Assembly (NCBI GenBank): GCA_014359885.1
Contig: JACIYN010000005.1
Coordinates: forward strand, 62,001 to 126,000
DNA length: 64,000 nt
Direction: 5' to 3'
Origin: Desulfacinum sp.
GTDB lineage: Bacteria; Desulfobacterota; Syntrophobacteria; Syntrophobacterales; DSM-9756
The notes below the pieces were generated by a model, which worked only from the letters and a program-made list of their open reading frames with translations, was not told the origin of the DNA and made no database searches. Numbering within the stretch: position 1 is the stretch's first letter; each line of letters starts with the position of its first letter. A program made the position numbers and the translations under genes. Shown piece by piece: positions 1-64,000 of this stretch.

Positions 1-1053
1 CCGCACGCGGAACGGCTTGGACGTGCCGTCGCTCACAATGTAGAAGGCCAGCTCCCCCTTGGGGGCTTCCGTGTGGTGAAACACCTCCCCTTCCGGCACC
101 CGGATGCCTTCCTCCACCAGCAGGAAGTGCTGGATGAGGGATTCGATCTTGGTATAGACGTCCGTTTTCTTGGGATAGACGATGGTGGGATCGTCCACGG
201 CGATCTCCCCTTCGGGCAGCCGATCCAGGGCCTGGAGGATGATCCGGCAGCTCTGGCGCATCTCCTCCATTCGAACCAGATACCGATCATAGGTGTCGCC
301 GTTTTGTCCCACAGGCACCACGAAATCGAACTCCTCATACCCGCAGTAAGGATCCGCCCGCCGAACGTCCCAGGCAATGCCCGACCCGCGCGCCACCGGC
401 CCGCTCAACCCGTAGTCCAACACCTCGTCCACGGTGAGCACCCCCACGTCCCTGGTGCGCCGGATCCAGATGGGATTGCGGGTGAGAAGCGTTTCGTAAT
501 CCTTCATCTTTTGCGGGAAGGTCCGGCAGAACTCGCGGACTTCCGCGGTCCATCCGTCCGGAAGATCCCGGGCCAGGCCGCCGATGCGAAAGTAGCAGGG
601 AAAGAGGCGCCCTCCGGCCACGGCCTCGAAAAGGTCCATGAGCTGCTCGCGCTCCCGGAACGCATAGAAGAGCGGCGTCATGGCACCCAAGTCGTGGGCG
701 TGGGTGCCGAGCCAGAAAAGGTGGCTGGCGATCCGCGTCATTTCGGCGATGATTACACGGATCAACCGCGCCCGCGGCGGCACTTCCACTCCCAGCAGCT
801 TTTCCACCGCCAGCACGAAGCCCAGGTTGTTGGCCGATCCCGCCAGGTAGTCGATCCGATCGGTCAGCGGCAGGCACTGCTGGTACGTGCGGGCTTCCAT
901 GAGTTTTTCGATGCCCCGGTGCAGATAGCCGATATCGGGCGTGCAGCGCACCACCACCTCGCCTTCCAGCTCCACCACCACGCGGAGCACGCCGTGGGTG
1001 CTGGGATGCTGGGGCCCCACATTGAGGATGAGACGTTCCGGGTATTGACTCAT
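1..1053 (-). CDS. nuoD: NADH-quinone oxidoreductase subunit D (NuoD), 3' end outside window
   Basis: Reverse translation from the ATG at 1053 stays open to base 1 (351 codons) and begins MSQYPERLILNVGPQHPSTH, the hallmark N-terminus of the 49-kDa subunit of complex I. Further family blocks are visible, including DIGYLHRGIEKLMEARTY and RIDYLAGSANNLGF. NuoD is part of the peripheral arm at the quinone-binding site, next to NuoB. The family is usually 400-420 residues, so roughly 50-60 C-terminal residues lie beyond the left edge. It is the last visible gene of the nuo operon and is separated from nuoC by about 520 bp, which is unusual because nuoC and nuoD normally abut or are fused. Confidence 0.95.
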   Translation of the reverse strand, partial: MSQYPERLILNVGPQHPSTHGVLRVVVELEGEVVVRCTPDIGYLHRGIEKLMEARTYQQCLPLTDRIDYLAGSANNLGFVLAVEKLLGVEVPPRARLIRVIIAEMTRIASHLFWLGTHAHDLGAMTPLFYAFREREQLMDLFEAVAGGRLFPCYFRIGGLARDLPDGWTAEVREFCRTFPQKMKDYETLLTRNPIWIRRTRDVGVLTVDEVLDYGLSGPVARGSGIAWDVRRADPYCGYEEFDFVVPVGQNGDTYDRYLVRMEEMRQSCRIILQALDRLPEGEIAVDDPTIVYPKKTDVYTKIESLIQHFLLVEEGIRVPEGEVFHHTEAPKGELAFYIVSDGTSKPFRVR

Positions 1054-1411
1054 GGGCTTTTCCACATCGGCGTCTCTTTGCGCCTAACGATCATGGCGAA
1101 GCTCGCCACCCCGCATGGATGAAAGAACTTGCACCGGGGTGTTTTCCGCTCTGTAAGATCTTTTCTCTCTCTGTGGGAGCGCCGCAAGGCGCGATGAGCT
1201 GGCGGGCGCAATGTCACGGAATGGCCGACCACCCCATTCGCGGCTTTCGCCGCTCCCACAGAAAGTGATAGTGTTCCCACAGGTAATGGTGCTTCCCCAG
1301 GTGATGCTGCACCTATTCGTTCTTAATCCAAGCTTCCGATATCTTGCAACATACCGAAAACACAATTCTTTCATATAAACCCCCATCACGGACCGCCCCT
1401 GACAACGAAGG

Positions 1412-1506
1412 ATGAAACGCACCTTTGGGAACCAGGCCCCTGTAGGGGCGAATGATTATTCGCCCCTACAGGCCGCGCGCACGAACGAAACGAGGTCGCA
1501 TTTCAT
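1412..1506. repeat. 95-bp foldback repeat, copy 1
   Basis: Imperfect terminal inverted repeats (ATGAAACGCACCT at 1412-1424, matching AGGTCGCATTTCAT at 1493-1506 with one bulge and one mismatch) flank a central 14-bp-stem hairpin at 1440-1471 (arm CTGTAGGGGCGAAT). The second full copy at 53561-53655 is nearly identical, including the GGCCGCGCGCACGAACGA stretch after the central hairpin. Similarity also continues about 30 bp to the left of the element. Confidence 0.8.
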
Positions 1507-1547
1507 ATAAAACTGGGCGATTCTCGCCTCCTGTGCGGTTCTGAAGA

Positions 1548-1564
1548 GCGGGCCTAAAGCCCGC
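1548..1564. repeat. GC-rich REP-like hairpin (GCGGGC-CTAAA-GCCCGC)
   Basis: A 6-bp stem with loop CTAAA sits just downstream of the nuoC stop codon. It belongs to the same family as the GGGCGGGC-GTAAA-GCCCGCCC hairpins at 34927, 48355, 51065 and 53258. Without a U-tract it is not a typical intrinsic terminator. Confidence 0.7.
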
Positions 1565-1574
1565 CCCCTTACCA

Positions 1575-2057
1575 TTAGTCCAGATCCCAGACGGGCCCTT
1601 CCGTGGGATAATCCTTTCTCAACGGGTGCCCTTCCCAGTCGGGAGGAAGGAGGATCCGTCTCAGGTCCGGATGTCCTTGGAACTCGATGCCGAAAAGGTC
1701 GTAGGCTTCCCGCTCCAGCCAGCCCGCGGCGCTCCAGAGCGGCGTAAGGGAAGGCACGCCGGGCGGATCCCCCTCGGCCCAGGTCTTCACCCGCAAAAGG
1801 GCGGACCTTTCGTGGCTCCACACGTGATAGACCAGCTGGAACCGGGGCCGCCTGGGGAGATAGTCCACCGCCGTCACGTCGCTCAGGTACCGAAACCCCC
1901 TCCGGTCCCGAAGCTCTTTCATGACCTCCAGAAGCTGGTCCCGTGGCACCACCACCCACCACTGGTCCCGAAAGGTCCCCTTTTCCAGGACGGCCTCCGA
2001 AGGAAGGCCTTCCAACACCTCTTCCAGCCACGAACGGGTCTCTTCCGAGCGGCTCAT
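1575..2057 (-). CDS. nuoC: NADH-quinone oxidoreductase subunit C (NuoC)
   Basis: The product is 160 residues starting [10 protein letters not shown]. It contains the 30-kDa-subunit signature region [20 protein letters not shown] followed by [19 protein letters not shown]. NuoC is a soluble peripheral-arm subunit of complex I that packs against NuoD and NuoB. The ATG at 2057 was chosen because it overlaps the nuoB stop (ATGA, 4 bp), indicating translational coupling. The longer frame upstream runs through nuoB and is not family-like. Length is normal for unfused NuoC. Confidence 0.95.
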
Positions 2058-2587
2058 GAACGCGCCTCCCCGATCATCTCCACATCCGCCGGGACCCTTA
2101 CCGGCCCCTCCTTTCGGGTGAGGAAAGGATCCTTGCGGATCTTTTCGTGGAGCTTCAGGATGCCGTAGAGGAGCGCCTCCGGCCGGGGCGGGCAGCCGGG
2201 AACGTACACGTCCACGGGAAGATGCCGGTCGATGCCCTGGACCACGGCGTAACTTCGGAAGATCCCCCCGGAACAGGCGCACGCTCCCATGGCGATGACC
2301 CACTTGGGCTCCGGCATCTGCTCATAGATGCGGATCACGGCGGGAAGCATCTTCTTGGTGACCGTGCCGGCCACGATCATGAGATCCGCCTGGCGGGGTG
2401 ACGCCCGGAAGGCTTCCATGCCGAACCGGGCGATGTCGAACCGGTTGGCCGCCGTGCAGATCATTTCGATGGCGCAGCAGGCCAGTCCGAAGGTGGCGGG
2501 CCACACGGACGACTTTCGGGCCCAGTTGACGAACTTTTCCAGGGTGGCCGTGAGCACCTGGTTCTGGATCCGCTCTTCTATTCCCAT
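2054..2587 (-). CDS. nuoB: NADH-quinone oxidoreductase subunit B (NuoB)
   Basis: The product is 177 residues starting [10 protein letters not shown]. It carries the cysteine ligands of cluster N2: the adjacent pair in GLACCAIEM, then MGACACSGG and [16 protein letters not shown]. NuoB links the Fe-S chain to the quinone site. The ATG at 2587 overlaps the end of nuoA by 10 bp. Upstream in-frame starts would extend through nuoA, so this start is preferred. Length matches the family. Confidence 0.96.
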
Positions 2588-2934
2588 TCCAAGGCCCCCT
2601 TGCGGTAGAGATAGACCAGGCCGATGAGGATCACCGCCGTGAAAAGGAGCATCTCCACGAAGCCGAACCAGCCCAGATCCCGAAAGACCACGGCCCAGGG
2701 ATAGAGAAAGACCGTCTCGATGTCGAAGATGATGAAGACCATGGCCACCACGTAGAACTTGATGGGAAAATGGATCTCCAGACTTCCCAGGGGATCCATG
2801 CCGCATTCGTAAGGGAGCATCTTTTCCCGGGTGACCCGGCGCCGGCCGATGCGGGCCGAAAGGAAAAGGATGACCGCCATGACCCCCATGGTCACCACCA
2901 GGTAGAGAAGGGCCGGGATGTAGACGGCGGTCAT
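2578..2934 (-). CDS. nuoA: NADH-quinone oxidoreductase subunit A (NuoA)
   Basis: The product is 118 residues with three hydrophobic helices (about residues 6-26, 58-80 and 86-110). It has the conserved [10 protein letters not shown] loop and the [13 protein letters not shown] segment typical of NuoA/ND3. It is a membrane subunit at the junction of the peripheral and membrane arms. The ATG at 2934 was chosen because residues upstream of [11 protein letters not shown] are shadow sequence from nuoEF. It follows nuoEF by 23 bp. Confidence 0.95.
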
Positions 2935-2957
2935 GGGATCACCTCCAACGGGTTTCC

Positions 2958-4805
2958 TCAGGCGGGGCAGACCCCCAGGGGGCAGGCCTTGTCCACGATG
3001 TGGGCCAGGTATTCGTCCTTGAGACGCTCGATGGTGGTTCTCACGAAAAAGATGGGCGACATGGCCAGGGCGCAATTGGCTGTGGCCGACATGGTCCGGG
3101 CCAGGTCGATCAGGAGGTCCAGATCGGTCTCCCGGCCGTCACCTGCGGCGATGCGCGTGAGCGTATCGTAGAGGACCCGGGTTCCGCGGCGGCACGGCGT
3201 GCAGAATCCGCAGGACTCATGCTGAAAGAAGTGCATGATGTTTCGCACCACGTCCACCACACAGGTGCGCTCGTTCATGACCAGCATGGTGCCCGAACCC
3301 AGGGCCCCGCCCTTTTGTTGCATGGATGCGTAATCCATGACGGTGTCCAGATGCTCGGCCGTGAAAAAGCCGAAGGACGCTCCGCCCGTCTGGCACATCT
3401 TGAAGGGAATGCCGTCCCGCATCCCGCCGCCGTAACGCTCGATGAGCTCGCGAAGGGTCAGGCCCAGCGGCGCCTCCACGATCTGGGGCTCGTTCACGTG
3501 GCCGCAGATCTGGTAGAGCTTCACCCCCGGGGAGTCCTCCGTACCGAACGACCGGTACCAGGCGGCGCCGTTTCGAAGGATGGCCGGCACATTGGCCAGC
3601 GTTTCCACGTTGTTCACCACCGTGGGGTTCTCCCACAGGCCGCGCACCCCGGGAAACGGAGGCTTCACCCGGGGATTGCCCCGCAGCCCCTCGATGGACT
3701 CGATGAGAGCCGTTTCCTCGCCGCACACGTACGCGCCGGCCCCCGAGCGGATCTCGATGTCGAAGCTGAAATCCGACCCCAGGATCCTTTCCCCCAGAAA
3801 GCCGCGCTCCCGGGCCTGCTCCACCGCTTTCTGCAGCCGATACATGGAAAGGTAATATTCGCCGCGAACGTAGATGAACCCCTTGTTGGCCCCCACGGCA
3901 TAGCCGGCGATGATCAGTCCCTCCACCAGCCGGTGGGGGTTTCCCTCCATGATGTAACGGTCTTTGAAGGTTCCCGGCTCGCCCTCATCGGCGTTGCAGA
4001 TGACGTACTTTTCCGGCGCCTTGATGGGAAGCGTGAAGGACCACTTGAGTCCCGTGGGGAAGCCGGCTCCGCCCCGGCCGCGGAGCCCCGATTCCTTCAC
4101 TTCCTCCACCACATCTCCCGGGGCCATGGAAGAAAGCACCTTCTTCAGGGCCTCATAGCCGCCAATCTGGATGTAGTCGTCGATGCTTTCCGGATCCACG
4201 TCGCCCACGCCATGGAGCAGCACCGCCCGACGATGCACGTCCAAATCCTTTCGCACCCGGCCGCCGGAACCGGGGAGTTTTCGATAATCCACCGTGCGGC
4301 CCGCCCGGTAATCGTCGATCACCTTCTGGATCTTCTCCCGGGTGAGGTTTCCGAAGACCACCTCGTTGATTTGCATGGCGGGGGCCACTTCGCACACGCC
4401 CAGGCACGAAGATCGTTCCAGGGTGAAAAGACCGTCCGGCGTGGTCTCCCCTTCTCGCACGCCCAGGACGTCCTCCAGGACGTGGATCAGGTTTTCGCCC
4501 CCCAGGATGTGGCAGGCGGGAGATTCGCAAACCCGAATGATGAACCGCCCCCGGGGCTGCAGGGAGAGCATGGTGTAGAAGGTGGCGATGCCGTAGAGGT
4601 AGCTCAGGTGCACATCCAGCGCGTCGGCGATCTCGGCCAGCACATTGGCCGGAAGCCAGTTGCCGCAGACGGCCTGGGCCTCGGTGAGAAGCGGAAGAAG
4701 CGTTCCCTTCTTGCCGGCATACTTGCCGATGACCTCACGAAGACGGTTGGATTCCTCGGGCGTGAGATCCTTGGTGGGGTTCAGAAAAACCGCCGGTCGC
4801 CTCAT
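2958..4805 (-). CDS. nuoEF: Fused NADH-quinone oxidoreductase subunit E/F (NuoEF)
   Basis: A single 615-residue product joins NuoE (about residues 1-160) to NuoF (about 185-600). The NuoE part has the [2Fe-2S] cysteines in VCESPACHI and CLGVCEVAP. The NuoF part has the FMN/NADH blocks GRGGAGFPTGLKW, CNADEGEPGTFKDR and AGAYVCGEETALI, and the 4Fe-4S motif ESCGFCTPCRRGT with a later Cys in TANCALA. The protein is the NADH-oxidising module of complex I. The start at 4805 (MRRPAVFL) has AGGTGG upstream; an ATG at 4829 would add eight residues but lacks a clear ribosome-binding site. It heads the nuo operon here. A similar NADH module of a bifurcating hydrogenase is less likely given nuoA-D next door. 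Confidence 0.95.
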   Translation of the reverse strand: MRRPAVFLNPTKDLTPEESNRLREVIGKYAGKKGTLLPLLTEAQAVCGNWLPANVLAEIADALDVHLSYLYGIATFYTMLSLQPRGRFIIRVCESPACHILGGENLIHVLEDVLGVREGETTPDGLFTLERSSCLGVCEVAPAMQINEVVFGNLTREKIQKVIDDYRAGRTVDYRKLPGSGGRVRKDLDVHRRAVLLHGVGDVDPESIDDYIQIGGYEALKKVLSSMAPGDVVEEVKESGLRGRGGAGFPTGLKWSFTLPIKAPEKYVICNADEGEPGTFKDRYIMEGNPHRLVEGLIIAGYAVGANKGFIYVRGEYYLSMYRLQKAVEQARERGFLGERILGSDFSFDIEIRSGAGAYVCGEETALIESIEGLRGNPRVKPPFPGVRGLWENPTVVNNVETLANVPAILRNGAAWYRSFGTEDSPGVKLYQICGHVNEPQIVEAPLGLTLRELIERYGGGMRDGIPFKMCQTGGASFGFFTAEHLDTVMDYASMQQKGGALGSGTMLVMNERTCVVDVVRNIMHFFQHESCGFCTPCRRGTRVLYDTLTRIAAGDGRETDLDLLIDLARTMSATANCALAMSPIFFVRTTIERLKDEYLAHIVDKACPLGVCPA

Positions 4806-5184
4806 GCACCACCTGCCTGTGTCTTCCATTCGCCGGAACCCAAGTCGCAGGAGCGGGCGCTGTCACGGGAGCGAGAGAGAGCGGGAGTTTGCACAACCAT
4901 GCCCCAAGAAAGGGCCGCGTGTCAAGAAATTTTTCACAAAGTTCTTCCGCCGCTGTGCGTTTTCGCGGCACCTTTCCCCCCGGAAGGTCATCGTAGCCCT
5001 CAAGTTTCGCCTAAAAGATGACGATGGAATAAGAGATGCGGTTGAGGTTCACCATTGATCCGCCCGACCCCATCGGCCTGCATCAGCGGCCCGAGGGGGA
5101 CGAGCGCTGGCCGGTGGTCTCCATGACCGGACCGGCGCGCACAGGGCCGGTCACGAACGGATTGCACCGCCGAGGAGGCACCCC
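4806..5184. other. Divergent intergenic region between nuoEF and the chemoreceptor gene
   Basis: About 380 bp separate the two divergent starts. A candidate nuo promoter lies at 4896-4925. No repeat of the families found elsewhere in the window is present, and no convincing motility sigma-28 promoter was seen ahead of the chemoreceptor. Confidence 0.6.
4896..4925 (-). promoter_or_regulatory. Weak candidate sigma-70 promoter for the nuo operon
   Basis: On the minus strand a perfect TTGACA (4920-4925) is followed after 18 bp by CATGGT (4896-4901), about 90 bp ahead of nuoEF. The -35 is consensus but the -10 is poor, so this is a guess from sequence alone. Confidence 0.3.
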
Positions 5185-8124
5185 ATGACCGACCGACTGT
5201 CCCTTAGAGCCAAATTGACCGTGATGTCCATGGGCCTTGTTGTCATTCCCGTACTCCTGGTTTCCCTCTTCAGTACGCACCAGATCCAATCCTCCATGGG
5301 CGCCCTGATCTCCGAAACCAGCCTGAGTCTTAAGGCAGAGGCCGTCAGTAAATTACAGCTCGGATTGGAACGCGACCGGCTAACCGTTCAAGGACTCATC
5401 CAGAGGGTGGAATCGGAGGCTCTGAGCTTGGCCGCTTCATCCAACACCCTTGGATACCTGAGCGCCCGAAACGGAGAGAATGACCTCCTCAACGATCTGG
5501 CGCGCCGCCAAGTGGAACGGGTCGTGGAGGGTGTTCTCAATACCTGCCGAGCGCAGCAGGAGCTACTCACCAAAAAACTCCAGAGCGACCTGACCGTGGC
5601 CGATCACCTGCTTCGATCCCACGGAGACATCCAAAAGTCGCCGCTGCCCTTCCCGTGGAAAGCCAAGAATCAGTTTACGGGTGAAGAGGCGTCAATCCAG
5701 TTGCCGCTGCTGGAAATCGGGGGTCTCTTTCTTCGCCCCACCTCATCCATGGCCGAACGGGTTCCAGTCGTGGATGACGTCAAGGAACTCATCGGCAGCA
5801 CCTGCACCATCTTTCAGAAGATGAACGACGCCGGAGACATGGTGCGCGTGGCCACCAACATCACGACCCCCGACGGTCTGCGGGCCATCGGGACGTTTCT
5901 TCCGGCAATCAGGCTGGACGGCCTTCCCAACCCTATCATCCAGGATGTGTTGGAGGGCAAGACCCATATCGGGCGCACCCAGATTTTCGGCGACTGGCAC
6001 ACGGCCGCCTACAAGCCCCTGCAGGACTCGGAGGGCCAAATCGTGGGCATGCTTTACGTGGGCGTCAAGGAACAGGACAGCCGGGAGCTGGTAGAGAGCA
6101 TCACGGAGACGCGCTTTGGGGAAAGCGGCCACGTTTTCGTTATTAATTCCACTGGAAAAATCCTGCTCCACCCGGATAATTCCATGGTCGGCAAAAATAT
6201 CATCACAGACCTGAATCTGCCGGAGCTCCAGGAAGTCACCTATCGAAAGAGAGAAGGTAGGAACCGTTTCTTTACTTACACCTACCAGGGGCGCAAAAGG
6301 TTCGTGGTCTATAACTATTTCAAGGATTGGGACTGGATTCTGTGTGCCACCGGTTACTGGGACGAACTGACGGAAGAGGCGGCCCGGATTTCCTTCGACT
6401 TGTTAAAGAAGGACATCCAAGCTTTTGCCGATAACGCGCTCCTGGAAACCCAGAGCGGCCTCCATCCCCTCTACACCCGGGTGCGGTTCATAGACGCCCA
6501 TGGCCTGGAGCTCATCAAATGGCAACAAGGTTCGCTTACGGACGAGCTCCAGGATGTCTCCAAGCAGCCATGGTTCCTCAAGTGCCGAACCATCGAGGAA
6601 GGCCGGGTGGTGCATGGAGGGCTCCTGGAGCAAGGCGTTGCAGGGGGGCCGGAAATGCTCGTGGTGAGTCCGGTGCATCTCCACGGAGTTTTCAGGGGGG
6701 CCGTCGCGCTCAACATGAACTGGAAACTCGTGTGGCAAACGATCCAGGATCACACCTACGGAAAAAGCGGTTATCCATTCGTGATCGATGCCCAGGGCCG
6801 GCCGGTGGCCCATCCCAAATACGATGTCACCAGCGGCATCCGGCTTACGGAGGACAAATACGGGGACTTGGCGGAATTGGTGAAATCCCGGATGCTCACG
6901 GGTGAGACCGGCTACGGGGAGTATACTTTCCAGGGAATCCGCAAGGTGGCGGTCTTTGCGCCCATCCACTTGGGGAACCACCTGTTCAGTATTGCCGCGA
7001 CCCTTCCCATTCAGGAGGTCTACGCGCTCGCGGACACCATGGAACTGACCACCGAAAGCGCCCTGGACCGCCTCAATCTCTTTGCCGGCCTTTTCGCCCT
7101 GGCCATGGGACTCGTGGCCATACTGGTCGGCTACCGCACGAGCACCCGCATCGCCGTGCCGCTCACGCGGGTGATCGACGGCCTCAATGAAGGAGCCGAA
7201 CAGGTGGCCGCCGCCTCCCACGAAGTCTCCTCCGCCAGCCAATCCCTGGCCGAGGGGGCCTCCCGGCAGGCGGCATCCCTGGAGGAGACCTCGTCAGCCC
7301 TGGAAGAGCTGGCGGCCATGACCCGCCAAAACGCCGAGAACGCCCGGGAGGCCACGGAGCTCATGGACGGCGCTTCGGTCATCGTCCGCAAGGCGGATCT
7401 GTCCATGGACGAGCTGATCGTCAAGATGGGCCGCGCGACCGCCAGCAGCGAAGAGACCCAGAAGATCATCAAGACCATCGACGAGATCGCCTTCCAGACC
7501 AATCTCCTGGCTCTCAACGCCGCCGTGGAGGCGGCGCGGGCGGGAGAAGCCGGGGCGGGGTTCGCCGTGGTGGCCGAAGAGGTGCGCAACCTCGCCATGC
7601 GCGCCGCCCACGCGGCCAAGGAGACCGGAGATCTGCTGCACAAGACCATCGCCCAGATCAAGGACAGCTCGGATCAACTGGAAGAAACGAACAGCCTCTT
7701 CGCCCAGGTGACTCAAAGCACCGCCAAGATCACCCAGCTCGTAAAGGAGATCGCCCAGGCCTCCGGCGAGCAGGCGGAAGGCATCGAACAGATCAACCGG
7801 GCGGTGGCCGACATGGACCGCACGGTTCAGATGACGGCGGCCAACTCCGAGGAGTCCGCTTCCGCCGCGGAGGAATTGAACGCGCAGGCGGAACAGATGC
7901 GGGCCCTGGTCTTCGAACTGCTCCAACTGGTCCGAAGCCGCCGGGAGGCGGAAAGGCTTCTGGCGGGACGCGAGGAGGCCCAGGAGGCCGAATCCGAGGC
8001 CGTACACACCCACCCCGTACCCACCGGGAAAGACGAAGATCCGACACCGGCCCTCCCCCGCCGTGCCACCAAGGGGAACGGCGGGGATCGAAGCGCCATC
8101 GACTGGGAGGAGGGGGAATTCTAA
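5185..8124 (+). CDS. Methyl-accepting chemotaxis protein with two Cache-like sensor modules
   Basis: The product is 979 residues. A membrane helix at about 10-32 and another at about 632-652 enclose a large periplasmic region. That region has two Cache-type cores, around residues 230-345 ([19 protein letters not shown]) and 440-600 ([19 protein letters not shown]). After a short HAMP-like linker comes a full methyl-accepting signalling domain with the hairpin tip [20 protein letters not shown] at about 767-786. The protein should relay ligand binding to CheA/CheW. The C-terminus is a Pro/Gly-rich tail ending DWEEGEF, which resembles a CheR-docking tether. The ATG at 5185 has GAGGAGG eight bases upstream. 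No che genes are nearby, so the ligand cannot be inferred. Confidence 0.93.
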
Positions 8125-8557
8125 GCCGTCGGGAGGCTGCCTGGGAGCCTGTCCGAGAATGTTTTTCCGGCTCGAGAAGCGAAGGGTTTTCCCTTTACTT
8201 CGTAGCCGCGGGGCTTCAGCCCCGCGGAAAGGGTCATCGCACCCCCTTGAGATTACAACAACGATTCCCGATGGCCTCTCTGACACCCGTGGACTCTTCC
8301 GCAGCCCTAAAGGGCTGCGCTACAAGAAATGTGGTCACCCACGGCGTTTTCGGACAGCCCCCCTGGGACCTCCTCGGGCCGGCGGCCAGTGCGGGAGCCT
8401 TCGCCGATGGCGAGCGGTAACGGTGGGGGCGAAGGATTCTTCGGCTCTACCGTCCGCTGCGCCACGGGCTCCACCCTCTCCGTCAAGACCTTGATCCATC
8501 CGATCGAATAGTGTTTTACTGGCTCCGACATCGACACTTCAGACTGTTGGAGCAGCC
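8125..8557. other. Intergenic region containing the foldback element
   Basis: About 430 bp without a gene. The left half is the MITE-like element at 8142-8366. The remaining 190 bp ahead of the Nudix gene show no recognisable promoter or terminator. Confidence 0.6.
8142..8366 (-). repeat. MITE-like foldback element, copy 1 (about 225 bp)
   Basis: Terminal inverted repeats (GAGCCTGTCCGAGAATG on the left; GTTTTCGGACAGCCC on the right) enclose two GC-rich hairpins, CCGCGGGGC-TTCA-GCCCCGCGG at 8206-8227 and CGCAGCCC-TAAA-GGGCTGCG at 8300-8319. The same architecture in opposite orientation occurs at 38866-39087 and 48074-48290. No open reading frame inside looks real. The element fills most of the gap between the chemoreceptor gene and the Nudix gene. 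Confidence 0.75.
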
Positions 8558-9115
8558 ATGGAAGAACGCATCCGCACCCTGGGAAGCATCCACGCCAACC
8601 ACTTCAGCGCCTACCTGGACGCCGTCCGCTTAAGAACCGGCCGGATCACGGAACGCATCCGGATGGATCATCCGGAAGCGGCGGCGGTCCTGCCGTTTGT
8701 GGACGACGGCCGGCACGTGATCCTGGTCCGCCAGTGGCGATACGCCATCGGACGGGAAACCCTGGAAATCCCGGCGGGGAAGGTGGACCCCGGCGAGTCC
8801 GTGGAAGCCTGCGCCAAGCGGGAGCTCATGGAAGAAACAGGCTACGAGGCCCGACGATTCCTCCCCCTGTTTCGTTATCATCCCGCCATCGGCTATTCCA
8901 ACGAGGAGATCGCCATCTTTGCGGCGTCGGGGCTGGTGAAGGCCTCCCGGCGGGAGGACACGGACGAGATCTCCCGCGTGGAAGTGCTCCCGTGGGAGGA
9001 GGTGCTGGGCCGGATCCACGACGGAACCATCACCGACGGAAAGACGGTCATCGCCCTGTGCCTTTTCAAGAGTCTCTTGGACCGGGAAGCACTGCCCGAG
9101 GACTTTTTCCCGTAA
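8558..9115 (+). CDS. Nudix hydrolase, ADP-ribose pyrophosphatase type
   Basis: The product is 185 residues with a complete Nudix box at about residues 70-92 (GKVDPGESVEACAKRELMEE followed by TGY), matching GX5EX7REUXEEXGU. The flanking architecture (RQWRYAIGRETLEIPAG before the box and HPAIGYSNEEIAIFAA after it) is typical of the ADP-ribose pyrophosphatase subgroup (NudF/YqkG). Such enzymes hydrolyse ADP-ribose to AMP and ribose 5-phosphate. It lies 12 bp ahead of the GreA-like gene, probably in one transcript. Substrate assignment rests on family resemblance. Confidence 0.88.
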   Translation: MEERIRTLGSIHANHFSAYLDAVRLRTGRITERIRMDHPEAAAVLPFVDDGRHVILVRQWRYAIGRETLEIPAGKVDPGESVEACAKRELMEETGYEARRFLPLFRYHPAIGYSNEEIAIFAASGLVKASRREDTDEISRVEVLPWEEVLGRIHDGTITDGKTVIALCLFKSLLDREALPEDFFP

Positions 9116-9127
9116 GAGGGACCGGAC

Positions 9128-9598
9128 ATGGAAAAGATCCCCATCACCCGGAACGGATACCGGCACCTGGCGGCGGAACTTCTTCACCTGCGCCGCGTGG
9201 TGAGGCCGAGAGTGCTGGAGGAGCTGCAGGAGGCCCGGCTTTTCGGGATCAAGGCCGACAACCAGCAATATCTCCTGGCCCGGGAAAACCATTCCGTCCT
9301 GCTTCGCAAGATCCACGACCTGGAGACGAAGCTGGCGCAGTGCGAAATCTTCGTGGGTCGCAAGTTCACCTCCAAGGTGGTGGGGTTCGGCACCTGGACG
9401 GTGGTCCGAAACCTGGAAACAGGGGAGACCCTTCGCTTTCAGATGGTGGGCCCCTACGAATCCGATGTGGCCAACGGCCGCTTGTCGATCCTCTCCCCCG
9501 TGGGCCAATCCCTCATGGGGCGGTCGGAAGGCGACGAGGTGACCGTCTTCACGCCGGCAGGCGAAAGGACCTATCAAGTCCTGGAGATTCTTGGCTGA
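9128..9598 (+). CDS. GreA/GreB-family transcription elongation factor-like protein
   Basis: The product is 156 residues. The N-terminal half (about 1-75) reads as a helical coiled coil beginning ITRNGYRHLAAELLHL. The C-terminal half (about 80-155) is the FKBP-like GreA_GreB domain with GDEVTVFTPAGERTYQVLEI at the end. GreA factors reach into the RNA polymerase secondary channel and stimulate transcript cleavage. The coiled-coil tip does not show the usual acidic pair clearly (RLFGIKADNQQYL in place of the canonical AxENxEY block). Transcript-cleavage activity is therefore uncertain and a variant role is possible. Confidence 0.8.
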   Translation: MEKIPITRNGYRHLAAELLHLRRVVRPRVLEELQEARLFGIKADNQQYLLARENHSVLLRKIHDLETKLAQCEIFVGRKFTSKVVGFGTWTVVRNLETGETLRFQMVGPYESDVANGRLSILSPVGQSLMGRSEGDEVTVFTPAGERTYQVLEILG

Positions 9599-9610
9599 TT
9601 CCGGCCTCGC

Positions 9611-9648
9611 CCCCCATCACTCGTCACTCCTCACCCATCACCCCTTCA
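9611..9648. repeat. Degenerate GTGATG/GTGAC simple repeat overlapping the rtcB stop
   Basis: Repeated CATCACTCGTCACTC-type units fill the short convergent gap. Read on the minus strand they begin at the rtcB TGA stop. Related stretches occur at 42012-42060, 51097-51170 and 53197-53224. Confidence 0.65.
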
Positions 9649-11095
9649 TGACTCCCAGCGGTTTCAGCCGGGCCACCGGGCGGCTGATGCCGGCACCCTG
9701 CACCACGGCCACCACATCGCTCACGTCCTTGTAGGCCTCGGGCATCTCTTCGCTCAGGGTCGCCTTGCCGGCCGCCGTCACAAACACCCCCTGTTGTTCC
9801 AGTTCCTTGGCGATGCTCCGCCCCCTGGCGGACTTGATGGCCTGGTGGCGGCTGAGCACGCGGCCCGCCCCGTGACAGGTGCTCCCGAAGGTCTCCGCCA
9901 TGGCCCGGTCCGTCCCCACCAGGACGTAGCTGTAGCGGCCCATGTCCCCCGGGATGAGAACGGGCTGCCCGACCGCCCTGTAGACAGGGGGCACCGCCGG
10001 GTGGCCCGCCGCAAAGGCCCGGGTGGCCCCCTTGCGGTGGACGCACAGTTTCCGCAGGCGGCCTTCCACGGTGTGCTCCTCGATCTTGGCCATGTTGTGG
10101 CACACGTCGTAGAGCAGACGCAGGCCCAGCCGCTCCGCCGACGTGCCGAAGAACTGCTCGAAGGTCTCGCGCACCCAGTGGGTGATCATCTGGCGGTTGG
10201 CGAAGGCGAAATTGGCCGCCGCCCCCATGGCCCCCAGGTAGTCCCGCCCCTCCCGGGATTCCACGGGCGCGCAGCAAAGCTGCTTGTCGGGAAGGTGGAT
10301 GCCGTACTTGGAGGCGCTTTTGAGGAGAAGGCGGATGTAGTCGTCGCACACCTGATGGCCCAACCCGCGGGACCCGGTGTGCACGAAGACGGTGATCCCG
10401 CCCGGCTGAAGCCCGAAGACCTCGGCCACCCCCGGATCATACACCTCCTCCACCACCCCCACTTCCACGAAATGGTTTCCCGATCCCAGGGTACCCAGCT
10501 GGGAGCGGCCCCGTTCCCGGGCCTTGGCAGACACTTTGGACGGGTCGGCCCAGGGGATGCAGCCCCCTTCTTCGATCTTTTCCAGGTCCGACGGATCTCC
10601 GTAGCCTTTGGCCACCGCCCAGGCCGCGCCCTGCTCCAGGACGCGATCCAGCTCGGCATCCTTGAGCTTCATGTCTTTCCTGGAAGACCCCACTCCGGAA
10701 GGAATGTTTGTGAAAAGGGCTGACACCAGGTCCTTGATCCTTTCTCCTCCCACCTCCTTCAGGGTCAGGTGGCTGGTCATGAGCCGGACGCCGCAGTTGA
10801 TGTCATAGCCCACACCTCCCGGGGACACCACGCCCTCCTCCACGCTGAAGGCGGCCACCCCGCCGATGGGAAAGCCGTAACCCCAGTGGATGTCCGGCAT
10901 GGCCATGGAATACCCCACGATCCCGGGAAGACAAGCCACGTTGCTCACCTGCTCCAAGGCCTGTTCCTCCTGGATCGCTCGAATCATCTCCTCCGTGGCA
11001 AAGACCAAGCCGTCCGTCTTCATGGCCCCCTGGCGGGGGATCTTCCAACGCCACGGATCCACTTGTTCCAGATTCCAGGTCTTTCTTGCACCCAT
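9638..11095 (-). CDS. rtcB: RNA-splicing ligase RtcB
   Basis: The product is 485 residues with RtcB family blocks: MPDIHWGYGFPIGGVAAF, VSPGGVGYDINCGVR (metal-binding Asp/Cys), LGTLGSGNHFVEV, FVHTGSRGLGHQV and, near the C-terminus, TCHGAGRVLSR with the guanylylated-His region. RtcB joins 2',3'-cyclic phosphate (or 3'-phosphate) and 5'-OH RNA ends using GTP and Mn2+. The ATG at 11095 was chosen because GGAGGAGG lies directly upstream; the longer frame begins in non-conserved sequence. It is preceded by archease, its activating partner, on the same strand with a 43-bp gap. Confidence 0.95.
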   Translation of the reverse strand: MGARKTWNLEQVDPWRWKIPRQGAMKTDGLVFATEEMIRAIQEEQALEQVSNVACLPGIVGYSMAMPDIHWGYGFPIGGVAAFSVEEGVVSPGGVGYDINCGVRLMTSHLTLKEVGGERIKDLVSALFTNIPSGVGSSRKDMKLKDAELDRVLEQGAAWAVAKGYGDPSDLEKIEEGGCIPWADPSKVSAKARERGRSQLGTLGSGNHFVEVGVVEEVYDPGVAEVFGLQPGGITVFVHTGSRGLGHQVCDDYIRLLLKSASKYGIHLPDKQLCCAPVESREGRDYLGAMGAAANFAFANRQMITHWVRETFEQFFGTSAERLGLRLLYDVCHNMAKIEEHTVEGRLRKLCVHRKGATRAFAAGHPAVPPVYRAVGQPVLIPGDMGRYSYVLVGTDRAMAETFGSTCHGAGRVLSRHQAIKSARGRSIAKELEQQGVFVTAAGKATLSEEMPEAYKDVSDVVAVVQGAGISRPVARLKPLGVMKG

Positions 11096-11138
11096 GATTC
11101 CTCCTCCAACGCTGCGGTCCGCTCCGGGACCCGATGGT

Positions 11139-11573
11139 TTACACGTCAAAGATCACCTGGGCTTCCCAGCCGTCTTCCAGTCTTTCCACTTTCAATCCAT
11201 GGTAGGTGACCGCCTTGTAGACCAACTGCACCTCATGGCGATCGGGATCCAGGCCCTCTCCCGCGATCCGCCCGTGAAGCGTCCAGCCGGCACCTCTTTC
11301 CAGGGAAACCTGTGCGGATCGGCCCAGAAAGCCTTCCGTCTCGAAAAGGAACAAGAGCTCCGAGAGCCAGACCACCAACAGGTCGTCCAGTTCCGATGCA
11401 TCCACCACCACGGCCCTGTGTTCCCGCTCTTCCACGGTGGCCCGATCCACCATGAGGTCATAGAAGGCATGGGCGGCCACCTGGAAAAGCTCCTCGAGGC
11501 TTCGGGCCCGGGCCCGGAAACCCGCATCCGCCGTATGGTCCAACAGTTCGTATCCTCCCGCTTCGATTTTCAT
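11139..11573 (-). CDS. Archease, RtcB-activating protein
   Basis: The product is about 144 residues with the archease signature YELLDHTADAGFRARA near the N-terminus and the C-terminal block VTYHGLKVE preceding QVIFDV. The two acidic metal ligands, the Asp in DHTAD and the final Asp in FDV, are present. Archease accelerates guanylylation and turnover of RtcB, and it sits just upstream of rtcB in the same orientation. The ATG at 11573 has GGAAGG upstream; an ATG at 11585 or a GTG at 11600 would add 4 or 9 residues. The start is therefore uncertain while the family call is firm. Confidence 0.92.
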   Translation of the reverse strand: MKIEAGGYELLDHTADAGFRARARSLEELFQVAAHAFYDLMVDRATVEEREHRAVVVDASELDDLLVVWLSELLFLFETEGFLGRSAQVSLERGAGWTLHGRIAGEGLDPDRHEVQLVYKAVTYHGLKVERLEDGWEAQVIFDV

Positions 11574-11695
11574 TTTTCCTTCCATTTCCGTCCCTGTCAC
11601 TCCACTCTCACCTGCGCCGCCCCGCCTCTTTAATCCCTATCAACTCGGGCCCCAAAAGAGAAGCGGATCCCAAGGGGCGCACAATCAATTATCCC

Positions 11696-11724
11696 TTGAC
11701 TTCATGGGGGCTCATCATTACACT
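11696..11724 (+). promoter_or_regulatory. Sigma-70-type promoter of tRNA-Gly
   Basis: TTGACT (11696-11701) and TACACT (11719-11724) are separated by exactly 17 bp and lie about 20 bp before the mature tRNA 5' end. This is a near-consensus housekeeping promoter in the expected place. Confidence 0.8.
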
Positions 11725-11744
11725 TCGCATGCTGTGGCGAACGG

Positions 11745-11820
11745 GCGGGCATAGCTCAGTTGGTAGAGCACGAGCTTCCCAAGCTTGGGGTCGCGGGTTC
11801 GAGTCCCGTTGCCCGCTCCA
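11745..11820 (+). tRNA. tRNA-Gly, anticodon CCC
   Basis: A complete cloverleaf is visible: acceptor GCGGGCA pairs perfectly with TGCCCGC, the D-arm is GCTC/GAGC, and the anticodon stem CGAGC/GCTTG has loop TTCCCAA (anticodon CCC, reading GGG glycine codons). The T-arm is GCGGG-TTCGAGT-CCCGT. Discriminator T and a genomically encoded CCA end at 11820. Confidence 0.96.
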
Positions 11821-12004
11821 GCAGCCCACAAGGTGCTCACCCTTCCAGAGGCGGAAGGCTTCCCTTATTGAGGTTGGCGTCGGGCCCGGCGACGGCGTAC
11901 GCCTACTTCGATTAGTGGATGACGATGTTCAACACGGTCTTTTGTGAACGCAGTTTGCATTTGCACTGAAGCCGGATCTCCACTGATCATTCGTCTGCTA
12001 ATGG

Positions 12005-12032
12005 AAGTGGGCAAATTGCCCACTTTTTTTTT
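12005..12032 (+). terminator. Intrinsic terminator or attenuator upstream of rimP
   Basis: AAGTGGGCAA and TTGCCCACTT form a 10-bp stem with a one-base loop, followed by a run of nine T (12024-12032). It lies about 185 bp after tRNA-Gly and 38 bp before rimP. It could end the tRNA transcript or act as an attenuator in the leader of the nusA operon. Confidence 0.85.
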
Positions 12033-12070
12033 GCAGCCGAGCCGGCGGATCGGGAGTCATTTCAACGGGC

Positions 12071-12577
12071 ATGGAGACATCGGAAGACAGGTCCCGGCAG
12101 ATCGTTGAGCGCGTTTGGTCCCTGGCCACACCGGTGATTCGAGCCGAGGGCTTGGAATTGATTGAAGTGGAATACCGCAGGGAGAGTCAGGGCTGGGTTC
12201 TGCGCCTTTTCGTGGATGGGGAAGACGGAGTCACGGTGGAGGACTGTGCCGTGGTCAGCCGGGTTGTGGGCGATCTTCTGGACGTGGAGGATCCCATCTC
12301 GGGCCCCTACCATTTGGAGGTCTCCTCCCCCGGGCTGGACCGGCCCTTGCGCAGGTGGGAACACTTTCAGGCTCACCTGGGCATGACCGTTTTTGTTCGA
12401 ACTCGTGAGGCGCTCGAAGGGCGAAAAAACTTCAAGGGAACGCTCGTGGACGCCCGTCCGGAGACCATCCAGATGGACTGCGACGGCAACGTCCATGAGA
12501 TCGCCCTGGACAATATCGAAAGAGCCCGGCTCCGCTACTTTGAGTCGCAGGAAGGCTCCAAGCGTTCCCCCACTTAG
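12071..12577 (+). CDS. rimP: Ribosome maturation factor RimP
   Basis: The product is 168 residues. The N-terminal domain (about 8-85) includes LELIEVEYRRESQGWVLRLF and the block GVTVEDCAVVSRVVGDLLD. The signature YHLEVSSPGLDRPLRRWEHF follows, and the C-terminal SH3-like part covers about 95-160. RimP assists late 30S subunit maturation. It is the first protein gene of the conserved rimP-nusA-ylxR-infB operon and lies behind a terminator-like hairpin. No strong Shine-Dalgarno is seen ahead of the ATG at 12071. Confidence 0.95.
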   Translation: METSEDRSRQIVERVWSLATPVIRAEGLELIEVEYRRESQGWVLRLFVDGEDGVTVEDCAVVSRVVGDLLDVEDPISGPYHLEVSSPGLDRPLRRWEHFQAHLGMTVFVRTREALEGRKNFKGTLVDARPETIQMDCDGNVHEIALDNIERARLRYFESQEGSKRSPT

Positions 12578-12638
12578 CGACCGTGCACAGGGCTGGCACC
12601 GGACGGGCAGTGAAAGGATTTTGAGGAGATAACAGATT

Positions 12639-14099
12639 ATGGAGAGGGAACCACTAAAGCGGTTGGTCGACCAGGTGAGTCGTGAAAAGGGGATCGACCG
12701 TGCCGTTCTGATCGAGACCTTGGAAGAGGCCGTCAAATCGGCCGTCAAGAAGCGCTACGGGTCCAAGATCGACGTTGAGGTGAGCTTCAACGAAGAGTTC
12801 GGGGAAATGGAGGCCTTCCTTTTCAAGGAAGTGGTGGAGACGGTCAGCGACCCGGACAAGGAGATCTCCCTGGAAGAGGCGCAAGCGCTGGATCCCGAAA
12901 GCCAGATCGGCGACGAGCTGGGCATTCGCATGGATACGGACACCCTGGGCCGCATCGCCGCCCAGTCCGCCAAGCAGGTGATCATCCAGAAGATGAAGGA
13001 TGCCGAAAGGGAGGCCACGTACGAAGAGTACAAGGACCGCAAGCGCGAGATCATCAACGGCATCGTCCAGCGGGTGGACCGCTCCGGGATCATCGTCAAC
13101 CTGGGCCGCGCCGAAGCCATCCTGCCCGTCAAAGAGCAGATCCCGAGGGAGATCTACCGTCAGGGCGACCGCATCCGCGCCTACATCCTGGACGTGAAGA
13201 AGATCAGCAAGGGCCCGCAGATCATCCTGAGCCGCACCCATCCGGACTTTCTCATCCAGCTCTTCCGCATGGAGGTGCCGGAGGTGGCCGACGGGACGGT
13301 GAGCATTCTGGCGGCGGCCCGGGAGCCGGGGTCCCGCGCCAAGATCGCCGTCGTCTCCCGCGACCCGGACGTGGACCCGGTGGGAGCCTGCGTGGGCATG
13401 AAGGGATCGCGTGTCCAGGCGGTGGTCCAGGAGCTGAGGGGAGAAAAGATCGACATCGTTCCCTGGAACATGGATCCCGCCAAGTTCGTGGTGAACGCCC
13501 TGGCCCCGGCCATCATCACCAAGGTCATCATCGACCAGGCCAACAAGAGCATGGAGGTGGTGGTTCCGGACGACCAGCTGTCCCTGGCCATCGGAAGACG
13601 CGGCCAGAACGTGCGGCTCGCTTCCAGGATCACCGGATGGCACATCGACGTGAAGAGTGAATCGCGTTACGAGCGCCAAAAGCAAGCGGGCTATCAGTCG
13701 CTGCTCTACATCGACAGCCTGACCGAAGAAATGGCCGACCGCCTCTACGAGGCGGGCATCACCTCCCTGGAAGAGTTTTGCGAGGCCGGCCTGGAAGAGC
13801 TTCAGTCCCTCACGGACCTTTCGGAAGCGGCACTGGCCGCCATGCAGGCGCAGGCCAGGGAGCTCCTGGAGTCGGGATTCGACCCCCACGCCGAGTGGGA
13901 AGAGGAAGAGGATGCCGTCCCGGAGCCGTGGGAAGAAGCGGAAGCCGCTGCCGAAGAGGCAGTGGAAGACTCCGGAGACCAGGGACCTGCGGAGACGGCG
14001 GAGGCCCCTTCCCGTGAGGACGACGCCTCGGCGGCGGACGTCCCCGGAGATGAGTCGGGCGGGTTATCCGAAACCACGGAAGACGAGGGCCGCAACTGA
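12639..14099 (+). CDS. nusA: Transcription termination/antitermination factor NusA
   Basis: The product is 486 residues. The N-terminal RNA-polymerase-binding domain (about 1-125) is followed by an S1 domain (about 130-200, NGIVQRVDRSGIIVNLGRAE). Two KH domains occupy about 200-345 (DPVGACVGMKGSRVQAVVQE and LSLAIGRRGQNVRLASRITG). One helix-hairpin-helix-like repeat lies at about 360-405 (MADRLYEAGITSLEEFCEAG), and the tail of about 80 residues is rich in Glu, Ala and Asp. NusA modulates pausing, termination and antitermination. It is followed directly by ylxR and infB. The acidic tail replaces the second C-terminal repeat seen in E. coli. Confidence 0.97.
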   Translation: MEREPLKRLVDQVSREKGIDRAVLIETLEEAVKSAVKKRYGSKIDVEVSFNEEFGEMEAFLFKEVVETVSDPDKEISLEEAQALDPESQIGDELGIRMDTDTLGRIAAQSAKQVIIQKMKDAEREATYEEYKDRKREIINGIVQRVDRSGIIVNLGRAEAILPVKEQIPREIYRQGDRIRAYILDVKKISKGPQIILSRTHPDFLIQLFRMEVPEVADGTVSILAAAREPGSRAKIAVVSRDPDVDPVGACVGMKGSRVQAVVQELRGEKIDIVPWNMDPAKFVVNALAPAIITKVIIDQANKSMEVVVPDDQLSLAIGRRGQNVRLASRITGWHIDVKSESRYERQKQAGYQSLLYIDSLTEEMADRLYEAGITSLEEFCEAGLEELQSLTDLSEAALAAMQAQARELLESGFDPHAEWEEEEDAVPEPWEEAEAAAEEAVEDSGDQGPAETAEAPSREDDASAADVPGDESGGLSETTEDEGRN

Positions 14100-14101
14100 G
14101 T

Positions 14102-14419
14102 GTGGGGCGAGCGGGTCACATCCCTTACAGAACCTGCCTGGTTTGCCGATCCCGCCGGCCCAAGGCGTCGCTCCTTCGTCTCGCGGTGGACGATCGGGGC
14201 GAGGTGGTTCCGGACCCGCGCCAGGAAAGGCCCGGACGGGGCGCCTATGTGTGCAGCGCGTGCCTGGGGCGGCTCACCTTTGATCGGCGTGTGCAGCGCG
14301 CCTTCCGAGGCCGGGCGGTTCGTTTTTCCCGGACCCTGGAAGGTTGGATGGAAGACCGGGACGGGACGCCCGCTGACGGAGGCTTTCGGGAGGAAAAACC
14401 ACCATGTGTGCGTAGATGA
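14102..14419 (+). CDS. YlxR (DUF448) family RNA-binding protein
   Basis: The product is 105 residues with the DUF448 signature RTCLVCRSRRPKASLLRL and the second block RPGRGAYVCSACLGRL. The GTG start at 14102 lies three bases after the nusA stop, consistent with translational coupling; another GTG overlaps at 14100. Family members are small, basic, putatively RNA-binding proteins encoded between nusA and infB in many bacteria. Their precise role is not settled. Only the first 80 residues resemble the family; the tail is Glu/Gly/Asp-rich. Confidence 0.88.
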   Translation: MGRAGHIPYRTCLVCRSRRPKASLLRLAVDDRGEVVPDPRQERPGRGAYVCSACLGRLTFDRRVQRAFRGRAVRFSRTLEGWMEDRDGTPADGGFREEKPPCVRR

Positions 14420-14479
14420 ATCGATACGGGCCGCCGGGCGGCTTGGATGAAGAGTATTTGGACATAGGGGGACGGTTGC

Positions 14480-17389
<2,910 letters not shown>

Positions 17390-17459
17390 AAGGCTGTCCT
17401 GGAATTGGCAACTTCGCCGCTCCCGCGGCGGCGGGAGTCTCTATCCGAAGGGAACGCAC

Positions 17460-17753
17460 ATGTCGGTGACCGTGGGGATCGCCCGGGTGACCTTCAGGCT
17501 CCATGACAACCATTCCTTGAAGGGCAAACGGAAGGTGGTCAAGAGCCTGATCGAAAAGAGTCGACACCGCTTCCAGGTTTCCATCGCCGAGGTGGACGAC
17601 CTGGACGTGTACCAGCGGGCGACGCTGGGAGTGGCCGTTATCGGCAACAATTCCCGGGTCCTCAACTCCGTGCTGGATCGGGTCATCGATTACATGGAGT
17701 CTTTGGGGTTGGCGGACCTGGAGGACTCCGACATTGAACTGATCTCCCTTTGA
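17460..17753 (+). CDS. DUF503 (YlxP-like) protein
   Basis: The product is 97 residues and matches the DUF503/YlxP pattern, with HSLKGKRKVVKSLIEKSRHR in the first half and AEVDDLDVYQRATLGVAVI in the second. The family is small, probably a ferredoxin-like fold. It is usually found between infB and rbfA, as here, suggesting a role in ribosome assembly or initiation that remains undefined. The ATG at 17460 follows the infB stop by about 70 bp. Confidence 0.87.
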   Translation: MSVTVGIARVTFRLHDNHSLKGKRKVVKSLIEKSRHRFQVSIAEVDDLDVYQRATLGVAVIGNNSRVLNSVLDRVIDYMESLGLADLEDSDIELISL

Positions 17754-17773
17754 GCGGAGGTCTGCGAGGAACC

Positions 17774-18121
17774 ATGGAATACAAGAGAGCGGATCGCGTG
17801 GCGGACGTGCTCCAGAGGACCATCGCCGAGCTGTTGTACCGGCGCGTCCGAGATCCCCGACTGACCAAGATCACCATCACGGGCGTGGAACTGACCGACG
17901 ATCTGCGGCACGCACGGGTCTTCTACTGCATGGTGGGCACGGATTCGGAAAAGGACCTGGCGGCGTCCGCCTTGGCCAAGGCGGCCCCTTTCATCCGCCG
18001 GGAAGTGGGCAAGCGGGTCCACCTGAAGTATCTGCCCAGCTTCACCTTCTCCTACGACGAATCCTTCGACTACGGAGAAAAGATTGAGCGGCTTTTGCGT
18101 GAGTTGCGCGACGATGAGTGA
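17774..18121 (+). CDS. rbfA: Ribosome-binding factor A (RbfA)
   Basis: The product is 115 residues with the KH-like fold and family blocks RADRVADVLQRTIAELLYRRVRDPRL, ITGVELTDDLRHARVFY and the C-terminal SFTFSYDESFDYG region. RbfA binds the 30S subunit during late maturation and cold adaptation. The ATG at 17774 is preceded by GAGGA at good spacing, so it is preferred over an upstream TTG at 17750 that would overlap the previous gene. It overlaps nrnA by 8 bp. Confidence 0.94.
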   Translation: MEYKRADRVADVLQRTIAELLYRRVRDPRLTKITITGVELTDDLRHARVFYCMVGTDSEKDLAASALAKAAPFIRREVGKRVHLKYLPSFTFSYDESFDYGEKIERLLRELRDDE

Positions 18122-19121
18122 GACCAGCCTGTCCGTACTGAACGACATCCAACAGGTGATCCGGCGGGCCACGCGACTGGCCGTGGCCACCCACGTCCGC
18201 CCGGACGGCGATGCGGTCGGAGCCCTGCTCGCCACCGTCACCCTGCTACGGAAACTGGGCAAACAGGCCGACGCCTATTGCCAGGACCCTCCCCCGCCGG
18301 GCCACGACTTCCTGGAAGGCGCGGAATCGATCCGGCACCTCTGGGATGCGGGCGCCGCCTACGATGCGGCGATCCTGGTGGACTGCGGAGAGTTCCAACG
18401 GGTCGGCGAAGACCTGGCCCGAAAGATCGCCCAAGTCCCCGTGCTGGTGAACATCGATCATCACATGAACCACGATCCCTTCGGCACCGTGGCATGGGTG
18501 GACCCCCAGGCCAGCAGCACCTGCGAGATGCTGTACGTGCTGTGTCGGCATGTGGGCGTGGAAGTGGACAAGGCCCTGGCCGGGCAGCTTTACACGGGGA
18601 TCCTCACCGATACGGGATCCTTCCGCTTTTCCAACACCACCCACCAGGTGCTGACCATCGCCGCGGATCTGGTGGCCCGCGGGGCCGACCCCGCCTTCAT
18701 CGCCGGTCGGATTTATGACTCCGCATCCCCCGGGCGCCTGCACCTCTTGGCCAGGGTTCTGAACACCGTGGAGTACCATGCGGATGACCGCTTGGCCACG
18801 GCGGAACTGACCCAGGCCATGTTCCGCGAGACCCGCACCGGCCGCGAGGACGCCGAAGGGTTCATCAACCATCTACGCAGCGTCAAGACGGTTCTCATGG
18901 CCATCCTTTTCCGGGAGGACCCGGACCAAGTGGTCCATGTGAGCCTCCGGTCCAAGGACCCCGTGGATGTGGCGGCTTTCGCCCGCACTTACGGAGGCGG
19001 AGGACACCGGCACGCCGCCGCGTTTCGAATGGAGGGACGCCTGGACCGTGTTCGAAAAGCCGTGACCCAGGCAGCCGTGGCCCTCCTTGAACGCACGGCC
19101 GCGGGAAAGCCGATGCCATGA
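18114..19121 (+). CDS. nrnA: DHH-family oligoribonuclease / pAp phosphatase (NrnA-like)
   Basis: The product is 335 residues. The DHH domain carries THVRPDGDAVGALLA, ILVDCGEFQRVG and NIDHHMNHDPFG, giving the metal-binding Asp/His set. The DHHA1 domain ends in YGGGGHRHAAAFRMEG. NrnA degrades nano-RNAs and dephosphorylates 3'-phosphoadenosine 5'-phosphate. The ATG at 18114 overlaps the rbfA stop (8 bp), and the stop overlaps the truB start (ATGA), so the three are tightly coupled. In a sulfur-metabolising host the pAp phosphatase activity would be relevant, but that is inference. Confidence 0.93.
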   Translation: MSETSLSVLNDIQQVIRRATRLAVATHVRPDGDAVGALLATVTLLRKLGKQADAYCQDPPPPGHDFLEGAESIRHLWDAGAAYDAAILVDCGEFQRVGEDLARKIAQVPVLVNIDHHMNHDPFGTVAWVDPQASSTCEMLYVLCRHVGVEVDKALAGQLYTGILTDTGSFRFSNTTHQVLTIAADLVARGADPAFIAGRIYDSASPGRLHLLARVLNTVEYHADDRLATAELTQAMFRETRTGREDAEGFINHLRSVKTVLMAILFREDPDQVVHVSLRSKDPVDVAAFARTYGGGGHRHAAAFRMEGRLDRVRKAVTQAAVALLERTAAGKPMP

Positions 19122-20092
19122 CGTACGGAACGGAAACCGGAATGCCGGACAAGTCCGTCCCTCGCTCCCCCCGCAGGGAATCCCTTCCCAGCGGCGTTCT
19201 ACTGGTGGACAAACCCGAGGGGTGGACATCCCACGACGTGGTGTATCGGCTGAGAAGGTGGTTCCGATGGAAAAAGGCCGGGCACTGCGGCACCCTGGAT
19301 CCTTTCGCCACGGGGTTGCTGGTGGTGTGCGTCAACGACGCCACCCGCATCGTGGATCAACTGGTGGGACACGACAAGGGGTATCGGTTTTCCCTGCAGC
19401 TGGGCGTGGAGACGGACACATTGGACCGCACCGGCCGGGTCACGGCCCGCTACCAGGGGCCTCCGGTGAAAGAAGACGCCCTGCTGGAGGCGATCCGAGC
19501 CTTTCAAGGCCCGCAGGTCCAGAAGGTCCCCAAGTATTCGGCCGTCAAGGTGGGCGGCCGGCGCCTCTACGAATGGACCCGGGCTGGCCGGGAAGTGCAA
19601 CAGCCGAAGCGGGAGGTGGTGATTCACCGGCTGGAAGTGATCCGATACCGGTGGCCGGAAGTGGAATGCGAGATTTTTTGTTCCAAAGGAACCTATGTGA
19701 GGCAGTTGGCGGCGGATGTGGGGGCCCGGCTCGGCTGTGGCGCCCACGTCACCGCTCTTCGGCGGACGGCCAGCGGCCCGTTCGCCGTGGAAGACGCATT
19801 GTCCTTGGAAACGCTCAAAGGTTGGCGCGGCGCGATGGAGTGGACCTCCCATCTCATCCCCCTCCATGCGGCCCTTTCCCATCTGCCTGCTTTGGTGATC
19901 GATGACCCGACCCTACGGGATCAGCTGCAAAGCGGACATCTGTCCGACCAATGGCTGGATACCCATGCGGCGGTTGTGGAAGGACAAACCGGCCCTGTTC
20001 GCCTGATGGGCTCCGACAACGTGCTGCTGGCCCTTTGGTGGCCCGCCGCCCGGCCCGGAGAGCGTCGTCTGAGGGTTTTTCACCAATCATGA
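19118..20092 (+). CDS. truB: tRNA pseudouridine(55) synthase TruB
   Basis: The product is 324 residues with GVLLVDKPEGWTSHDVVYRL and the catalytic block GHCGTLDPFATGLLVV, whose Asp is the nucleophile. KVPKYSAVKVGGRRLYEWTR and KGTYVRQLAADVGARLGCG follow, then a PUA-like C-terminal region. TruB makes pseudouridine 55 in the tRNA T-loop. The start overlaps the nrnA stop by 4 bp. About 25 N-terminal residues precede the conserved part; an internal ATG at codon 9 could be used instead. Confidence 0.95.
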   Translation: MTYGTETGMPDKSVPRSPRRESLPSGVLLVDKPEGWTSHDVVYRLRRWFRWKKAGHCGTLDPFATGLLVVCVNDATRIVDQLVGHDKGYRFSLQLGVETDTLDRTGRVTARYQGPPVKEDALLEAIRAFQGPQVQKVPKYSAVKVGGRRLYEWTRAGREVQQPKREVVIHRLEVIRYRWPEVECEIFCSKGTYVRQLAADVGARLGCGAHVTALRRTASGPFAVEDALSLETLKGWRGAMEWTSHLIPLHAALSHLPALVIDDPTLRDQLQSGHLSDQWLDTHAAVVEGQTGPVRLMGSDNVLLALWWPAARPGERRLRVFHQS

Positions 20093-20122
20093 AGCCACAT
20101 CAACACAAAAGGAGGAACAACC

Positions 20123-20392
20123 GTGGTTCTGACGCCTGAAAGGAAAAAGGAGATCATCGAAGATTTCAAGATCCATCCCTCGGACACGGGTTCGCCCGAA
20201 GTGCAGATCGCGCTCCTGAGCGAGCGGATCAACTATCTCACGGAGCATTTCAAGGTCCACAAGAAGGACCACCATTCGCGGCGCGGCCTCTTGAAACTGG
20301 TCGGCCAGAGGCGCCAGCTGCTCAACTACCTGAAGAAGAAGAACATCGACCGCTACCACACTCTGATCGAACGCCTGGGTCTGCGCCGCTAA
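20123..20392 (+). CDS. rpsO: 30S ribosomal protein S15
   Basis: The product is 89 residues with the S15 signature [21 protein letters not shown], then [19 protein letters not shown] and the C-terminal [21 protein letters not shown]. The start is GTG at 20123 behind a strong AAGGAGG. S15 nucleates assembly of the 30S platform. It lies 47 bp ahead of pnp, the classical rpsO-pnp arrangement. No clear RNase III-type hairpin is visible in the gap. Confidence 0.97.
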
Positions 20393-20439
20393 GGCGAGGA
20401 ATTTTTTGAGTTCGACGGAGCAAACAGAGGAAGTCATCT

Positions 20440-22539
20440 ATGAAAAAGTCAGTGCAAGTGGAAGTGGGCGGACGCCCGCTGATTCTGGAAACCGGCCACG
20501 CCGCCCGGCAGGCCAGCGGCTCCGTCTTCGTGCGCTACGGAGACACGGTGGTGATGGTGGCGGCCGTCAAGGAGGATCGAGTGCGCGAGGGCATCGACTT
20601 CGTCCCCTTGATGGTCGAATACCAGGAGATGAGCTACGCTGCGGGTCGCATTCCCGGGGGCTTCTTCCGCCGAGAGGTGGGACGCCCCAGCGAGAAGGAG
20701 ACCCTCACCTCGCGCCTCATCGACCGCCCCATTCGGCCCCTGTTTCCCAAGGGCTATTCCTACGAGACGCAGGTGATCGCCACGGTGCTTTCCGTGGATC
20801 AGGAAAACGAACCCGACGTGGCCGCCATGACCGGGGCGTCGGCGGCCCTGCACATTTCCAACATCCCCTTTGCCGGCCCCATCGCCGCGGTGCGCGTGGG
20901 CCGTGTGGACGGCCGATTCGTGATCAATCCCAGCGCCGCTCAGCTGGAACAGAGCGATATGAACGTGGTGGTGGCCGGCAGCCGGGACGCCGTGGTGATG
21001 GTGGAAGGCGGCGCCCAGTTCGTCACCGAAGACGACATGTTGGAAGCCATCGACCTGGCCCACAAGGCCATCCTGCCCATCCTGGATGCCCAGGATGAAC
21101 TGCGCCGCCTGGTGGGCAAGCCCAAGGACGAAGTGACGGCGCCGGTCGTGGACGCCGCCCTGGAGGAAACCGTTCGAAGGCTGGCCGCCGATGAAATGGT
21201 CCAGGTGATGACCATCGCCGACAAGCTCGAACGCAAGAACGCCAAGAAGGCCCTGAAGCAACGGGTCCTGGAGGCCGTGGCCGAGCAGTTCCCGGAACAG
21301 ATCAAGGACGCGGAACACGTCCTGGAAACCCTGGAAAAGGAGACCGTCCGGGGTCTGATGGTCCGCGAGAAGCGCCGGATCGACGGCCGTGCCTTCGACG
21401 AGATCCGCCCGCTCGCCATCGAGGTGGGCCCGCTGCCCCGCACCCACGGATCCGCTCTCTTTCGCCGAGGCGAGACCCAGGTCCTGGCCGTGACCACCCT
21501 GGGTTCTTCCAGCGATGAGCAGAAGATCGAGGCGCTCACCGGGGAGACCTTCAAGTCCTTCATGCTTCACTACAACTTCCCGCCCTACTGCGTGGGGGAA
21601 GTCCGTCCGCTGCGCGGCCCGGGCCGGCGGGAAATCGGCCACGGAGCCTTGGCCGAACGCGCCGTCAAGCCCATCCTGCCGTCCAACGGGGAATTTCCCT
21701 ACACCATCCGGGTGGTGTGCGAGGTGCTGGAGTCCAACGGATCCAGCTCCATGGCCTCCGTGTGCGGGGCCTGCCTGTCTCTCATGGATGCGGGTGTGCC
21801 CGTCTCGGACATGGTGGCCGGCATCGCCATGGGCCTGGTGAAGGAAGGCGACGATTTCATCATCCTCTCGGACATCCTGGGAGATGAGGATCACCTGGGG
21901 GATATGGACTTCAAGGTGACCGGAAACGAGCGCGGCATCACGGCCATCCAGATGGATGTGAAGATCCCGGGAATCACCCGTGAGATCATGACCCGGGCTC
22001 TGGCCCAGGCCCGCGACGGCCGTCTCTACATCCTGGGCAAGATGCGCGAGGTCATTTCCGAACCGCGTTCCGAACTGTCCCCCTACGCGCCCAGGATGGA
22101 AACCATCCAGATCAACCCGGACAAGATCCGGGACGTGATCGGACCGGGCGGCAAGGTGATCCGGTCCATCGTGGCCGAAACCGGAGCCAAGATCGACATC
22201 GAGGATTCCGGCCGGGTGGTCATCATGAGCCCGGACAAGGAAGCCTGCCAGAAGGCCATCGACAGGATCAAGGCCCTCACCCAGGAACCCGAGGTGGGCG
22301 AGGTCTACATGGCCCGGGTGACCAAGGTGACGGACTTCGGCGCCTTCGCCGAGATCCTGCCCAACACGGAAGGGCTCATCCACATCTCCCAGCTGGACCA
22401 CAAGCGGGTGCAGAAGGTGACGGATGTGGTCAAGGAAGGCGATGAGGTCCTGGTCAAGGTCATCGACATCGACCGGGAGGGAAGAATCCGCCTGAGTCGA
22501 AAGGCCGTTCTGGGAAAACCGGAAGGGCGAAAGAACTAG
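20440..22539 (+). CDS. pnp: Polyribonucleotide nucleotidyltransferase (PNPase)
   Basis: The product is 699 residues. Two RNase PH-like domains (about 1-220 and 310-540) are joined by an all-helical linker, followed by a KH domain (about 555-610, [20 protein letters not shown]) and an S1 domain (about 620-690, [20 protein letters not shown]). Signature blocks include [22 protein letters not shown] and [15 protein letters not shown]. PNPase performs phosphorolytic 3'-5' RNA decay and is a core degradosome enzyme. It is complete and of normal length. Confidence 0.98.
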
Positions 22540-22549
22540 AGAGGCCGCA

Positions 22550-23836
22550 TTGGTTCGAAAAACGACGCTGTCCAACGGCATCCGCATCGTGACGGAGCAG
22601 ATTCCGTTCGTCCATTCCGTTTCCATGGGCATCTGGGTGAATGTGGGTTCCCGGGACGAATCGGACCCGGAACGAGGGATCACCCACTTCATCGAGCACA
22701 TGCTCTTCAAGGGCACCGAACGGCGATCCGCTCTCGATATCGCCAAGGAGCTGGATGCCGTGGGCGGCTTCGCCAATGCCTTCACCTCCAAGGAAAACGT
22801 CTGCTTCCATGCCAAGGTCCTGGACACCCACCTCCCCCTGGTGGTGGATGTCCTGACCGACCTCTTTCTCCATTCCACGTTCGCACCCGACGAGATCGAG
22901 CGGGAGCGTCAGGTGATCCTCCAGGAGATCAGCATGATCGAGGACTCCCCGGAGGATCTGGTCCACATTCTCTTCCAGCAGGAATTCTGGAAAAACCATC
23001 CCTTGGCCAATCCCATCTACGGAACCCCGGAGACGGTCCAGGCGCTGGACCGCCGAATGTCCGTGGATTACATGGCGAGACAGTTCCGCCCCGGAAAGAT
23101 CGTGGTGGCCGCCGCCGGCAACCTGGAACACGACGCCTTCGTGGATCTCCTGGGCCCCGCGCTGAACAGCCTGAATCATTCCGGATCCCCCGCCCCGAGG
23201 CACTCTCCGCTACTGCACCCCCACCGACAGGTGGTGAGCAAGGATCTGGAGCAGGTGCATCTGTGCTTGGGCTTTCCGGGGTGCTCCCATTCCGACCCCG
23301 ACAGGTTTTCCTGCCACGTCCTGAACGTGGTGCTGGGAAACAGCATGAGCAGCCGCCTCTTTCAGGAAGTCCGGGAAAGGCGCGGATTGGCCTACTCGGT
23401 CTACTCCTTTGTGAACTCCCACGAGGACACGGGCCTCATGGGCGTCTATGCCGCCGTGGCGCCGACGCAGGTGGAAGAAACGCTGCGGGTGATCCAGGAC
23501 CAGATGGCCCGGATCGCGGCGGAATCCATCACGGAAGCGGAATTGAGCGCCGCCAAGGAGTATCTCAAGGGCAGCATGTACCTGAACGCGGAAAGCACCG
23601 ATTCGCGCATGAACCGGCTGGCCAAGAACGAAATTGTTTTCGGGCGCCACATTTCTTTCGGGGAAGTGGAGGAGCAGATCGACGGCGTGACCACCGAGGA
23701 TGTGCGTCGTTGGTTTGAGGGCGCCTATCGACCGGAAGTAACCGCCGTCACCCTGCTGGGTCCGGTTCCCGAGGATGTTCTTGACCGGTGCTTTCCCGCC
23801 GTCCCGACCGCGGCGGCGGCGGAATCTTCCCGATAA
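22550..23836 (+). CDS. M16-family zinc peptidase (processing-peptidase-like)
   Basis: The product is 428 residues with the inverted zinc motif HFIEHMLFKGT (HxxEH) near residue 43 and the distal Glu region ERERQVILQEISMIEDSP. The second M16 domain includes SSRLFQEVRERRGLAYSVYSF. The start is TTG at 22550, right after pnp, where the conserved N-terminus RKTTLSNGIRIVTEQ begins. Genes of this family commonly follow pnp in bacteria (PqqL/YmxG/mitochondrial processing peptidase-like). The physiological substrate is unknown. Confidence 0.92.
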   Translation: MVRKTTLSNGIRIVTEQIPFVHSVSMGIWVNVGSRDESDPERGITHFIEHMLFKGTERRSALDIAKELDAVGGFANAFTSKENVCFHAKVLDTHLPLVVDVLTDLFLHSTFAPDEIERERQVILQEISMIEDSPEDLVHILFQQEFWKNHPLANPIYGTPETVQALDRRMSVDYMARQFRPGKIVVAAAGNLEHDAFVDLLGPALNSLNHSGSPAPRHSPLLHPHRQVVSKDLEQVHLCLGFPGCSHSDPDRFSCHVLNVVLGNSMSSRLFQEVRERRGLAYSVYSFVNSHEDTGLMGVYAAVAPTQVEETLRVIQDQMARIAAESITEAELSAAKEYLKGSMYLNAESTDSRMNRLAKNEIVFGRHISFGEVEEQIDGVTTEDVRRWFEGAYRPEVTAVTLLGPVPEDVLDRCFPAVPTAAAAESSR

Positions 23837-23910
23837 GGTTCCCATAACGCCGGCGGCCGTCTGCCGGGGCAGTTCAGGAACCGCCAGGTTCGGATTGTCG
23901 TGAGGAACGC

Positions 23911-24744
23911 ATGCCCCTTTTCTTCCAGGTTCTCGCCAGCGGTTCTAAAGGAAACGCCATCCTGGCCGGTACGAACTCCACCTGCGTCCTCCTGGACGCC
24001 GGTCTGAGCGGCAAGGAGATCGAACGGCGCCTGGCCGAAAGCCCTGTTTCCCCCAAGGACGTTCAGGCTCTGGTGGTCAGCCATGAGCACAACGACCATG
24101 TGCGGGGTATCGGAGTCCTCAGCCGCCGCTACGATCTGCCCGTCTTTTTGACCCGGGGCTCCCTGGAAGCCCTGCCCTCGTCCGTGGGCGAGCTGGCCCA
24201 CAGGAACCTCATTCAGCCGGGACGCTCTTTCGCCATCGGGGATCTGGTCATCCACCCCTTCGCGCTCTCCCACGATGCGGCGGACCCCGTGGGATTCATC
24301 CTGGAACATGGCGGGTTGCGTTTGGGTGTCTGCACCGACTGCGGAACCGCCACCCAGCTGGTACGCGCCCGCCTGCAGCACTGCCATGCCCTGGTGCTGG
24401 AAGCCAACCACGATACCGACCGGCTGATCCACGGCCCCTACCCGTGGCATCTCAAACAGCGTATTCGAAGCCGCCATGGGCACCTGAGCAACGAGGACAG
24501 TTGCCAATTGCTCGAGCAGATCCACCATCCCGGACTCCAGGTGGTGGTCCTCGCCCATCTCAGCGAAGTGAACAACCACCCCGATCTGGTCAAAGAAACG
24601 TTGCGCAACCGCCTGGTTCCTGCCATCCTGGATACGACCCGATTCGAAGTGGCCATGCAGAACGAACCGTCCGCCCTCTGGCACATCCACACGACAGGAG
24701 GTGACCATGGAACCGTTACCGAAGGCCTTTCTCCTGCCCATTGA
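23911..24744 (+). CDS. Metallo-beta-lactamase-fold hydrolase (YycJ/WalJ-like)
   Basis: The product is 277 residues. It begins QVLASGSKGNAILAGTNSTC, typical of the YycJ/WalJ subgroup, and carries the metal motif VVSHEHNDHVRGI (HxHxDH) near residue 57. A later metal His and Asp lie in LEANHDTD and LAHLSEVNNHPDL. Family members are reported as 5'-3' exonuclease-like metallohydrolases. The C-terminal 38 bp overlap the start of the universal stress gene. The substrate is inferred only from the family. Confidence 0.88.
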   Translation: MPLFFQVLASGSKGNAILAGTNSTCVLLDAGLSGKEIERRLAESPVSPKDVQALVVSHEHNDHVRGIGVLSRRYDLPVFLTRGSLEALPSSVGELAHRNLIQPGRSFAIGDLVIHPFALSHDAADPVGFILEHGGLRLGVCTDCGTATQLVRARLQHCHALVLEANHDTDRLIHGPYPWHLKQRIRSRHGHLSNEDSCQLLEQIHHPGLQVVVLAHLSEVNNHPDLVKETLRNRLVPAILDTTRFEVAMQNEPSALWHIHTTGGDHGTVTEGLSPAH

Positions 24745-25642
24745 CGATTCGGAAGGGTCCCTGAGGCCCATTCGCTTCCTCACGAGCCTCTACCCGGAGC
24801 GATCCCACATCAGCCTCACCCTCCACTACCTGATGCCTCCCTTGCCGCCCGTCTACAAGGAAAAGGACCGCACGGAAGCCCAGATCGCTCAAAAGAAAGC
24901 CTTCGTCCAGGCGCGCGAGGAGGCCGCGCGCAAGGCCTGCGAGCGCGCCAAGAAGGTCCTGGTGGAGTCGGGCTTCTCGGAGGAGGTCATCCACGAGTTC
25001 GTGCAGGAAAAGGAACTGAGCGTGGCGCACCATGCCTGCCGTCTGGCCGATATCAAACGGGTGGACGCCGTGGTGATCCAAAAGCAGACCAGTTCCCGCC
25101 TGGAAGGATTCCTCAAGGGCGATCACACGTCCGCCTTGCTGCACCACTGCCTGGTGAGCCCCATCTGGTTTGTGGACGACGAAACCGATCCATCCAAGGC
25201 CGTGGTCTGCCTGGCGGACAACGATCCCTCCCTGCGGGCCCTGGACCATGCACTCTTCATGCTGGAAGAGACTCCCACTCTCATCGAGATCGTCCATTTT
25301 TCCAGGAAGGCCTCCCGTCCCCTCGCTTCCGCCCTGGACCCGCTGGACCCCGATCTCGCCCGGTGGCTTCGGACCAGCGGCACGGGGTTTGGCCCGTTCT
25401 TTGACAAGGCGCGTGAAATGGCGCTCGCTTCGGGAGTGGCTTCCGAGCGGATAACCATCTCCGTGCAGCCCAGTCGGGGAAAGCTTCCCACCGAAATTCT
25501 TTCCCATGCCAATAGAGCGGGTGCGGGGATCGTGGTACTCGGCCACGGCGGATCCGGAGGCACCTGGGGATTTCTCAAGAGCTCCATCACCAAACGGATC
25601 CTCACCGACTTTCGTCATCAGGCCGTCTGGGTCAACCAGTAA
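24707..25642 (+). CDS. Tandem-domain universal stress protein
   Basis: The product is 311 residues with two UspA-like units (about 5-160 and 165-311). Only the second keeps a recognisable nucleotide-binding loop, VVLGHGGSGGTWGFLKSSIT, near the C-terminus. The ATG at 24707 was chosen because AGGAGG lies at ideal spacing; it overlaps the preceding gene. Tandem USPs often bind ATP and act in stress adaptation. The first unit has lost the loop and contains a charged helical insertion (AQKKAFVQAREEAARKACER). Function is not further predictable. Confidence 0.86.
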   Translation: MEPLPKAFLLPIDDSEGSLRPIRFLTSLYPERSHISLTLHYLMPPLPPVYKEKDRTEAQIAQKKAFVQAREEAARKACERAKKVLVESGFSEEVIHEFVQEKELSVAHHACRLADIKRVDAVVIQKQTSSRLEGFLKGDHTSALLHHCLVSPIWFVDDETDPSKAVVCLADNDPSLRALDHALFMLEETPTLIEIVHFSRKASRPLASALDPLDPDLARWLRTSGTGFGPFFDKAREMALASGVASERITISVQPSRGKLPTEILSHANRAGAGIVVLGHGGSGGTWGFLKSSITKRILTDFRHQAVWVNQ

Positions 25643-25753
25643 GGGGCCATCCCAGAAGTCCGACCGCCCGCAGAGACGAATCCGGTCTCGCCCCGGGGCA
25701 CGCAGCCATCCCGGACCACTTGGACGATTCTTTCTCCCGTACGCGACCCCGGC

Positions 25754-25774
25754 GGGCGGGCGGAAAGCCCGCCC
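25754..25774. repeat. REP-like hairpin GGGCGGGC-GGAAA-GCCCGCCC
   Basis: An 8-bp perfect stem with a five-base loop, same family as the hairpins at 34927, 48355, 51065 and 53258. Confidence 0.75.
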
Positions 25775-25973
25775 TTCCCCATGCGGAACAGACAGACCCC
25801 TTGGGTCGGCCCCCGGCTCACGAACCCGCCTCCACATGAAGCGATCGCCTTACAGGGAAGAATCTCCGCTCCCCGTTCCAGCGGAACCACACATCGGCCA
25901 AGAGGAGAACGAGGCGAATGCTCCAGCATGCTTGGAGGGTGTGCCGGTGAGGGGAATCCCTGGACAGCACGCA

Positions 25974-26003
25974 TGTAGGGGCGAAAGATCTTTCGCCCCT
26001 ACA
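25974..26003. repeat. Perfect 30-bp palindrome (half-site TGTAGGGGCGAAAGA)
   Basis: The arms are exact reverse complements with no spacer. An identical palindrome is at 35882-35911, and variants with an AAT centre are the cores of the 95-bp foldbacks at 1440-1471 and 53589-53620. A damaged half copy follows at about 26004-26025. Confidence 0.85.
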
Positions 26004-26060
26004 GAAAGATCTTTCGCCCTTACACAGGGAGAAATCCAGGATCATGGGGGAAATCACAAG

Positions 26061-26084
26061 CCCCCGCCAGCGCCTCGGCGGGGG
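26061..26084. repeat. GC hairpin CCCCCGCC-N8-GGCGGGGG
   Basis: An 8-bp stem lies about 100 bp beyond the secF stop. It has no T-tract on the secF strand, so it is listed as a repeat or structure, not as an intrinsic terminator. Confidence 0.6.
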
Positions 26085-26182
26085 TGAGGGTGGGGATCGG
26101 TGGAGATGCCGGCGGGAGCGGTTCACAACCGCCCCCGCACGAATGGGTGCGCTGCCGAGAGACTCAACGCTTTGGCGTGCCT

Positions 26183-27256
26183 TCACGCCCGGGCGGTGCG
26201 GCGGCGTTTGGCGCGCCCTTCCGCGGCCCAGTCTTGGTAAAGGATCAGAAGGGGGCTGGCCACGAAAATGGACGAATAGGTACCCACGACCACACCGATG
26301 AGCAGCGCGAAGGCGAAATCGTGGATCACCGTGCCGCCCAGAACGAACAAGCACACAATCACCAGCAGGGTCGTTCCGGACGTGAGGATGGTCCGGCTGA
26401 GGGTCTGGTTGATGCTCCGGTTCACCAGCACCTTGAAGTCCTCCCGCCCGGACGCCCGCAAGTTCTCCCGGATGCGGTCGAAGACGATGATGGTGTCGTT
26501 GAGCGAATACCCTACGATGGTGAGCAGGGCGGCCACGATGGTCAGGGAGAATTCCTTGTTGCTGAGCGCAAAAGCCCCGATGGTGATGAGCACGTCGTGG
26601 ATCAGGGCCAGCACCGCCGCCAAGGCGTAGGGCAGCCTTAAAACCCAGCAGAGCACCAGCGTGAGGAGCAAGGCCCCCACGATCAGGTAGGTGGTGGGCA
26701 TGCCCATCAGCCGTAGCAGGTAGACTCCCACCAACAGGCCGGCGGCCATGATCCCGCTGGTCCCCCATTTGAGCTCGAACCGCCCGGAGATGTAGAGCGC
26801 GATGAAGAGCAGGGCGTAGTAGATGGCCAGCAGGGCCTTCTGGCGCAGGTCCCGGCCCACCTTGGGTCCCACCATCTCCACGCGGCGGATGGAAGCCTTG
26901 CCCTCGCCGAAGGCCTTGTCCAGGTGTTCCTGAACGGCCTGGCCCACGTTCTGGGTCTCGGCGCTCTTCACGTCCGCCCGCACCAGGAATTCATTGTCCT
27001 CCCGGGCCCCCACCTGCTGGATGGCGCTTCGGCCGATCCCCAGGTCCTTGAGGGCGTCCCGAATCTGCTCGGGCGTGGTGCTCTGTTCAAACTTGACCTG
27101 GACCAGCGTGCCTCCGGCAAAATCCACGCCCAGGTTCAGACCGCCGCGCCACACCAGGGCGGCCAGTCCCAGAACAATCACCACCACGGAAAGCGTGATG
27201 GCCTTGAAACGCATGCCCACGAAGTTGATGTTGATGTCCGGCTTGATGAGTTCCAT
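26183..27256 (-). CDS. secF: Protein translocase subunit SecF
   Basis: The product is 357 residues with six predicted membrane helices: the first at about 17-38, a periplasmic domain at about 40-155, then five C-terminal helices. Family blocks are GVDFAGGTLVQV, GPKVGRDLRQKALLA, YSLNDTIIVFDRIREN and NRSINQTLSRTILTS. SecF works with SecD in the Sec translocon, using the proton gradient to pull preproteins out. It follows secD by 42 bp in the queA-tgt-yajC-secDF operon. The C-terminus is Lys/Arg-rich. Confidence 0.97.
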   Translation of the reverse strand: MELIKPDININFVGMRFKAITLSVVVIVLGLAALVWRGGLNLGVDFAGGTLVQVKFEQSTTPEQIRDALKDLGIGRSAIQQVGAREDNEFLVRADVKSAETQNVGQAVQEHLDKAFGEGKASIRRVEMVGPKVGRDLRQKALLAIYYALLFIALYISGRFELKWGTSGIMAAGLLVGVYLLRLMGMPTTYLIVGALLLTLVLCWVLRLPYALAAVLALIHDVLITIGAFALSNKEFSLTIVAALLTIVGYSLNDTIIVFDRIRENLRASGREDFKVLVNRSINQTLSRTILTSGTTLLVIVCLFVLGGTVIHDFAFALLIGVVVGTYSSIFVASPLLILYQDWAAEGRAKRRRTARA

Positions 27257-27298
27257 GGTCTTCGTCTTCTTCTCCCTCTCGTACCCCTTTCGGGCCGG

Positions 27299-28888
27299 TT
27301 ATATGCTGATGGAGCGAACCCGCTTCTTGACCAGCAGGTAGTCGAAGATGAGCCGCGACACGATGATGGCCGTAAAAAGGCTCGCCACGATACCGATGCT
27401 CAAGGTCACCGCAAAGCCCTTGACCGGTCCGGTGCCGAACTGGAAGAGAACCACGGCGGCGATCAGCGTGGTGATGTTGGCGTCCAGGATGGTCAGCGTG
27501 GCCCGACCGAAACCGGCATCCACGGCGGCCCGCGGCGTTTTGCCCAGGCGCAGCTCCTCCCGGATGCGCTCGAAGATGAGCACGTTGGCGTCCACCGCCA
27601 TGCCGATGGTCAGGATGATGCCCGCGATGCCCGGCAGCGTGAGGGTCGCCTTGAAGGCGGCCAGGGCGGCCATGATGAGCACCACGTTCAGGACGAGGGC
27701 CACGTTGGCGATGACCCCAGACACCCGATAGTAGACGATCATGAACAGCAGGATCAGCACGGATCCCACCACCATGGAGAGAAAGCCCTGGCGGATGGAG
27801 TCGGCTCCCAGGGAGGGACCCACGGTGCGTTCTTCCAGGATCTTCACGGGAGCCGGCAGGGCCCCCGCCCGCAGCACGATGGCCAGGTCCCTGGCTTCCT
27901 CCATGGTGAAGGATCCCGTGATGCTGGCCCGCCCCCCGCCGATCTTTTCCTGGATGACCGGGGCCGAGTAGACCACGCCGTCCAACACGATGGCCAGCCG
28001 CTCCTTCACATGCTCCCCGGTGATCCGTTCAAACAGACGGGCACCCTGGGGATCGAATTCCAGGGCCACGTAGGGCGTGTTGTATTGGGTATCGATGCGA
28101 ACGTTGGCGTTGGTGATGTATTCGCCCGTCATGAGCGTCCGGTCCTTGAGGGCGATCCGGGTCTCGAAGGTTCGGCCCGTATTGGGATCGAAGCGCTTCA
28201 TGGGATAGGCCTTCACACCCGGCGGCAGGGACTTGGCGTCCGGATCCACCCCCTCGGCCACCAGCTTGAATTCCAACAGGGCGGTCTTTCCGATGAGGTC
28301 GATGGCCCGCTGGGGGTCCTTCACCCCGGGAAGCTGCACCAGGATGCGGTCCTCTCCCTGAGGCCGGATATCCGGTTCGCTCACGCCGAACTGGTCGATA
28401 CGGTTTCGGATGGTCTCCAGGGCCTGCCTCACGGCCAGATCCCGAATGTGGGAGGCTTCCTTGTCGGAGATGCGGCAGACCACGGTGGCACCGTCCTGTT
28501 CCGTCGTGGCCGCCACCCAGTCCAGGATCGGGAAGTCCTTCTCAATGAGAGTCTTCAAGGAGCCCACCGCGGTCCCGTCGGCCAGTTCCACCCGGATATC
28601 CCAGTCCTTGGTGCGCTGGACGGTCCGGAAGGGGATCCGCTCGGTGCGCAACGTTTCCTTCAGCTCGTCCACCAGGCGCTCCGCCGTGGTGCGCACCGCC
28701 TCGTCCGCTTGCACTTCCAGTACCAGATGCATGCCCCCCTGGAGGTCCAAACCGAGATGGATCTTGTCGTTGGGCAGGGTTTCCTTCCACCACGCGGGCA
28801 AGGAAGCATTGAGAGACGGCAGCAGGTAGACGATTGCAACCAGCATGACCACCGCGATAAGAATGGCTCGCCACCGTAAGTCCTTCAA
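27299..28888 (-). CDS. secD: Protein translocase subunit SecD
   Basis: The product is 529 residues. The first membrane helix (about 8-26) is followed by the large periplasmic P1 domain (about 40-340), which includes GLDLQGGMHLVLEV, FGVSEPDIRPQGEDRILVQLPGV split by short linkers, and PTAPVKILEERTVGPSLG-like sequence. Five more C-terminal helices follow, with the block GMAVDANVLIFERIREELR. SecD supports late stages of preprotein translocation. Length and motif set are normal. Confidence 0.97.
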   Translation of the reverse strand: MKDLRWRAILIAVVMLVAIVYLLPSLNASLPAWWKETLPNDKIHLGLDLQGGMHLVLEVQADEAVRTTAERLVDELKETLRTERIPFRTVQRTKDWDIRVELADGTAVGSLKTLIEKDFPILDWVAATTEQDGATVVCRISDKEASHIRDLAVRQALETIRNRIDQFGVSEPDIRPQGEDRILVQLPGVKDPQRAIDLIGKTALLEFKLVAEGVDPDAKSLPPGVKAYPMKRFDPNTGRTFETRIALKDRTLMTGEYITNANVRIDTQYNTPYVALEFDPQGARLFERITGEHVKERLAIVLDGVVYSAPVIQEKIGGGRASITGSFTMEEARDLAIVLRAGALPAPVKILEERTVGPSLGADSIRQGFLSMVVGSVLILLFMIVYYRVSGVIANVALVLNVVLIMAALAAFKATLTLPGIAGIILTIGMAVDANVLIFERIREELRLGKTPRAAVDAGFGRATLTILDANITTLIAAVVLFQFGTGPVKGFAVTLSIGIVASLFTAIIVSRLIFDYLLVKKRVRSISI

Positions 28889-28995
28889 TCCACGTCCTCC
28901 CTACTAAATCCTGAACCCTGAATCGGATACGGGTTGCGGGCGGCTCCTTTAAAAGAAGGCCGCACCGTAGAACAGGCCCCCCTGGAGATCAAAAG

Positions 28996-29023
28996 ACAAG
29001 ATCGGCGCGTGCGCCGATCTTGT
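28996..29023 (-). promoter_or_regulatory. Strong hairpin between yajC and secD
   Basis: ACAAGATCGGCGC and GCGCCGATCTTGT form a perfect 13-bp stem with a 2-base loop. On the coding strand it is followed by TCTTTTGATC, only a weak U-rich run. It may partly terminate transcription after yajC or protect an mRNA 3' end. Confidence 0.65.
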
Positions 29024-29048
29024 GGGATCCAAGCGAGATTCCCGGTGG

Positions 29049-29402
29049 TTATTCGCCGTTTTCCGCCTTGTTTTCGCCCCGGCTGAGCAGAGCGGCGATG
29101 TAGCCCCGCTGCACCTTCACCCGGACCTTGTCCGCGATTTCCAGGGTTACCACGGAATCCGTCAGGCCCGTTATCTTTCCATGCAGGCCCCCCTGGGTGA
29201 CCACGGTGTCTCCCTTTTTCAGGTTGGCCAACATGTTGCGGTGTTCCTTCTGCCGTTTCTGCTGGGGTCGGATCAACAGGAAATAGAAGATGACCACCAT
29301 GAGGATCAGGGGCGCAAAAGCCGCCAGTCCGCCTCCTGCCGCCTGGCCTCCGCCGCCCTGTCCCGCCGTACCCATTGCATAAGCTACACTGACAAAGTCC
29401 AT
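29049..29402 (-). CDS. yajC: Sec translocon accessory subunit YajC
   Basis: The product is 117 residues. A Gly/Ala-rich N-terminus precedes one membrane helix (about 27-47, APLILMVVIFYFLLIRPQQK), then the conserved cytoplasmic part with KKGDTVVTQGGLHGKI and VRVKVQRGYIAALL. YajC associates with SecDF. The ATG at 29402 has GGAGG upstream; an in-frame ATG at 29414 would add four residues. Confidence 0.94.
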   Translation of the reverse strand: MDFVSVAYAMGTAGQGGGGQAAGGGLAAFAPLILMVVIFYFLLIRPQQKRQKEHRNMLANLKKGDTVVTQGGLHGKITGLTDSVVTLEIADKVRVKVQRGYIAALLSRGENKAENGE

Positions 29403-29489
29403 TGATTCCTCCATTCGACCTTCACTGCTCGACCAAAAACCACGTCCATTTGGGTAATCGAACCCTTAAACGATATTTTTCGTGTCTTG

Positions 29490-31683
<2,194 letters not shown>

Positions 31684-31881
31684 TCAGGGCGCTCCGTACC
31701 GACGGCCCAGATAGACGAGTCCCAATCCCACCGCCATGAGAACGCCGCCCAGAAACCGCAACTGGTCGGAAGGGAGCTTGGCGATGTGCTCCAGCCACTG
31801 CTTGATCCGGTCCGGAAAGGCCGCATAGGGGAGGCCTTCCAGAAAGCAGACAAGCCCCAATGCCGTGAGAAGGTAGTCCAT
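31684..31881 (-). CDS. Small membrane protein, DUF2065 family
   Basis: The product is 65 residues with two hydrophobic segments (about 2-19 and 38-57) joined by a short charged loop, matching the YjeT/DUF2065 pattern (GLVCFLEGLPYAAFPDRI, LRFLGGVLMAVGLGLVYL). Function is unknown. The ATG at 31881 begins the conserved part; an upstream start would add 15 non-conserved residues. It is the first gene of the queA operon and ends directly at the queA start codon. Confidence 0.82.
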   Translation of the reverse strand: MDYLLTALGLVCFLEGLPYAAFPDRIKQWLEHIAKLPSDQLRFLGGVLMAVGLGLVYLGRRYGAP

Positions 31882-32018
31882 ACGGGTCCGCCCTTTGACT
31901 TGCAATCCGTTTGAATTTCTTGGCAATCGAGCGCCGATGCCCTATCATAGCTGACCTGTTTTGTAAAGATTCTCCATGGGCATGGACCGGAAACGGCAAA
32001 GGCGAAACGGAGGCTTCG

Positions 32019-33152
32019 GTGGCGCTCAACTGGGTGGAAATCGATCTGGCGGCCTTGCGGCACAATTTTCAGCAGGCAAAAGACAGGGTATCCAAGGACA
32101 CGGCACTCCTGGCGGTGGTGAAATCGGATGCTTACGGGCATGGGATGGTCCCGGTGGCACGGGAGTTGGCGGCCATGGGTGCCCGGTTTTTCGGTGTGAG
32201 CAAGTTCTGGGAAGCCATGGCCCTGCGGGAGGCGGGCATCACCCAGCCCATCCTGGTGCTCGTCGGCATTGAGCCCGCGGACGCGGAGGAAGCCGTCCGC
32301 CAAGGGATCCGGCCGGCCCTCTACCGGCTCAATCATGCCGAGATGTTGAACGACGCCGCGCGGAGAATGCAGACCAGCGCCAAGGTTCACGTAAAGGTGG
32401 ATACGGGCATGGGACGGCTCGGCGTGCCCTCGGGCTCCCTGGAATCGTTCCTGGAAGGATTGTCGCGCTTCCCGCATGTGGAGGTGGAAGGGGTCTTTTC
32501 CCACTTCGCCACGGCCGACGAGCGGGACAAGAGCTACAGCGCCCTGCAAATGGAACGATTTTCCCAGGCGTTGGATCTCTTCCGACGAAAGAAGATCCCC
32601 TTTACCTACGCCCACATGGCCAACAGCGCCGGAACCCTGGATCTGCCCGGCGCCCACCACCAGCTGGTGCGGCCCGGCATCATGCTCTATGGATCCCCTC
32701 CCTCCTCCGACCTCCATCACCCGGCGGACCTGAAGCCGGTCATGAGCCTCAAGGCCCGGGTGGTGCAAGTGAAAAGCGTCCCGCCGGGACATCCCATCGG
32801 CTACGGAAGAACCTTCACCGCCCCCCATGCGATGCGGATCGCCACCGTTCCGGTGGGCTACGACGACGGCCTTCCGCGCCTGCTCTCCAACAAAGGCTCG
32901 GTCCTCATCCGGGGCCGACGCGCCCCCATCGTGGGCCGTGTGTCCATGAACATGATCACCGTGGACGTGAGCGCCGTGCCGGACGCGCACGAAGACGACG
33001 AAGTCGTGGTGTTGGGAAGCCAGGGGACGGAACGGATCACCGCCCATGAGATCGCGTCCCTGTGCGGCACCATCAGCTACGAGATCTACTGCAGCATGGG
33101 CAAAAACCCGCAGCGCGTCTTCCTCAACGCCGGCCTCGGCCTTGCATCTTGA
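32019..33152 (+). CDS. alr: Alanine racemase
   Basis: The product is 377 residues. The PLP lysine lies in LLAVVKSDAYGHGM, the second-domain blocks PVGYDDGLPRLLSNKG and GRVSMNMITVDV are intact, and the catalytic Tyr region is CGTISYEIYC. Alr makes D-alanine for peptidoglycan. The GTG at 32019 was chosen because GGAGG lies at proper spacing and VALNWVEIDL is the usual N-terminus. An ATG at 31911 would add 36 non-conserved residues and overlap the divergent promoter region. Confidence 0.96.
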   Translation: MALNWVEIDLAALRHNFQQAKDRVSKDTALLAVVKSDAYGHGMVPVARELAAMGARFFGVSKFWEAMALREAGITQPILVLVGIEPADAEEAVRQGIRPALYRLNHAEMLNDAARRMQTSAKVHVKVDTGMGRLGVPSGSLESFLEGLSRFPHVEVEGVFSHFATADERDKSYSALQMERFSQALDLFRRKKIPFTYAHMANSAGTLDLPGAHHQLVRPGIMLYGSPPSSDLHHPADLKPVMSLKARVVQVKSVPPGHPIGYGRTFTAPHAMRIATVPVGYDDGLPRLLSNKGSVLIRGRRAPIVGRVSMNMITVDVSAVPDAHEDDEVVVLGSQGTERITAHEIASLCGTISYEIYCSMGKNPQRVFLNAGLGLAS

Positions 33153-33212
33153 TCCGGGCGGGTCTATAAAGCGTCTCCTTGTCACCACGTACCGAACAGG
33201 AGGACCCAACAC

Positions 33213-34886
33213 ATGGCATTGATTCGCGAACGACTCACGCACATGCTCCACCAGGCCGTCAAGGACCTGCTCGTTGAATCCGGCATTCAGAACGAGGAAG
33301 ACCTGAAGGTGGAACTGGAGATTCCCAAGATCTCCGACCACGGGGATTACGCCACCAACGCCGCCATGACTCTCACCAAGGTGCTGCGCCGAAACCCGCG
33401 GGAGATCGCCCAGGCGGTCATCCACAGGATGGAGGGCCGTGACGAGCTGCTGGCCCGGGTGGAGATCGCCGGCCCGGGCTTCGTCAACTTTTTCGTCCGG
33501 CCGGACGTCTGGGGGGAAGTGCTGAAGGACATCCACGAAAAGGCCGACGCCTACGGCGTGCAAAACCTGGGCAGGGGAAAGCGGGTCCAGGTGGAATTCG
33601 TGAGCGCCAACCCCACGGGGCCCCTTCACATCGGTCACGGGCGGGGGGCCGCCATCGGCGATGTGCTGGCCAACATTCTGCGCGCTTGCGGCTACCAGGT
33701 GGACAAGGAGTATTATATCAACGATGCGGGAAAGCAGATGCAGACCCTGGGTCGAAGCCTGTACCTGCGCTACCTGGAAGCCCTGGGCGTTCCCATCGAT
33801 TTCCCCGACGACCATTATCGGGGCGATTACATGAAGGACTTGGCCCGTGAGGTGCTCGATCGGGTGGGGGACCGCTACAAGGACGTCCCCGAAGAGGAGG
33901 CCTTGCCCTTTTTCACGCGCTACGCTGGCGATCGCATCCTGGACGGCATCCGGGAGGACCTGGAAGCCTTCGGGGTGCAGCACGACATCTGGTTCAGCGA
34001 GCAGAGCCTGCACGATGCGGGTGAGGTGCAAAGGACCATCGAGGCTCTGGAACAAGCCGGCTACATCTACGAGCAGGACGGCGCCAAGTGGTTTCGCAGC
34101 ACCGCCTTCGGCGATGAGAAGGACCGGGTGGTGGTGCGCGCCAACGGCATGACCACCTATTTCGCCGCCGACTTGGCTTACCATAAGAACAAGTACGAAC
34201 GGAACTACGAGACGGTCATCGACATCTGGGGCGCCGACCACCACGGCTACGTGCCTCGGATGACAGCGGGCGTCCAGGCCCTGGGGCGGAAGGCGTCGGA
34301 TCTTCGGATCATCCTGGTGCAGCTGGTCAACCTGCTGCGCGGAGGCAAGCCCGTGGCCATGTCCACCCGGGCGGGCGAATTCGTGACGCTTCGCGAAGTG
34401 GTGGACGAAGTGGGAAAGGATGCCGCCCGCTTCATCTTCCTCACTCGCCGCTCCGACAGCCCCCTGGACTTCGATCTGGAAGTGGCCAAGATGCAAAGCA
34501 ACGACAACCCGGTCTACTACGTCCAGTACGCCCACGCGCGGCTGTGCAGCGTTTTTCAGGTGGCGCGGGAAAAGGGCGTCCCCTGCTCGTGGGATGTTCC
34601 GCCGGATCTGTCCCCGCTCCACCAGCCCAAAGAGCTGGAACTGATGAAACTGCTCGGCGAATACCCCCAGGTGGTGGCTTCCGCGGCGGAACAACTGGAA
34701 CCGCACCGGATCCCCTACTACCTGAGCGACCTGGTCTCCTGTTTCCACAGCTATTACAACCAAAACAGGATCCTGGGAGAAGACGAGGCGCTGACCCAGG
34801 CGCGCCTCTACCTGGCCGCCGCCGTTCGCATGGTCCTTCGCAATGCCCTGGGCCTGCTGGGAGTGAGCGCTCCGGAAAAGATGTAG
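33213..34886 (+). CDS. argS: Arginyl-tRNA synthetase
   Basis: The product is 557 residues. The N-terminal Add-1 domain (about 1-110) is followed by the class I core with VEFVSANPTGPLHIGHGRG (HIGH) and the KMSKS-equivalent VAMSTRAGEF. The C-terminal DALR anticodon-binding domain ends LRNALGLLGVSAPEKM. It charges tRNA-Arg. It follows alr by 60 bp and has GGAGG upstream. No tRNA-like or T-box leader is visible. Confidence 0.97.
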   Translation: MALIRERLTHMLHQAVKDLLVESGIQNEEDLKVELEIPKISDHGDYATNAAMTLTKVLRRNPREIAQAVIHRMEGRDELLARVEIAGPGFVNFFVRPDVWGEVLKDIHEKADAYGVQNLGRGKRVQVEFVSANPTGPLHIGHGRGAAIGDVLANILRACGYQVDKEYYINDAGKQMQTLGRSLYLRYLEALGVPIDFPDDHYRGDYMKDLAREVLDRVGDRYKDVPEEEALPFFTRYAGDRILDGIREDLEAFGVQHDIWFSEQSLHDAGEVQRTIEALEQAGYIYEQDGAKWFRSTAFGDEKDRVVVRANGMTTYFAADLAYHKNKYERNYETVIDIWGADHHGYVPRMTAGVQALGRKASDLRIILVQLVNLLRGGKPVAMSTRAGEFVTLREVVDEVGKDAARFIFLTRRSDSPLDFDLEVAKMQSNDNPVYYVQYAHARLCSVFQVAREKGVPCSWDVPPDLSPLHQPKELELMKLLGEYPQVVASAAEQLEPHRIPYYLSDLVSCFHSYYNQNRILGEDEALTQARLYLAAAVRMVLRNALGLLGVSAPEKM

Positions 34887-34926
34887 ACTTCAATCGGACG
34901 ATTCTTTCTCATGGACAGGTCCTGAA

Positions 34927-34997
34927 GGGCGGGCGTAAAGCCCGCCCCTACAAAAGGGCACGGATCCCTTGCGTAGGGGCGGGGTTTATCCCCGCCC
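34927..34997. repeat. Paired hairpin module (GTAAA/TTTAT loops), copy 1
   Basis: Hairpin GGGCGGGC-GTAAA-GCCCGCCC (34927-34947) is followed after about 30 bp by GGGCGGGG-TTTAT-CCCCGCCC (34977-34997). A copy with the same spacing and similar flanks (ending AGAGACACCCGA) is at 53258-53328. Confidence 0.8.
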
Positions 34998-35083
34998 GCT
35001 AATCGCACGATACAAGAGACACCCGAAGAAAAAATCGCTCAGCTTAGGGTAGATCCTTCCACGATCCACGGCGAGGTGCTTCC

Positions 35084-35797
35084 ATGGCCCGTAGCAAGGC
35101 GCACCCTTCAGGGCGCGGAACGAAAAAGGACCCACCTCGCGCCCGATTGGTCCTCCAGTTGACCCTCGGCCAATGCGTGGTGTGCGCCCTGGTCTTCCTG
35201 GTATGCCTCGCCTGGATCTTCCTGGCGGGCGTTCTGGTGGGAAGGAGCAGCTCCCCCCACGGAGCTCCCGCCTCCTGGATGCCCAAGGGACTGGCCCATC
35301 TCATGGGCCTGGACCGCACTCCCCCGGAACCCGATCCCAACGCCGCGGACACCTGGCTGCCGGCCGAAAAGATCCTGGCGGAGCTTCAGTTCGAAAAGAC
35401 CCTGCCGGGGGTAGAGAAGTCGCAGGGAGAGCCCTCTCCAGCCCCCGCCGCCCGTCCGGAACCGGCTCCAGGGGTCGACTCCTCCGATGGGGCCGAGCCC
35501 GCAGAGGTGGTTGAAGCCCCCGAATCGGGCCCGCCCGAGGGGGCTTACGTCCTGATGGTGGCCTCCATGCGCCGCCGGGAAAACGCTCTGTCCTTGGCCG
35601 ACCGGCTGACCAAGAAGGGCTACCGTCCCCAGGTGGAGAAGGTGTCCATGGGCGAAGGGGATCTTTGGTACCGGGTGACCCTGGGCTCCTTTCCGACCCG
35701 GGAAGAAGCGCTGGCCTTTGCCGCACGGTTCAACAGGGAGGAAAATCTGGAGGCCCTGGTCATCCAAAAAGAGGGACCCGCCGGCTCTTCTCCGTGA
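35084..35797 (+). CDS. SPOR-domain membrane protein
   Basis: The product is 237 residues. A basic cytoplasmic N-terminus precedes one membrane helix (about 24-52), then a Pro/Glu/Ala-rich linker (about 55-150) and a C-terminal SPOR domain (about 155-228, YVLMVASMRRRENALSLADR and YRVTLGSFPTREEALAFAAR). SPOR domains bind denuded peptidoglycan glycans at division sites. It follows argS after the hairpin module. Target and partners are unknown, and a dedicated division role is inferred from the domain only. Confidence 0.88.
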   Translation: MARSKAHPSGRGTKKDPPRARLVLQLTLGQCVVCALVFLVCLAWIFLAGVLVGRSSSPHGAPASWMPKGLAHLMGLDRTPPEPDPNAADTWLPAEKILAELQFEKTLPGVEKSQGEPSPAPAARPEPAPGVDSSDGAEPAEVVEAPESGPPEGAYVLMVASMRRRENALSLADRLTKKGYRPQVEKVSMGEGDLWYRVTLGSFPTREEALAFAARFNREENLEALVIQKEGPAGSSP

Positions 35798-35881
35798 CCT
35801 CCCGCCCTCCGGCCACCGGCCCTTCAAAACCATCCCCTTCCACAGCCGTTCATGGCCACGATGGCTGAAAACCAAAAGATT

Positions 35882-35911
35882 TGTAGGGGCGAAAGATCTT
35901 TCGCCCCTACA
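35882..35911. repeat. Perfect 30-bp palindrome, identical to 25974-26003
   Basis: Half-site TGTAGGGGCGAAAGA is repeated in exact inversion. The sequence after it (GGCCGAAAGAGGTCG) resembles the right part of the 95-bp foldback, so this is probably a degenerate copy. Confidence 0.85.
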
Positions 35912-36022
35912 GGCCGAAAGAGGTCGGTTTGGAGTCAGCCTGCCCGCCCGAGCCCCGTGGCGATCCCGGTCCCAGGCCGTCTCGACCCCGGATAGTACGC
36001 GAAGAAAGAACCTTCCGCCCCG

Positions 36023-37159
36023 TCAGCGGGGAAGGTGGGAGGGAACCCCGCCCGTGGAGCCGCTGAGACGCCCAAGGATGGAATGGGCGAACCGGACTTC
36101 CTCATCCCCGTAAAACTTGATGTAGTGCTGGGCGGCGGCTTTGCCGAAGCCGCGGTACGTCTTGTGCTCCCCGCCGAATCCGGGATCGAACACCTGAATG
36201 CCCTCTTCGATGGCGTACCGGATCGGATGGTAGTAGCAGGTGGCGAAATGGAGGAAAGGAACGGAGCTGTAGGTTCCCCAGTAGCGGCCGTAGAGGAAGC
36301 CTTTCTTTCGGTAGAAGACGGCCAAGGCCAGCAGATCCCGGTCATCGCGGGCCGTGCAGAAGATGGTGCGGTGCCGGAACCTTTCTCCCAGCATCTGGAA
36401 GAAGCATCGATTCAGAAAGGGGGGAATGTCCTGCCCCATGTATTTGCGCCATGTGGTGATGTAGAGATCGTACATCCGATCGTAAAGGGAATCCGGCGCT
36501 TCGCGGCCTTCCAACATCCTCAGGCGGATTCCCCGGGACTTGATGTCCCGCAGCTCCCGCCGAATCTTGTGCCGGCGGCTGGACTTGAACGTCCGCAGAA
36601 AGTCCTCGAAGGATCCGTACCCCTTGTTGGTCCACAGGCAGTATTCGCTTCGTATCCCCACGTAGCCCTTCTGCAGCAAGACGTCGTGGACGCCCGGAGC
36701 GGAATCCACGAAGAAGTAGAACCGGGAGGTGGCAAAGCCGTGGGTTTCACAGATGAAATCAATGTAGTCGCTGAGGATGGCATAGACACGCCGCGGATCC
36801 CGACTCCTGCCGTAGAGTACCTTGTAGGCGGGAACGGGGGTCAACGGCACGGTGGCCATGAGTCCCACGTGGTAGCTGTGTCCCGTCAGTTCCGCCAGGA
36901 AGCGCAGGAGTCCTCCGTCGCCGAATTCCACCCACGGCCGCAGACGCTCGTACATGGGGGCGATGGCCACCACCTCCTGCCCCTCGTAGGCCACCAGATG
37001 CCGCGGCCGAAAGCCTCTTTCCGGAGTCAGAACACCGGACTTTTCCAGACAATAGAGATACTCCCACTCCATCATGGGAGGCGCGTTCCAGCAAAGACGG
37101 TTCCAGAGCACCGGATCCACGCGATCCACCCCGGAAACGATTTCGAACCGTACCGCCAT
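36023..37159 (-). CDS. FemAB-like / GNAT-fold protein (PF04339-type, COG3146)
   Basis: The product is 378 residues. It contains an N-terminal region with WNRLCWNAPPMMEWEYLYCL, the block LMATVPLTPVPAYKVL and a C-terminal acyltransferase-like half with YRKKGFLYGRYWGTY, LHFATCYYHPIRYAIEEGI and FGGEHKTYRGF. This matches the peptidogalycan biosynthesis/recognition family related to FemAB transferases. The ATG at 37159 has AAAGGA close upstream; an ATG at 37174 lacks one. It is a single gene, divergent from the M20 peptidase. Substrate is unknown. Confidence 0.82.
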   Translation of the reverse strand: MAVRFEIVSGVDRVDPVLWNRLCWNAPPMMEWEYLYCLEKSGVLTPERGFRPRHLVAYEGQEVVAIAPMYERLRPWVEFGDGGLLRFLAELTGHSYHVGLMATVPLTPVPAYKVLYGRSRDPRRVYAILSDYIDFICETHGFATSRFYFFVDSAPGVHDVLLQKGYVGIRSEYCLWTNKGYGSFEDFLRTFKSSRRHKIRRELRDIKSRGIRLRMLEGREAPDSLYDRMYDLYITTWRKYMGQDIPPFLNRCFFQMLGERFRHRTIFCTARDDRDLLALAVFYRKKGFLYGRYWGTYSSVPFLHFATCYYHPIRYAIEEGIQVFDPGFGGEHKTYRGFGKAAAQHYIKFYGDEEVRFAHSILGRLSGSTGGVPSHLPR

Positions 37160-37346
37160 TCCTTTCCTTTCCATGTGCGGGTCGTTCTGGGATGCCTGGG
37201 CCGATCCTAAATCACCCGGCCCATCCGGTCAACGCACGGACATCCCGTCTTCCGACGCAAAGCTCCTAGGATCCGACGGCGAAAGAGAGTATGCTGGGGG
37301 AGTCTTTTGGCACATATGGAGAGAACTTTCGAAAGGAGCAGGCTTC

Positions 37347-38726
37347 ATGACACTGACCGACATCTTTGAAAAGATAGACTCCAATCACAACCGATACGTT
37401 CAGGAACTGGTGGAGCTCCTTTCCATTCCCAGCGTGAGCACCTATTCTCGCCACAAGGGCGATGTGCAGCGCGCCGGGGAATGGGTCGTGAACATGTGCC
37501 GGCGCCTGGGGATGGAGGCCCGCCTGTACCCCACTGCGGGCCACCCGGTGGTGTACGCTTCCCACTGCCCCCATCCCGACCGCCCCACCCTTTTGATCTA
37601 CGGCCATTACGACGTGCAGCCGCCGGAACCCGTGGACGAATGGCTCACACCGCCTTTCCAGCCCACCGTTCGGGACGGTTTCGTCTATGCCCGCGGCGCC
37701 AGCGACGACAAGGGGCAGTTCCTCACCTACCTGAAAGCCATTGAGGTGGTGATGGCCGTCCGGGGGGAGGTGCCCATCAATGTCAAGGTGCTGGTGGAGG
37801 GCGAAGAGGAGATCGGAAGCCCCCATCTGGGGGATTTCCTCCGCCGACACAAGGATCTGCTGAAAGCCGACGCCATCGCCATCTCGGACGGGTCCCAGTT
37901 CGCCCCCGATGTCCCCGCCATCACCTACGGCCTGCGAGGGCTTGCCTACTTCCAGTTGGACGTGACCGGACCGAGGGTGGATCTGCACTCGGGAAGCTTC
38001 GGAGGGCTCGTGATGAATCCCATCCAGGCGCTCTCCGCCATCCTCTGCAGCCTGAAAGGGGGCGGGGACCGAGTGGCCGTTCCCGGCTTCTACGATGACG
38101 TGGCCGACCTGGCCCCCTGGGAGCGCGAAGAGATGGAATCGCTTCCACTGGACCTGGCCAACTTGAAGGAATACTTGGGGGTGGAAGTGCTCTGCGGCGA
38201 GGAAGGCTACAGCCCCATGGAGCGCAAGACGGCCCGGCCCACTCTGGACATCAACGGGGTGTGGGGGGGCTTTGCGGGCGAAGGCGCCAAGACGGTGATC
38301 CCTTCCAAGGCGGGGGCCAAGGTGAGCATGCGCCTCGTCCCCAACCAGGATCCGGACAAGATCGCCGAACTGTTCCGGGCCCATGTGGCCAAGGTCTGCC
38401 CCCCGGGCGTCCAACTGAAAGTCACCCACCTGCACAGCGCCCAGCCGGTGCTGGTTTCCAGGGATCTTCCCCAGGTGCAGGCCGCCGCCCGTGCCATTCA
38501 CACCGGGTTCGGCAAGGATCCCGTCTTCATCCGCGAGGGGGGATCCATCCCCATCGTCAACCTCTTTCAGGAGGAGCTGGGCCTGGACGCCATCCTCCTC
38601 CTGGGGTGGGGCCGTCCCGACGATGGCGCCCACTCGCCCAATGAACGCTTCTCGCTGGAAGACTTCCGGAAGGGCATCCGGTCCGCGGTGGCTCTCCTGT
38701 ACGAACTGGCCGGGGAAGGGGCGTAA
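37347..38726 (+). CDS. M20-family metallopeptidase (dipeptidase type)
   Basis: The product is 459 residues. The metal-binding blocks are LLIYGHYDVQPPEPVDEW, ARGASDDKGQFLTYLKA, VLVEGEEEIGSPHLG and SDGSQFAPDVPAITYGLRGL; a late HSPNERFSL supplies the last His. The dimerisation domain includes VDLHSGSFGGLVMNPIQALS. This pattern matches the M20 family of dipeptidases (CNDP-like), probably cytoplasmic. The ATG at 37347 is preceded by GAAAGGAG. The substrate cannot be read from the sequence. Confidence 0.9.
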   Translation: MTLTDIFEKIDSNHNRYVQELVELLSIPSVSTYSRHKGDVQRAGEWVVNMCRRLGMEARLYPTAGHPVVYASHCPHPDRPTLLIYGHYDVQPPEPVDEWLTPPFQPTVRDGFVYARGASDDKGQFLTYLKAIEVVMAVRGEVPINVKVLVEGEEEIGSPHLGDFLRRHKDLLKADAIAISDGSQFAPDVPAITYGLRGLAYFQLDVTGPRVDLHSGSFGGLVMNPIQALSAILCSLKGGGDRVAVPGFYDDVADLAPWEREEMESLPLDLANLKEYLGVEVLCGEEGYSPMERKTARPTLDINGVWGGFAGEGAKTVIPSKAGAKVSMRLVPNQDPDKIAELFRAHVAKVCPPGVQLKVTHLHSAQPVLVSRDLPQVQAAARAIHTGFGKDPVFIREGGSIPIVNLFQEELGLDAILLLGWGRPDDGAHSPNERFSLEDFRKGIRSAVALLYELAGEGA

Positions 38727-38768
38727 GGAGGGGGAAAAGAGACAGGTCAAAGGCGAAAGGGGTTCCTC

Positions 38769-38832
38769 AAGGCAAGCGAACCTGTGGGGTAGGGGCGGGG
38801 TTCACCCACGCCCGCCAATCCCAGGGCGATGG
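38769..38832. repeat. 64-bp direct repeat, left copy
   Basis: Starts AAGGCAAGCGAACCTGTGG and contains a GGCGGGG hairpin-like core. It matches 39091-39154 with only a few differences in 64 positions. Confidence 0.85.
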
Positions 38833-38839
38833 CCGCACA

Positions 38840-38861
38840 GGGGCGGTTCGCGAACCGCCCC
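38840..38861. repeat. Perfect 22-bp palindrome (half-site GGGGCGGTTCG)
   Basis: The two 11-bp arms are exact reverse complements. A related GCGGTTCACAACCGC sequence occurs near 26118. Confidence 0.8.
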
Positions 38862-38865
38862 TACA

Positions 38866-39087
38866 GGAGCTTGTGCGAGAACGTTGCGGACGACTGCTTG
38901 TCTCGCAGCGCAGCCCTTTAGGGCTGCGCAAGATCCCCCGAACTTCGGGTGGGCCATCGGGTTTACCGCCTATGATGCCATGAGGCCAAGACAAAACTTT
39001 CCCCCCGCGGGGCTAAAGCCCCGCGCCTACGAAGCGAACGGGAGTTCCCTTGCCTCATGAGCTGGAAGAACATTGTTGGACAGCCTC
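38866..39087 (+). repeat. MITE-like foldback element, copy 2 (about 222 bp)
   Basis: Terminal inverted repeats (GGAGCTTGTGCGAGAACGTT at left; the right end AACATTGTTGGACAGCCTC is its near reverse complement). Internal hairpins are GCGCAGCCC-TTTA-GGGCTGCGC (38908-38929) and CGCGGGGC-TAAA-GCCCCGCG (39006-39025). No coding capacity. Confidence 0.78.
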
Positions 39088-39090
39088 ACA

Positions 39091-39154
39091 AAGGCAAATG
39101 AACCTGTGGGGTAGGGGCGGGGTTCACCCGCGCCCGCCAATCCCAGGATGATGG
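39091..39154. repeat. 64-bp direct repeat, right copy
   Basis: Second copy of 38769-38832, lying three bases after the right end of the foldback element. Confidence 0.85.
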
Positions 39155-39183
39155 TCCCACAGGAAGGAGATGGAGTCAAAGTC

Positions 39184-39477
39184 TTAATGGGGGTTTCCAG
39201 TGAACAGGCTGATGGGCTCCTTGTCCCCGTAAGCTATACGGATCTCTTGCAGGAGCTGGTTGGTTGCCTGTTCAATGCGGAAAATATCGCTTTCGTCCAC
39301 CGTGTCGTCGGACACGTGCCGGAGGGACTCCTTCAGGCGCTGGAACTGCTGGATGATCTCCGGGCGGATTTTTCCCTCCCCCAGCCTGTGGTCCAGCTCC
39401 AGGATGGTCGTCACACAGCTCTCGATGCGCGCCCGAAAGTGCCTGGAGCGCCCGTTGCCCCCTCTGCGCCTGAACAA
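39184..39477 (-). CDS. Small hypothetical helical protein
   Basis: The product is about 97 residues, charged and probably all-helical (RIESCVTTILELDHRLGEGK, IIQQFQRLKESLRHVSDD, IFRIEQATNQLLQEIRIAYG). I do not recognise the family. No ATG is available; a TTG at 39477 with AAGGA about 13 bases upstream is the best start, placing it 20 bp after the zinc-ribbon gene. The regular heptad-like spacing and position in an apparent operon argue that it is real, but the start is uncertain. Confidence 0.5.
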   Translation of the reverse strand: MFRRRGGNGRSRHFRARIESCVTTILELDHRLGEGKIRPEIIQQFQRLKESLRHVSDDTVDESDIFRIEQATNQLLQEIRIAYGDKEPISLFTGNPH

Positions 39478-39497
39478 TTTCTTCCATCCTTGGCCGA

Positions 39498-40142
39498 TCA
39501 GAGTCGCCCCCTTTCGTTCAACGCCTCTTGGAACATGCGGTAGAACTTCTTGCGGCTTTTCATCTCCCGTTCCAGGAGCACTTTGGCCTTTTCCAGATCC
39601 GCGGGATGGATGATGAGGTCCACCTGCCGGCGAAAAGCGGCAAAGGAATCCATGCTCCGTTCCCGGTCCGTGATGAGGCAAAAGAAGGACTCCCTCCTTT
39701 GGGCCATGGGAAGGTTCTTCACAAATCCCACCAGCACGTGGGCGCGGTCTTCCGGCCCCGCCGGCTCTTCGAGAACCACAAGCTCATAGCCTCCGTGACG
39801 GAGTCGCCGAACGGCCCGGTCGGGATCCGGCTCCGCAATGGCCCGAAACCCCAGCTCCGAAAGGAGCTGCCCCAGTCGCTCCGCCCGCTGGGGATCGGCC
39901 GTGCAGATCAGCGCCGTCATCCCCCCTTCGTGGAGAGTATCCAGAAAGAGATCCTCTTCCAGATCATCGTGATCGGGAACCAACGACGGCTCTTCGAAGG
40001 AGGTTCCTTCCGGCTGCTTGGAAGTCTTCACCACGATGGCATTTTGGCAACGGGGGCAGGCAACACGCACGGCCTTGCCCGCCGGCAATTTGTCGTCCGG
40101 AATGGAGAAAGAGGCCCGGCAGCCTTCGCACCTGATCTTCAA
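39498..40142 (-). CDS. Zinc-ribbon protein with degenerate receiver-like domain
   Basis: The product is about 214 residues. An N-terminal MJ0042-type zinc ribbon (Cys 5, 8, 29 and 32: IRCEGCRASFSIPDDKLP then VACPRCQNAIVV) is followed by an acidic linker. A receiver-like fold (about 75-200) starts TALICTADPQRAERLGQLL. In that fold the acidic pocket is weak and the phospho-acceptor position reads VVLEEPAG (Glu, not Asp). The TTG at 40142 preceded by GAGGGGG gives the typical MKIRC start; a TTG at 40193 would add 17 residues. Function unknown; zinc ribbons of this type are common at the N-termini of regulatory proteins in this group. Confidence 0.72.
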   Translation of the reverse strand: MKIRCEGCRASFSIPDDKLPAGKAVRVACPRCQNAIVVKTSKQPEGTSFEEPSLVPDHDDLEEDLFLDTLHEGGMTALICTADPQRAERLGQLLSELGFRAIAEPDPDRAVRRLRHGGYELVVLEEPAGPEDRAHVLVGFVKNLPMAQRRESFFCLITDRERSMDSFAAFRRQVDLIIHPADLEKAKVLLEREMKSRKKFYRMFQEALNERGRL

Positions 40143-40254
40143 CGTCCCCCTCGCTTCTCGGCCCGGAGCATTTGGGAATTTCTCATATGGCAAGTCAATC
40201 TTACTTTGCTTTTATGCCAAAAGGTCCCATCAGGTCAATATATGGGAAGGAGCG

Positions 40255-40857
40255 CTAAGGGATCTCCACGAAACCGTCGTGGGTGACCAGGGCGAAGGTG
40301 TGGGGAGGCCCCACTTCTTCCTTGAGCCAGGTGAGGATCTTCAGGGCCGAACGCATCTCTTGGAGAATCTCGGCAAGGGGAGTTTCCCGCCGAACCAGCC
40401 TTTTCAGGCGATCCTCCAGCACTCTTCTCCGGGGAAACGTCCATGCTTGCTGGATGGGCTCCGCGGCAGCCCCATCCTTCGTTCGCCGCAAGGCGTAGGC
40501 TTTCGGGATACGGCGTTCCCCCTCCATCTCCCAGCCAGCCACGGCCATGGCGAACGGTCCATTGGCAGGCTCCTCCCTTTGCCACGTGGGATCCAGCCGG
40601 GCCATTTCGACCAACGCCTCCGCCACCCGATCCTCCAGGGTTCTCTCCTGCCGCGTTCGCTGTCCGTCAGCCCACCGGGCCATGCGATCCGCCGCGGTGG
40701 GCCCGCCGCCCACCAGCACCACCCCGTGGGTTGACAACGGATAGATGCGTCGGACGGCCACGATTTCCTGGTCGCCGCTTTCGCGGATTCCAACGCCCCG
40801 CCCGTCGGCGGCAAGGGCGATGCCGTCCTTGCCGATGGTGACAATCAACTGAGCCAT
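40255..40857 (-). CDS. Proteasome/HslV-like Ntn-fold protein lacking the catalytic threonine
   Basis: The product is 200 residues. The start MAQLIVTIGKDGIALAADGRG and the later VRRIYPLSTHGVVLVGGGPTAADRMARW follow the strand pattern of proteasome beta subunits and HslV. Aligned by eye on HslV, Asp17 is kept (D18) but Thr1 becomes Ala2 and Lys33 becomes Ala34, so proteolysis by the usual mechanism is not expected. The remaining 100 residues are less family-like. No hslU or proteasomal ATPase is nearby. Assignment rests on motif pattern only. Confidence 0.6.
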   Translation of the reverse strand: MAQLIVTIGKDGIALAADGRGVGIRESGDQEIVAVRRIYPLSTHGVVLVGGGPTAADRMARWADGQRTRQERTLEDRVAEALVEMARLDPTWQREEPANGPFAMAVAGWEMEGERRIPKAYALRRTKDGAAAEPIQQAWTFPRRRVLEDRLKRLVRRETPLAEILQEMRSALKILTWLKEEVGPPHTFALVTHDGFVEIP

Positions 40858-40959
40858 GGTCGGTCTTTGCCTTGATCAGCCGGCAAGGAACGCCTAAATT
40901 GAATCCAGTTTTCCAATGAAAGCATCCTTGTGTTCCCCCTCGGATGAGAGGTCTTCCCC

Positions 40960-41394
40960 ATGAGGATCTTTCTGGGCCTATTCCTTACCTTCTTGGCGTT
41001 GGCAACCCATCCGGTTTCTCTTTCGGCGGCTCAGCAGTCCTACAAGGTGTGCCTCTACGAGAACCCGCCACTGGTCGGACTGGATACCGACGGGCGACCT
41101 TCCGGCCTCTTCGTGGAGCTGCTGGAAGCCGTGGCCCACGCCGAAGGGTGGCAACTTCAATACCGCGAAGCCTCCTGGGCGCAGTGTCTCGAAGAACTGC
41201 GTTCCGGCACGGCGGACATCCTCCCCGTCATCGCATATTCGGAGGAACGAAGTCGAGCGTTTCTCTTTTCCAGCGAAACCGGATCTACGGCTAGACCAAC
41301 AGCCACCGCTTCCAGGTGGTGAGCACGCCCATTGCCCTCTTCCTGGTGGATGTGGATGGAAAGGTCACGGAAGGCACGCGAAGAGCTTAACGCC
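40960..41394 (+). pseudogene. Broken periplasmic solute-binding (SBP_bac_3-like) gene
   Basis: An ATG at 40960 behind GAGAGG opens a signal peptide (MRIFLGLFLTFLALA, then Ala-rich cleavage region) and the start of a type-3 solute-binding domain (VCLYENPPLVGLDTDGRPSG, LRSGTADILPVIAYSEERSR). The frame is coherent to FLFSSET (about residue 106) and then ends in unrelated sequence at 41322. A different frame continues with SHRFQVVSTPIALFLVDVDG to a stop near 41394. This looks like the 5' remnant of a larger binding protein or sensor kinase. The 3' boundary is approximate. Confidence 0.65.
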
Positions 41395-41775
41395 ATCCCC
41401 GAGGAGGCGGTGATCGGGTCTTCTCCGGATTTTTCCGGGCTTTACGGCGGCACCAATCCCATCGTCCCGGCACTCCTCCTTCGGATGGATCCGGACGAAA
41501 TAGAGAAAAGATATGCCGGGCAAGGCATTGGGCGGTATTCGATCCATCCTGAAGGGATCCGGACATCCGCCGCTTCCAAATCGGAGACCGAATGAGGCAC
41601 GTGAGAGTGATAGCTGGGCGCCCTGGAGACGAACGCGGGCGAGTCGTGGGGGAGATCCAATACGGCAGGGCCGCCTGTTTGCCGGTTCGGGCATAGGAGC
41701 CCCCATCACGGGCAGGCCATGACAACGAAGAGTGCGATGCACCCTTGAGAAGCGGAAGGTTCGGCCTGGAGCCAT
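41395..41775. other. Non-coding or decayed sequence before the tRNA-Pro terminator
   Basis: No open frame here is convincing. Bases 41701-41745 resemble the left part and left flank of the 95-bp foldback family at 1381-1425, in degraded form. Confidence 0.5.
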
Positions 41776-41809
41776 AAAAAAAACCGCCCGGTTTCCCGGG
41801 CGGTTTTTT
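41776..41809 (-). terminator. Intrinsic terminator of tRNA-Pro
   Basis: CCGCCCGG and CCGGGCGG form an 8-bp stem with loop TTTC, flanked by runs of A and T. On the minus strand the T-run follows the stem directly downstream of tRNA-Pro. The symmetric A/T flanks make it potentially bidirectional. Confidence 0.88.
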
Positions 41810-41818
41810 GGCGACTTC

Positions 41819-41895
41819 TGGTCGGGACGACTGGATTTGAACCAGCGACCTCTGCGTCCCGAACGCAGCGCTCTACCAAACTGAGCCACGTCCCG
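41819..41895 (-). tRNA. tRNA-Pro, anticodon CGG
   Basis: Reverse-strand cloverleaf: acceptor CGGGACG/CGTCCCG, D-arm GCTC/GAGC, anticodon stem CTGCG/CGCAG with loop TTCGGGA (anticodon CGG) and T-arm GCTGG-TTCAAAT-CCAGT. Discriminator A and an encoded CCA complete it. Confidence 0.96.
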
Positions 41896-41907
41896 ACCGA
41901 CGGAGCC

Positions 41908-41936
41908 CTTCTAGCAAAAAAGAGTTTTCCTGTCCA
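41908..41936 (-). promoter_or_regulatory. Candidate sigma-70 promoter of tRNA-Pro
   Basis: On the minus strand TGGACA (41931-41936) and TAGAAG (41908-41913) are 17 bp apart, 12 bp before the tRNA 5' end. The -35 matches 5 of 6 and the -10 matches 4 of 6 consensus positions. The short distance to the mature end is tolerable but tight. Confidence 0.55.
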
Positions 41937-42011
41937 GTCTTTTCCCCGGCCGCCAAGAATCCCCCACACCTCATGTGGGAAAGGGAAAAATCTCCAACAC
42001 CGCCTCCCCGC

Positions 42012-42060
42012 CCATCCCCCATCACTCGTCACTCGTCACTCGTCACCCATCACTCCCCTC
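42012..42060. repeat. Degenerate CATCACTCGTCAC simple repeat
   Basis: Tandem CACTCGT-type units of the family also seen at 9611-9648, 51097-51170 and 53197-53224, here upstream of uvrC. Confidence 0.65.
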
Positions 42061-42153
42061 CCCTTCTCCGACTCCCCTGGAAGTGTTATAGATGCGGCGC
42101 CACGGTTCCGGCATGGCAAAGATCCGCTCCCAACGCTTCAGGACAGACCGGGC

Positions 42154-44067
42154 ATGAAAGAACACGAACCCGACAGGAAAGACAAAAAGCTTCAGCCGCA
42201 GGAATCAAGGAGCCTTCCCCATGACGGGGCCGATGAACGGCGCCTGTGGGTGGATCTCGAGACCATTCCGCATCTTCCCGGCGTGTACCTCTTCAAGGCC
42301 CCCACGGGACAGGTGCTCTACGTGGGGAAGGCCCGCGACCTGCGAAAGCGGGTAGCCAGCTACTTCCGTCCGGAACAGACTCTTCCCCTCAAGACCCAGG
42401 CCCTGGTCCGCCGGGCTTCCGACCTGGATTTCGTGGTGACCCGAACGGAAAAGGAAGCGCTCCTTCTGGAATCGAGCCTCATCAAGCGGCATCGGCCGCG
42501 CTACAACGTGATCCTCCGGGACGACAAGAACTACCCGGCTTTGCGCCTCGATCCGCGCGAACCCTTTCCGAGGCTCCAGATCGTGCGCCGGTTCCAAAAG
42601 GACGGAGCCCTCTATTTCGGTCCCTACCACTCGGCCCATTCCCTTCGGGAAACCCTGAAGGTGCTCAACCGTATCTTCCCGCTCCGCCAATGCAAGTCCA
42701 GGAAGCTGGTGCCCAGGAAAAGGCCGTGCCTCAATTATTCCTTGGGCCGGTGTCTGGCAGCGTGCGCCGGCAAGGTGACGGAACAGGAATATGGGCGGGT
42801 GGTGGACGAGGTGGTCCTTTTCCTGCGGGGCAAGACGGATCGGCTCCAGGAAAAGTTGCGGGCGGGCATGCGGGAGGCCTCGGAGGCTCTGGATTTCGAA
42901 CGGGCCGCCCTCTACAGGGATCGACTTCGGGCGGTGGAGGAAATGCTGGAAGCCCAGGTGGTGGTGTCCGACCGCCTGGAGGACCAGGACGTGGTGGGCC
43001 TGCACTTTCAGGAGGATTCCGCGGAAATCGTCCTCCTTTTCGTCCGGCACGGCGCCATCGTGGGACAACGCGGCTACTCCTTCCGCGATCCATCGGAGGG
43101 CCCGGAGGAACTTCTGGGGGCCTTTCTCCAGCAGTTCTACGCCGACGGGAGGCTCATCCCCCGCGAGATCCTGGTTCCGATGCTTCCTTCCGGCCATGAG
43201 GTCCTCGGCGAGTGGCTCTCCGATACAGCCGGGCGCAAGGTCCGCCTCTGGGCGGCCCAAAGGGGAAGCCGCCGGGCCCTGCTGGATCTGGCCCAACGGA
43301 ACGCCGAGGAGCGAGCCAAGGCCCGCTCCGGGGAGTCCACCGACCTGTCGGCCGTCTTGGAGGCGCTTCAGGACCTGCTTCGCCTGCCCCGGTTACCGCA
43401 CACCATCGCCTGCGTGGACATCTCCAACATGCAGGGCCGCCATGCCGTGGGTTCCGTGGTGGTCTTTGCCGGCGGCCACCCCCGCCACGGGGATTATCGC
43501 CGGTTCCGGATCCGCACCAAGATGGAGCCCGACGACCCGGCCATGATGGCGGAAACGGTGGAGCGTCTCCTGGAAAAGGAAAAACCGCTGGCCCGCCGCC
43601 TGGACCTTCTCCTGCTCGACGGCGGCAAAGGCCAGCTCAACCGCATCCTGGCCCTGCTGGACGACAAGGGCTGGCGCGACCGGCTTCCGGTGGCGGCCTT
43701 TGCCAAGGAAAGGGAAAAGGACCTGGGCCAAGAGGGCCGGGGACTCTACGAGAAGGTGTACCTACCGGGACGAAAGAACCCGCTCTTCCTGACCCGCCAT
43801 CCGGAGGTGCTCCATCTTTTGCAAAGGATCCGCGACGAGGCGCACCGCTACGCCGTTTCCGGCTACCATCGCCGCCACCAAAAGGAACTCTTGTCCTCGG
43901 AGCTGGACCGCATTCCCGGGGTGGGTCCCAGGAGAAGACAGGCCCTGCTCCGGCACTTCGGCGATGTGGAGGCCATCCGACGCGCCGGTGTGGAAAAACT
44001 GGCCGGCGTGCCCGGCATGCCGCGTCCCCTGGCGGAAAAGATCCACGCCTATTTCCATGAAAGCTGA
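42154..44067 (+). CDS. uvrC: Excinuclease ABC subunit C
   Basis: The product is 637 residues. The GIY-YIG nuclease domain (about 30-115: LPGVYLFKAPTGQVLYVGKA) is followed by the Cys-rich linker LNYSLGRCLAACAGKV and a UVR motif (about 225-260). The RNase H-like domain contains ACVDISNMQGRHAVGSVVVF and LLLLDGGKGQLNR. Tandem helix-hairpin-helix motifs close the protein (IPGVGPRRRQALLRHFG). UvrC makes both incisions in nucleotide excision repair. The first 25 residues are non-conserved, so an internal start is possible. Confidence 0.96.
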   Translation: MKEHEPDRKDKKLQPQESRSLPHDGADERRLWVDLETIPHLPGVYLFKAPTGQVLYVGKARDLRKRVASYFRPEQTLPLKTQALVRRASDLDFVVTRTEKEALLLESSLIKRHRPRYNVILRDDKNYPALRLDPREPFPRLQIVRRFQKDGALYFGPYHSAHSLRETLKVLNRIFPLRQCKSRKLVPRKRPCLNYSLGRCLAACAGKVTEQEYGRVVDEVVLFLRGKTDRLQEKLRAGMREASEALDFERAALYRDRLRAVEEMLEAQVVVSDRLEDQDVVGLHFQEDSAEIVLLFVRHGAIVGQRGYSFRDPSEGPEELLGAFLQQFYADGRLIPREILVPMLPSGHEVLGEWLSDTAGRKVRLWAAQRGSRRALLDLAQRNAEERAKARSGESTDLSAVLEALQDLLRLPRLPHTIACVDISNMQGRHAVGSVVVFAGGHPRHGDYRRFRIRTKMEPDDPAMMAETVERLLEKEKPLARRLDLLLLDGGKGQLNRILALLDDKGWRDRLPVAAFAKEREKDLGQEGRGLYEKVYLPGRKNPLFLTRHPEVLHLLQRIRDEAHRYAVSGYHRRHQKELLSSELDRIPGVGPRRRQALLRHFGDVEAIRRAGVEKLAGVPGMPRPLAEKIHAYFHES

Positions 44068-44135
44068 CGGTGCGGCGAAAGCGGCGATTTCGGGCAGTCG
44101 CGCCTTTGGACGCTCCCACACAAGGAATCCGTCCG

Positions 44136-44669
44136 TCATTTCGACTCGGGATCGGGATCGGCGGGAACGAGCCGGAGGAGTCGTTCTCCCAGCTTCCGAA
44201 GTTCCGGGTCGGAAAGGGACTGCAGCAGCTTCTCCTCCTCATGGGTCAGAGGCCGAAGGGTCGGCTTTTTCCGGCGCCGGGTGCGCCTCTTGGACTGGAG
44301 TTTTTGCAGCCGCCGGTAGTTGGCATCCAGCTCGGGATTGAGATCCTCCACTTCGCCCACCCGTATGGAGATCTCCCGGACCACCACCTTCCCCCACAGG
44401 GCATTGATCCTCTCGCGCAAAGCTTCCTTGTTGATCTCCAGGTGGTGTTTCCAAACGCCGTCCCGAGCCACGATGACCAGGCGCCCGTTCTTGAGGGACC
44501 TTGGAACCGTATGCCGGGCCACGGGCTCCCCCACCAAGTCCTTCCAATCGCCCAGCGGGTTGGAAGCGAAGGAGGGATGCCGGGAAAGCACCTCTTTTAC
44601 GAAGGCCCGGAGCGGCTCCGCGCTCCGGGTTCCCGGGGACTTGTTTTCTTCCATGGGGCCCCGTTCCAT
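44136..44669 (-). CDS. DUF721 (DciA-like) protein
   Basis: The product is 177 residues. The central DUF721 domain (about 15-115) includes WKDLVGEPVARHTVPRSLKNGRLVIVARDGVWKHHLE in two conserved stretches and INALWGKVVVREISIRVG. A Lys/Arg-rich segment and a helical tail follow. DciA-type members load or assist the replicative helicase DnaB in bacteria lacking DnaC. The ATG at 44669 (with GGAGG and AAAGGA upstream) or at 44654 could be used. Replication role is inferred from the family. Confidence 0.78.
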   Translation of the reverse strand: MERGPMEENKSPGTRSAEPLRAFVKEVLSRHPSFASNPLGDWKDLVGEPVARHTVPRSLKNGRLVIVARDGVWKHHLEINKEALRERINALWGKVVVREISIRVGEVEDLNPELDANYRRLQKLQSKRRTRRRKKPTLRPLTHEEEKLLQSLSDPELRKLGERLLRLVPADPDPESK

Positions 44670-44702
44670 GTTCCTTTGAACCTCCGCGTGCCCTTGCGGC
44701 GA

Positions 44703-44731
44703 TTGACACGACCGTGCGGCTGTGCTATGGA
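44703..44731 (+). promoter_or_regulatory. Sigma-70-type promoter of tRNA-Arg
   Basis: Perfect TTGACA (44703-44708), a 17-bp spacer and TATGGA (44726-44731) lie 22 bp before the mature tRNA. The divergent DUF721 gene starts only 34 bp to the left. Confidence 0.82.
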
Positions 44732-44753
44732 CGGTCTGCTTTTTCTCGTCCCG

Positions 44754-44830
44754 GCCCCCGTAGCTCAGGAGGATAGAGCACAGGATTCCTAATCCTGGTG
44801 TCGCAGGTTCGAATCCTGCCGGGGGCACCA
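44754..44830 (+). tRNA. tRNA-Arg, anticodon CCT
   Basis: Acceptor GCCCCCG/CGGGGGC, D-arm GCTC/GAGC, anticodon stem CAGGA/TCCTG with loop TTCCTAA (anticodon CCT, reading AGG), T-arm GCAGG-TTCGAAT-CCTGC, discriminator A and encoded CCA. Confidence 0.96.
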
Positions 44831-44852
44831 TCCACTCCAGCCTTTCAGGGAC

Positions 44853-45233
44853 TTATTTCTTACCCAAGGCGCTGGTCAGCGCACCCAGCAATTCATCGGG
44901 AGTAAAGGGCTTGGGAAGCAGCACGGAGGCCCCCTTGCGGTAGCCCTCCCGGATGGTTTCCGGCGTGGAAAAGCCCGTCATCATCACGATGGGAAGATCC
45001 GGGCGCTCCTTCAGGACCCGTTCGACCAGGTGCATCCCGTCCCGGCGCGGCATCTTGAGGTCCACCAGGATCGCCCGGAAGCTCCGGCCGGGAAGGATCT
45101 CCAGCGCCTCGTCCACCGAGGAAGCGAGCACCACCCCGTAGCCCTCTCCCTCCAGGACCATCCGACAGCTTTGAAGCACGATGGGATCGTCGTCCACCAC
45201 CAAAATCATCGCCTTTTCATTCACGGTCATCAT
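44853..45233 (-). CDS. Single-domain response regulator (CheY-like receiver)
   Basis: The product is 126 residues forming one receiver domain. The acidic pocket is MILVVDDDP, the phospho-acceptor is Asp 58 in ILVDLKMPRRDG, and the switch Thr and Lys are in VMMTGFS and LLPKPFTPDEL. It has no output domain. It overlaps the end of the upstream kinase gene by 17 bp, so the two are translationally coupled and very likely partners. It could act as a phosphate relay or as a protein-binding regulator. Confidence 0.92.
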   Translation of the reverse strand: MMTVNEKAMILVVDDDPIVLQSCRMVLEGEGYGVVLASSVDEALEILPGRSFRAILVDLKMPRRDGMHLVERVLKERPDLPIVMMTGFSTPETIREGYRKGASVLLPKPFTPDELLGALTSALGKK

Positions 45234-47211
45234 CCCGTTCCAGAGGCAGCCACACGGTAAAGGTGCTCCCCCTACCGGGTGCGCTGTTCACGAAGATCCG
45301 GCCTCCGTGCCGCGCCACGATTCCGTAGGAAACCGACAGGCCCAGACCCGTTCCTTTCCCCACCTCCTTGGTGGTGAAGAAGGGATCGAAGAGCTTGCCC
45401 ATGTGTTCCTCCGGAATGCCGCAGCCGGTGTCCAGCACGCTCACGCTCACCCCCGGTCTTTCCCGTCCGTCGCGGTCGGGGCGACTCTCCGTGCGGCTCG
45501 ACACCGTAACGGTCCCGCCGGCCTCGGTGGCGTCCAGGGCGTTGATGAGAAGATTCATGAAGACCCCGCGCATCTGCTCCGGATCCACCACCAGCGGGGG
45601 AAGCGACTCGGCAAGGAGACAGTTCAACTCCACTCCCTTGATCAGGGCCTGGTTTTCCATCAAGGCCACGGTGGAACGGACCAAGTGATTGATATCCGTC
45701 AACTCGGGATGGAGAGCCGTCTGGCGGGAAAAATCGAGCAGGCCCTTCACGATCTTTCGGACCCGTTCGGTGGCGTCGGCAATGGTCTTAAGGCCGTCGC
45801 GCACGTCCTCCGGCAGGTCCTCGCGATTCATGAGAAGGTGGCTGAAGGTGAGAACGCCCGTCAGCGGGTTGTTGATTTCATGGGCCACGCCGGCCGCCAG
45901 ACGCCCCACGCTCGCCTGTTTCTGGGCTCGAAAGAGCTTGTCTTCCGTTTCCTGGCGCTGCCGGTTTTCCCGCTCCCGAATGGACGCCAGCATGTCCTTG
46001 AAGGTCTTCTGAAGCACGCCCAATTCGGACTCGGAAACGGGCTCGATCTTGGGGGAAAGATTTCCCTGGCTGACCTGCCGGGCGGCTTCGATGAGCTGGT
46101 GCACCGGCCACATGATCCTTCGTTCCAACACGGACCCCACCACAATGGCCGTGGTGATCCCGAGAAGGCTCATGGCGAAGAAGGTGAGCAGGGCCTTGTT
46201 TCTCACGTCCACGTAAGGCCTTTCGGGAATTCCCACGTAGAGCATCCCGATGCGCTCCCCCGTCACCGCGTCCACCAAGGGCTCGTAGGACGTCATGAAC
46301 CAGTCGCGCACCACCAGGGCACGGCCCACCCAGCGCCGCCCTTCCTCCAGCACACGCCGGGCCACTTCCGCCTGAGCCCGGGTGCCGTGGGCCCGGGACC
46401 CGTCCGGCAGGGTCACGTTGGTGGCGATGCGAAGATCCCGGAGGAAGACGGTCACCGTCCCGTCGGGGCCTCCCCCTTTGTCCCGACGAAAGACCGTGTC
46501 CCGGATATGGTCCACCAGGTTTATGTTGCCGTTGACCAGAACGGCCCCGTAGGCCGCTCCCACGAAGGAACCACCTCGAAAGACGGGGACGGCCGCCCCC
46601 AGGAGCACCCCTTCCTCCACAAAAAACGGCTCCCCGTTCGGTTCCCCCCGCCCCTCCTGTGGAATGGACACGACGGGAACCCGCGCCCGATGGGCGAGAA
46701 CCGGGTTTTCTTGGGCCAGCCACTTGGCGGGAAGGACCACGGCGCCGGCCACCTCCGTTTGGTCTCGGAGCACCGGGCCCACGAAGGGGTGATCACCGTA
46801 GTCGGCTGAAACGGGAAACGGATCGGGACCGATCCGAGCCACCACCCGACCATTTCCATCCACCATGCCGCACAGGTCCAGATCCGCCGCCCGGGCCAGG
46901 TTTTCCAAAAGGCGCAGCAGCCGGGCCGGTTGGTCCTCCTCCGCGGAGCCGCTCCAACCCGTACCGGCCAGAGCCGCTGCCAGCCCCAGCCGGACCCGGC
47001 GCACCTCGTCGTCCACCATGAGGCGGGCGGCGTTCAGGTCCGTTTCGATTCGCCCGGAGACTTCCCCCACGTAGGCCTGGTACAGAAGGTGGGCCCCCAC
47101 GATGAGGGACGTCACGCCCACCAGAAAGGAAACCCCCAGGAAGCTCACGATGAGCTTGGTTCGCGTCTTTTTCAACAGCTGCACGAATGCATATCTCCCC
47201 ATTATGGTCAT
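45217..47211 (-). CDS. Cache-HAMP sensor histidine kinase
   Basis: The product is 664 residues. A membrane helix (about 20-45) and a second (about 330-355) enclose a Cache-type periplasmic sensor. Its second half reads WFMTSYEPLVDAVTGERIGMLYVGIP. HAMP (about 355-410), HisKA with the phospho-His near 439 in VAHEINNPLTGVLTF, and HATPase_c (FDPFFTTKEVGKGTGLGLSVSYG) follow. It probably phosphorylates the single-domain receiver encoded immediately downstream. The signal is unknown. The region upstream contains degenerate simple repeats. Confidence 0.92.
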   Translation of the reverse strand: MTIMGRYAFVQLLKKTRTKLIVSFLGVSFLVGVTSLIVGAHLLYQAYVGEVSGRIETDLNAARLMVDDEVRRVRLGLAAALAGTGWSGSAEEDQPARLLRLLENLARAADLDLCGMVDGNGRVVARIGPDPFPVSADYGDHPFVGPVLRDQTEVAGAVVLPAKWLAQENPVLAHRARVPVVSIPQEGRGEPNGEPFFVEEGVLLGAAVPVFRGGSFVGAAYGAVLVNGNINLVDHIRDTVFRRDKGGGPDGTVTVFLRDLRIATNVTLPDGSRAHGTRAQAEVARRVLEEGRRWVGRALVVRDWFMTSYEPLVDAVTGERIGMLYVGIPERPYVDVRNKALLTFFAMSLLGITTAIVVGSVLERRIMWPVHQLIEAARQVSQGNLSPKIEPVSESELGVLQKTFKDMLASIRERENRQRQETEDKLFRAQKQASVGRLAAGVAHEINNPLTGVLTFSHLLMNREDLPEDVRDGLKTIADATERVRKIVKGLLDFSRQTALHPELTDINHLVRSTVALMENQALIKGVELNCLLAESLPPLVVDPEQMRGVFMNLLINALDATEAGGTVTVSSRTESRPDRDGRERPGVSVSVLDTGCGIPEEHMGKLFDPFFTTKEVGKGTGLGLSVSYGIVARHGGRIFVNSAPGRGSTFTVWLPLERDDDRE

Positions 47212-47347
47212 TCACCCCTATCCCCTACCCCCTATCCCTCACGACCCCTTACGTTCCCAGCCCTGGGATGGTATGCTTGGAACCTTCCGGGCCCCTCGCC
47301 CGGCGCGCCATGGGGGTTGAGGACACAACTCGAGGCGAGAGTATCCC

Positions 47348-48073
47348 ATGAAAGACGCAACCGCCGCAACTTTTCAGGAACACACCATCGCCATCTGCCG
47401 GCCCCTGGTGCACGAAATCAACAACGCGCTCACGGGGGTCCTCACCTTTTCCAAACTGGCCGCGCGAAAGGCTTCCGGAAGCGAGCTTCTCCCTCGGGAA
47501 TTTGCGGAGCTGATGGCTCGGTTGGAAGCGAGCGCCCAGCGGTCGGCGGCCCTGGCCAAGGCCCTTCTCCAATGCTTGCCCAAGGCCCCCTTGGCCTGGG
47601 AGCCGGTGGACCTGACCGCTCTGGTGGAAAAGTCGTTGACGGACCCTTCTCCCCTTCCGAACCCTTCGGCCGCCGCTTCTTTTCGAGTGGATCTGGACCT
47701 GCCCCACGAACCGGTTGCGATCACGGCCTGTCCAGACCTGTTGTGCCAAGCCCTGAGGGCCCTGGTCGCCAACGCCGTGGAGGCCGCCCTGGACGCCCTC
47801 TCGACGCGCCCTCCCCGGATCGGGGTGCGGCTGCGTACCGCCGAAGGGGCCGCCCGGATCCGGGTGGAAGACTCGGGACCTGGAATTCCCCGGGATTTGG
47901 GGGAGCGGATCTTTGATCCCTTTGTGACGACGAAGGCCGCTCCGGACCATTTGGGCTTGGGTCTCCATGTGGCGCGTGCAGCGGCCCGCCTGCATGGCGG
48001 GGACGTCCACCTGGAATCCGCCCATGAGACCGGCTCCCGGTTCGTCCTGCGGATCCCCTTGGAGGCGCCCTAA
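47348..48073 (+). CDS. Soluble histidine kinase without a sensor domain
   Basis: The product is 241 residues and consists only of HisKA (CRPLVHEINNALTGVLTFSK near the N-terminus) and HATPase_c (RVEDSGPGIPRDLGERIFDP, FVTTKAAPDHLGLGLHVARA). No membrane helix or PAS/GAF/Cache module precedes the His. Its H-box region resembles that of the divergent membrane kinase at 45217-47211, suggesting common origin. It lies upstream of the NtrC-type regulator at 48603, a possible partner. The stop codon abuts a foldback element. Confidence 0.88.
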   Translation: MKDATAATFQEHTIAICRPLVHEINNALTGVLTFSKLAARKASGSELLPREFAELMARLEASAQRSAALAKALLQCLPKAPLAWEPVDLTALVEKSLTDPSPLPNPSAAASFRVDLDLPHEPVAITACPDLLCQALRALVANAVEAALDALSTRPPRIGVRLRTAEGAARIRVEDSGPGIPRDLGERIFDPFVTTKAAPDHLGLGLHVARAAARLHGGDVHLESAHETGSRFVLRIPLEAP

Positions 48074-48290
48074 GAGGCTTTCCGAAAACGTCGCGGACGA
48101 TCTCTTTTTTCGTAGCGCAGCCCTTGAGGGCTGCGGAAGAACCCCCGGGCGTTGGATGGACCGTCGCGTACTTTCGGTCGTTTCATGGGCTTACGACGAC
48201 CCTTTCCCGCGGGGCTAAAGCCCCGCGGCCACGAGGATGACCAAGATTCCTCGGCCTTGTAAGTCGGAGAACCATTGTCGGACAAGCTCC
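48074..48290 (+). repeat. MITE-like foldback element, copy 3 (about 217 bp)
   Basis: Begins right after the kinase stop codon. Terminal inverted repeats are GAGGCTTTCCGAAAACG at left and CATTGTCGGACAAGCTCC at right. Internal hairpins are GCAGCCC-TTGA-GGGCTGC (48117-48134) and CCGCGGGGC-TAAA-GCCCCGCGG (48207-48228), the same order as in copy 2. Confidence 0.78.
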
Positions 48291-48354
48291 TGGGGGCGAA
48301 TCGGGGGTAATGGGAAACCCCACCGGAGCGCTTCTCTTGGGATGGGGCCCCGAA

Positions 48355-48462
48355 GGGCGGGCGTAAAGCCCGCCCCTACAAGACCTCCGTCATGATGGTG
48401 ACCATGCCCGCCTTCATCAAGAGCGCACTGGCCCCCGGGAGGGGCGGGTTTTACCCCCGCCC
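48355..48462. repeat. Paired hairpin module, long-spacer copy
   Basis: GGGCGGGC-GTAAA-GCCCGCCC (48355-48375) and GGGCGGG-N6-CCCGCCC-type (48441-48462) are separated by about 65 bp. The enclosed DNA differs from the cargo of the copies at 34927 and 53258. Confidence 0.7.
48383..48421 (+). pseudogene. 39-bp fragment resembling the YeiH-family exporter gene
   Basis: Matches 63829-63867 inside the exporter gene at 37 of 39 positions. In frame it would encode TSVMMVTMPAFIK against TSIMMVAMPAFIK. It has no start, no stop and no further similarity on either side, and it lies between the two hairpins of a repeat module. Confidence 0.7.
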
Positions 48463-48502
48463 ACAAATCGAGTGCTGATAAGGCAAGAACCGCGTGGTTT
48501 GG

Positions 48503-48537
48503 GTGAAAGAGAACCGCCAATGAACGCAAATGGACGC
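48503..48537 (-). repeat. 35-bp dispersed repeat, copy 1
   Basis: The reverse complement matches 53489-53523 at 33 of 35 positions (core TTTGCGTTCATT). A 16-bp end fragment recurs at 50392-50407. Confidence 0.8.
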
Positions 48538-48602
48538 CAATGGAAACGGGTGAATGGGGAAGCGGCGAGTCTCGCCGTGACCGTCAATCGGAGGCTGATC
48601 CC

Positions 48603-49985
48603 ATGACCGGAACGTCTTCTGAAGACCGCTTCCGAATCCTCATCGTGGACGACGACCTCCACGTGCGCCTTTCCCTTTCCCAATGGCTCGAAGAAGACGG
48701 ATACACGGTGGGTTCGGCCCAGGACGCCCCCGCGGCCCTTCAACTCTTCCACGAATCCCTTTGGGACGTGGTCCTGCTCGATCTTCGCATTCCGGGCGGC
48801 GACGGCCTCCAACTTCTCAAACAGATCAAGAGCACGGCCCCTCAGACGGTCGTCTTCATGATGACGGGCTACGCCACCATCGACTCCTCGGTGGCCGCCA
48901 TGAAGGAAGGCGCCTACGACTACATCGTCAAACCGGTGGACCCGGAAAAGCTCTCCGCCTCCCTTCGCGCCGTCCTTACGCGCCGCCGACAGGTGGATCG
49001 AGCCCCGGAGGACTCTCCACCGCCGGGTACGCCGGTTCGTTTCCACAACATCATCGGCAAGAGCCCACCCATGCAGCGCATCTTCGAGCTGATCCGGCGG
49101 GTGGCGGACACCAACGCCACGGTGCTCATCACGGGCGAGACCGGCACCGGGAAGGAATTGGTGGCGCGCGCCCTTCACAGCCAAAGCCTCCGGCGCTTCG
49201 GCCCCTTCGTGGCCGTGAGCTGCAGCGCGATTCCGGAAAACCTATTGGAAAGTGAGCTTTTCGGCTACGAAAAAGGAGCCTTCACCGGCGCCGAGCGCCT
49301 GAAGCAGGGGAGGTTCGAGCAGGCGGACGGCGGCACCCTCTTCCTGGACGAGGTGGGGGAAATCCCCCAAGGAACCCAGGTGAAGCTCCTTCGCGTGCTG
49401 CAAGAAAGAGCCTTCCAGCGTCTGGGCGGCACGGAGACCGTGTCCGTGGACGTGCGCCTGGTGGCGGCCACCAACAGGAATCTCTGGCGGGAAGTGGATC
49501 TGGGCCGCTTTCGAAGCGATCTGCTTTACCGCCTGAACGTGGTCCACCTGCACCTTCCCCCCCTGCGGGAACGGCTGGAAGACGTGCCGCTGCTGGCCGC
49601 CGCCTTCATGAAAAGGTTCAGCGACGAGTACGGACGGGACTTCCAGCGGATCTCGCCCGCCGCCCTGGAACGCATGCGGGCCTATCCCTGGCCGGGAAAC
49701 GTCCGGGAGCTGGAAAACACCGTGGCCCGCGCGGTGGCCCTCCACGCGGGTCCCACCCTGGAAGAATGGCACCTGCCCTTCGGCGACCGCCAACGGGAAA
49801 GGCCCGCGCAAGAACCGGACCCCGAACCACTCAGCCTTCGGGAAGTGGAACGGCGCCACATCCTCAAGATGCTCGAGCGCCACGACTGGAACATCTCCCG
49901 CACGGCCCGGGTTTTGGAAATCGATCGGACCACCCTGCACAAGAAGATCAAGAAGTACGGGTTGAAACCTCCCGACCGCCCGTGA
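48603..49985 (+). CDS. Sigma-54-dependent response regulator, NtrC family
   Basis: The product is 460 residues. A receiver (about 9-125, phospho-acceptor Asp 60 in [13 protein letters not shown]) is followed by the AAA+ domain with Walker [14 protein letters not shown] near 172, the sigma-54 contact loop GAFTGA near 223 and [12 protein letters not shown] Fis-type HTH lies at about 415-455 ([20 protein letters not shown]). The ATG at 48603 was chosen because GGAGG lies at good spacing; upstream sequence is repeat DNA. A sigma-54 promoter lies 330 bp after its stop, so the next gene is a plausible target. Confidence 0.94.
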
Positions 49986-50006
49986 GCGAGGCGGTTCGCC
50001 ACACCT

Positions 50007-50021
50007 GTGGGATTTTCCCAC
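50007..50021. promoter_or_regulatory. Candidate enhancer dyad 1 (GTGGGATTTTCCCAC)
   Basis: A perfect 6-bp inverted repeat with a 3-bp centre. A second dyad sharing GTGG-N7-CCAC is at 50089-50103. Both lie 200-310 bp upstream of the sigma-54 promoter, a normal distance for activator sites. Confidence 0.45.
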
Positions 50022-50088
50022 ACTCCCCCTTGCCGCCTTCCCCGGCCTTCCTTTGGGGCCGCAGGAAGGAGCGCCGGGTGCCCGGACC

Positions 50089-50103
50089 GTGGTTTTCTGC
50101 CAC
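50089..50103. promoter_or_regulatory. Candidate enhancer dyad 2 (GTGGTTTTCTGCCAC)
   Basis: Shares GTGG-N7-CCAC with the dyad at 50007-50021. A third dyad (GGCGGG-GTT-CCCGCC) lies at 50121-50135. Function as activator sites is inferred from position. Confidence 0.4.
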
Positions 50104-50313
50104 ACCCTTCCCGCGCATTTGGCGGGGTTCCCGCCACACCCAAGAAAGAACGGGCGGGACGAAGCCCTTTCGTGGAGGCTCCGAAAGGCGCGGGGATCCC
50201 GCGGCCGGGGCCTTGGCTTTTACCATAACATACTGATCACGCGGATCTTTCTCGATCCCATCCGAAAGCATCTCCCGAATTCCACCCCACCCGACCCCCA
50301 TTTTCGCGAAAGC

Positions 50314-50329
50314 TTGGCACACATCCTGC
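50314..50329 (+). promoter_or_regulatory. Sigma-54 (-24/-12) promoter
   Basis: TTGGCACACATCCTGC has GG and GC at the required 12-bp register and matches TGGCAC-N5-TTGC with one mismatch. It is about 98 bp upstream of the receiver gene and downstream of an NtrC-type regulator. Confidence 0.72.
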
Positions 50330-50426
50330 CTTAGCTGTTGGACACTGTGCGAGGCCGTCCGGCCCCGCTCGGTGCCAATCGGTGAAAGAGAATCGCCTTC
50401 GGGCTCAAAAGAAAGGAGACCCCGCC

Positions 50427-51044
50427 ATGTTGAACGCGCTTGTGATCGACGACGAAAGCATCGTGCTGGATTCCATCGCCTCCATCCTGAGAGGCCAGAG
50501 CTTTTCCGTGGACTTGTCCCGGGACGGGCGCCAAGGGCTGGACCAGGCCCTTCGTCGCAACTACGACGTGGTGCTCACGGACATCCGGATGCCCGAGATG
50601 AACGGCCTGGACGTCTTGCGGCGGATCAAGGAGACCAAGCCCCATGTGCCCGTCATTGTGATCACCGGATACGGTTCCGTGGATTCGGCGGTGGACGCCA
50701 TGAAGTCGGGGGCGGCCAACTACCTGGAAAAGCCCTTCACGCCGCGCCAGATCATCGAAGCGGTGGTCCAGGCCGTGGGACTGCGCAAGGGACATCCCTT
50801 CGGAGCCGATCCCGTCGTGCATCCCTATGAGGTGGAGCGTGTCCTGACCCAGGCGGCCCGCGACCCGGAAAGGGCCCGCGCCTTGCTGGAAGAGGGATCC
50901 CGCGCCCTGCCCGACCGGCTGACCACCGCGGAAAAGTGCGCCATCCTTTCCGGCGATATCGCGTGGCTGGAACGGCGCCTGGGAACCCTCACGGGGGAAG
51001 AAAGAAGCATTCTGGAGTCCCGCCTGAGCGCGGAGATCTGGTGA
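50427..51044 (+). CDS. Receiver protein with C-terminal helical extension
   Basis: The product is 205 residues. A receiver domain (about 2-120) has ALVIDDES, Asp 52 in VVLTDIRMPEMNG, and Thr/Lys in VVIVITGYG-like and LEKPFTP segments. An 85-residue helical tail follows (EVERVLTQAARDPERARALL, RTLTTAEKCAILSGD-like sequence), with no recognised output domain. The ATG at 50427 is preceded by AAAGGAG and by a sigma-54 promoter. It may be a target of the upstream NtrC-type regulator. The role of the tail is unknown. Confidence 0.9.
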   Translation: MLNALVIDDESIVLDSIASILRGQSFSVDLSRDGRQGLDQALRRNYDVVLTDIRMPEMNGLDVLRRIKETKPHVPVIVITGYGSVDSAVDAMKSGAANYLEKPFTPRQIIEAVVQAVGLRKGHPFGADPVVHPYEVERVLTQAARDPERARALLEEGSRALPDRLTTAEKCAILSGDIAWLERRLGTLTGEERSILESRLSAEIW

Positions 51045-51064
51045 GGAACGGATAAGGTCTCGGC

Positions 51065-51085
51065 GGGCGGGCGTAAAGCCCGCCC
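51065..51085. repeat. REP-like hairpin GGGCGGGC-GTAAA-GCCCGCCC
   Basis: A perfect 8-bp stem about 20 bp after the receiver gene stop. Its partner hairpin is missing here. Confidence 0.8.
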
Positions 51086-51096
51086 CTCCTTGCACC

Positions 51097-51170
51097 GCTC
51101 ATCCCTCGTCACCCGTCCCTCATCCCTCATCCTCACCACTCATCACTCGTCACCCGTCACCCGTCCCCCG
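51097..51170. repeat. Degenerate CATCACTCGTCACCC simple repeat
   Basis: About 74 bp of CATCC/CGTCACC-type units between the hairpin and the HAD gene. The same family is at 9611-9648, 42012-42060 and 53197-53224. Confidence 0.65.
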
Positions 51171-51261
51171 GTTCGGGCTCAATTGCAAAATCCCGCCGTT
51201 CTGGTATCATCGGCGCACCATCCACTTGCGGCCTTTACCCCTGAAGAAAGGAGATGCTTCC

Positions 51262-51990
51262 GTGCCCTCCCGCCTCCATCCCTTGCAGGCCGTCATCTTC
51301 GATTTCGACGGCGTGGTGGTGGATTCCGAACCCCTCCATTACAAGGCCTTCATGGAAACCCTGGCCCCTCTCGGCCTCCGACACGATTACGACACCTACG
51401 TGGAACGCTACATCGGCTTCGACGACCGGGACGCGTTTCGGGCCATCTTCGAGGATGCCGGGCGCCCGCTTCCCCCCGACCTCTTCGAGCGCCTCATCCA
51501 CGAAAAGCACAAAGCCTTCAAGCGGATCGTATCCAGGGAACTTCGTCCCTTTCCCGGCGTGCACCGGCTGGTGCAGGAATTGGTTCGGGAAGGAGTGCCG
51601 CTGGCCATCGCATCGGGAGCCGCCCGCGAGGAGATTCTCCTCATGCTGGAGGTGCTGGGGCTCCGGAAGGCCTTTCCCGTGATTGTTACGGCGGACGACG
51701 TGGCCCGAAGCAAACCCGACCCCGAAAGCTACATCCTGGCCGTTCGGCTCCTTCGGGACCGGGGAGACCTGCCGAACAGCGCTCCAGGCCGGCCGACGGG
51801 ATGCCTGGTGATCGAGGACACGCCCACGGGGATTCAAGCCGCCAAGGCGGCCGGTCTCTTCGTGGTGGGGGTGGCCCATTCGTTCCCCGTGGAGGCTCTG
51901 GGGCAGGCGGACCGGGCCGTTCCGGTGCTGTCGGATCTTTCCGTGGATCGCTTGCGATCGTTCATTCAGGATGCGGACCAGAGGGCGTAA
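51262..51990 (+). CDS. HAD-superfamily phosphatase/phosphomutase (beta-phosphoglucomutase-like)
   Basis: The product is 242 residues. Motif I is VIFDFDGVVVDSEPLHY with the nucleophilic Asp. Motif II lies in LAIASGAARE, motif III is the Lys in VARSKPDPESY, and motif IV is CLVIEDTPTGIQAA. The helical cap between motifs I and II is of the beta-PGM/GPH type. The GTG at 51262 is preceded by AAAGGAG; an upstream start would add 12 residues. It sits 12 bp before the M24 peptidase gene. The substrate is not predictable. Confidence 0.9.
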   Translation: MPSRLHPLQAVIFDFDGVVVDSEPLHYKAFMETLAPLGLRHDYDTYVERYIGFDDRDAFRAIFEDAGRPLPPDLFERLIHEKHKAFKRIVSRELRPFPGVHRLVQELVREGVPLAIASGAAREEILLMLEVLGLRKAFPVIVTADDVARSKPDPESYILAVRLLRDRGDLPNSAPGRPTGCLVIEDTPTGIQAAKAAGLFVVGVAHSFPVEALGQADRAVPVLSDLSVDRLRSFIQDADQRA

Positions 51991-52002
51991 GGAGGATGGC
52001 CC

Positions 52003-53199
52003 ATGCGGATCGTGCCGTCGGAAGAGATCGCTTCTCGTCTCGTGACCTTTCAGGCCGGACTGAAAAAGATCGGGGTTCACGCCGCTATCATTCGCCAAAA
52101 CACCGACCTCTACTACTTCACGGGAACGGTCCAGGACGGCTATCTGATCGTGCCCGCCGAAGGAAAGCCGGTCTTCGCCGTTCGGCGGGACGTGCGGAGG
52201 GCCCAGGAACAGTCGCCGCTTCGTCCCGTCGTTCCCCTGGGGAGCCTCAAGGAGCTTCCCGCCCTGGTGGACGAAGCCGCGGGCGTGCCCGCCCCGCGCA
52301 CCCTGGGCCTGGAACTGGACGTGCTTCCCGCAGCCACCTTCTTTTTCTTCGACGAGAAACTCTTTCCCAAGGATCATCTGGTGGACGTGGGAGGCCTCAT
52401 CCGCCAGGTCCGCATGGTGAAGTCGGCCTGGGAGCTTTCCATGATGCGCCGGGCGGCCCGGATTTCCCACGCCGTGGCCCGGGCCGTCCCCGACCTCATC
52501 CGGGAAGGCATGAGCGAATGGGACCTCATGGCGGAGCTCCAGCGGGTGGCCCTTCTCCACGGTCACCTGGGCTTCTCCCGCGTCCGGGCCTTCAACCTGG
52601 AAATCTTCTTCGGGCATATCCTTTCCGGGCCGGAAGCCGCCACGCCGTCCTACGCCGACTCCCCCACGGGAGGCCCCGGCGTCAGCCCCGCTTTCGGACA
52701 GGGCTCCGGTGCACGGGCCCTGAAGCGCGGGGACCTCATCAGCGTGGACACCATGATGAACCACCACGGCTACCTGAACGACCAGACACGAAACTTCAGC
52801 CTGGGAGAGCCCCATCCGCTCCTCAGAGACATCCACGCCTTTTGCCACGACCTTCACCAATGGCTCAGGGAGAACGCCAAACCCGGAGCGGTCACGGGCG
52901 AGCTCTACGATGCCGTTTTGGCTTTGGTGGAAAAGGCGGGCCGGAGGGAAAACTTCATGGGCCCCGGCGGCAACGGGGTTTCCTTCCTGGCCCATGGGCT
53001 GGGCCTGGAGGTGGACGAATTTCCCTTTATCGCCAGGGGCCAGAAGATGGTTCTGCAGGAGGGCATGACCCTCGCCTTCGAGCCCAAATGGGCCGTTCCC
53101 GGCGTGGGCATCGCCGGCTACGAGAACACCTACGTGGTCACGGCCGACGGCCTGGAATCCCTCAACGAGACGCCGGAGGACCTGGTGGTGATTTCGTGA
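52003..53199 (+). CDS. M24-family Xaa-Pro peptidase-like protein
   Basis: The product is 398 residues. A creatinase-type N-terminal domain (about 1-140) precedes the pita-bread catalytic domain. In that domain the metal ligands are VDTMMNHHGYLNDQTRNFS (Asp pair), the His in FLAHGLGLEVDEFP, and the Glu residues in LAFEPKWAVPG and GYENTYVVT. The set is complete, so an active metallopeptidase is likely. It follows the HAD gene in one apparent transcript. The TGA stop at 53197 coincides with the start of a GTGATG-type simple repeat. Confidence 0.9.
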   Translation: MRIVPSEEIASRLVTFQAGLKKIGVHAAIIRQNTDLYYFTGTVQDGYLIVPAEGKPVFAVRRDVRRAQEQSPLRPVVPLGSLKELPALVDEAAGVPAPRTLGLELDVLPAATFFFFDEKLFPKDHLVDVGGLIRQVRMVKSAWELSMMRRAARISHAVARAVPDLIREGMSEWDLMAELQRVALLHGHLGFSRVRAFNLEIFFGHILSGPEAATPSYADSPTGGPGVSPAFGQGSGARALKRGDLISVDTMMNHHGYLNDQTRNFSLGEPHPLLRDIHAFCHDLHQWLRENAKPGAVTGELYDAVLALVEKAGRRENFMGPGGNGVSFLAHGLGLEVDEFPFIARGQKMVLQEGMTLAFEPKWAVPGVGIAGYENTYVVTADGLESLNETPEDLVVIS

Positions 53200-53224
53200 T
53201 GAGTGATGGGTGACGGGTGACGAG
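53197..53224. repeat. GTGATG/GTGAC simple repeat at the M24 stop
   Basis: Starts at the TGA stop codon and continues as TGAGTGATGGGTGACGG-type units. The same arrangement is seen at the rtcB stop. Confidence 0.65.
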
Positions 53225-53257
53225 CCTGAATCTGGGAGATGGTCTTAAAGTCCTGAA

Positions 53258-53328
53258 GGGAGGGCGTAAAGCCCGCCCCTACAAACGGACACGGACTCCT
53301 CGGGTACGGGCGGGGTTTATCGCCGCTC
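53258..53328. repeat. Paired hairpin module, copy 2
   Basis: GGGAGGGC-GTAAA-GCCCGCCC (53258-53278) and GGGCGGGG-TTTAT-CGCCGCTC (53308-53328). Spacing equals that of 34927-34997; the stems are partly decayed by mutation. Confidence 0.75.
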
Positions 53329-53488
53329 GCTCATCACGCGGTGCATGAGACACCCGATCAGTCATGGCTTCCCCTGCGCCACCCCGCTTAGATGAAAGAG
53401 CGGAGCAAGAAACATTTTCTGTAAGAGCCGGCTTGCCAGCGATCCGAATCGCAGCCAAGGCCGCTCCTCACATTGAAAAAACTTATTC

Positions 53489-53523
53489 GCGTCTATTTGC
53501 GTTCATTCGCGGTTCTCTTTCAC
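53489..53523 (+). repeat. 35-bp dispersed repeat, copy 2
   Basis: Matches the reverse complement of 48503-48537 at 33 of 35 positions. Confidence 0.8.
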
Positions 53524-53560
53524 ATGAACCCCCACCACGGGCAGCCCGTGACACCGAAGG

Positions 53561-53655
53561 ATGAAACGCACCTTTGGCAAGCAGACCCCTGTAGGGGCGA
53601 ATAATCATTCGCCCCTACAGGCCGCGCGCACGAACGAGACGAGGTCGCGTTTCAT
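53561..53655. repeat. 95-bp foldback repeat, copy 2
   Basis: Terminal arms ATGAAACGCACCT (53561-53573) and AGGTCGCGTTTCAT (53642-53655), central hairpin 53589-53620. The left flank contains an extra hairpin CACGGGC-A-GCCCGTG (53535-53551 region). Confidence 0.82.
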
Positions 53656-53725
53656 GTAAAATCGCCCAGCTTAGGACGAAACAAGACGCACCCCTTGTCG
53701 GCGCCGCCTGCAAGTCCGGGCCTGG

Positions 53726-56413
53726 CTACTGGAGCGCCAGGTGAGGAGCGCGCAGGAGCCGGCTGATCTGACGGCCGTAGTACTGGACCAGCTGCCGATC
53801 CCCCACGAACTCGAACTTCTCCACCGTCTTGTCCCGCCCCTTCACCTCATGGGCGCGCCGTTCCAGCAACCCCTTTTCCACGTAGTAGGTCAGGGCGTTT
53901 CGGCAGACGATCTTGGAAACCGATTCGGGCCTTTCGATCAGCTCCAGCTTCAGGTTCTTTTCTCCTGCGGCCAGGATCTTCTTGACGAAATCCTTTTCCG
54001 TATAGGGCTTCTTCTCCACGTAGCGCATGGACCGCAGCACGAGCCAGTAGGTTTCGAAGAAGTTCCGGATGAGCCCGTGGAAGGCCTGGGCGGCCGTGAG
54101 TCCCCTGTGAGTCAATAGATACGGCTGATCTTCGGCGGGTTCCATGTGGCGCAGCCACCCCAAGCGTTCGAACACGTCCAGCACGTGCTTGGCCAACTGG
54201 TGATCCCGCACGTCCATGTCGTAGACGAATTCGTACTTGAACAGATCCTTCATGAAGGCCACGTCCTCCAGGATCTGGCTCAGGCTGAACCGGAACGTCT
54301 CCTGGCTCAGAATGGACGTGGACACGAAAGCCGCCGGCAGCAGGAAGTGGATGATGTTGTTCTTGTAGTATTCCAGTGCCAGGCGCTTGGGATCCTCCAT
54401 GGTATAGACTTCGTCCTCCAGGTCGTCGTCCTCGTCCTTGAGGCGATCCAGGAGCTTGTTTTTCACCAGGTCCCGGATGGTTTCGTCCACCACCTGCTCG
54501 GCATGGCGGAAGGTGCGGGAAAACCGCACCTGGTTCTGTTCCAGATAGCGCAGGAAGGTGAGACACGTGCCCAGGAGCTCCGCCTTGGACACCCCGCGGC
54601 GGGAACGGGAAAGCAGCGCGGCGGAAACCAAGGCGTGGGGCGTCACCAGGGAGGAGTCGTTGATGGCGGAGATGATCCGGTAGGCGAAGTCCCGGTACAT
54701 GGCATGGCGGAGCTTCCCGCTCATCTTCTCCAAGTCGTACCGGTTCCGCTCCAGATAGCGCTGGAGCGACATGGGTTCGGCGAACCGAACATAAACCCGC
54801 CCGTAGCGCTTTTTAAGAAAACGCCGGGCCCGGACCAGCTGGCCCAGGTTCTCGTCCTGCTTGGTCCCGCCCTTGATCTCGTTGACGTACACCTCTTCTT
54901 CCGGAATGCGATCGTAACAGATGGCCGTGGGGACAAAGACCAGGTCGTCACAGAACCCTTCCTGCACGGCCTGGATGAGGATGGACAGGAGCCCCATCTT
55001 GGGCAGCACCATCTTGCCGGTGCGGCTCCGGCCTCCCTCGATGAAGAACTCGATGTTGTGGCCGAACTGCACCATGGTCTTCACGTAGAGCGAGAAGACC
55101 TCGGAATAGAAGCGCGCTCCCTTGAAGGTCCTCCGGATGAAGAAGGCGCCTCCCCTGCGGAAGATCGGTCCCAGGGGCCAGAAGGAGAGGTTCTTTCCGG
55201 CGGCGATGAAGGGAGAGTACAGATTGTTTCGAAAGAGGATGTAGGACAGGATCAGGTAGTCGATGTGGCTCTTGTGGCAGGGCACGTAAACCAGGGTGTT
55301 GTGGCGCGCGGCCTTGCGCACCCGGTTGAGGCTCTCCATGTCCACTTCGATCCCGTCGAACAGGTTGTTCCACATCCAGGTGAGCACCCTCTCGCCGATC
55401 TGGATGAGGGTGTAGCTGTAGTCGGCGGCGATCTCCTCCAGGTATTCGTCCGCCTCCTTTCGGATCTTCCACACGGGCTCTCCCGACGCCTTGGCACGGC
55501 GGCGCATGAAGGCTTCCAGTTTGGGATGATGGAGGATGATCTCCTTGAGCTCCAGCTTGGACTTGATCCGCGGTCCCACGATGGCCCGCCGAACCTCGTC
55601 GATGCTTTCGATGAGCCCGCGGCGCACCTCAAAGACCTGTTTGCGCCGCTCCCACAGATCCTCGGAAAGCTCCGTCTGCACCTCCTGGAGATTGACCGGC
55701 TCGCCCACTTCCATGACCGCGTAGGAGTAGTTGCGGATGAAGGACACCAGCTTTCGGAGAAGACCCGGCCGCTCCGGATTGCCGAAGACGATCTCCCAGA
55801 AACCCCGCCGCTGGCGGCTCGGCGCCCGGCTATAGAGCAGCATGAGGGGCACCACGTAGATGGGCCGGTCCATCTTCTTCTGGATATCGAAGAGGTGTTC
55901 CAACGGATCGTTTCGCACCATGACCGTACGCTGGTAATAGCCCTTTTCGCCCAAAAGGAAGAGGAGCCCCGATCGGCCTTGGCGCACCGCCTTTTCGTAG
56001 TAGCCCGAGGCGTAGGGGTCCGGAATGCCGTCCCGGGTGAGGAACCGGGCGAAGTTGTGCACGATGAGCTTCAAGGCGTACCAGCGCTTCTGCCAGAAGT
56101 AGGGGCGGAGATCGAACAGGAACGTGGGCGCGGGAAGGCCCAGCTGGTGCAGCCGCAGGTTCGCATAGACGAAATCCAGCTGGGACCGGTACTTGAGGGC
56201 GTAGATGACCGTCCCTTGCCGTCCCAGGGACTCCAGCATCTCCTGCTGATCCTGGGGAATGGCCGTTTTGGCCATGAGTTTTTCAAAGACCGGGCGAAGC
56301 AGAAATTGGGGCCGTCCGGGAACGGAAAAACCGAAGGGATCCTCCTTGAGGCTCGATCCTTCCTGGGGTCCCGGAAGGAAACGCTCCTTGACTCTCTTCA
56401 ACCAGTTGCTCAT
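53726..56413 (-). CDS. plsB: Glycerol-3-phosphate 1-O-acyltransferase (PlsB)
   Basis: The product is 895 residues, close to the family length. The acyltransferase core lies at about 390-560, with the catalytic HX4D motif in YVPCHKSHIDYL, FFIRRTFKG and the glycerol-phosphate-binding block FFIEGGRSRTGKMVLPKMG, followed by FVPTAICYDRIPEE. N- and C-terminal regions are typical of PlsB. The enzyme makes lysophosphatidic acid at the inner membrane. The ATG at 56413 (MSNWLKRVKERF) was chosen over one at 56455. It diverges from recN. Confidence 0.93.
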   Translation of the reverse strand: MSNWLKRVKERFLPGPQEGSSLKEDPFGFSVPGRPQFLLRPVFEKLMAKTAIPQDQQEMLESLGRQGTVIYALKYRSQLDFVYANLRLHQLGLPAPTFLFDLRPYFWQKRWYALKLIVHNFARFLTRDGIPDPYASGYYEKAVRQGRSGLLFLLGEKGYYQRTVMVRNDPLEHLFDIQKKMDRPIYVVPLMLLYSRAPSRQRRGFWEIVFGNPERPGLLRKLVSFIRNYSYAVMEVGEPVNLQEVQTELSEDLWERRKQVFEVRRGLIESIDEVRRAIVGPRIKSKLELKEIILHHPKLEAFMRRRAKASGEPVWKIRKEADEYLEEIAADYSYTLIQIGERVLTWMWNNLFDGIEVDMESLNRVRKAARHNTLVYVPCHKSHIDYLILSYILFRNNLYSPFIAAGKNLSFWPLGPIFRRGGAFFIRRTFKGARFYSEVFSLYVKTMVQFGHNIEFFIEGGRSRTGKMVLPKMGLLSILIQAVQEGFCDDLVFVPTAICYDRIPEEEVYVNEIKGGTKQDENLGQLVRARRFLKKRYGRVYVRFAEPMSLQRYLERNRYDLEKMSGKLRHAMYRDFAYRIISAINDSSLVTPHALVSAALLSRSRRGVSKAELLGTCLTFLRYLEQNQVRFSRTFRHAEQVVDETIRDLVKNKLLDRLKDEDDDLEDEVYTMEDPKRLALEYYKNNIIHFLLPAAFVSTSILSQETFRFSLSQILEDVAFMKDLFKYEFVYDMDVRDHQLAKHVLDVFERLGWLRHMEPAEDQPYLLTHRGLTAAQAFHGLIRNFFETYWLVLRSMRYVEKKPYTEKDFVKKILAAGEKNLKLELIERPESVSKIVCRNALTYYVEKGLLERRAHEVKGRDKTVEKFEFVGDRQLVQYYGRQISRLLRAPHLALQ

Positions 56414-56529
56414 GATGACATCCGTCCTTTCTCCAGCCTTCGATGGGTCGAGCAAGGAAAAGAGGGTAACTTAGCAGATGCCCAAGTCGTAGAAAACGTT
56501 TTTCCCGAATTCCCGAAAGAGCTCAGGCC

Positions 56530-58218
56530 GTGCTCAGCGAATTGATCGTCCACAACTTCGCCATCATCCGCCGCCTGCACCTCTCCCTGGACCCGGGGCT
56601 CACCATTCTCACGGGCGAGACGGGAGCCGGAAAATCCATCCTGGTGGGGGCCGTCAACCTGGTGCTGGGAAGCCGGGCGTCCCAGGAGATGATCCGCACC
56701 GGCGCCGAAGAAGCCACCGTGGAGGCGGTCTTCACGTTCGACAGCCCCGACGTGCTGCGCCCGCGCCTGGAACCCCTGGGATTGGAACCTGCAACAGAGC
56801 TCCTCATCAAGCGCACCGTCACCCGCAGCGGTCGGAACCGGGTCTTTATAAACGGTCAACTGGCAACCGTCCAGCAGCTTCAGGGGCTGGCCCAAGGCCT
56901 CATTTCCATCTCCGGCCAGCATGAGCACCAGGTTCTTTTGGACCCCGACGTCCATCTGGATCTCCTGGACCGTTACGGAGACCTGGGCGGGGACGCGGAG
57001 AAAGTGCAGGAGGCCTTCCGGCGCTGGGCGGAAAAACGAGAGGCCCTACGGCGGCTGCGGCAGATGAAACGGCAGCGTCAGGAGCAATTGGACTTCATGC
57101 GCTTTCAGCTCCAGGAACTGGAAGCCGCTCAACTGCACGAAGGTGAAGACGAGGCCCTGGAAGCCGAAAGACGCCTCTTGAAGCACGCGGCCACCCTCCA
57201 TGAGGCCGCCTCCGCATCCTACGGCCTGATCTACCGGGACCCGGGGGCGGTGCTGGAGCGGCTGGACGACACTTCCCGCCATTTGCAAACGATCGTGGAG
57301 ATCGATCCCAGCCGGAAAAACCTCCTGGAATACGTGGAACAGGCCCGGATCCACATGGAAGAGCTCAGCCACGGGCTCCAGCAGGTTTTATCCTCCATCC
57401 GGTTCGACCCGGGACGCCTGGCGGAGGTGGAAGACCGTCTGGCCGTCCTCGCCCGGCTGGCCAAGAAGTACGGTCCCACCGTGGCGGACATGATCCGAAA
57501 GCGCGAGGAACTGCGCCAGGCGGCGGCTTCCGATGCGGACGTGGAATGGGAGGAATCCCGGCTCGAAAAGGAGATCGCCGCCGCCTTCGATGAATACCGG
57601 GAGCTGGCGGGGGATCTTTCCCGCAAGCGGAGGGAAGCGGCCGGACGGCTCCGGGAGGACGTGGAAAAGGTCCTGGCCCACCTGGATCTTCCTCGGGCCC
57701 GCTTCGACGCCGCCGTCCAGTCCCCTTCCCCGCGGGATGTCGCGGCATGGGAGGCGGCGGCCACGGCCCGGGGCGTGGACCGGGTGGAGTTTCTCCTTTC
57801 CGCCAACCCCGGAGAAGCCCTCAAGCCTCTGGCCAAGGTGGCGTCCGGAGGCGAACTCTCCCGGATCCTCCTGGCCTTGAAGACGCTTCTCAGCCGACAG
57901 GGGGAGGCGGAGACTCTCGTCTTCGACGAGGTGGACACGGGCATCGGGGGGCGTACGGCCGAACTGGTGGGGCGCCAGCTCCAGCAACTGGCCGAGCGGT
58001 TTCAGGTCATCTGCATCACGCATCTGCCTCAGATCGCCTGCTTCGGCCGGCACCACTTCCGGGTCCACAAGGAAAGCGACGCCGATTCCACACGCACCTC
58101 CGTCACCCGCCTGGACGATCGGGAGCGCGTGGAGGAGCTGGCGCGCATGCTGGGCGGCGTCACCATCACGGAAAAGACGCTGGCTCACGCCCGCGAGTGG
58201 TTGGAAAAGGCGCGGTAG
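56530..58218 (+). CDS. recN: DNA repair protein RecN
   Basis: The product is 562 residues. The N-terminal half-ATPase has LTILTGETGAGKSILVGAVNLVLGS split across the Walker A. A long coiled coil spans about 150-400, and the C-terminal half has ASGGELSRILLALKTLLS and FDEVDTGIGGRTA (Walker B). RecN is an SMC-like protein in double-strand break repair. The start is GTG at 56530, where the family N-terminus LSELIVHNFAII begins. The last 34 bp overlap the end of the convergent regulator gene. Confidence 0.95.
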   Translation: MLSELIVHNFAIIRRLHLSLDPGLTILTGETGAGKSILVGAVNLVLGSRASQEMIRTGAEEATVEAVFTFDSPDVLRPRLEPLGLEPATELLIKRTVTRSGRNRVFINGQLATVQQLQGLAQGLISISGQHEHQVLLDPDVHLDLLDRYGDLGGDAEKVQEAFRRWAEKREALRRLRQMKRQRQEQLDFMRFQLQELEAAQLHEGEDEALEAERRLLKHAATLHEAASASYGLIYRDPGAVLERLDDTSRHLQTIVEIDPSRKNLLEYVEQARIHMEELSHGLQQVLSSIRFDPGRLAEVEDRLAVLARLAKKYGPTVADMIRKREELRQAAASDADVEWEESRLEKEIAAAFDEYRELAGDLSRKRREAAGRLREDVEKVLAHLDLPRARFDAAVQSPSPRDVAAWEAAATARGVDRVEFLLSANPGEALKPLAKVASGGELSRILLALKTLLSRQGEAETLVFDEVDTGIGGRTAELVGRQLQQLAERFQVICITHLPQIACFGRHHFRVHKESDADSTRTSVTRLDDRERVEELARMLGGVTITEKTLAHAREWLEKAR

Positions 58219-59636
58219 TCCTCGGATCGAATCCCGTAGCGGCGCATGATCTTCTGGAGGGCAGCCCGGGTGAGTCCGCTCATCTCGGCGGCCCGCGAGA
58301 CGTTTCCTTCCGTACGTTCCAACAGATCGCGAACATACCGGGAAGTGAACTCCTCCACGACCCTTTCCTTGGCGTCCCTGTACGGCACCACACGACCGTC
58401 TCCCGGCCCGCCTGCGGCCTTCCTTCCGCCGCCCACATCGCCCCCGAAACCGGTCTCCAGCCGCCGAAGATCCTCGGCCCGAATCACGTCTTCCGGGCAA
58501 AACATCACCGCCTGGCGCACCACGTTTTGCAGCTGGCGGATGTTTCCCGGCCAGTCCCGCCCCATGAGGGCCTCCAGGGCGCTTTCGGAGAATCGCTTCA
58601 CCGAAACGCCCAGCTCGTCACAAGCCATGCGGACAAAGTGGGTCGCCAGAAGCGGGATGTCTTCCGGGATTTCCCGGAGCGCCGGCGTGCGGATGGTCAC
58701 CACGTTCAGGCGGTAGAAGAGGTCTTCGCGGAAGGTGCGGTCCCGAATCTTTTCCTCCAGGTCCTGGTTGGTGGACGACAGGATGCGAACATCCACTTTC
58801 CTGGCCTTCACGTCTCCCAGGGGCTTGATCTCGCCTTCCTGCAAGGCGCGAAGGAGCTTGGTCTGCACGTTCACCGGGATGTCCGCGATTTCGTCCAGAA
58901 AGAGCGTCCCGCCGTGGGCTTCCTCGAAGATGCCCCGATGATCCCGATCCGCTCCGGTGAAGGCTCCCTTCTTGTGGCCGAAAAGTTCGCTTTCCAGCAA
59001 GTGTTCCGGAATGGCCGGGCAGTTGACGGAGATGAGCGGGCGCTCTCGGCGACGGCTCAGGCTGTGCACGGCCCGGGCCACCAGCTCCTTTCCCGTTCCG
59101 CTCTCACCGCGGATCAACACGGCGTAGTCGGTTCGGGCCACGGCCTGGATGCGCTCGTACAGGCTCCGCATGGGCGCCGACTGCCCAACGAATTGCTCGA
59201 AAGGCGGCTTCCCCTCCGCCCGTCGCCTCAGATGGAGGTTTTCCCGGATCAGGCGGTTCCGCTCCATGGCCTTTTCCAGGACCCGGATCAGAGCCTGCCG
59301 GTCGAAGGGCTTGGTGACGAAATCGTAGGCCCCCTTCTTGATGGCTTCCACGGCCACCTCGATGCTTCCGTAGGCGGTCATCATGACCACCGTGAGCCAC
59401 GGGTCCTTGCGGCGAAGCGCCTCCAGCACCTCCATGCCGTCCATTTCCGGCATGCGGATGTCCAGGAGCACCACATCGTAGAGTTCTTGCTCCACCCGGG
59501 CGAGGGCCTGCGACGGCCTCGACGCCGTGTCCACCGCCACGTGGGGCATCTCGTAGCCCAGAAGGCGCCTCAGCCCCTCCAGCATGTCCTCTTCGTCGTC
59601 CACGATGAGCAGTCTCGCCTTGTGCTCGTCGGTCAT
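58185..59636 (-). CDS. Sigma-54-dependent response regulator, NtrC family (partner of DUF3365 kinase)
   Basis: The product is 483 residues. The receiver (about 7-120) has Asp 59 in VVLLDIRMPEMDG. The AAA+ domain has Walker [20 protein letters not shown], and [13 protein letters not shown]. The C-terminal Fis-type HTH lies near 435-475 (NVSRAAEMSGLTRAALQKIM). The ATG at 59636 overlaps the kinase stop by 4 bp, so the pair is coupled. A near-consensus sigma-54 promoter at 62540, on the other side of the kinase gene, is the obvious candidate target. Confidence 0.95.
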   Translation of the reverse strand: MTDEHKARLLIVDDEEDMLEGLRRLLGYEMPHVAVDTASRPSQALARVEQELYDVVLLDIRMPEMDGMEVLEALRRKDPWLTVVMMTAYGSIEVAVEAIKKGAYDFVTKPFDRQALIRVLEKAMERNRLIRENLHLRRRAEGKPPFEQFVGQSAPMRSLYERIQAVARTDYAVLIRGESGTGKELVARAVHSLSRRRERPLISVNCPAIPEHLLESELFGHKKGAFTGADRDHRGIFEEAHGGTLFLDEIADIPVNVQTKLLRALQEGEIKPLGDVKARKVDVRILSSTNQDLEEKIRDRTFREDLFYRLNVVTIRTPALREIPEDIPLLATHFVRMACDELGVSVKRFSESALEALMGRDWPGNIRQLQNVVRQAVMFCPEDVIRAEDLRRLETGFGGDVGGGRKAAGGPGDGRVVPYRDAKERVVEEFTSRYVRDLLERTEGNVSRAAEMSGLTRAALQKIMRRYGIRSEDYRAFSNHSRA

Positions 59637-62194
59637 GTCAGATTCCTTTCCAGCGGCAAACGCACAACGAACTCCGTCCATCGTCCCGGCTCACTCTCCA
59701 CGGAGATCTCCCCGCCGTGGTCCTGCACGATCCCGTAGCTCACCGAAAGCCCCAGGCCCGTCCCTTCCCCCGTGTCTTTGGTGGAAAAGAAGGGGTCGAA
59801 GATCTTGTCCCGGATGGCCGGGTCGATGCCGGGGCCGTTGTCCCAGACACGCACTTCCGCCATGTCCCCGTCCCGCCGGGTGGTGATCCGCACCGCTCCA
59901 CGACCGTTCAAGGCCTGGCGGGCGTTCATGAGCAGGTTCACCAGGACCTGCTTGATCCTTTCCACATCCAGGGGGATTTCCGGCAGATCGTCGTCCAGAT
60001 GGATTTCCAGTCGGATCCCCCGTTTTCGGAACTGGTGGCCCATCATCTGGATCACGTCCTCCACCATCTTGTTCAGGGAGGCGGGCCGGGGTTCGGAGCC
60101 GGCCTGGCCGCGTGCAAACTTGAGAAGATCGGAAACGATCCTCTGGCAGTTGCGGGCATGCTTTTCGATGATCCCCACGTCCTTGAGCCCCATGGGAAAG
60201 TCCGCCATCTCCCGCTTGAGAAGGTCCGTGTAGCAGAGGATTACGCCCAGCGGGTTGTTGAGTTCATGGGCCAGCCCCGCCGTGAGCTGCCCCAGGGCCA
60301 CCAGCCGTTCCGTCTGCTGAATCTTTTGTTCCACCCGTTTCTGGTGTGTGATGTCCTTGGCGTACCGGATCACCCCGTCCACCCGCCCGGACTCGTCCAG
60401 GACGGGATAGAGGTGGACCAGATAGACTTCCCCTTGCGGGCTGTGGACCTCTTCGGTCTTGGGCGTGCCGGTGCGGATCACCTCCTCCAGGCTGCATGCC
60501 GAAAAGGGACACCGCCCCTCTTCGTGCACCTCCGTGCAGCGCCGGCCCGTCACCTGGGTCAAATCCAACCCGAAGCGCTCCAGATAGGCCCGGTTCACCA
60601 TCCGGATGCGCCCTTCCCGGTCCAGCAGAACCAGCATATCGCTGATCCCGTCCACCACCGTCTGCAAAAGCTCCTTGCTCTGCAGCAGCTTCTCCAGGTT
60701 GTTGAGGCTCTCCAGGGCCACGCCGATCTGGCGGCCGATGGAAAAGAGCAGCTCCTGCATCTCGGGACCGACGGCCTCCAGATCCACGCCGTGGAAGGTC
60801 ATGACGCCCAGAACCCGACCCCGGCAGCACAGGGGGATGTTGAGATAGGCCCCGTTTCCGCCTTCCTCGTAAAAGCTCACCTGCCCGCAGGCGGCTTCGT
60901 TGAGAGACGTGGGATAGTCGGGATGGTCTTCTTCCAGGATCAGGGAGCACCGGGCGGCATCGAAATGGAGGACCGGAAGGGGATCCTCCACGTTATTGGC
61001 GATCTGGAGCTCCAGGCGGTCCGGGTTTTCCTTGAGCAGGTAGATGGCGGCTCCCCGGGCCGGAACAATCTCCAGGGTCCTTTCCAGCACTTCGGGAAGA
61101 ATGTCAGTGAGACGCCGGGCCTGGGTGGTCATTTCCGCGATGCTGTTGAGGGTCTTCAATTCCCGATTTCTTTGGATCACCTGCCGACGCAGACGCTCCT
61201 GGGAATGTTCCAGGGCCCGCGTTCGATCGGCCACCATGCTCTCCAGGTTCTCCGAATGGAGTTCCAGACGGCGCCGGGCTTCATTGAGGCGGCTGACCAT
61301 GGTTTGTGCCAGGCCGCTCAGTTCCTGGATCTCATCCTGAGACTCCATGCGCTGCTCGAGCTCTTCCTGTTCCGCGTCGCTCCACAGCCCCTGCTGGAAG
61401 ATGCCCAGAAGGCCTTTCAGGTTGTGGACCACCACCCGGTTGAAAAAGAAGCTCAGGACCGCATAGAGCAGAGCCACACAGAGAAAACCCACCACGAAAA
61501 CGGACAGGGCCATGCCTTTGATCTTGGCCATGGCCACCTCCACGGGAATCCCCACCCCCGTTACCCCGGCCACGTCCCCCGGTTTCCTTCCGAATCCGCG
61601 ATCCTTCCCGTAGAGCCCGATCAGGGCTTGGGGCGCCTGGGAGGGGTCCCCGTGGCAGTGCATGCAGCTTTCCCGAAAATAGACGGGCTTGAAGCGGTAA
61701 TAGTAGGAGGTGCTGTGGAGCTTTACGATTCCCTGCCACTCCTGGCGGCCACGATCGGCTTCGAAATACCGGATCATTTCCCGTTCCAGCGGGTTGGCCT
61801 CGCTTTGGGGGTTCCTGGCATTGACGGCCACGCGCCGGTATACGTACTCGGGAAGACTCTCGCCGAATCGGTCCATCACCGCCCGGCTCACGTAGGACGT
61901 GGACATGGCCTCCAGGACGAACGCGTCCTTGCCCAACACCTCGTACATCTTCGGCCGGAGCACGTGGCGCACATAGTTCCGGTTGGCCTCCACGGCCGCC
62001 ATCACGATCTCGGACTTGTTGTAGGCCGCCTCCTCCAAGAGGCTCTTTTCCTGGACGTAGATGAGACCGGCTCCCAGCACGCAGAAACCCAGAAGGATCA
62101 GGGCCGTACCGATCAAGAACTTCTTTTGAATGGTCAGCGACCGCCTCTGGGCAGACGATCGCCCTCCTTCTTCCGGATGTTTCCCATGGCTCAT
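59633..62194 (-). CDS. Membrane sensor histidine kinase with DUF3365 c-type heme sensor
   Basis: The product is 853 residues. A membrane helix (about 26-48) is followed by a periplasmic DUF3365 (Tll0287-like) domain (about 50-215). This carries the heme-c attachment motif CMHCH at 177-181 inside RESCMHCHGDPSQAP. A second helix lies at about 220-243, then a HAMP-like coiled coil, a GAF domain (about 350-510), a PAS domain (about 525-620, with Cys-rich CPFSACS), HisKA (LGQLTAGLAHELNNPLGVIL) and HATPase_c (FDPFFSTKDTGEGTGLGLSV). The ATG at 62194 has CAGGAGA upstream. It probably senses a redox signal or small ligand at the heme and phosphorylates the adjacent regulator. Heme attachment is inferred from the motif. 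Confidence 0.92.
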   Translation of the reverse strand: MSHGKHPEEGGRSSAQRRSLTIQKKFLIGTALILLGFCVLGAGLIYVQEKSLLEEAAYNKSEIVMAAVEANRNYVRHVLRPKMYEVLGKDAFVLEAMSTSYVSRAVMDRFGESLPEYVYRRVAVNARNPQSEANPLEREMIRYFEADRGRQEWQGIVKLHSTSYYYRFKPVYFRESCMHCHGDPSQAPQALIGLYGKDRGFGRKPGDVAGVTGVGIPVEVAMAKIKGMALSVFVVGFLCVALLYAVLSFFFNRVVVHNLKGLLGIFQQGLWSDAEQEELEQRMESQDEIQELSGLAQTMVSRLNEARRRLELHSENLESMVADRTRALEHSQERLRRQVIQRNRELKTLNSIAEMTTQARRLTDILPEVLERTLEIVPARGAAIYLLKENPDRLELQIANNVEDPLPVLHFDAARCSLILEEDHPDYPTSLNEAACGQVSFYEEGGNGAYLNIPLCCRGRVLGVMTFHGVDLEAVGPEMQELLFSIGRQIGVALESLNNLEKLLQSKELLQTVVDGISDMLVLLDREGRIRMVNRAYLERFGLDLTQVTGRRCTEVHEEGRCPFSACSLEEVIRTGTPKTEEVHSPQGEVYLVHLYPVLDESGRVDGVIRYAKDITHQKRVEQKIQQTERLVALGQLTAGLAHELNNPLGVILCYTDLLKREMADFPMGLKDVGIIEKHARNCQRIVSDLLKFARGQAGSEPRPASLNKMVEDVIQMMGHQFRKRGIRLEIHLDDDLPEIPLDVERIKQVLVNLLMNARQALNGRGAVRITTRRDGDMAEVRVWDNGPGIDPAIRDKIFDPFFSTKDTGEGTGLGLSVSYGIVQDHGGEISVESEPGRWTEFVVRLPLERNLT

Positions 62195-62507
62195 GGATGT
62201 CTCCTGAATGCCAGTGTCTCCGAGACCCCGCCACTTGCGAGGAAGCACGCGCCCACAGATCGTATGGGTCCAGACGGCCTCGTGGGTGACGGGGACGCGG
62301 CGGAACGGGCCGCTCTTCCCTTTCCGGACTGTTTCTCCATGCCCGGACCTGTGTGGGGGATTCTAGCGGCAACCCCTCCACGGGAAAAGGCACAAACGCG
62401 TGAAATGCCAACTCACGGAAGCACCGCCAACGCCGGGAAGCACCCTTTTCCGCAGGCCCTGCCCGTAAGCGTGCCGACTCTCCCTTCCTTTTCCGCACAA
62501 AAACAGG

Positions 62508-62522
62508 GGGTTGCAAAAACCC
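62508..62522. promoter_or_regulatory. Small dyad GGGTT-GCAAA-AACCC
   Basis: A perfect 5-bp inverted repeat with a 5-bp centre, about 20 bp upstream of the sigma-54 promoter. It is closer than typical enhancer sites, so its role is doubtful. Confidence 0.3.
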
Positions 62523-62539
62523 TGCCCAATTGTTCCTTT

Positions 62540-62554
62540 TGGCACTTTCCTTGC
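62540..62554 (+). promoter_or_regulatory. Sigma-54 (-24/-12) promoter of the exporter gene
   Basis: TGGCACTTTCCTTGC matches the TGGCAC-N5-TTGC consensus exactly, with GG and GC in the right register. It lies about 120 bp upstream of the exporter start and opposite a sigma-54 activator system. Confidence 0.85.
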
Positions 62555-62676
62555 CTGCATGAGGAGACGCCAGCTGGTTTCGTCTTTTTTTTGGGTTTGG
62601 ATTGTGCCGCGACACACCCCGTGGAGCGGCCGGGTCCCGGAAACCTTATTTCGAAAAATTGCGAAGGAGAGTTGGA

Positions 62677-64000
62677 ATGGAAGAAAAACAGCAGCGGATG
62701 CATGAACAGGACGTGGTCACCGACAAGGCGGTCAGTCGTCTTTCGGACTTGTGGAAGAAGGAGGACTACTGGGCCATCTGGATCGGCTTTTTCCTCCTCA
62801 TCGTGGGCATGATCATCTATCTGCCTCGACCGCCCGCGGGAATGAATGAAACGATCGAAAAGGCCAACGCCGTTTTGGCGGCCGAAGCCCAGCGGGCTCC
62901 CTTCAAGACCATCGAGTGGTATCAGGCAACGGATGCCAAGAAAAAACTCAAGGCCTCCAGTTCGCCCATCGGGAAGGCGTTGAGCCATTTCATGCACAAG
63001 CCCCACGGCTGGAGCACCAATCCTCTGGACGCCTTCTATTTGAGTGAAGAGGCGGCGGCGGCCAAGAAGGCCAAGGCCATGGAAAAGTATGAGGCGGCCA
63101 AGGCCAAAGAGGCGGCGGCTCTGGCTCTTGCCAAGGAAAAGCAGGCGGCGGCGGAGGCGGCCGGGTTCAAGGATGCGGCCCTCAATGAAGAAGCCCGCAA
63201 GGCCATCGGCGAATGGCGCATGGCGCACGACAAGGCTTCTTCGGCCAAGAAGAAGACGAGCGTCAAGCCTTATAACCAGATTCCCTACCTGATCGGCTTC
63301 GGCATCTGCCTGGCTCTCCTGTTCAGCGTGGGCATGAAGTTCATGGGGCATTCCCCGGCCAGGTTCATGGCCGGCTTCCCCCTGGTGTTCCTGCTGGCGG
63401 TGCTCGCCTACGCAGCGGAAGGCCAGGCCACCATGAAGCATTGGGGCATCGGCTATGCGGCATGGGCCATCATCTTCGGCCTGATCATCAGCAACACCGT
63501 GGGAACGCCCAAGTGGGCCATGCCCGCCGTGCAGGTGGAATATTATATCAAGACCGGTTTAGTGCTTCTGGGAGCCGAGATCCTCTTCGGCAAGATCCTG
63601 GCCATCGGCATCCCGGGTATCTTCGTGGCCTGGGTGGTCACGCCCATCGTCCTGATCACCACCTTCCTCTTCGGCCAAAAGGTCCTGAAGATGCCTTCCA
63701 AAACCCTGAACATGACCATTTCGGCCGACATGTCAGTGTGCGGCGTGTCCGCGGCCATCGCCACGGCGGCGGCCTGCCGGGCCAAGAAGGAGGAGCTCAC
63801 CCTGGCCGTGGGCCTGTCCATGGTCTTCACCTCCATCATGATGGTGGCCATGCCCGCCTTCATCAAGGCGGTGGGCATGCCGGAAGTGCTGGGCGGCGCC
63901 TGGATGGGCGGCACCATCGACGCCACGGGCGCCGTGGCCGCAGCCGGCGCCTTCCTGGGCGAACGCGCCCTGTACGTGGCCGCCACGGTCAAGATGATCC
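62677..64000 (+). CDS. YeiH-family putative sulfate exporter, 3' end outside window
   Basis: The visible 441 codons encode an N-terminal membrane helix (about 31-50), then an unusual charged Ala/Lys/Glu-rich segment (about 55-205). From about 205 on lies the multi-helix core of the YeiH/UPF0324 family, including the blocks YYIKTGLVLLGAEILFGKIL, ISADMSVCGVSAAIATAAAC and GGAWMGGTIDATGAVAAAGA. The family is annotated as putative sulfate exporters on limited evidence. The ATG at 62677 has GAAGGAGA upstream and a sigma-54 promoter. The helical insertion is absent from short YeiH proteins. The C-terminus is beyond the right edge. Confidence 0.9.
   Translation, partial: MEEKQQRMHEQDVVTDKAVSRLSDLWKKEDYWAIWIGFFLLIVGMIIYLPRPPAGMNETIEKANAVLAAEAQRAPFKTIEWYQATDAKKKLKASSSPIGKALSHFMHKPHGWSTNPLDAFYLSEEAAAAKKAKAMEKYEAAKAKEAAALALAKEKQAAAEAAGFKDAALNEEARKAIGEWRMAHDKASSAKKKTSVKPYNQIPYLIGFGICLALLFSVGMKFMGHSPARFMAGFPLVFLLAVLAYAAEGQATMKHWGIGYAAWAIIFGLIISNTVGTPKWAMPAVQVEYYIKTGLVLLGAEILFGKILAIGIPGIFVAWVVTPIVLITTFLFGQKVLKMPSKTLNMTISADMSVCGVSAAIATAAACRAKKEELTLAVGLSMVFTSIMMVAMPAFIKAVGMPEVLGGAWMGGTIDATGAVAAAGAFLGERALYVAATVKMI

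Follow-up and report, generated by a model that had tools for sequence, protein, structure and literature searches.

A pair of inverted REP hairpins, located in the intergenic region that separates a histidine-kinase from a response-regulator gene of Desulfacinum sp., carries in its spacer a 39-bp copy of part of the cell's own yeiH-type gene. The presence of this yeiH-derived fragment in the hairpin pair is confirmed as real and well delimited. It is most simply described as a single mutational accident that befell an element of known type, apparently rather than as the cargo of a dedicated capture machinery, and probably results from one microhomology-assisted templated insertion of the yeiH piece at the REP pair, the copy now drifting. 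The window, i.e., the whole stretch of 64,000 nucleotides that was analysed, corresponds to C65:62001-126000 of its own genome (G000) and includes the following features.

48355..48379, minus strand: left REP, comprising a GC hairpin at 48355-48375 (21-nt palindrome GGGCGGGCGTAAAGCCCGCCC) and CTAC at 48376-48379 (GTAG tag on the minus strand); inverted arms, 46 strict copies genome-wide
48379..48382: CAAG, copy 1 of the 4-bp direct repeat that frames the insert, read from the sequence
48383..48421, plus strand: insert of 39 bp, identical at 37/39 positions to the yeiH-type gene (nt 1153-1191)
48418..48421: CAAG, copy 2, shared as a microhomology with the donor (63864-63867), read from the sequence
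48422..48440, plus strand: remaining ordinary REP-pair spacer AGCGCACTGGCCCCCGGGA; the insert-free spacer aligns to 17 others
48441..48462, plus strand: right REP, GGGGCGGGTTTTACCCCCGCCC, with a degenerate GTAG tag; inverted arms, comparison with other modules
62677..64000, plus strand: yeiH-type gene (Cons_hypoth698), sole genomic copy, running beyond the window end
63829..63867, plus strand: donor stretch, in frame, corresponding to nt 1153-1191 of the yeiH-type gene

The fragment and its donor gene

A first-pass annotation of the window had reported that 48383-48421 match 63829-63867 at 37 of 39 positions, with two substitutions. This is exactly the case: both stretches have the same orientation, stand 15.4 kb apart, and an equally good match was obtained in none of 100 shuffles. 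The description of an exporter-gene fragment inside a hairpin pair was equally accurate, as GC hairpins at 48355-48375 and 48441-48462 enclose it. A 31-nt core, searched with at most three mismatches, occurs at only two sites of the 4.33-Mb genome, the fragment and its donor. When a 36-nt pattern was searched in 60 genomes (its own and those of relatives), the single match besides those of its own genome was found in a congener's yeiH, and viral contigs gave no match. Chance similarity or an assembly artefact is a highly improbable explanation. The assembly does consist of 119 contigs with an estimated contamination of 7%, but the shuffles argue against chance, the two mismatches and the exact module flanks are unlike a misjoin, and the site lies in the interior of a 132-kb contig, with flanks syntenic with the congener.

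The donor, which the annotation proposed to seek among yeiH paralogues, is a single yeiH-type gene: its suggested whole-genome search for other copies, performed at the protein level, gave no other match. The product has 584 residues and the Pfam domain Cons_hypoth698. The congener G001, apparently Desulfacinum infernum, possesses a 99% identical yeiH-type protein in the same gene order. At the nucleotide level, 67 of 1755 positions distinguish one gene from the other, with a synonymous divergence of about 0.16, and the 39-bp donor stretch shows no difference between them. At the two positions mismatched in the fragment, the yeiH genes of the congener and of all other relatives alignable there carry the bases of the window gene; thus, both mismatches arose in the fragment. 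Both are transitions, and this divergence (2/39, 5%) is comparable in magnitude to the neutral change accumulated since the species split, with a wide error. A regulatory role of the fragment, antisense or decoy, was considered: no promoter- or terminator-like site was found for it, Rfam gave no match near gathering score, and no function is proposed for the insert.

The same annotation had suggested that a second exporter gene once stood at this place, in which case the fragment would be the remnant of a second yeiH or of an ancient duplication around which REPs inserted later. The 37/39 match itself, and nothing else, speaks for this origin, which is extremely improbable. Indeed, no similarity to yeiH is found around the insert beyond the 39 bp, nor does the match extend as a decaying gene; to the left and right of the insert, the sequence is that of the module's own spacer; yeiH is single in the genome; and the syntenic locus of the congener is without yeiH. 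That the fragment could belong to the repeat family is ruled out as well, as it occurs in no other module.

The REP pair and its family

The REP unit of this genome consists of a GC palindrome of 21 nt that bears a GTAG tag. REP units are associated in pairs with tags pointing inward across a spacer that measures roughly 20-25 nt. About 28 distinct pairs exist in the genome besides the one described here, whose spacer measures 61 nt. A Y1 transposase gene (Y1_Tnp above cut-off) lies at C36:97634-97945, with a REP of this same family on each side and tags pointing outward. Such an arrangement, a RAYT gene bordered on either side by a REP, the two being inverted, has been reported (PMC2817692). 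Based on the REP features, the inward pairing and the REP-flanked Y1 gene, the hairpin module is assigned to the BIME/REPIN class. As in known members (PMC3733652, PMC3116915, PMC8266576), GTAG-tagged palindromes are inverted with tags inward and separated by a short variable spacer, and tens of copies occur together with a REP-flanked Y1 transposase gene within the same genome. The copy under study differs from them in holding 39 bp derived from a host gene in its spacer and in the degenerate GTAG of its right REP. Two published REP surveys mention no Desulfo- species.

Several other elements were observed alongside this family. The locus L042 (G000:C36 ~97500-98055), with its short RAYT-like gene between outward-facing REPs, is a candidate driver of the REP family. 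A second hairpin family is found in the window at 1439-1472, 25974-26004, 35882-35912 and 53588-53621 (e.g., TAGGGGCGAATAATCATTCGCCCCTA at 53588-53621), and elsewhere in the genome it adjoins REPs or makes mixed pairs with them. At L034 (G000:C29 near 99302), half a REP pair is duplicated with a short unrelated sequence between the copies, constituting a rearranged module.

In the congener G001, the region between the histidine-kinase and response-regulator genes contains neither the REP pair nor the fragment, and in another congener, G002, this region is rearranged. Most simply, the pair would have been gained in the lineage of the window and would have received the insert afterwards, the alternative being a loss of the pair in G001. 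The presence of the pair in one genome and its absence in the other fits, without proving it, a mobilisation by a RAYT. The G001 region carries copies of an unrelated repeat of about 230 bp, with more than one copy at the matching site. In the window, this repeat is found at 48069-48298; the genome has about 40 copies with 75-88% identity, and the ends GAGGCTNTCCGAAAACG ... TGTCGGACAAGCTCC suggest short terminal inverted repeats (MITE-like).

Insertion point and origin of the insert

The insert is flanked by the remains of an ordinary spacer, AAG on the left and AGCGCACTGGCCCCCGGGA on the right. Once exactly 39 bp are removed, the spacer reads AAGAGCGCACTGGCCCCCGGGA, a 22-nt sequence that aligns with the 17 spacers compared, its best and mean alignment scores being matched by none of 500 shuffles. 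The sister module L082 displays CTACAAGAGCGC uninterrupted. This normal spacer obtained after removal of the 39 bp and the uninterrupted sequence in L082 show that the piece entered an already formed module. The empty site is deduced from sister modules, because no known strain has an insert-free version of the pair. The statement that the DNA enclosed in other modules is different is not upheld, as the other modules have homologous spacers of roughly 20-25 nt, of which the remains flank the insert here. The layout of the junctions is CTA-CAAG-[ACC...CAT]-CAAG-AGCGC. The right junction has a 4-bp microhomology, because the donor likewise ends with ...CATCAAG, whereas the left junction is blunt and without microhomology.

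A nick, a break or a stalled fork in the palindromic REP pair would free a DNA end, which would pair at CAAG in yeiH (CTTG on the minus strand). Once about 35 nt had been copied, the end would rejoin at this same CTTG, so that a CAAG repeat stands on each side of the insert. The route may be a microhomology-mediated template switch or an end-joining with templated filler, and the 39-bp insert would later have drifted by two transitions. This scheme of pairing, copying and return, deduced from the two junctions, would yield exactly the observed sequence; as the event is single, these two junctions are what the mechanism rests on. The insert-bearing REP pair is predicted to fold as one long hairpin. 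Imperfect inverted repeats are described in one account (PMC7202029) as stalling replication in E. coli and as hot spots of template-switch mutation, and the title of a work cited in PMC8266576 reports that gyrase cuts BIMEs.

Templated (filler) insertions due to MMEJ or template switching are characterized by the copying of a short distant sequence, by microhomology at a junction and by a structure-prone target (PMC12426944). The present case shares these features, with a near-identical site elsewhere in the genome (37/39) and CAAG at one junction and none at the other. It departs from them in that the papers found describe such insertions mainly in eukaryotes, whereas here the event concerns a bacterium and is deduced from one sequence. 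Besides the single event and the deduced empty site, two points were counted against the explanation: according to our own estimate, luck would produce a 4-bp match at one junction out of two with a chance of roughly 1%, and the 15-kb jump exceeds the typical range of quasipalindrome template switches.

An alternative attributes the junction to the REP transposase (RAYT/TnpA-REP), which would have cut between C and T (C/T) beside the left REP and attached the resulting end to a C/T in single-stranded yeiH. TnpA-REP of E. coli cuts at CT located 5' or 3' of the REP (PMC8266576). The Y1 gene between outward REPs of the same family provides a putative transposase for such a reaction, and the minus strands of the target (C/TTGTAG) and of the donor (C/TTGATGAAG) offer a C/T that falls within the ambiguous part of the junction and is 2 nt away from the GTAG tag. 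This C/T is not independent evidence because it lies within the CTTG microhomology. Moreover, the second junction (the insert ends with GGAGGT, whereas the donor goes on with GGAGGTGAAG) displays no C/T on the donor side, and no other module was seen to hold a gene piece. Overall, this origin is unlikely. Its broader formulation, in which RAYTs would introduce host-gene pieces, in single-stranded form, into REP pairs by joining them at C/T and make REPINs occasional traps of gene fragments, is judged rather more doubtful still.

Off-target CRISPR adaptation, by which Cas1-Cas2 would have integrated a prespacer cut from yeiH, was also weighed and appears very unlikely. The genome includes two arrays whose repeats are 36 nt long and whose spacers measure 35-39 nt in one and mostly 36-40 nt in the other, so that 39 bp is within range, although this size range is broad. 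A Cas4-Cas1 fusion adjoins the first array, and TTC precedes the donor stretch. TTC is a common type-I motif, and motifs of this kind are also common by chance. A low level of integration outside arrays is known in vitro, and full-site integration duplicates a target of repeat length (PMC6895254). The spacer-sized insert and the presence of Cas1 and arrays in the genome are in line with such off-array events (PMC6895254), whereas the duplication here is only 4 bp versus a 36-nt repeat, and the target has no visible resemblance to either repeat. The two arrays contain 84 and 40 repeats of 36 nt (L160 1-6200 and L161 1-2900), and other cas-like genes accompany the fusion gene next to the first of them. 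Templated insertion assisted by microhomology is retained as the probable origin of the fragment.

Search for gene capture among REP pairs

The annotation had further proposed that the module can surround foreign cargo and that other hairpin pairs with gene fragments should be looked for. As a general property, this lacks support: the yeiH piece is the sole gene-derived insert in the REP pairs examined by strict and loose searches, and it has not been multiplied with the module. Besides, the word foreign does not fit, because the donor is the cell's own gene. Under strict criteria, no spacer of 43-73 nt was detected in any other pair, and looser searches in three congeneric genomes gave a few enlarged gaps. 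In all-against-all comparison of 275 kb of own-genome DNA, leaving out the pair described here, the unique short pairs were coding paralogues only.

Four enlarged gaps of the own genome were considered as further captures and rejected. Those at C66:50888, C87:15036 and C28:17805 correspond to a different hairpin paired with a REP, the one at C54:15415 resembles two fused spacers, and no donor was found for any of them in the 275 kb searched. The claim of capture consequently rests on one case. The last of these gaps (L194, G000:C54:15415-15475) is a REP pair with a spacer of about 45 nt that resembles a fusion of two ordinary spacers, possibly via loss of internal REPs.

Capture of gene fragments by transposable elements is typical of Pack-MULE-like elements. 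The arrangement described here is similar to such capture in that a gene piece lies between inverted repeats. It differs in that the cargo-bearing element is not multiplied and the insert stands inside the spacer of an existing element; Pack-type gene-capturing transposons are recognised from several elements, each holding a different captured gene fragment, or from multiple copies of a single one, and there is one case here.

This REP pair provides a clean example of the insertion of a short non-homologous copy in a bacterial REP pair, in which donor, target, boundaries and a deduced empty site are all readable. A single case is a curiosity. Should an enrichment of such inserts be observed at REP pairs, it would point to REPs as places where DNA breaks and is repaired from a template or, alternatively, to RAYTs as strand-joining enzymes acting on host genes.
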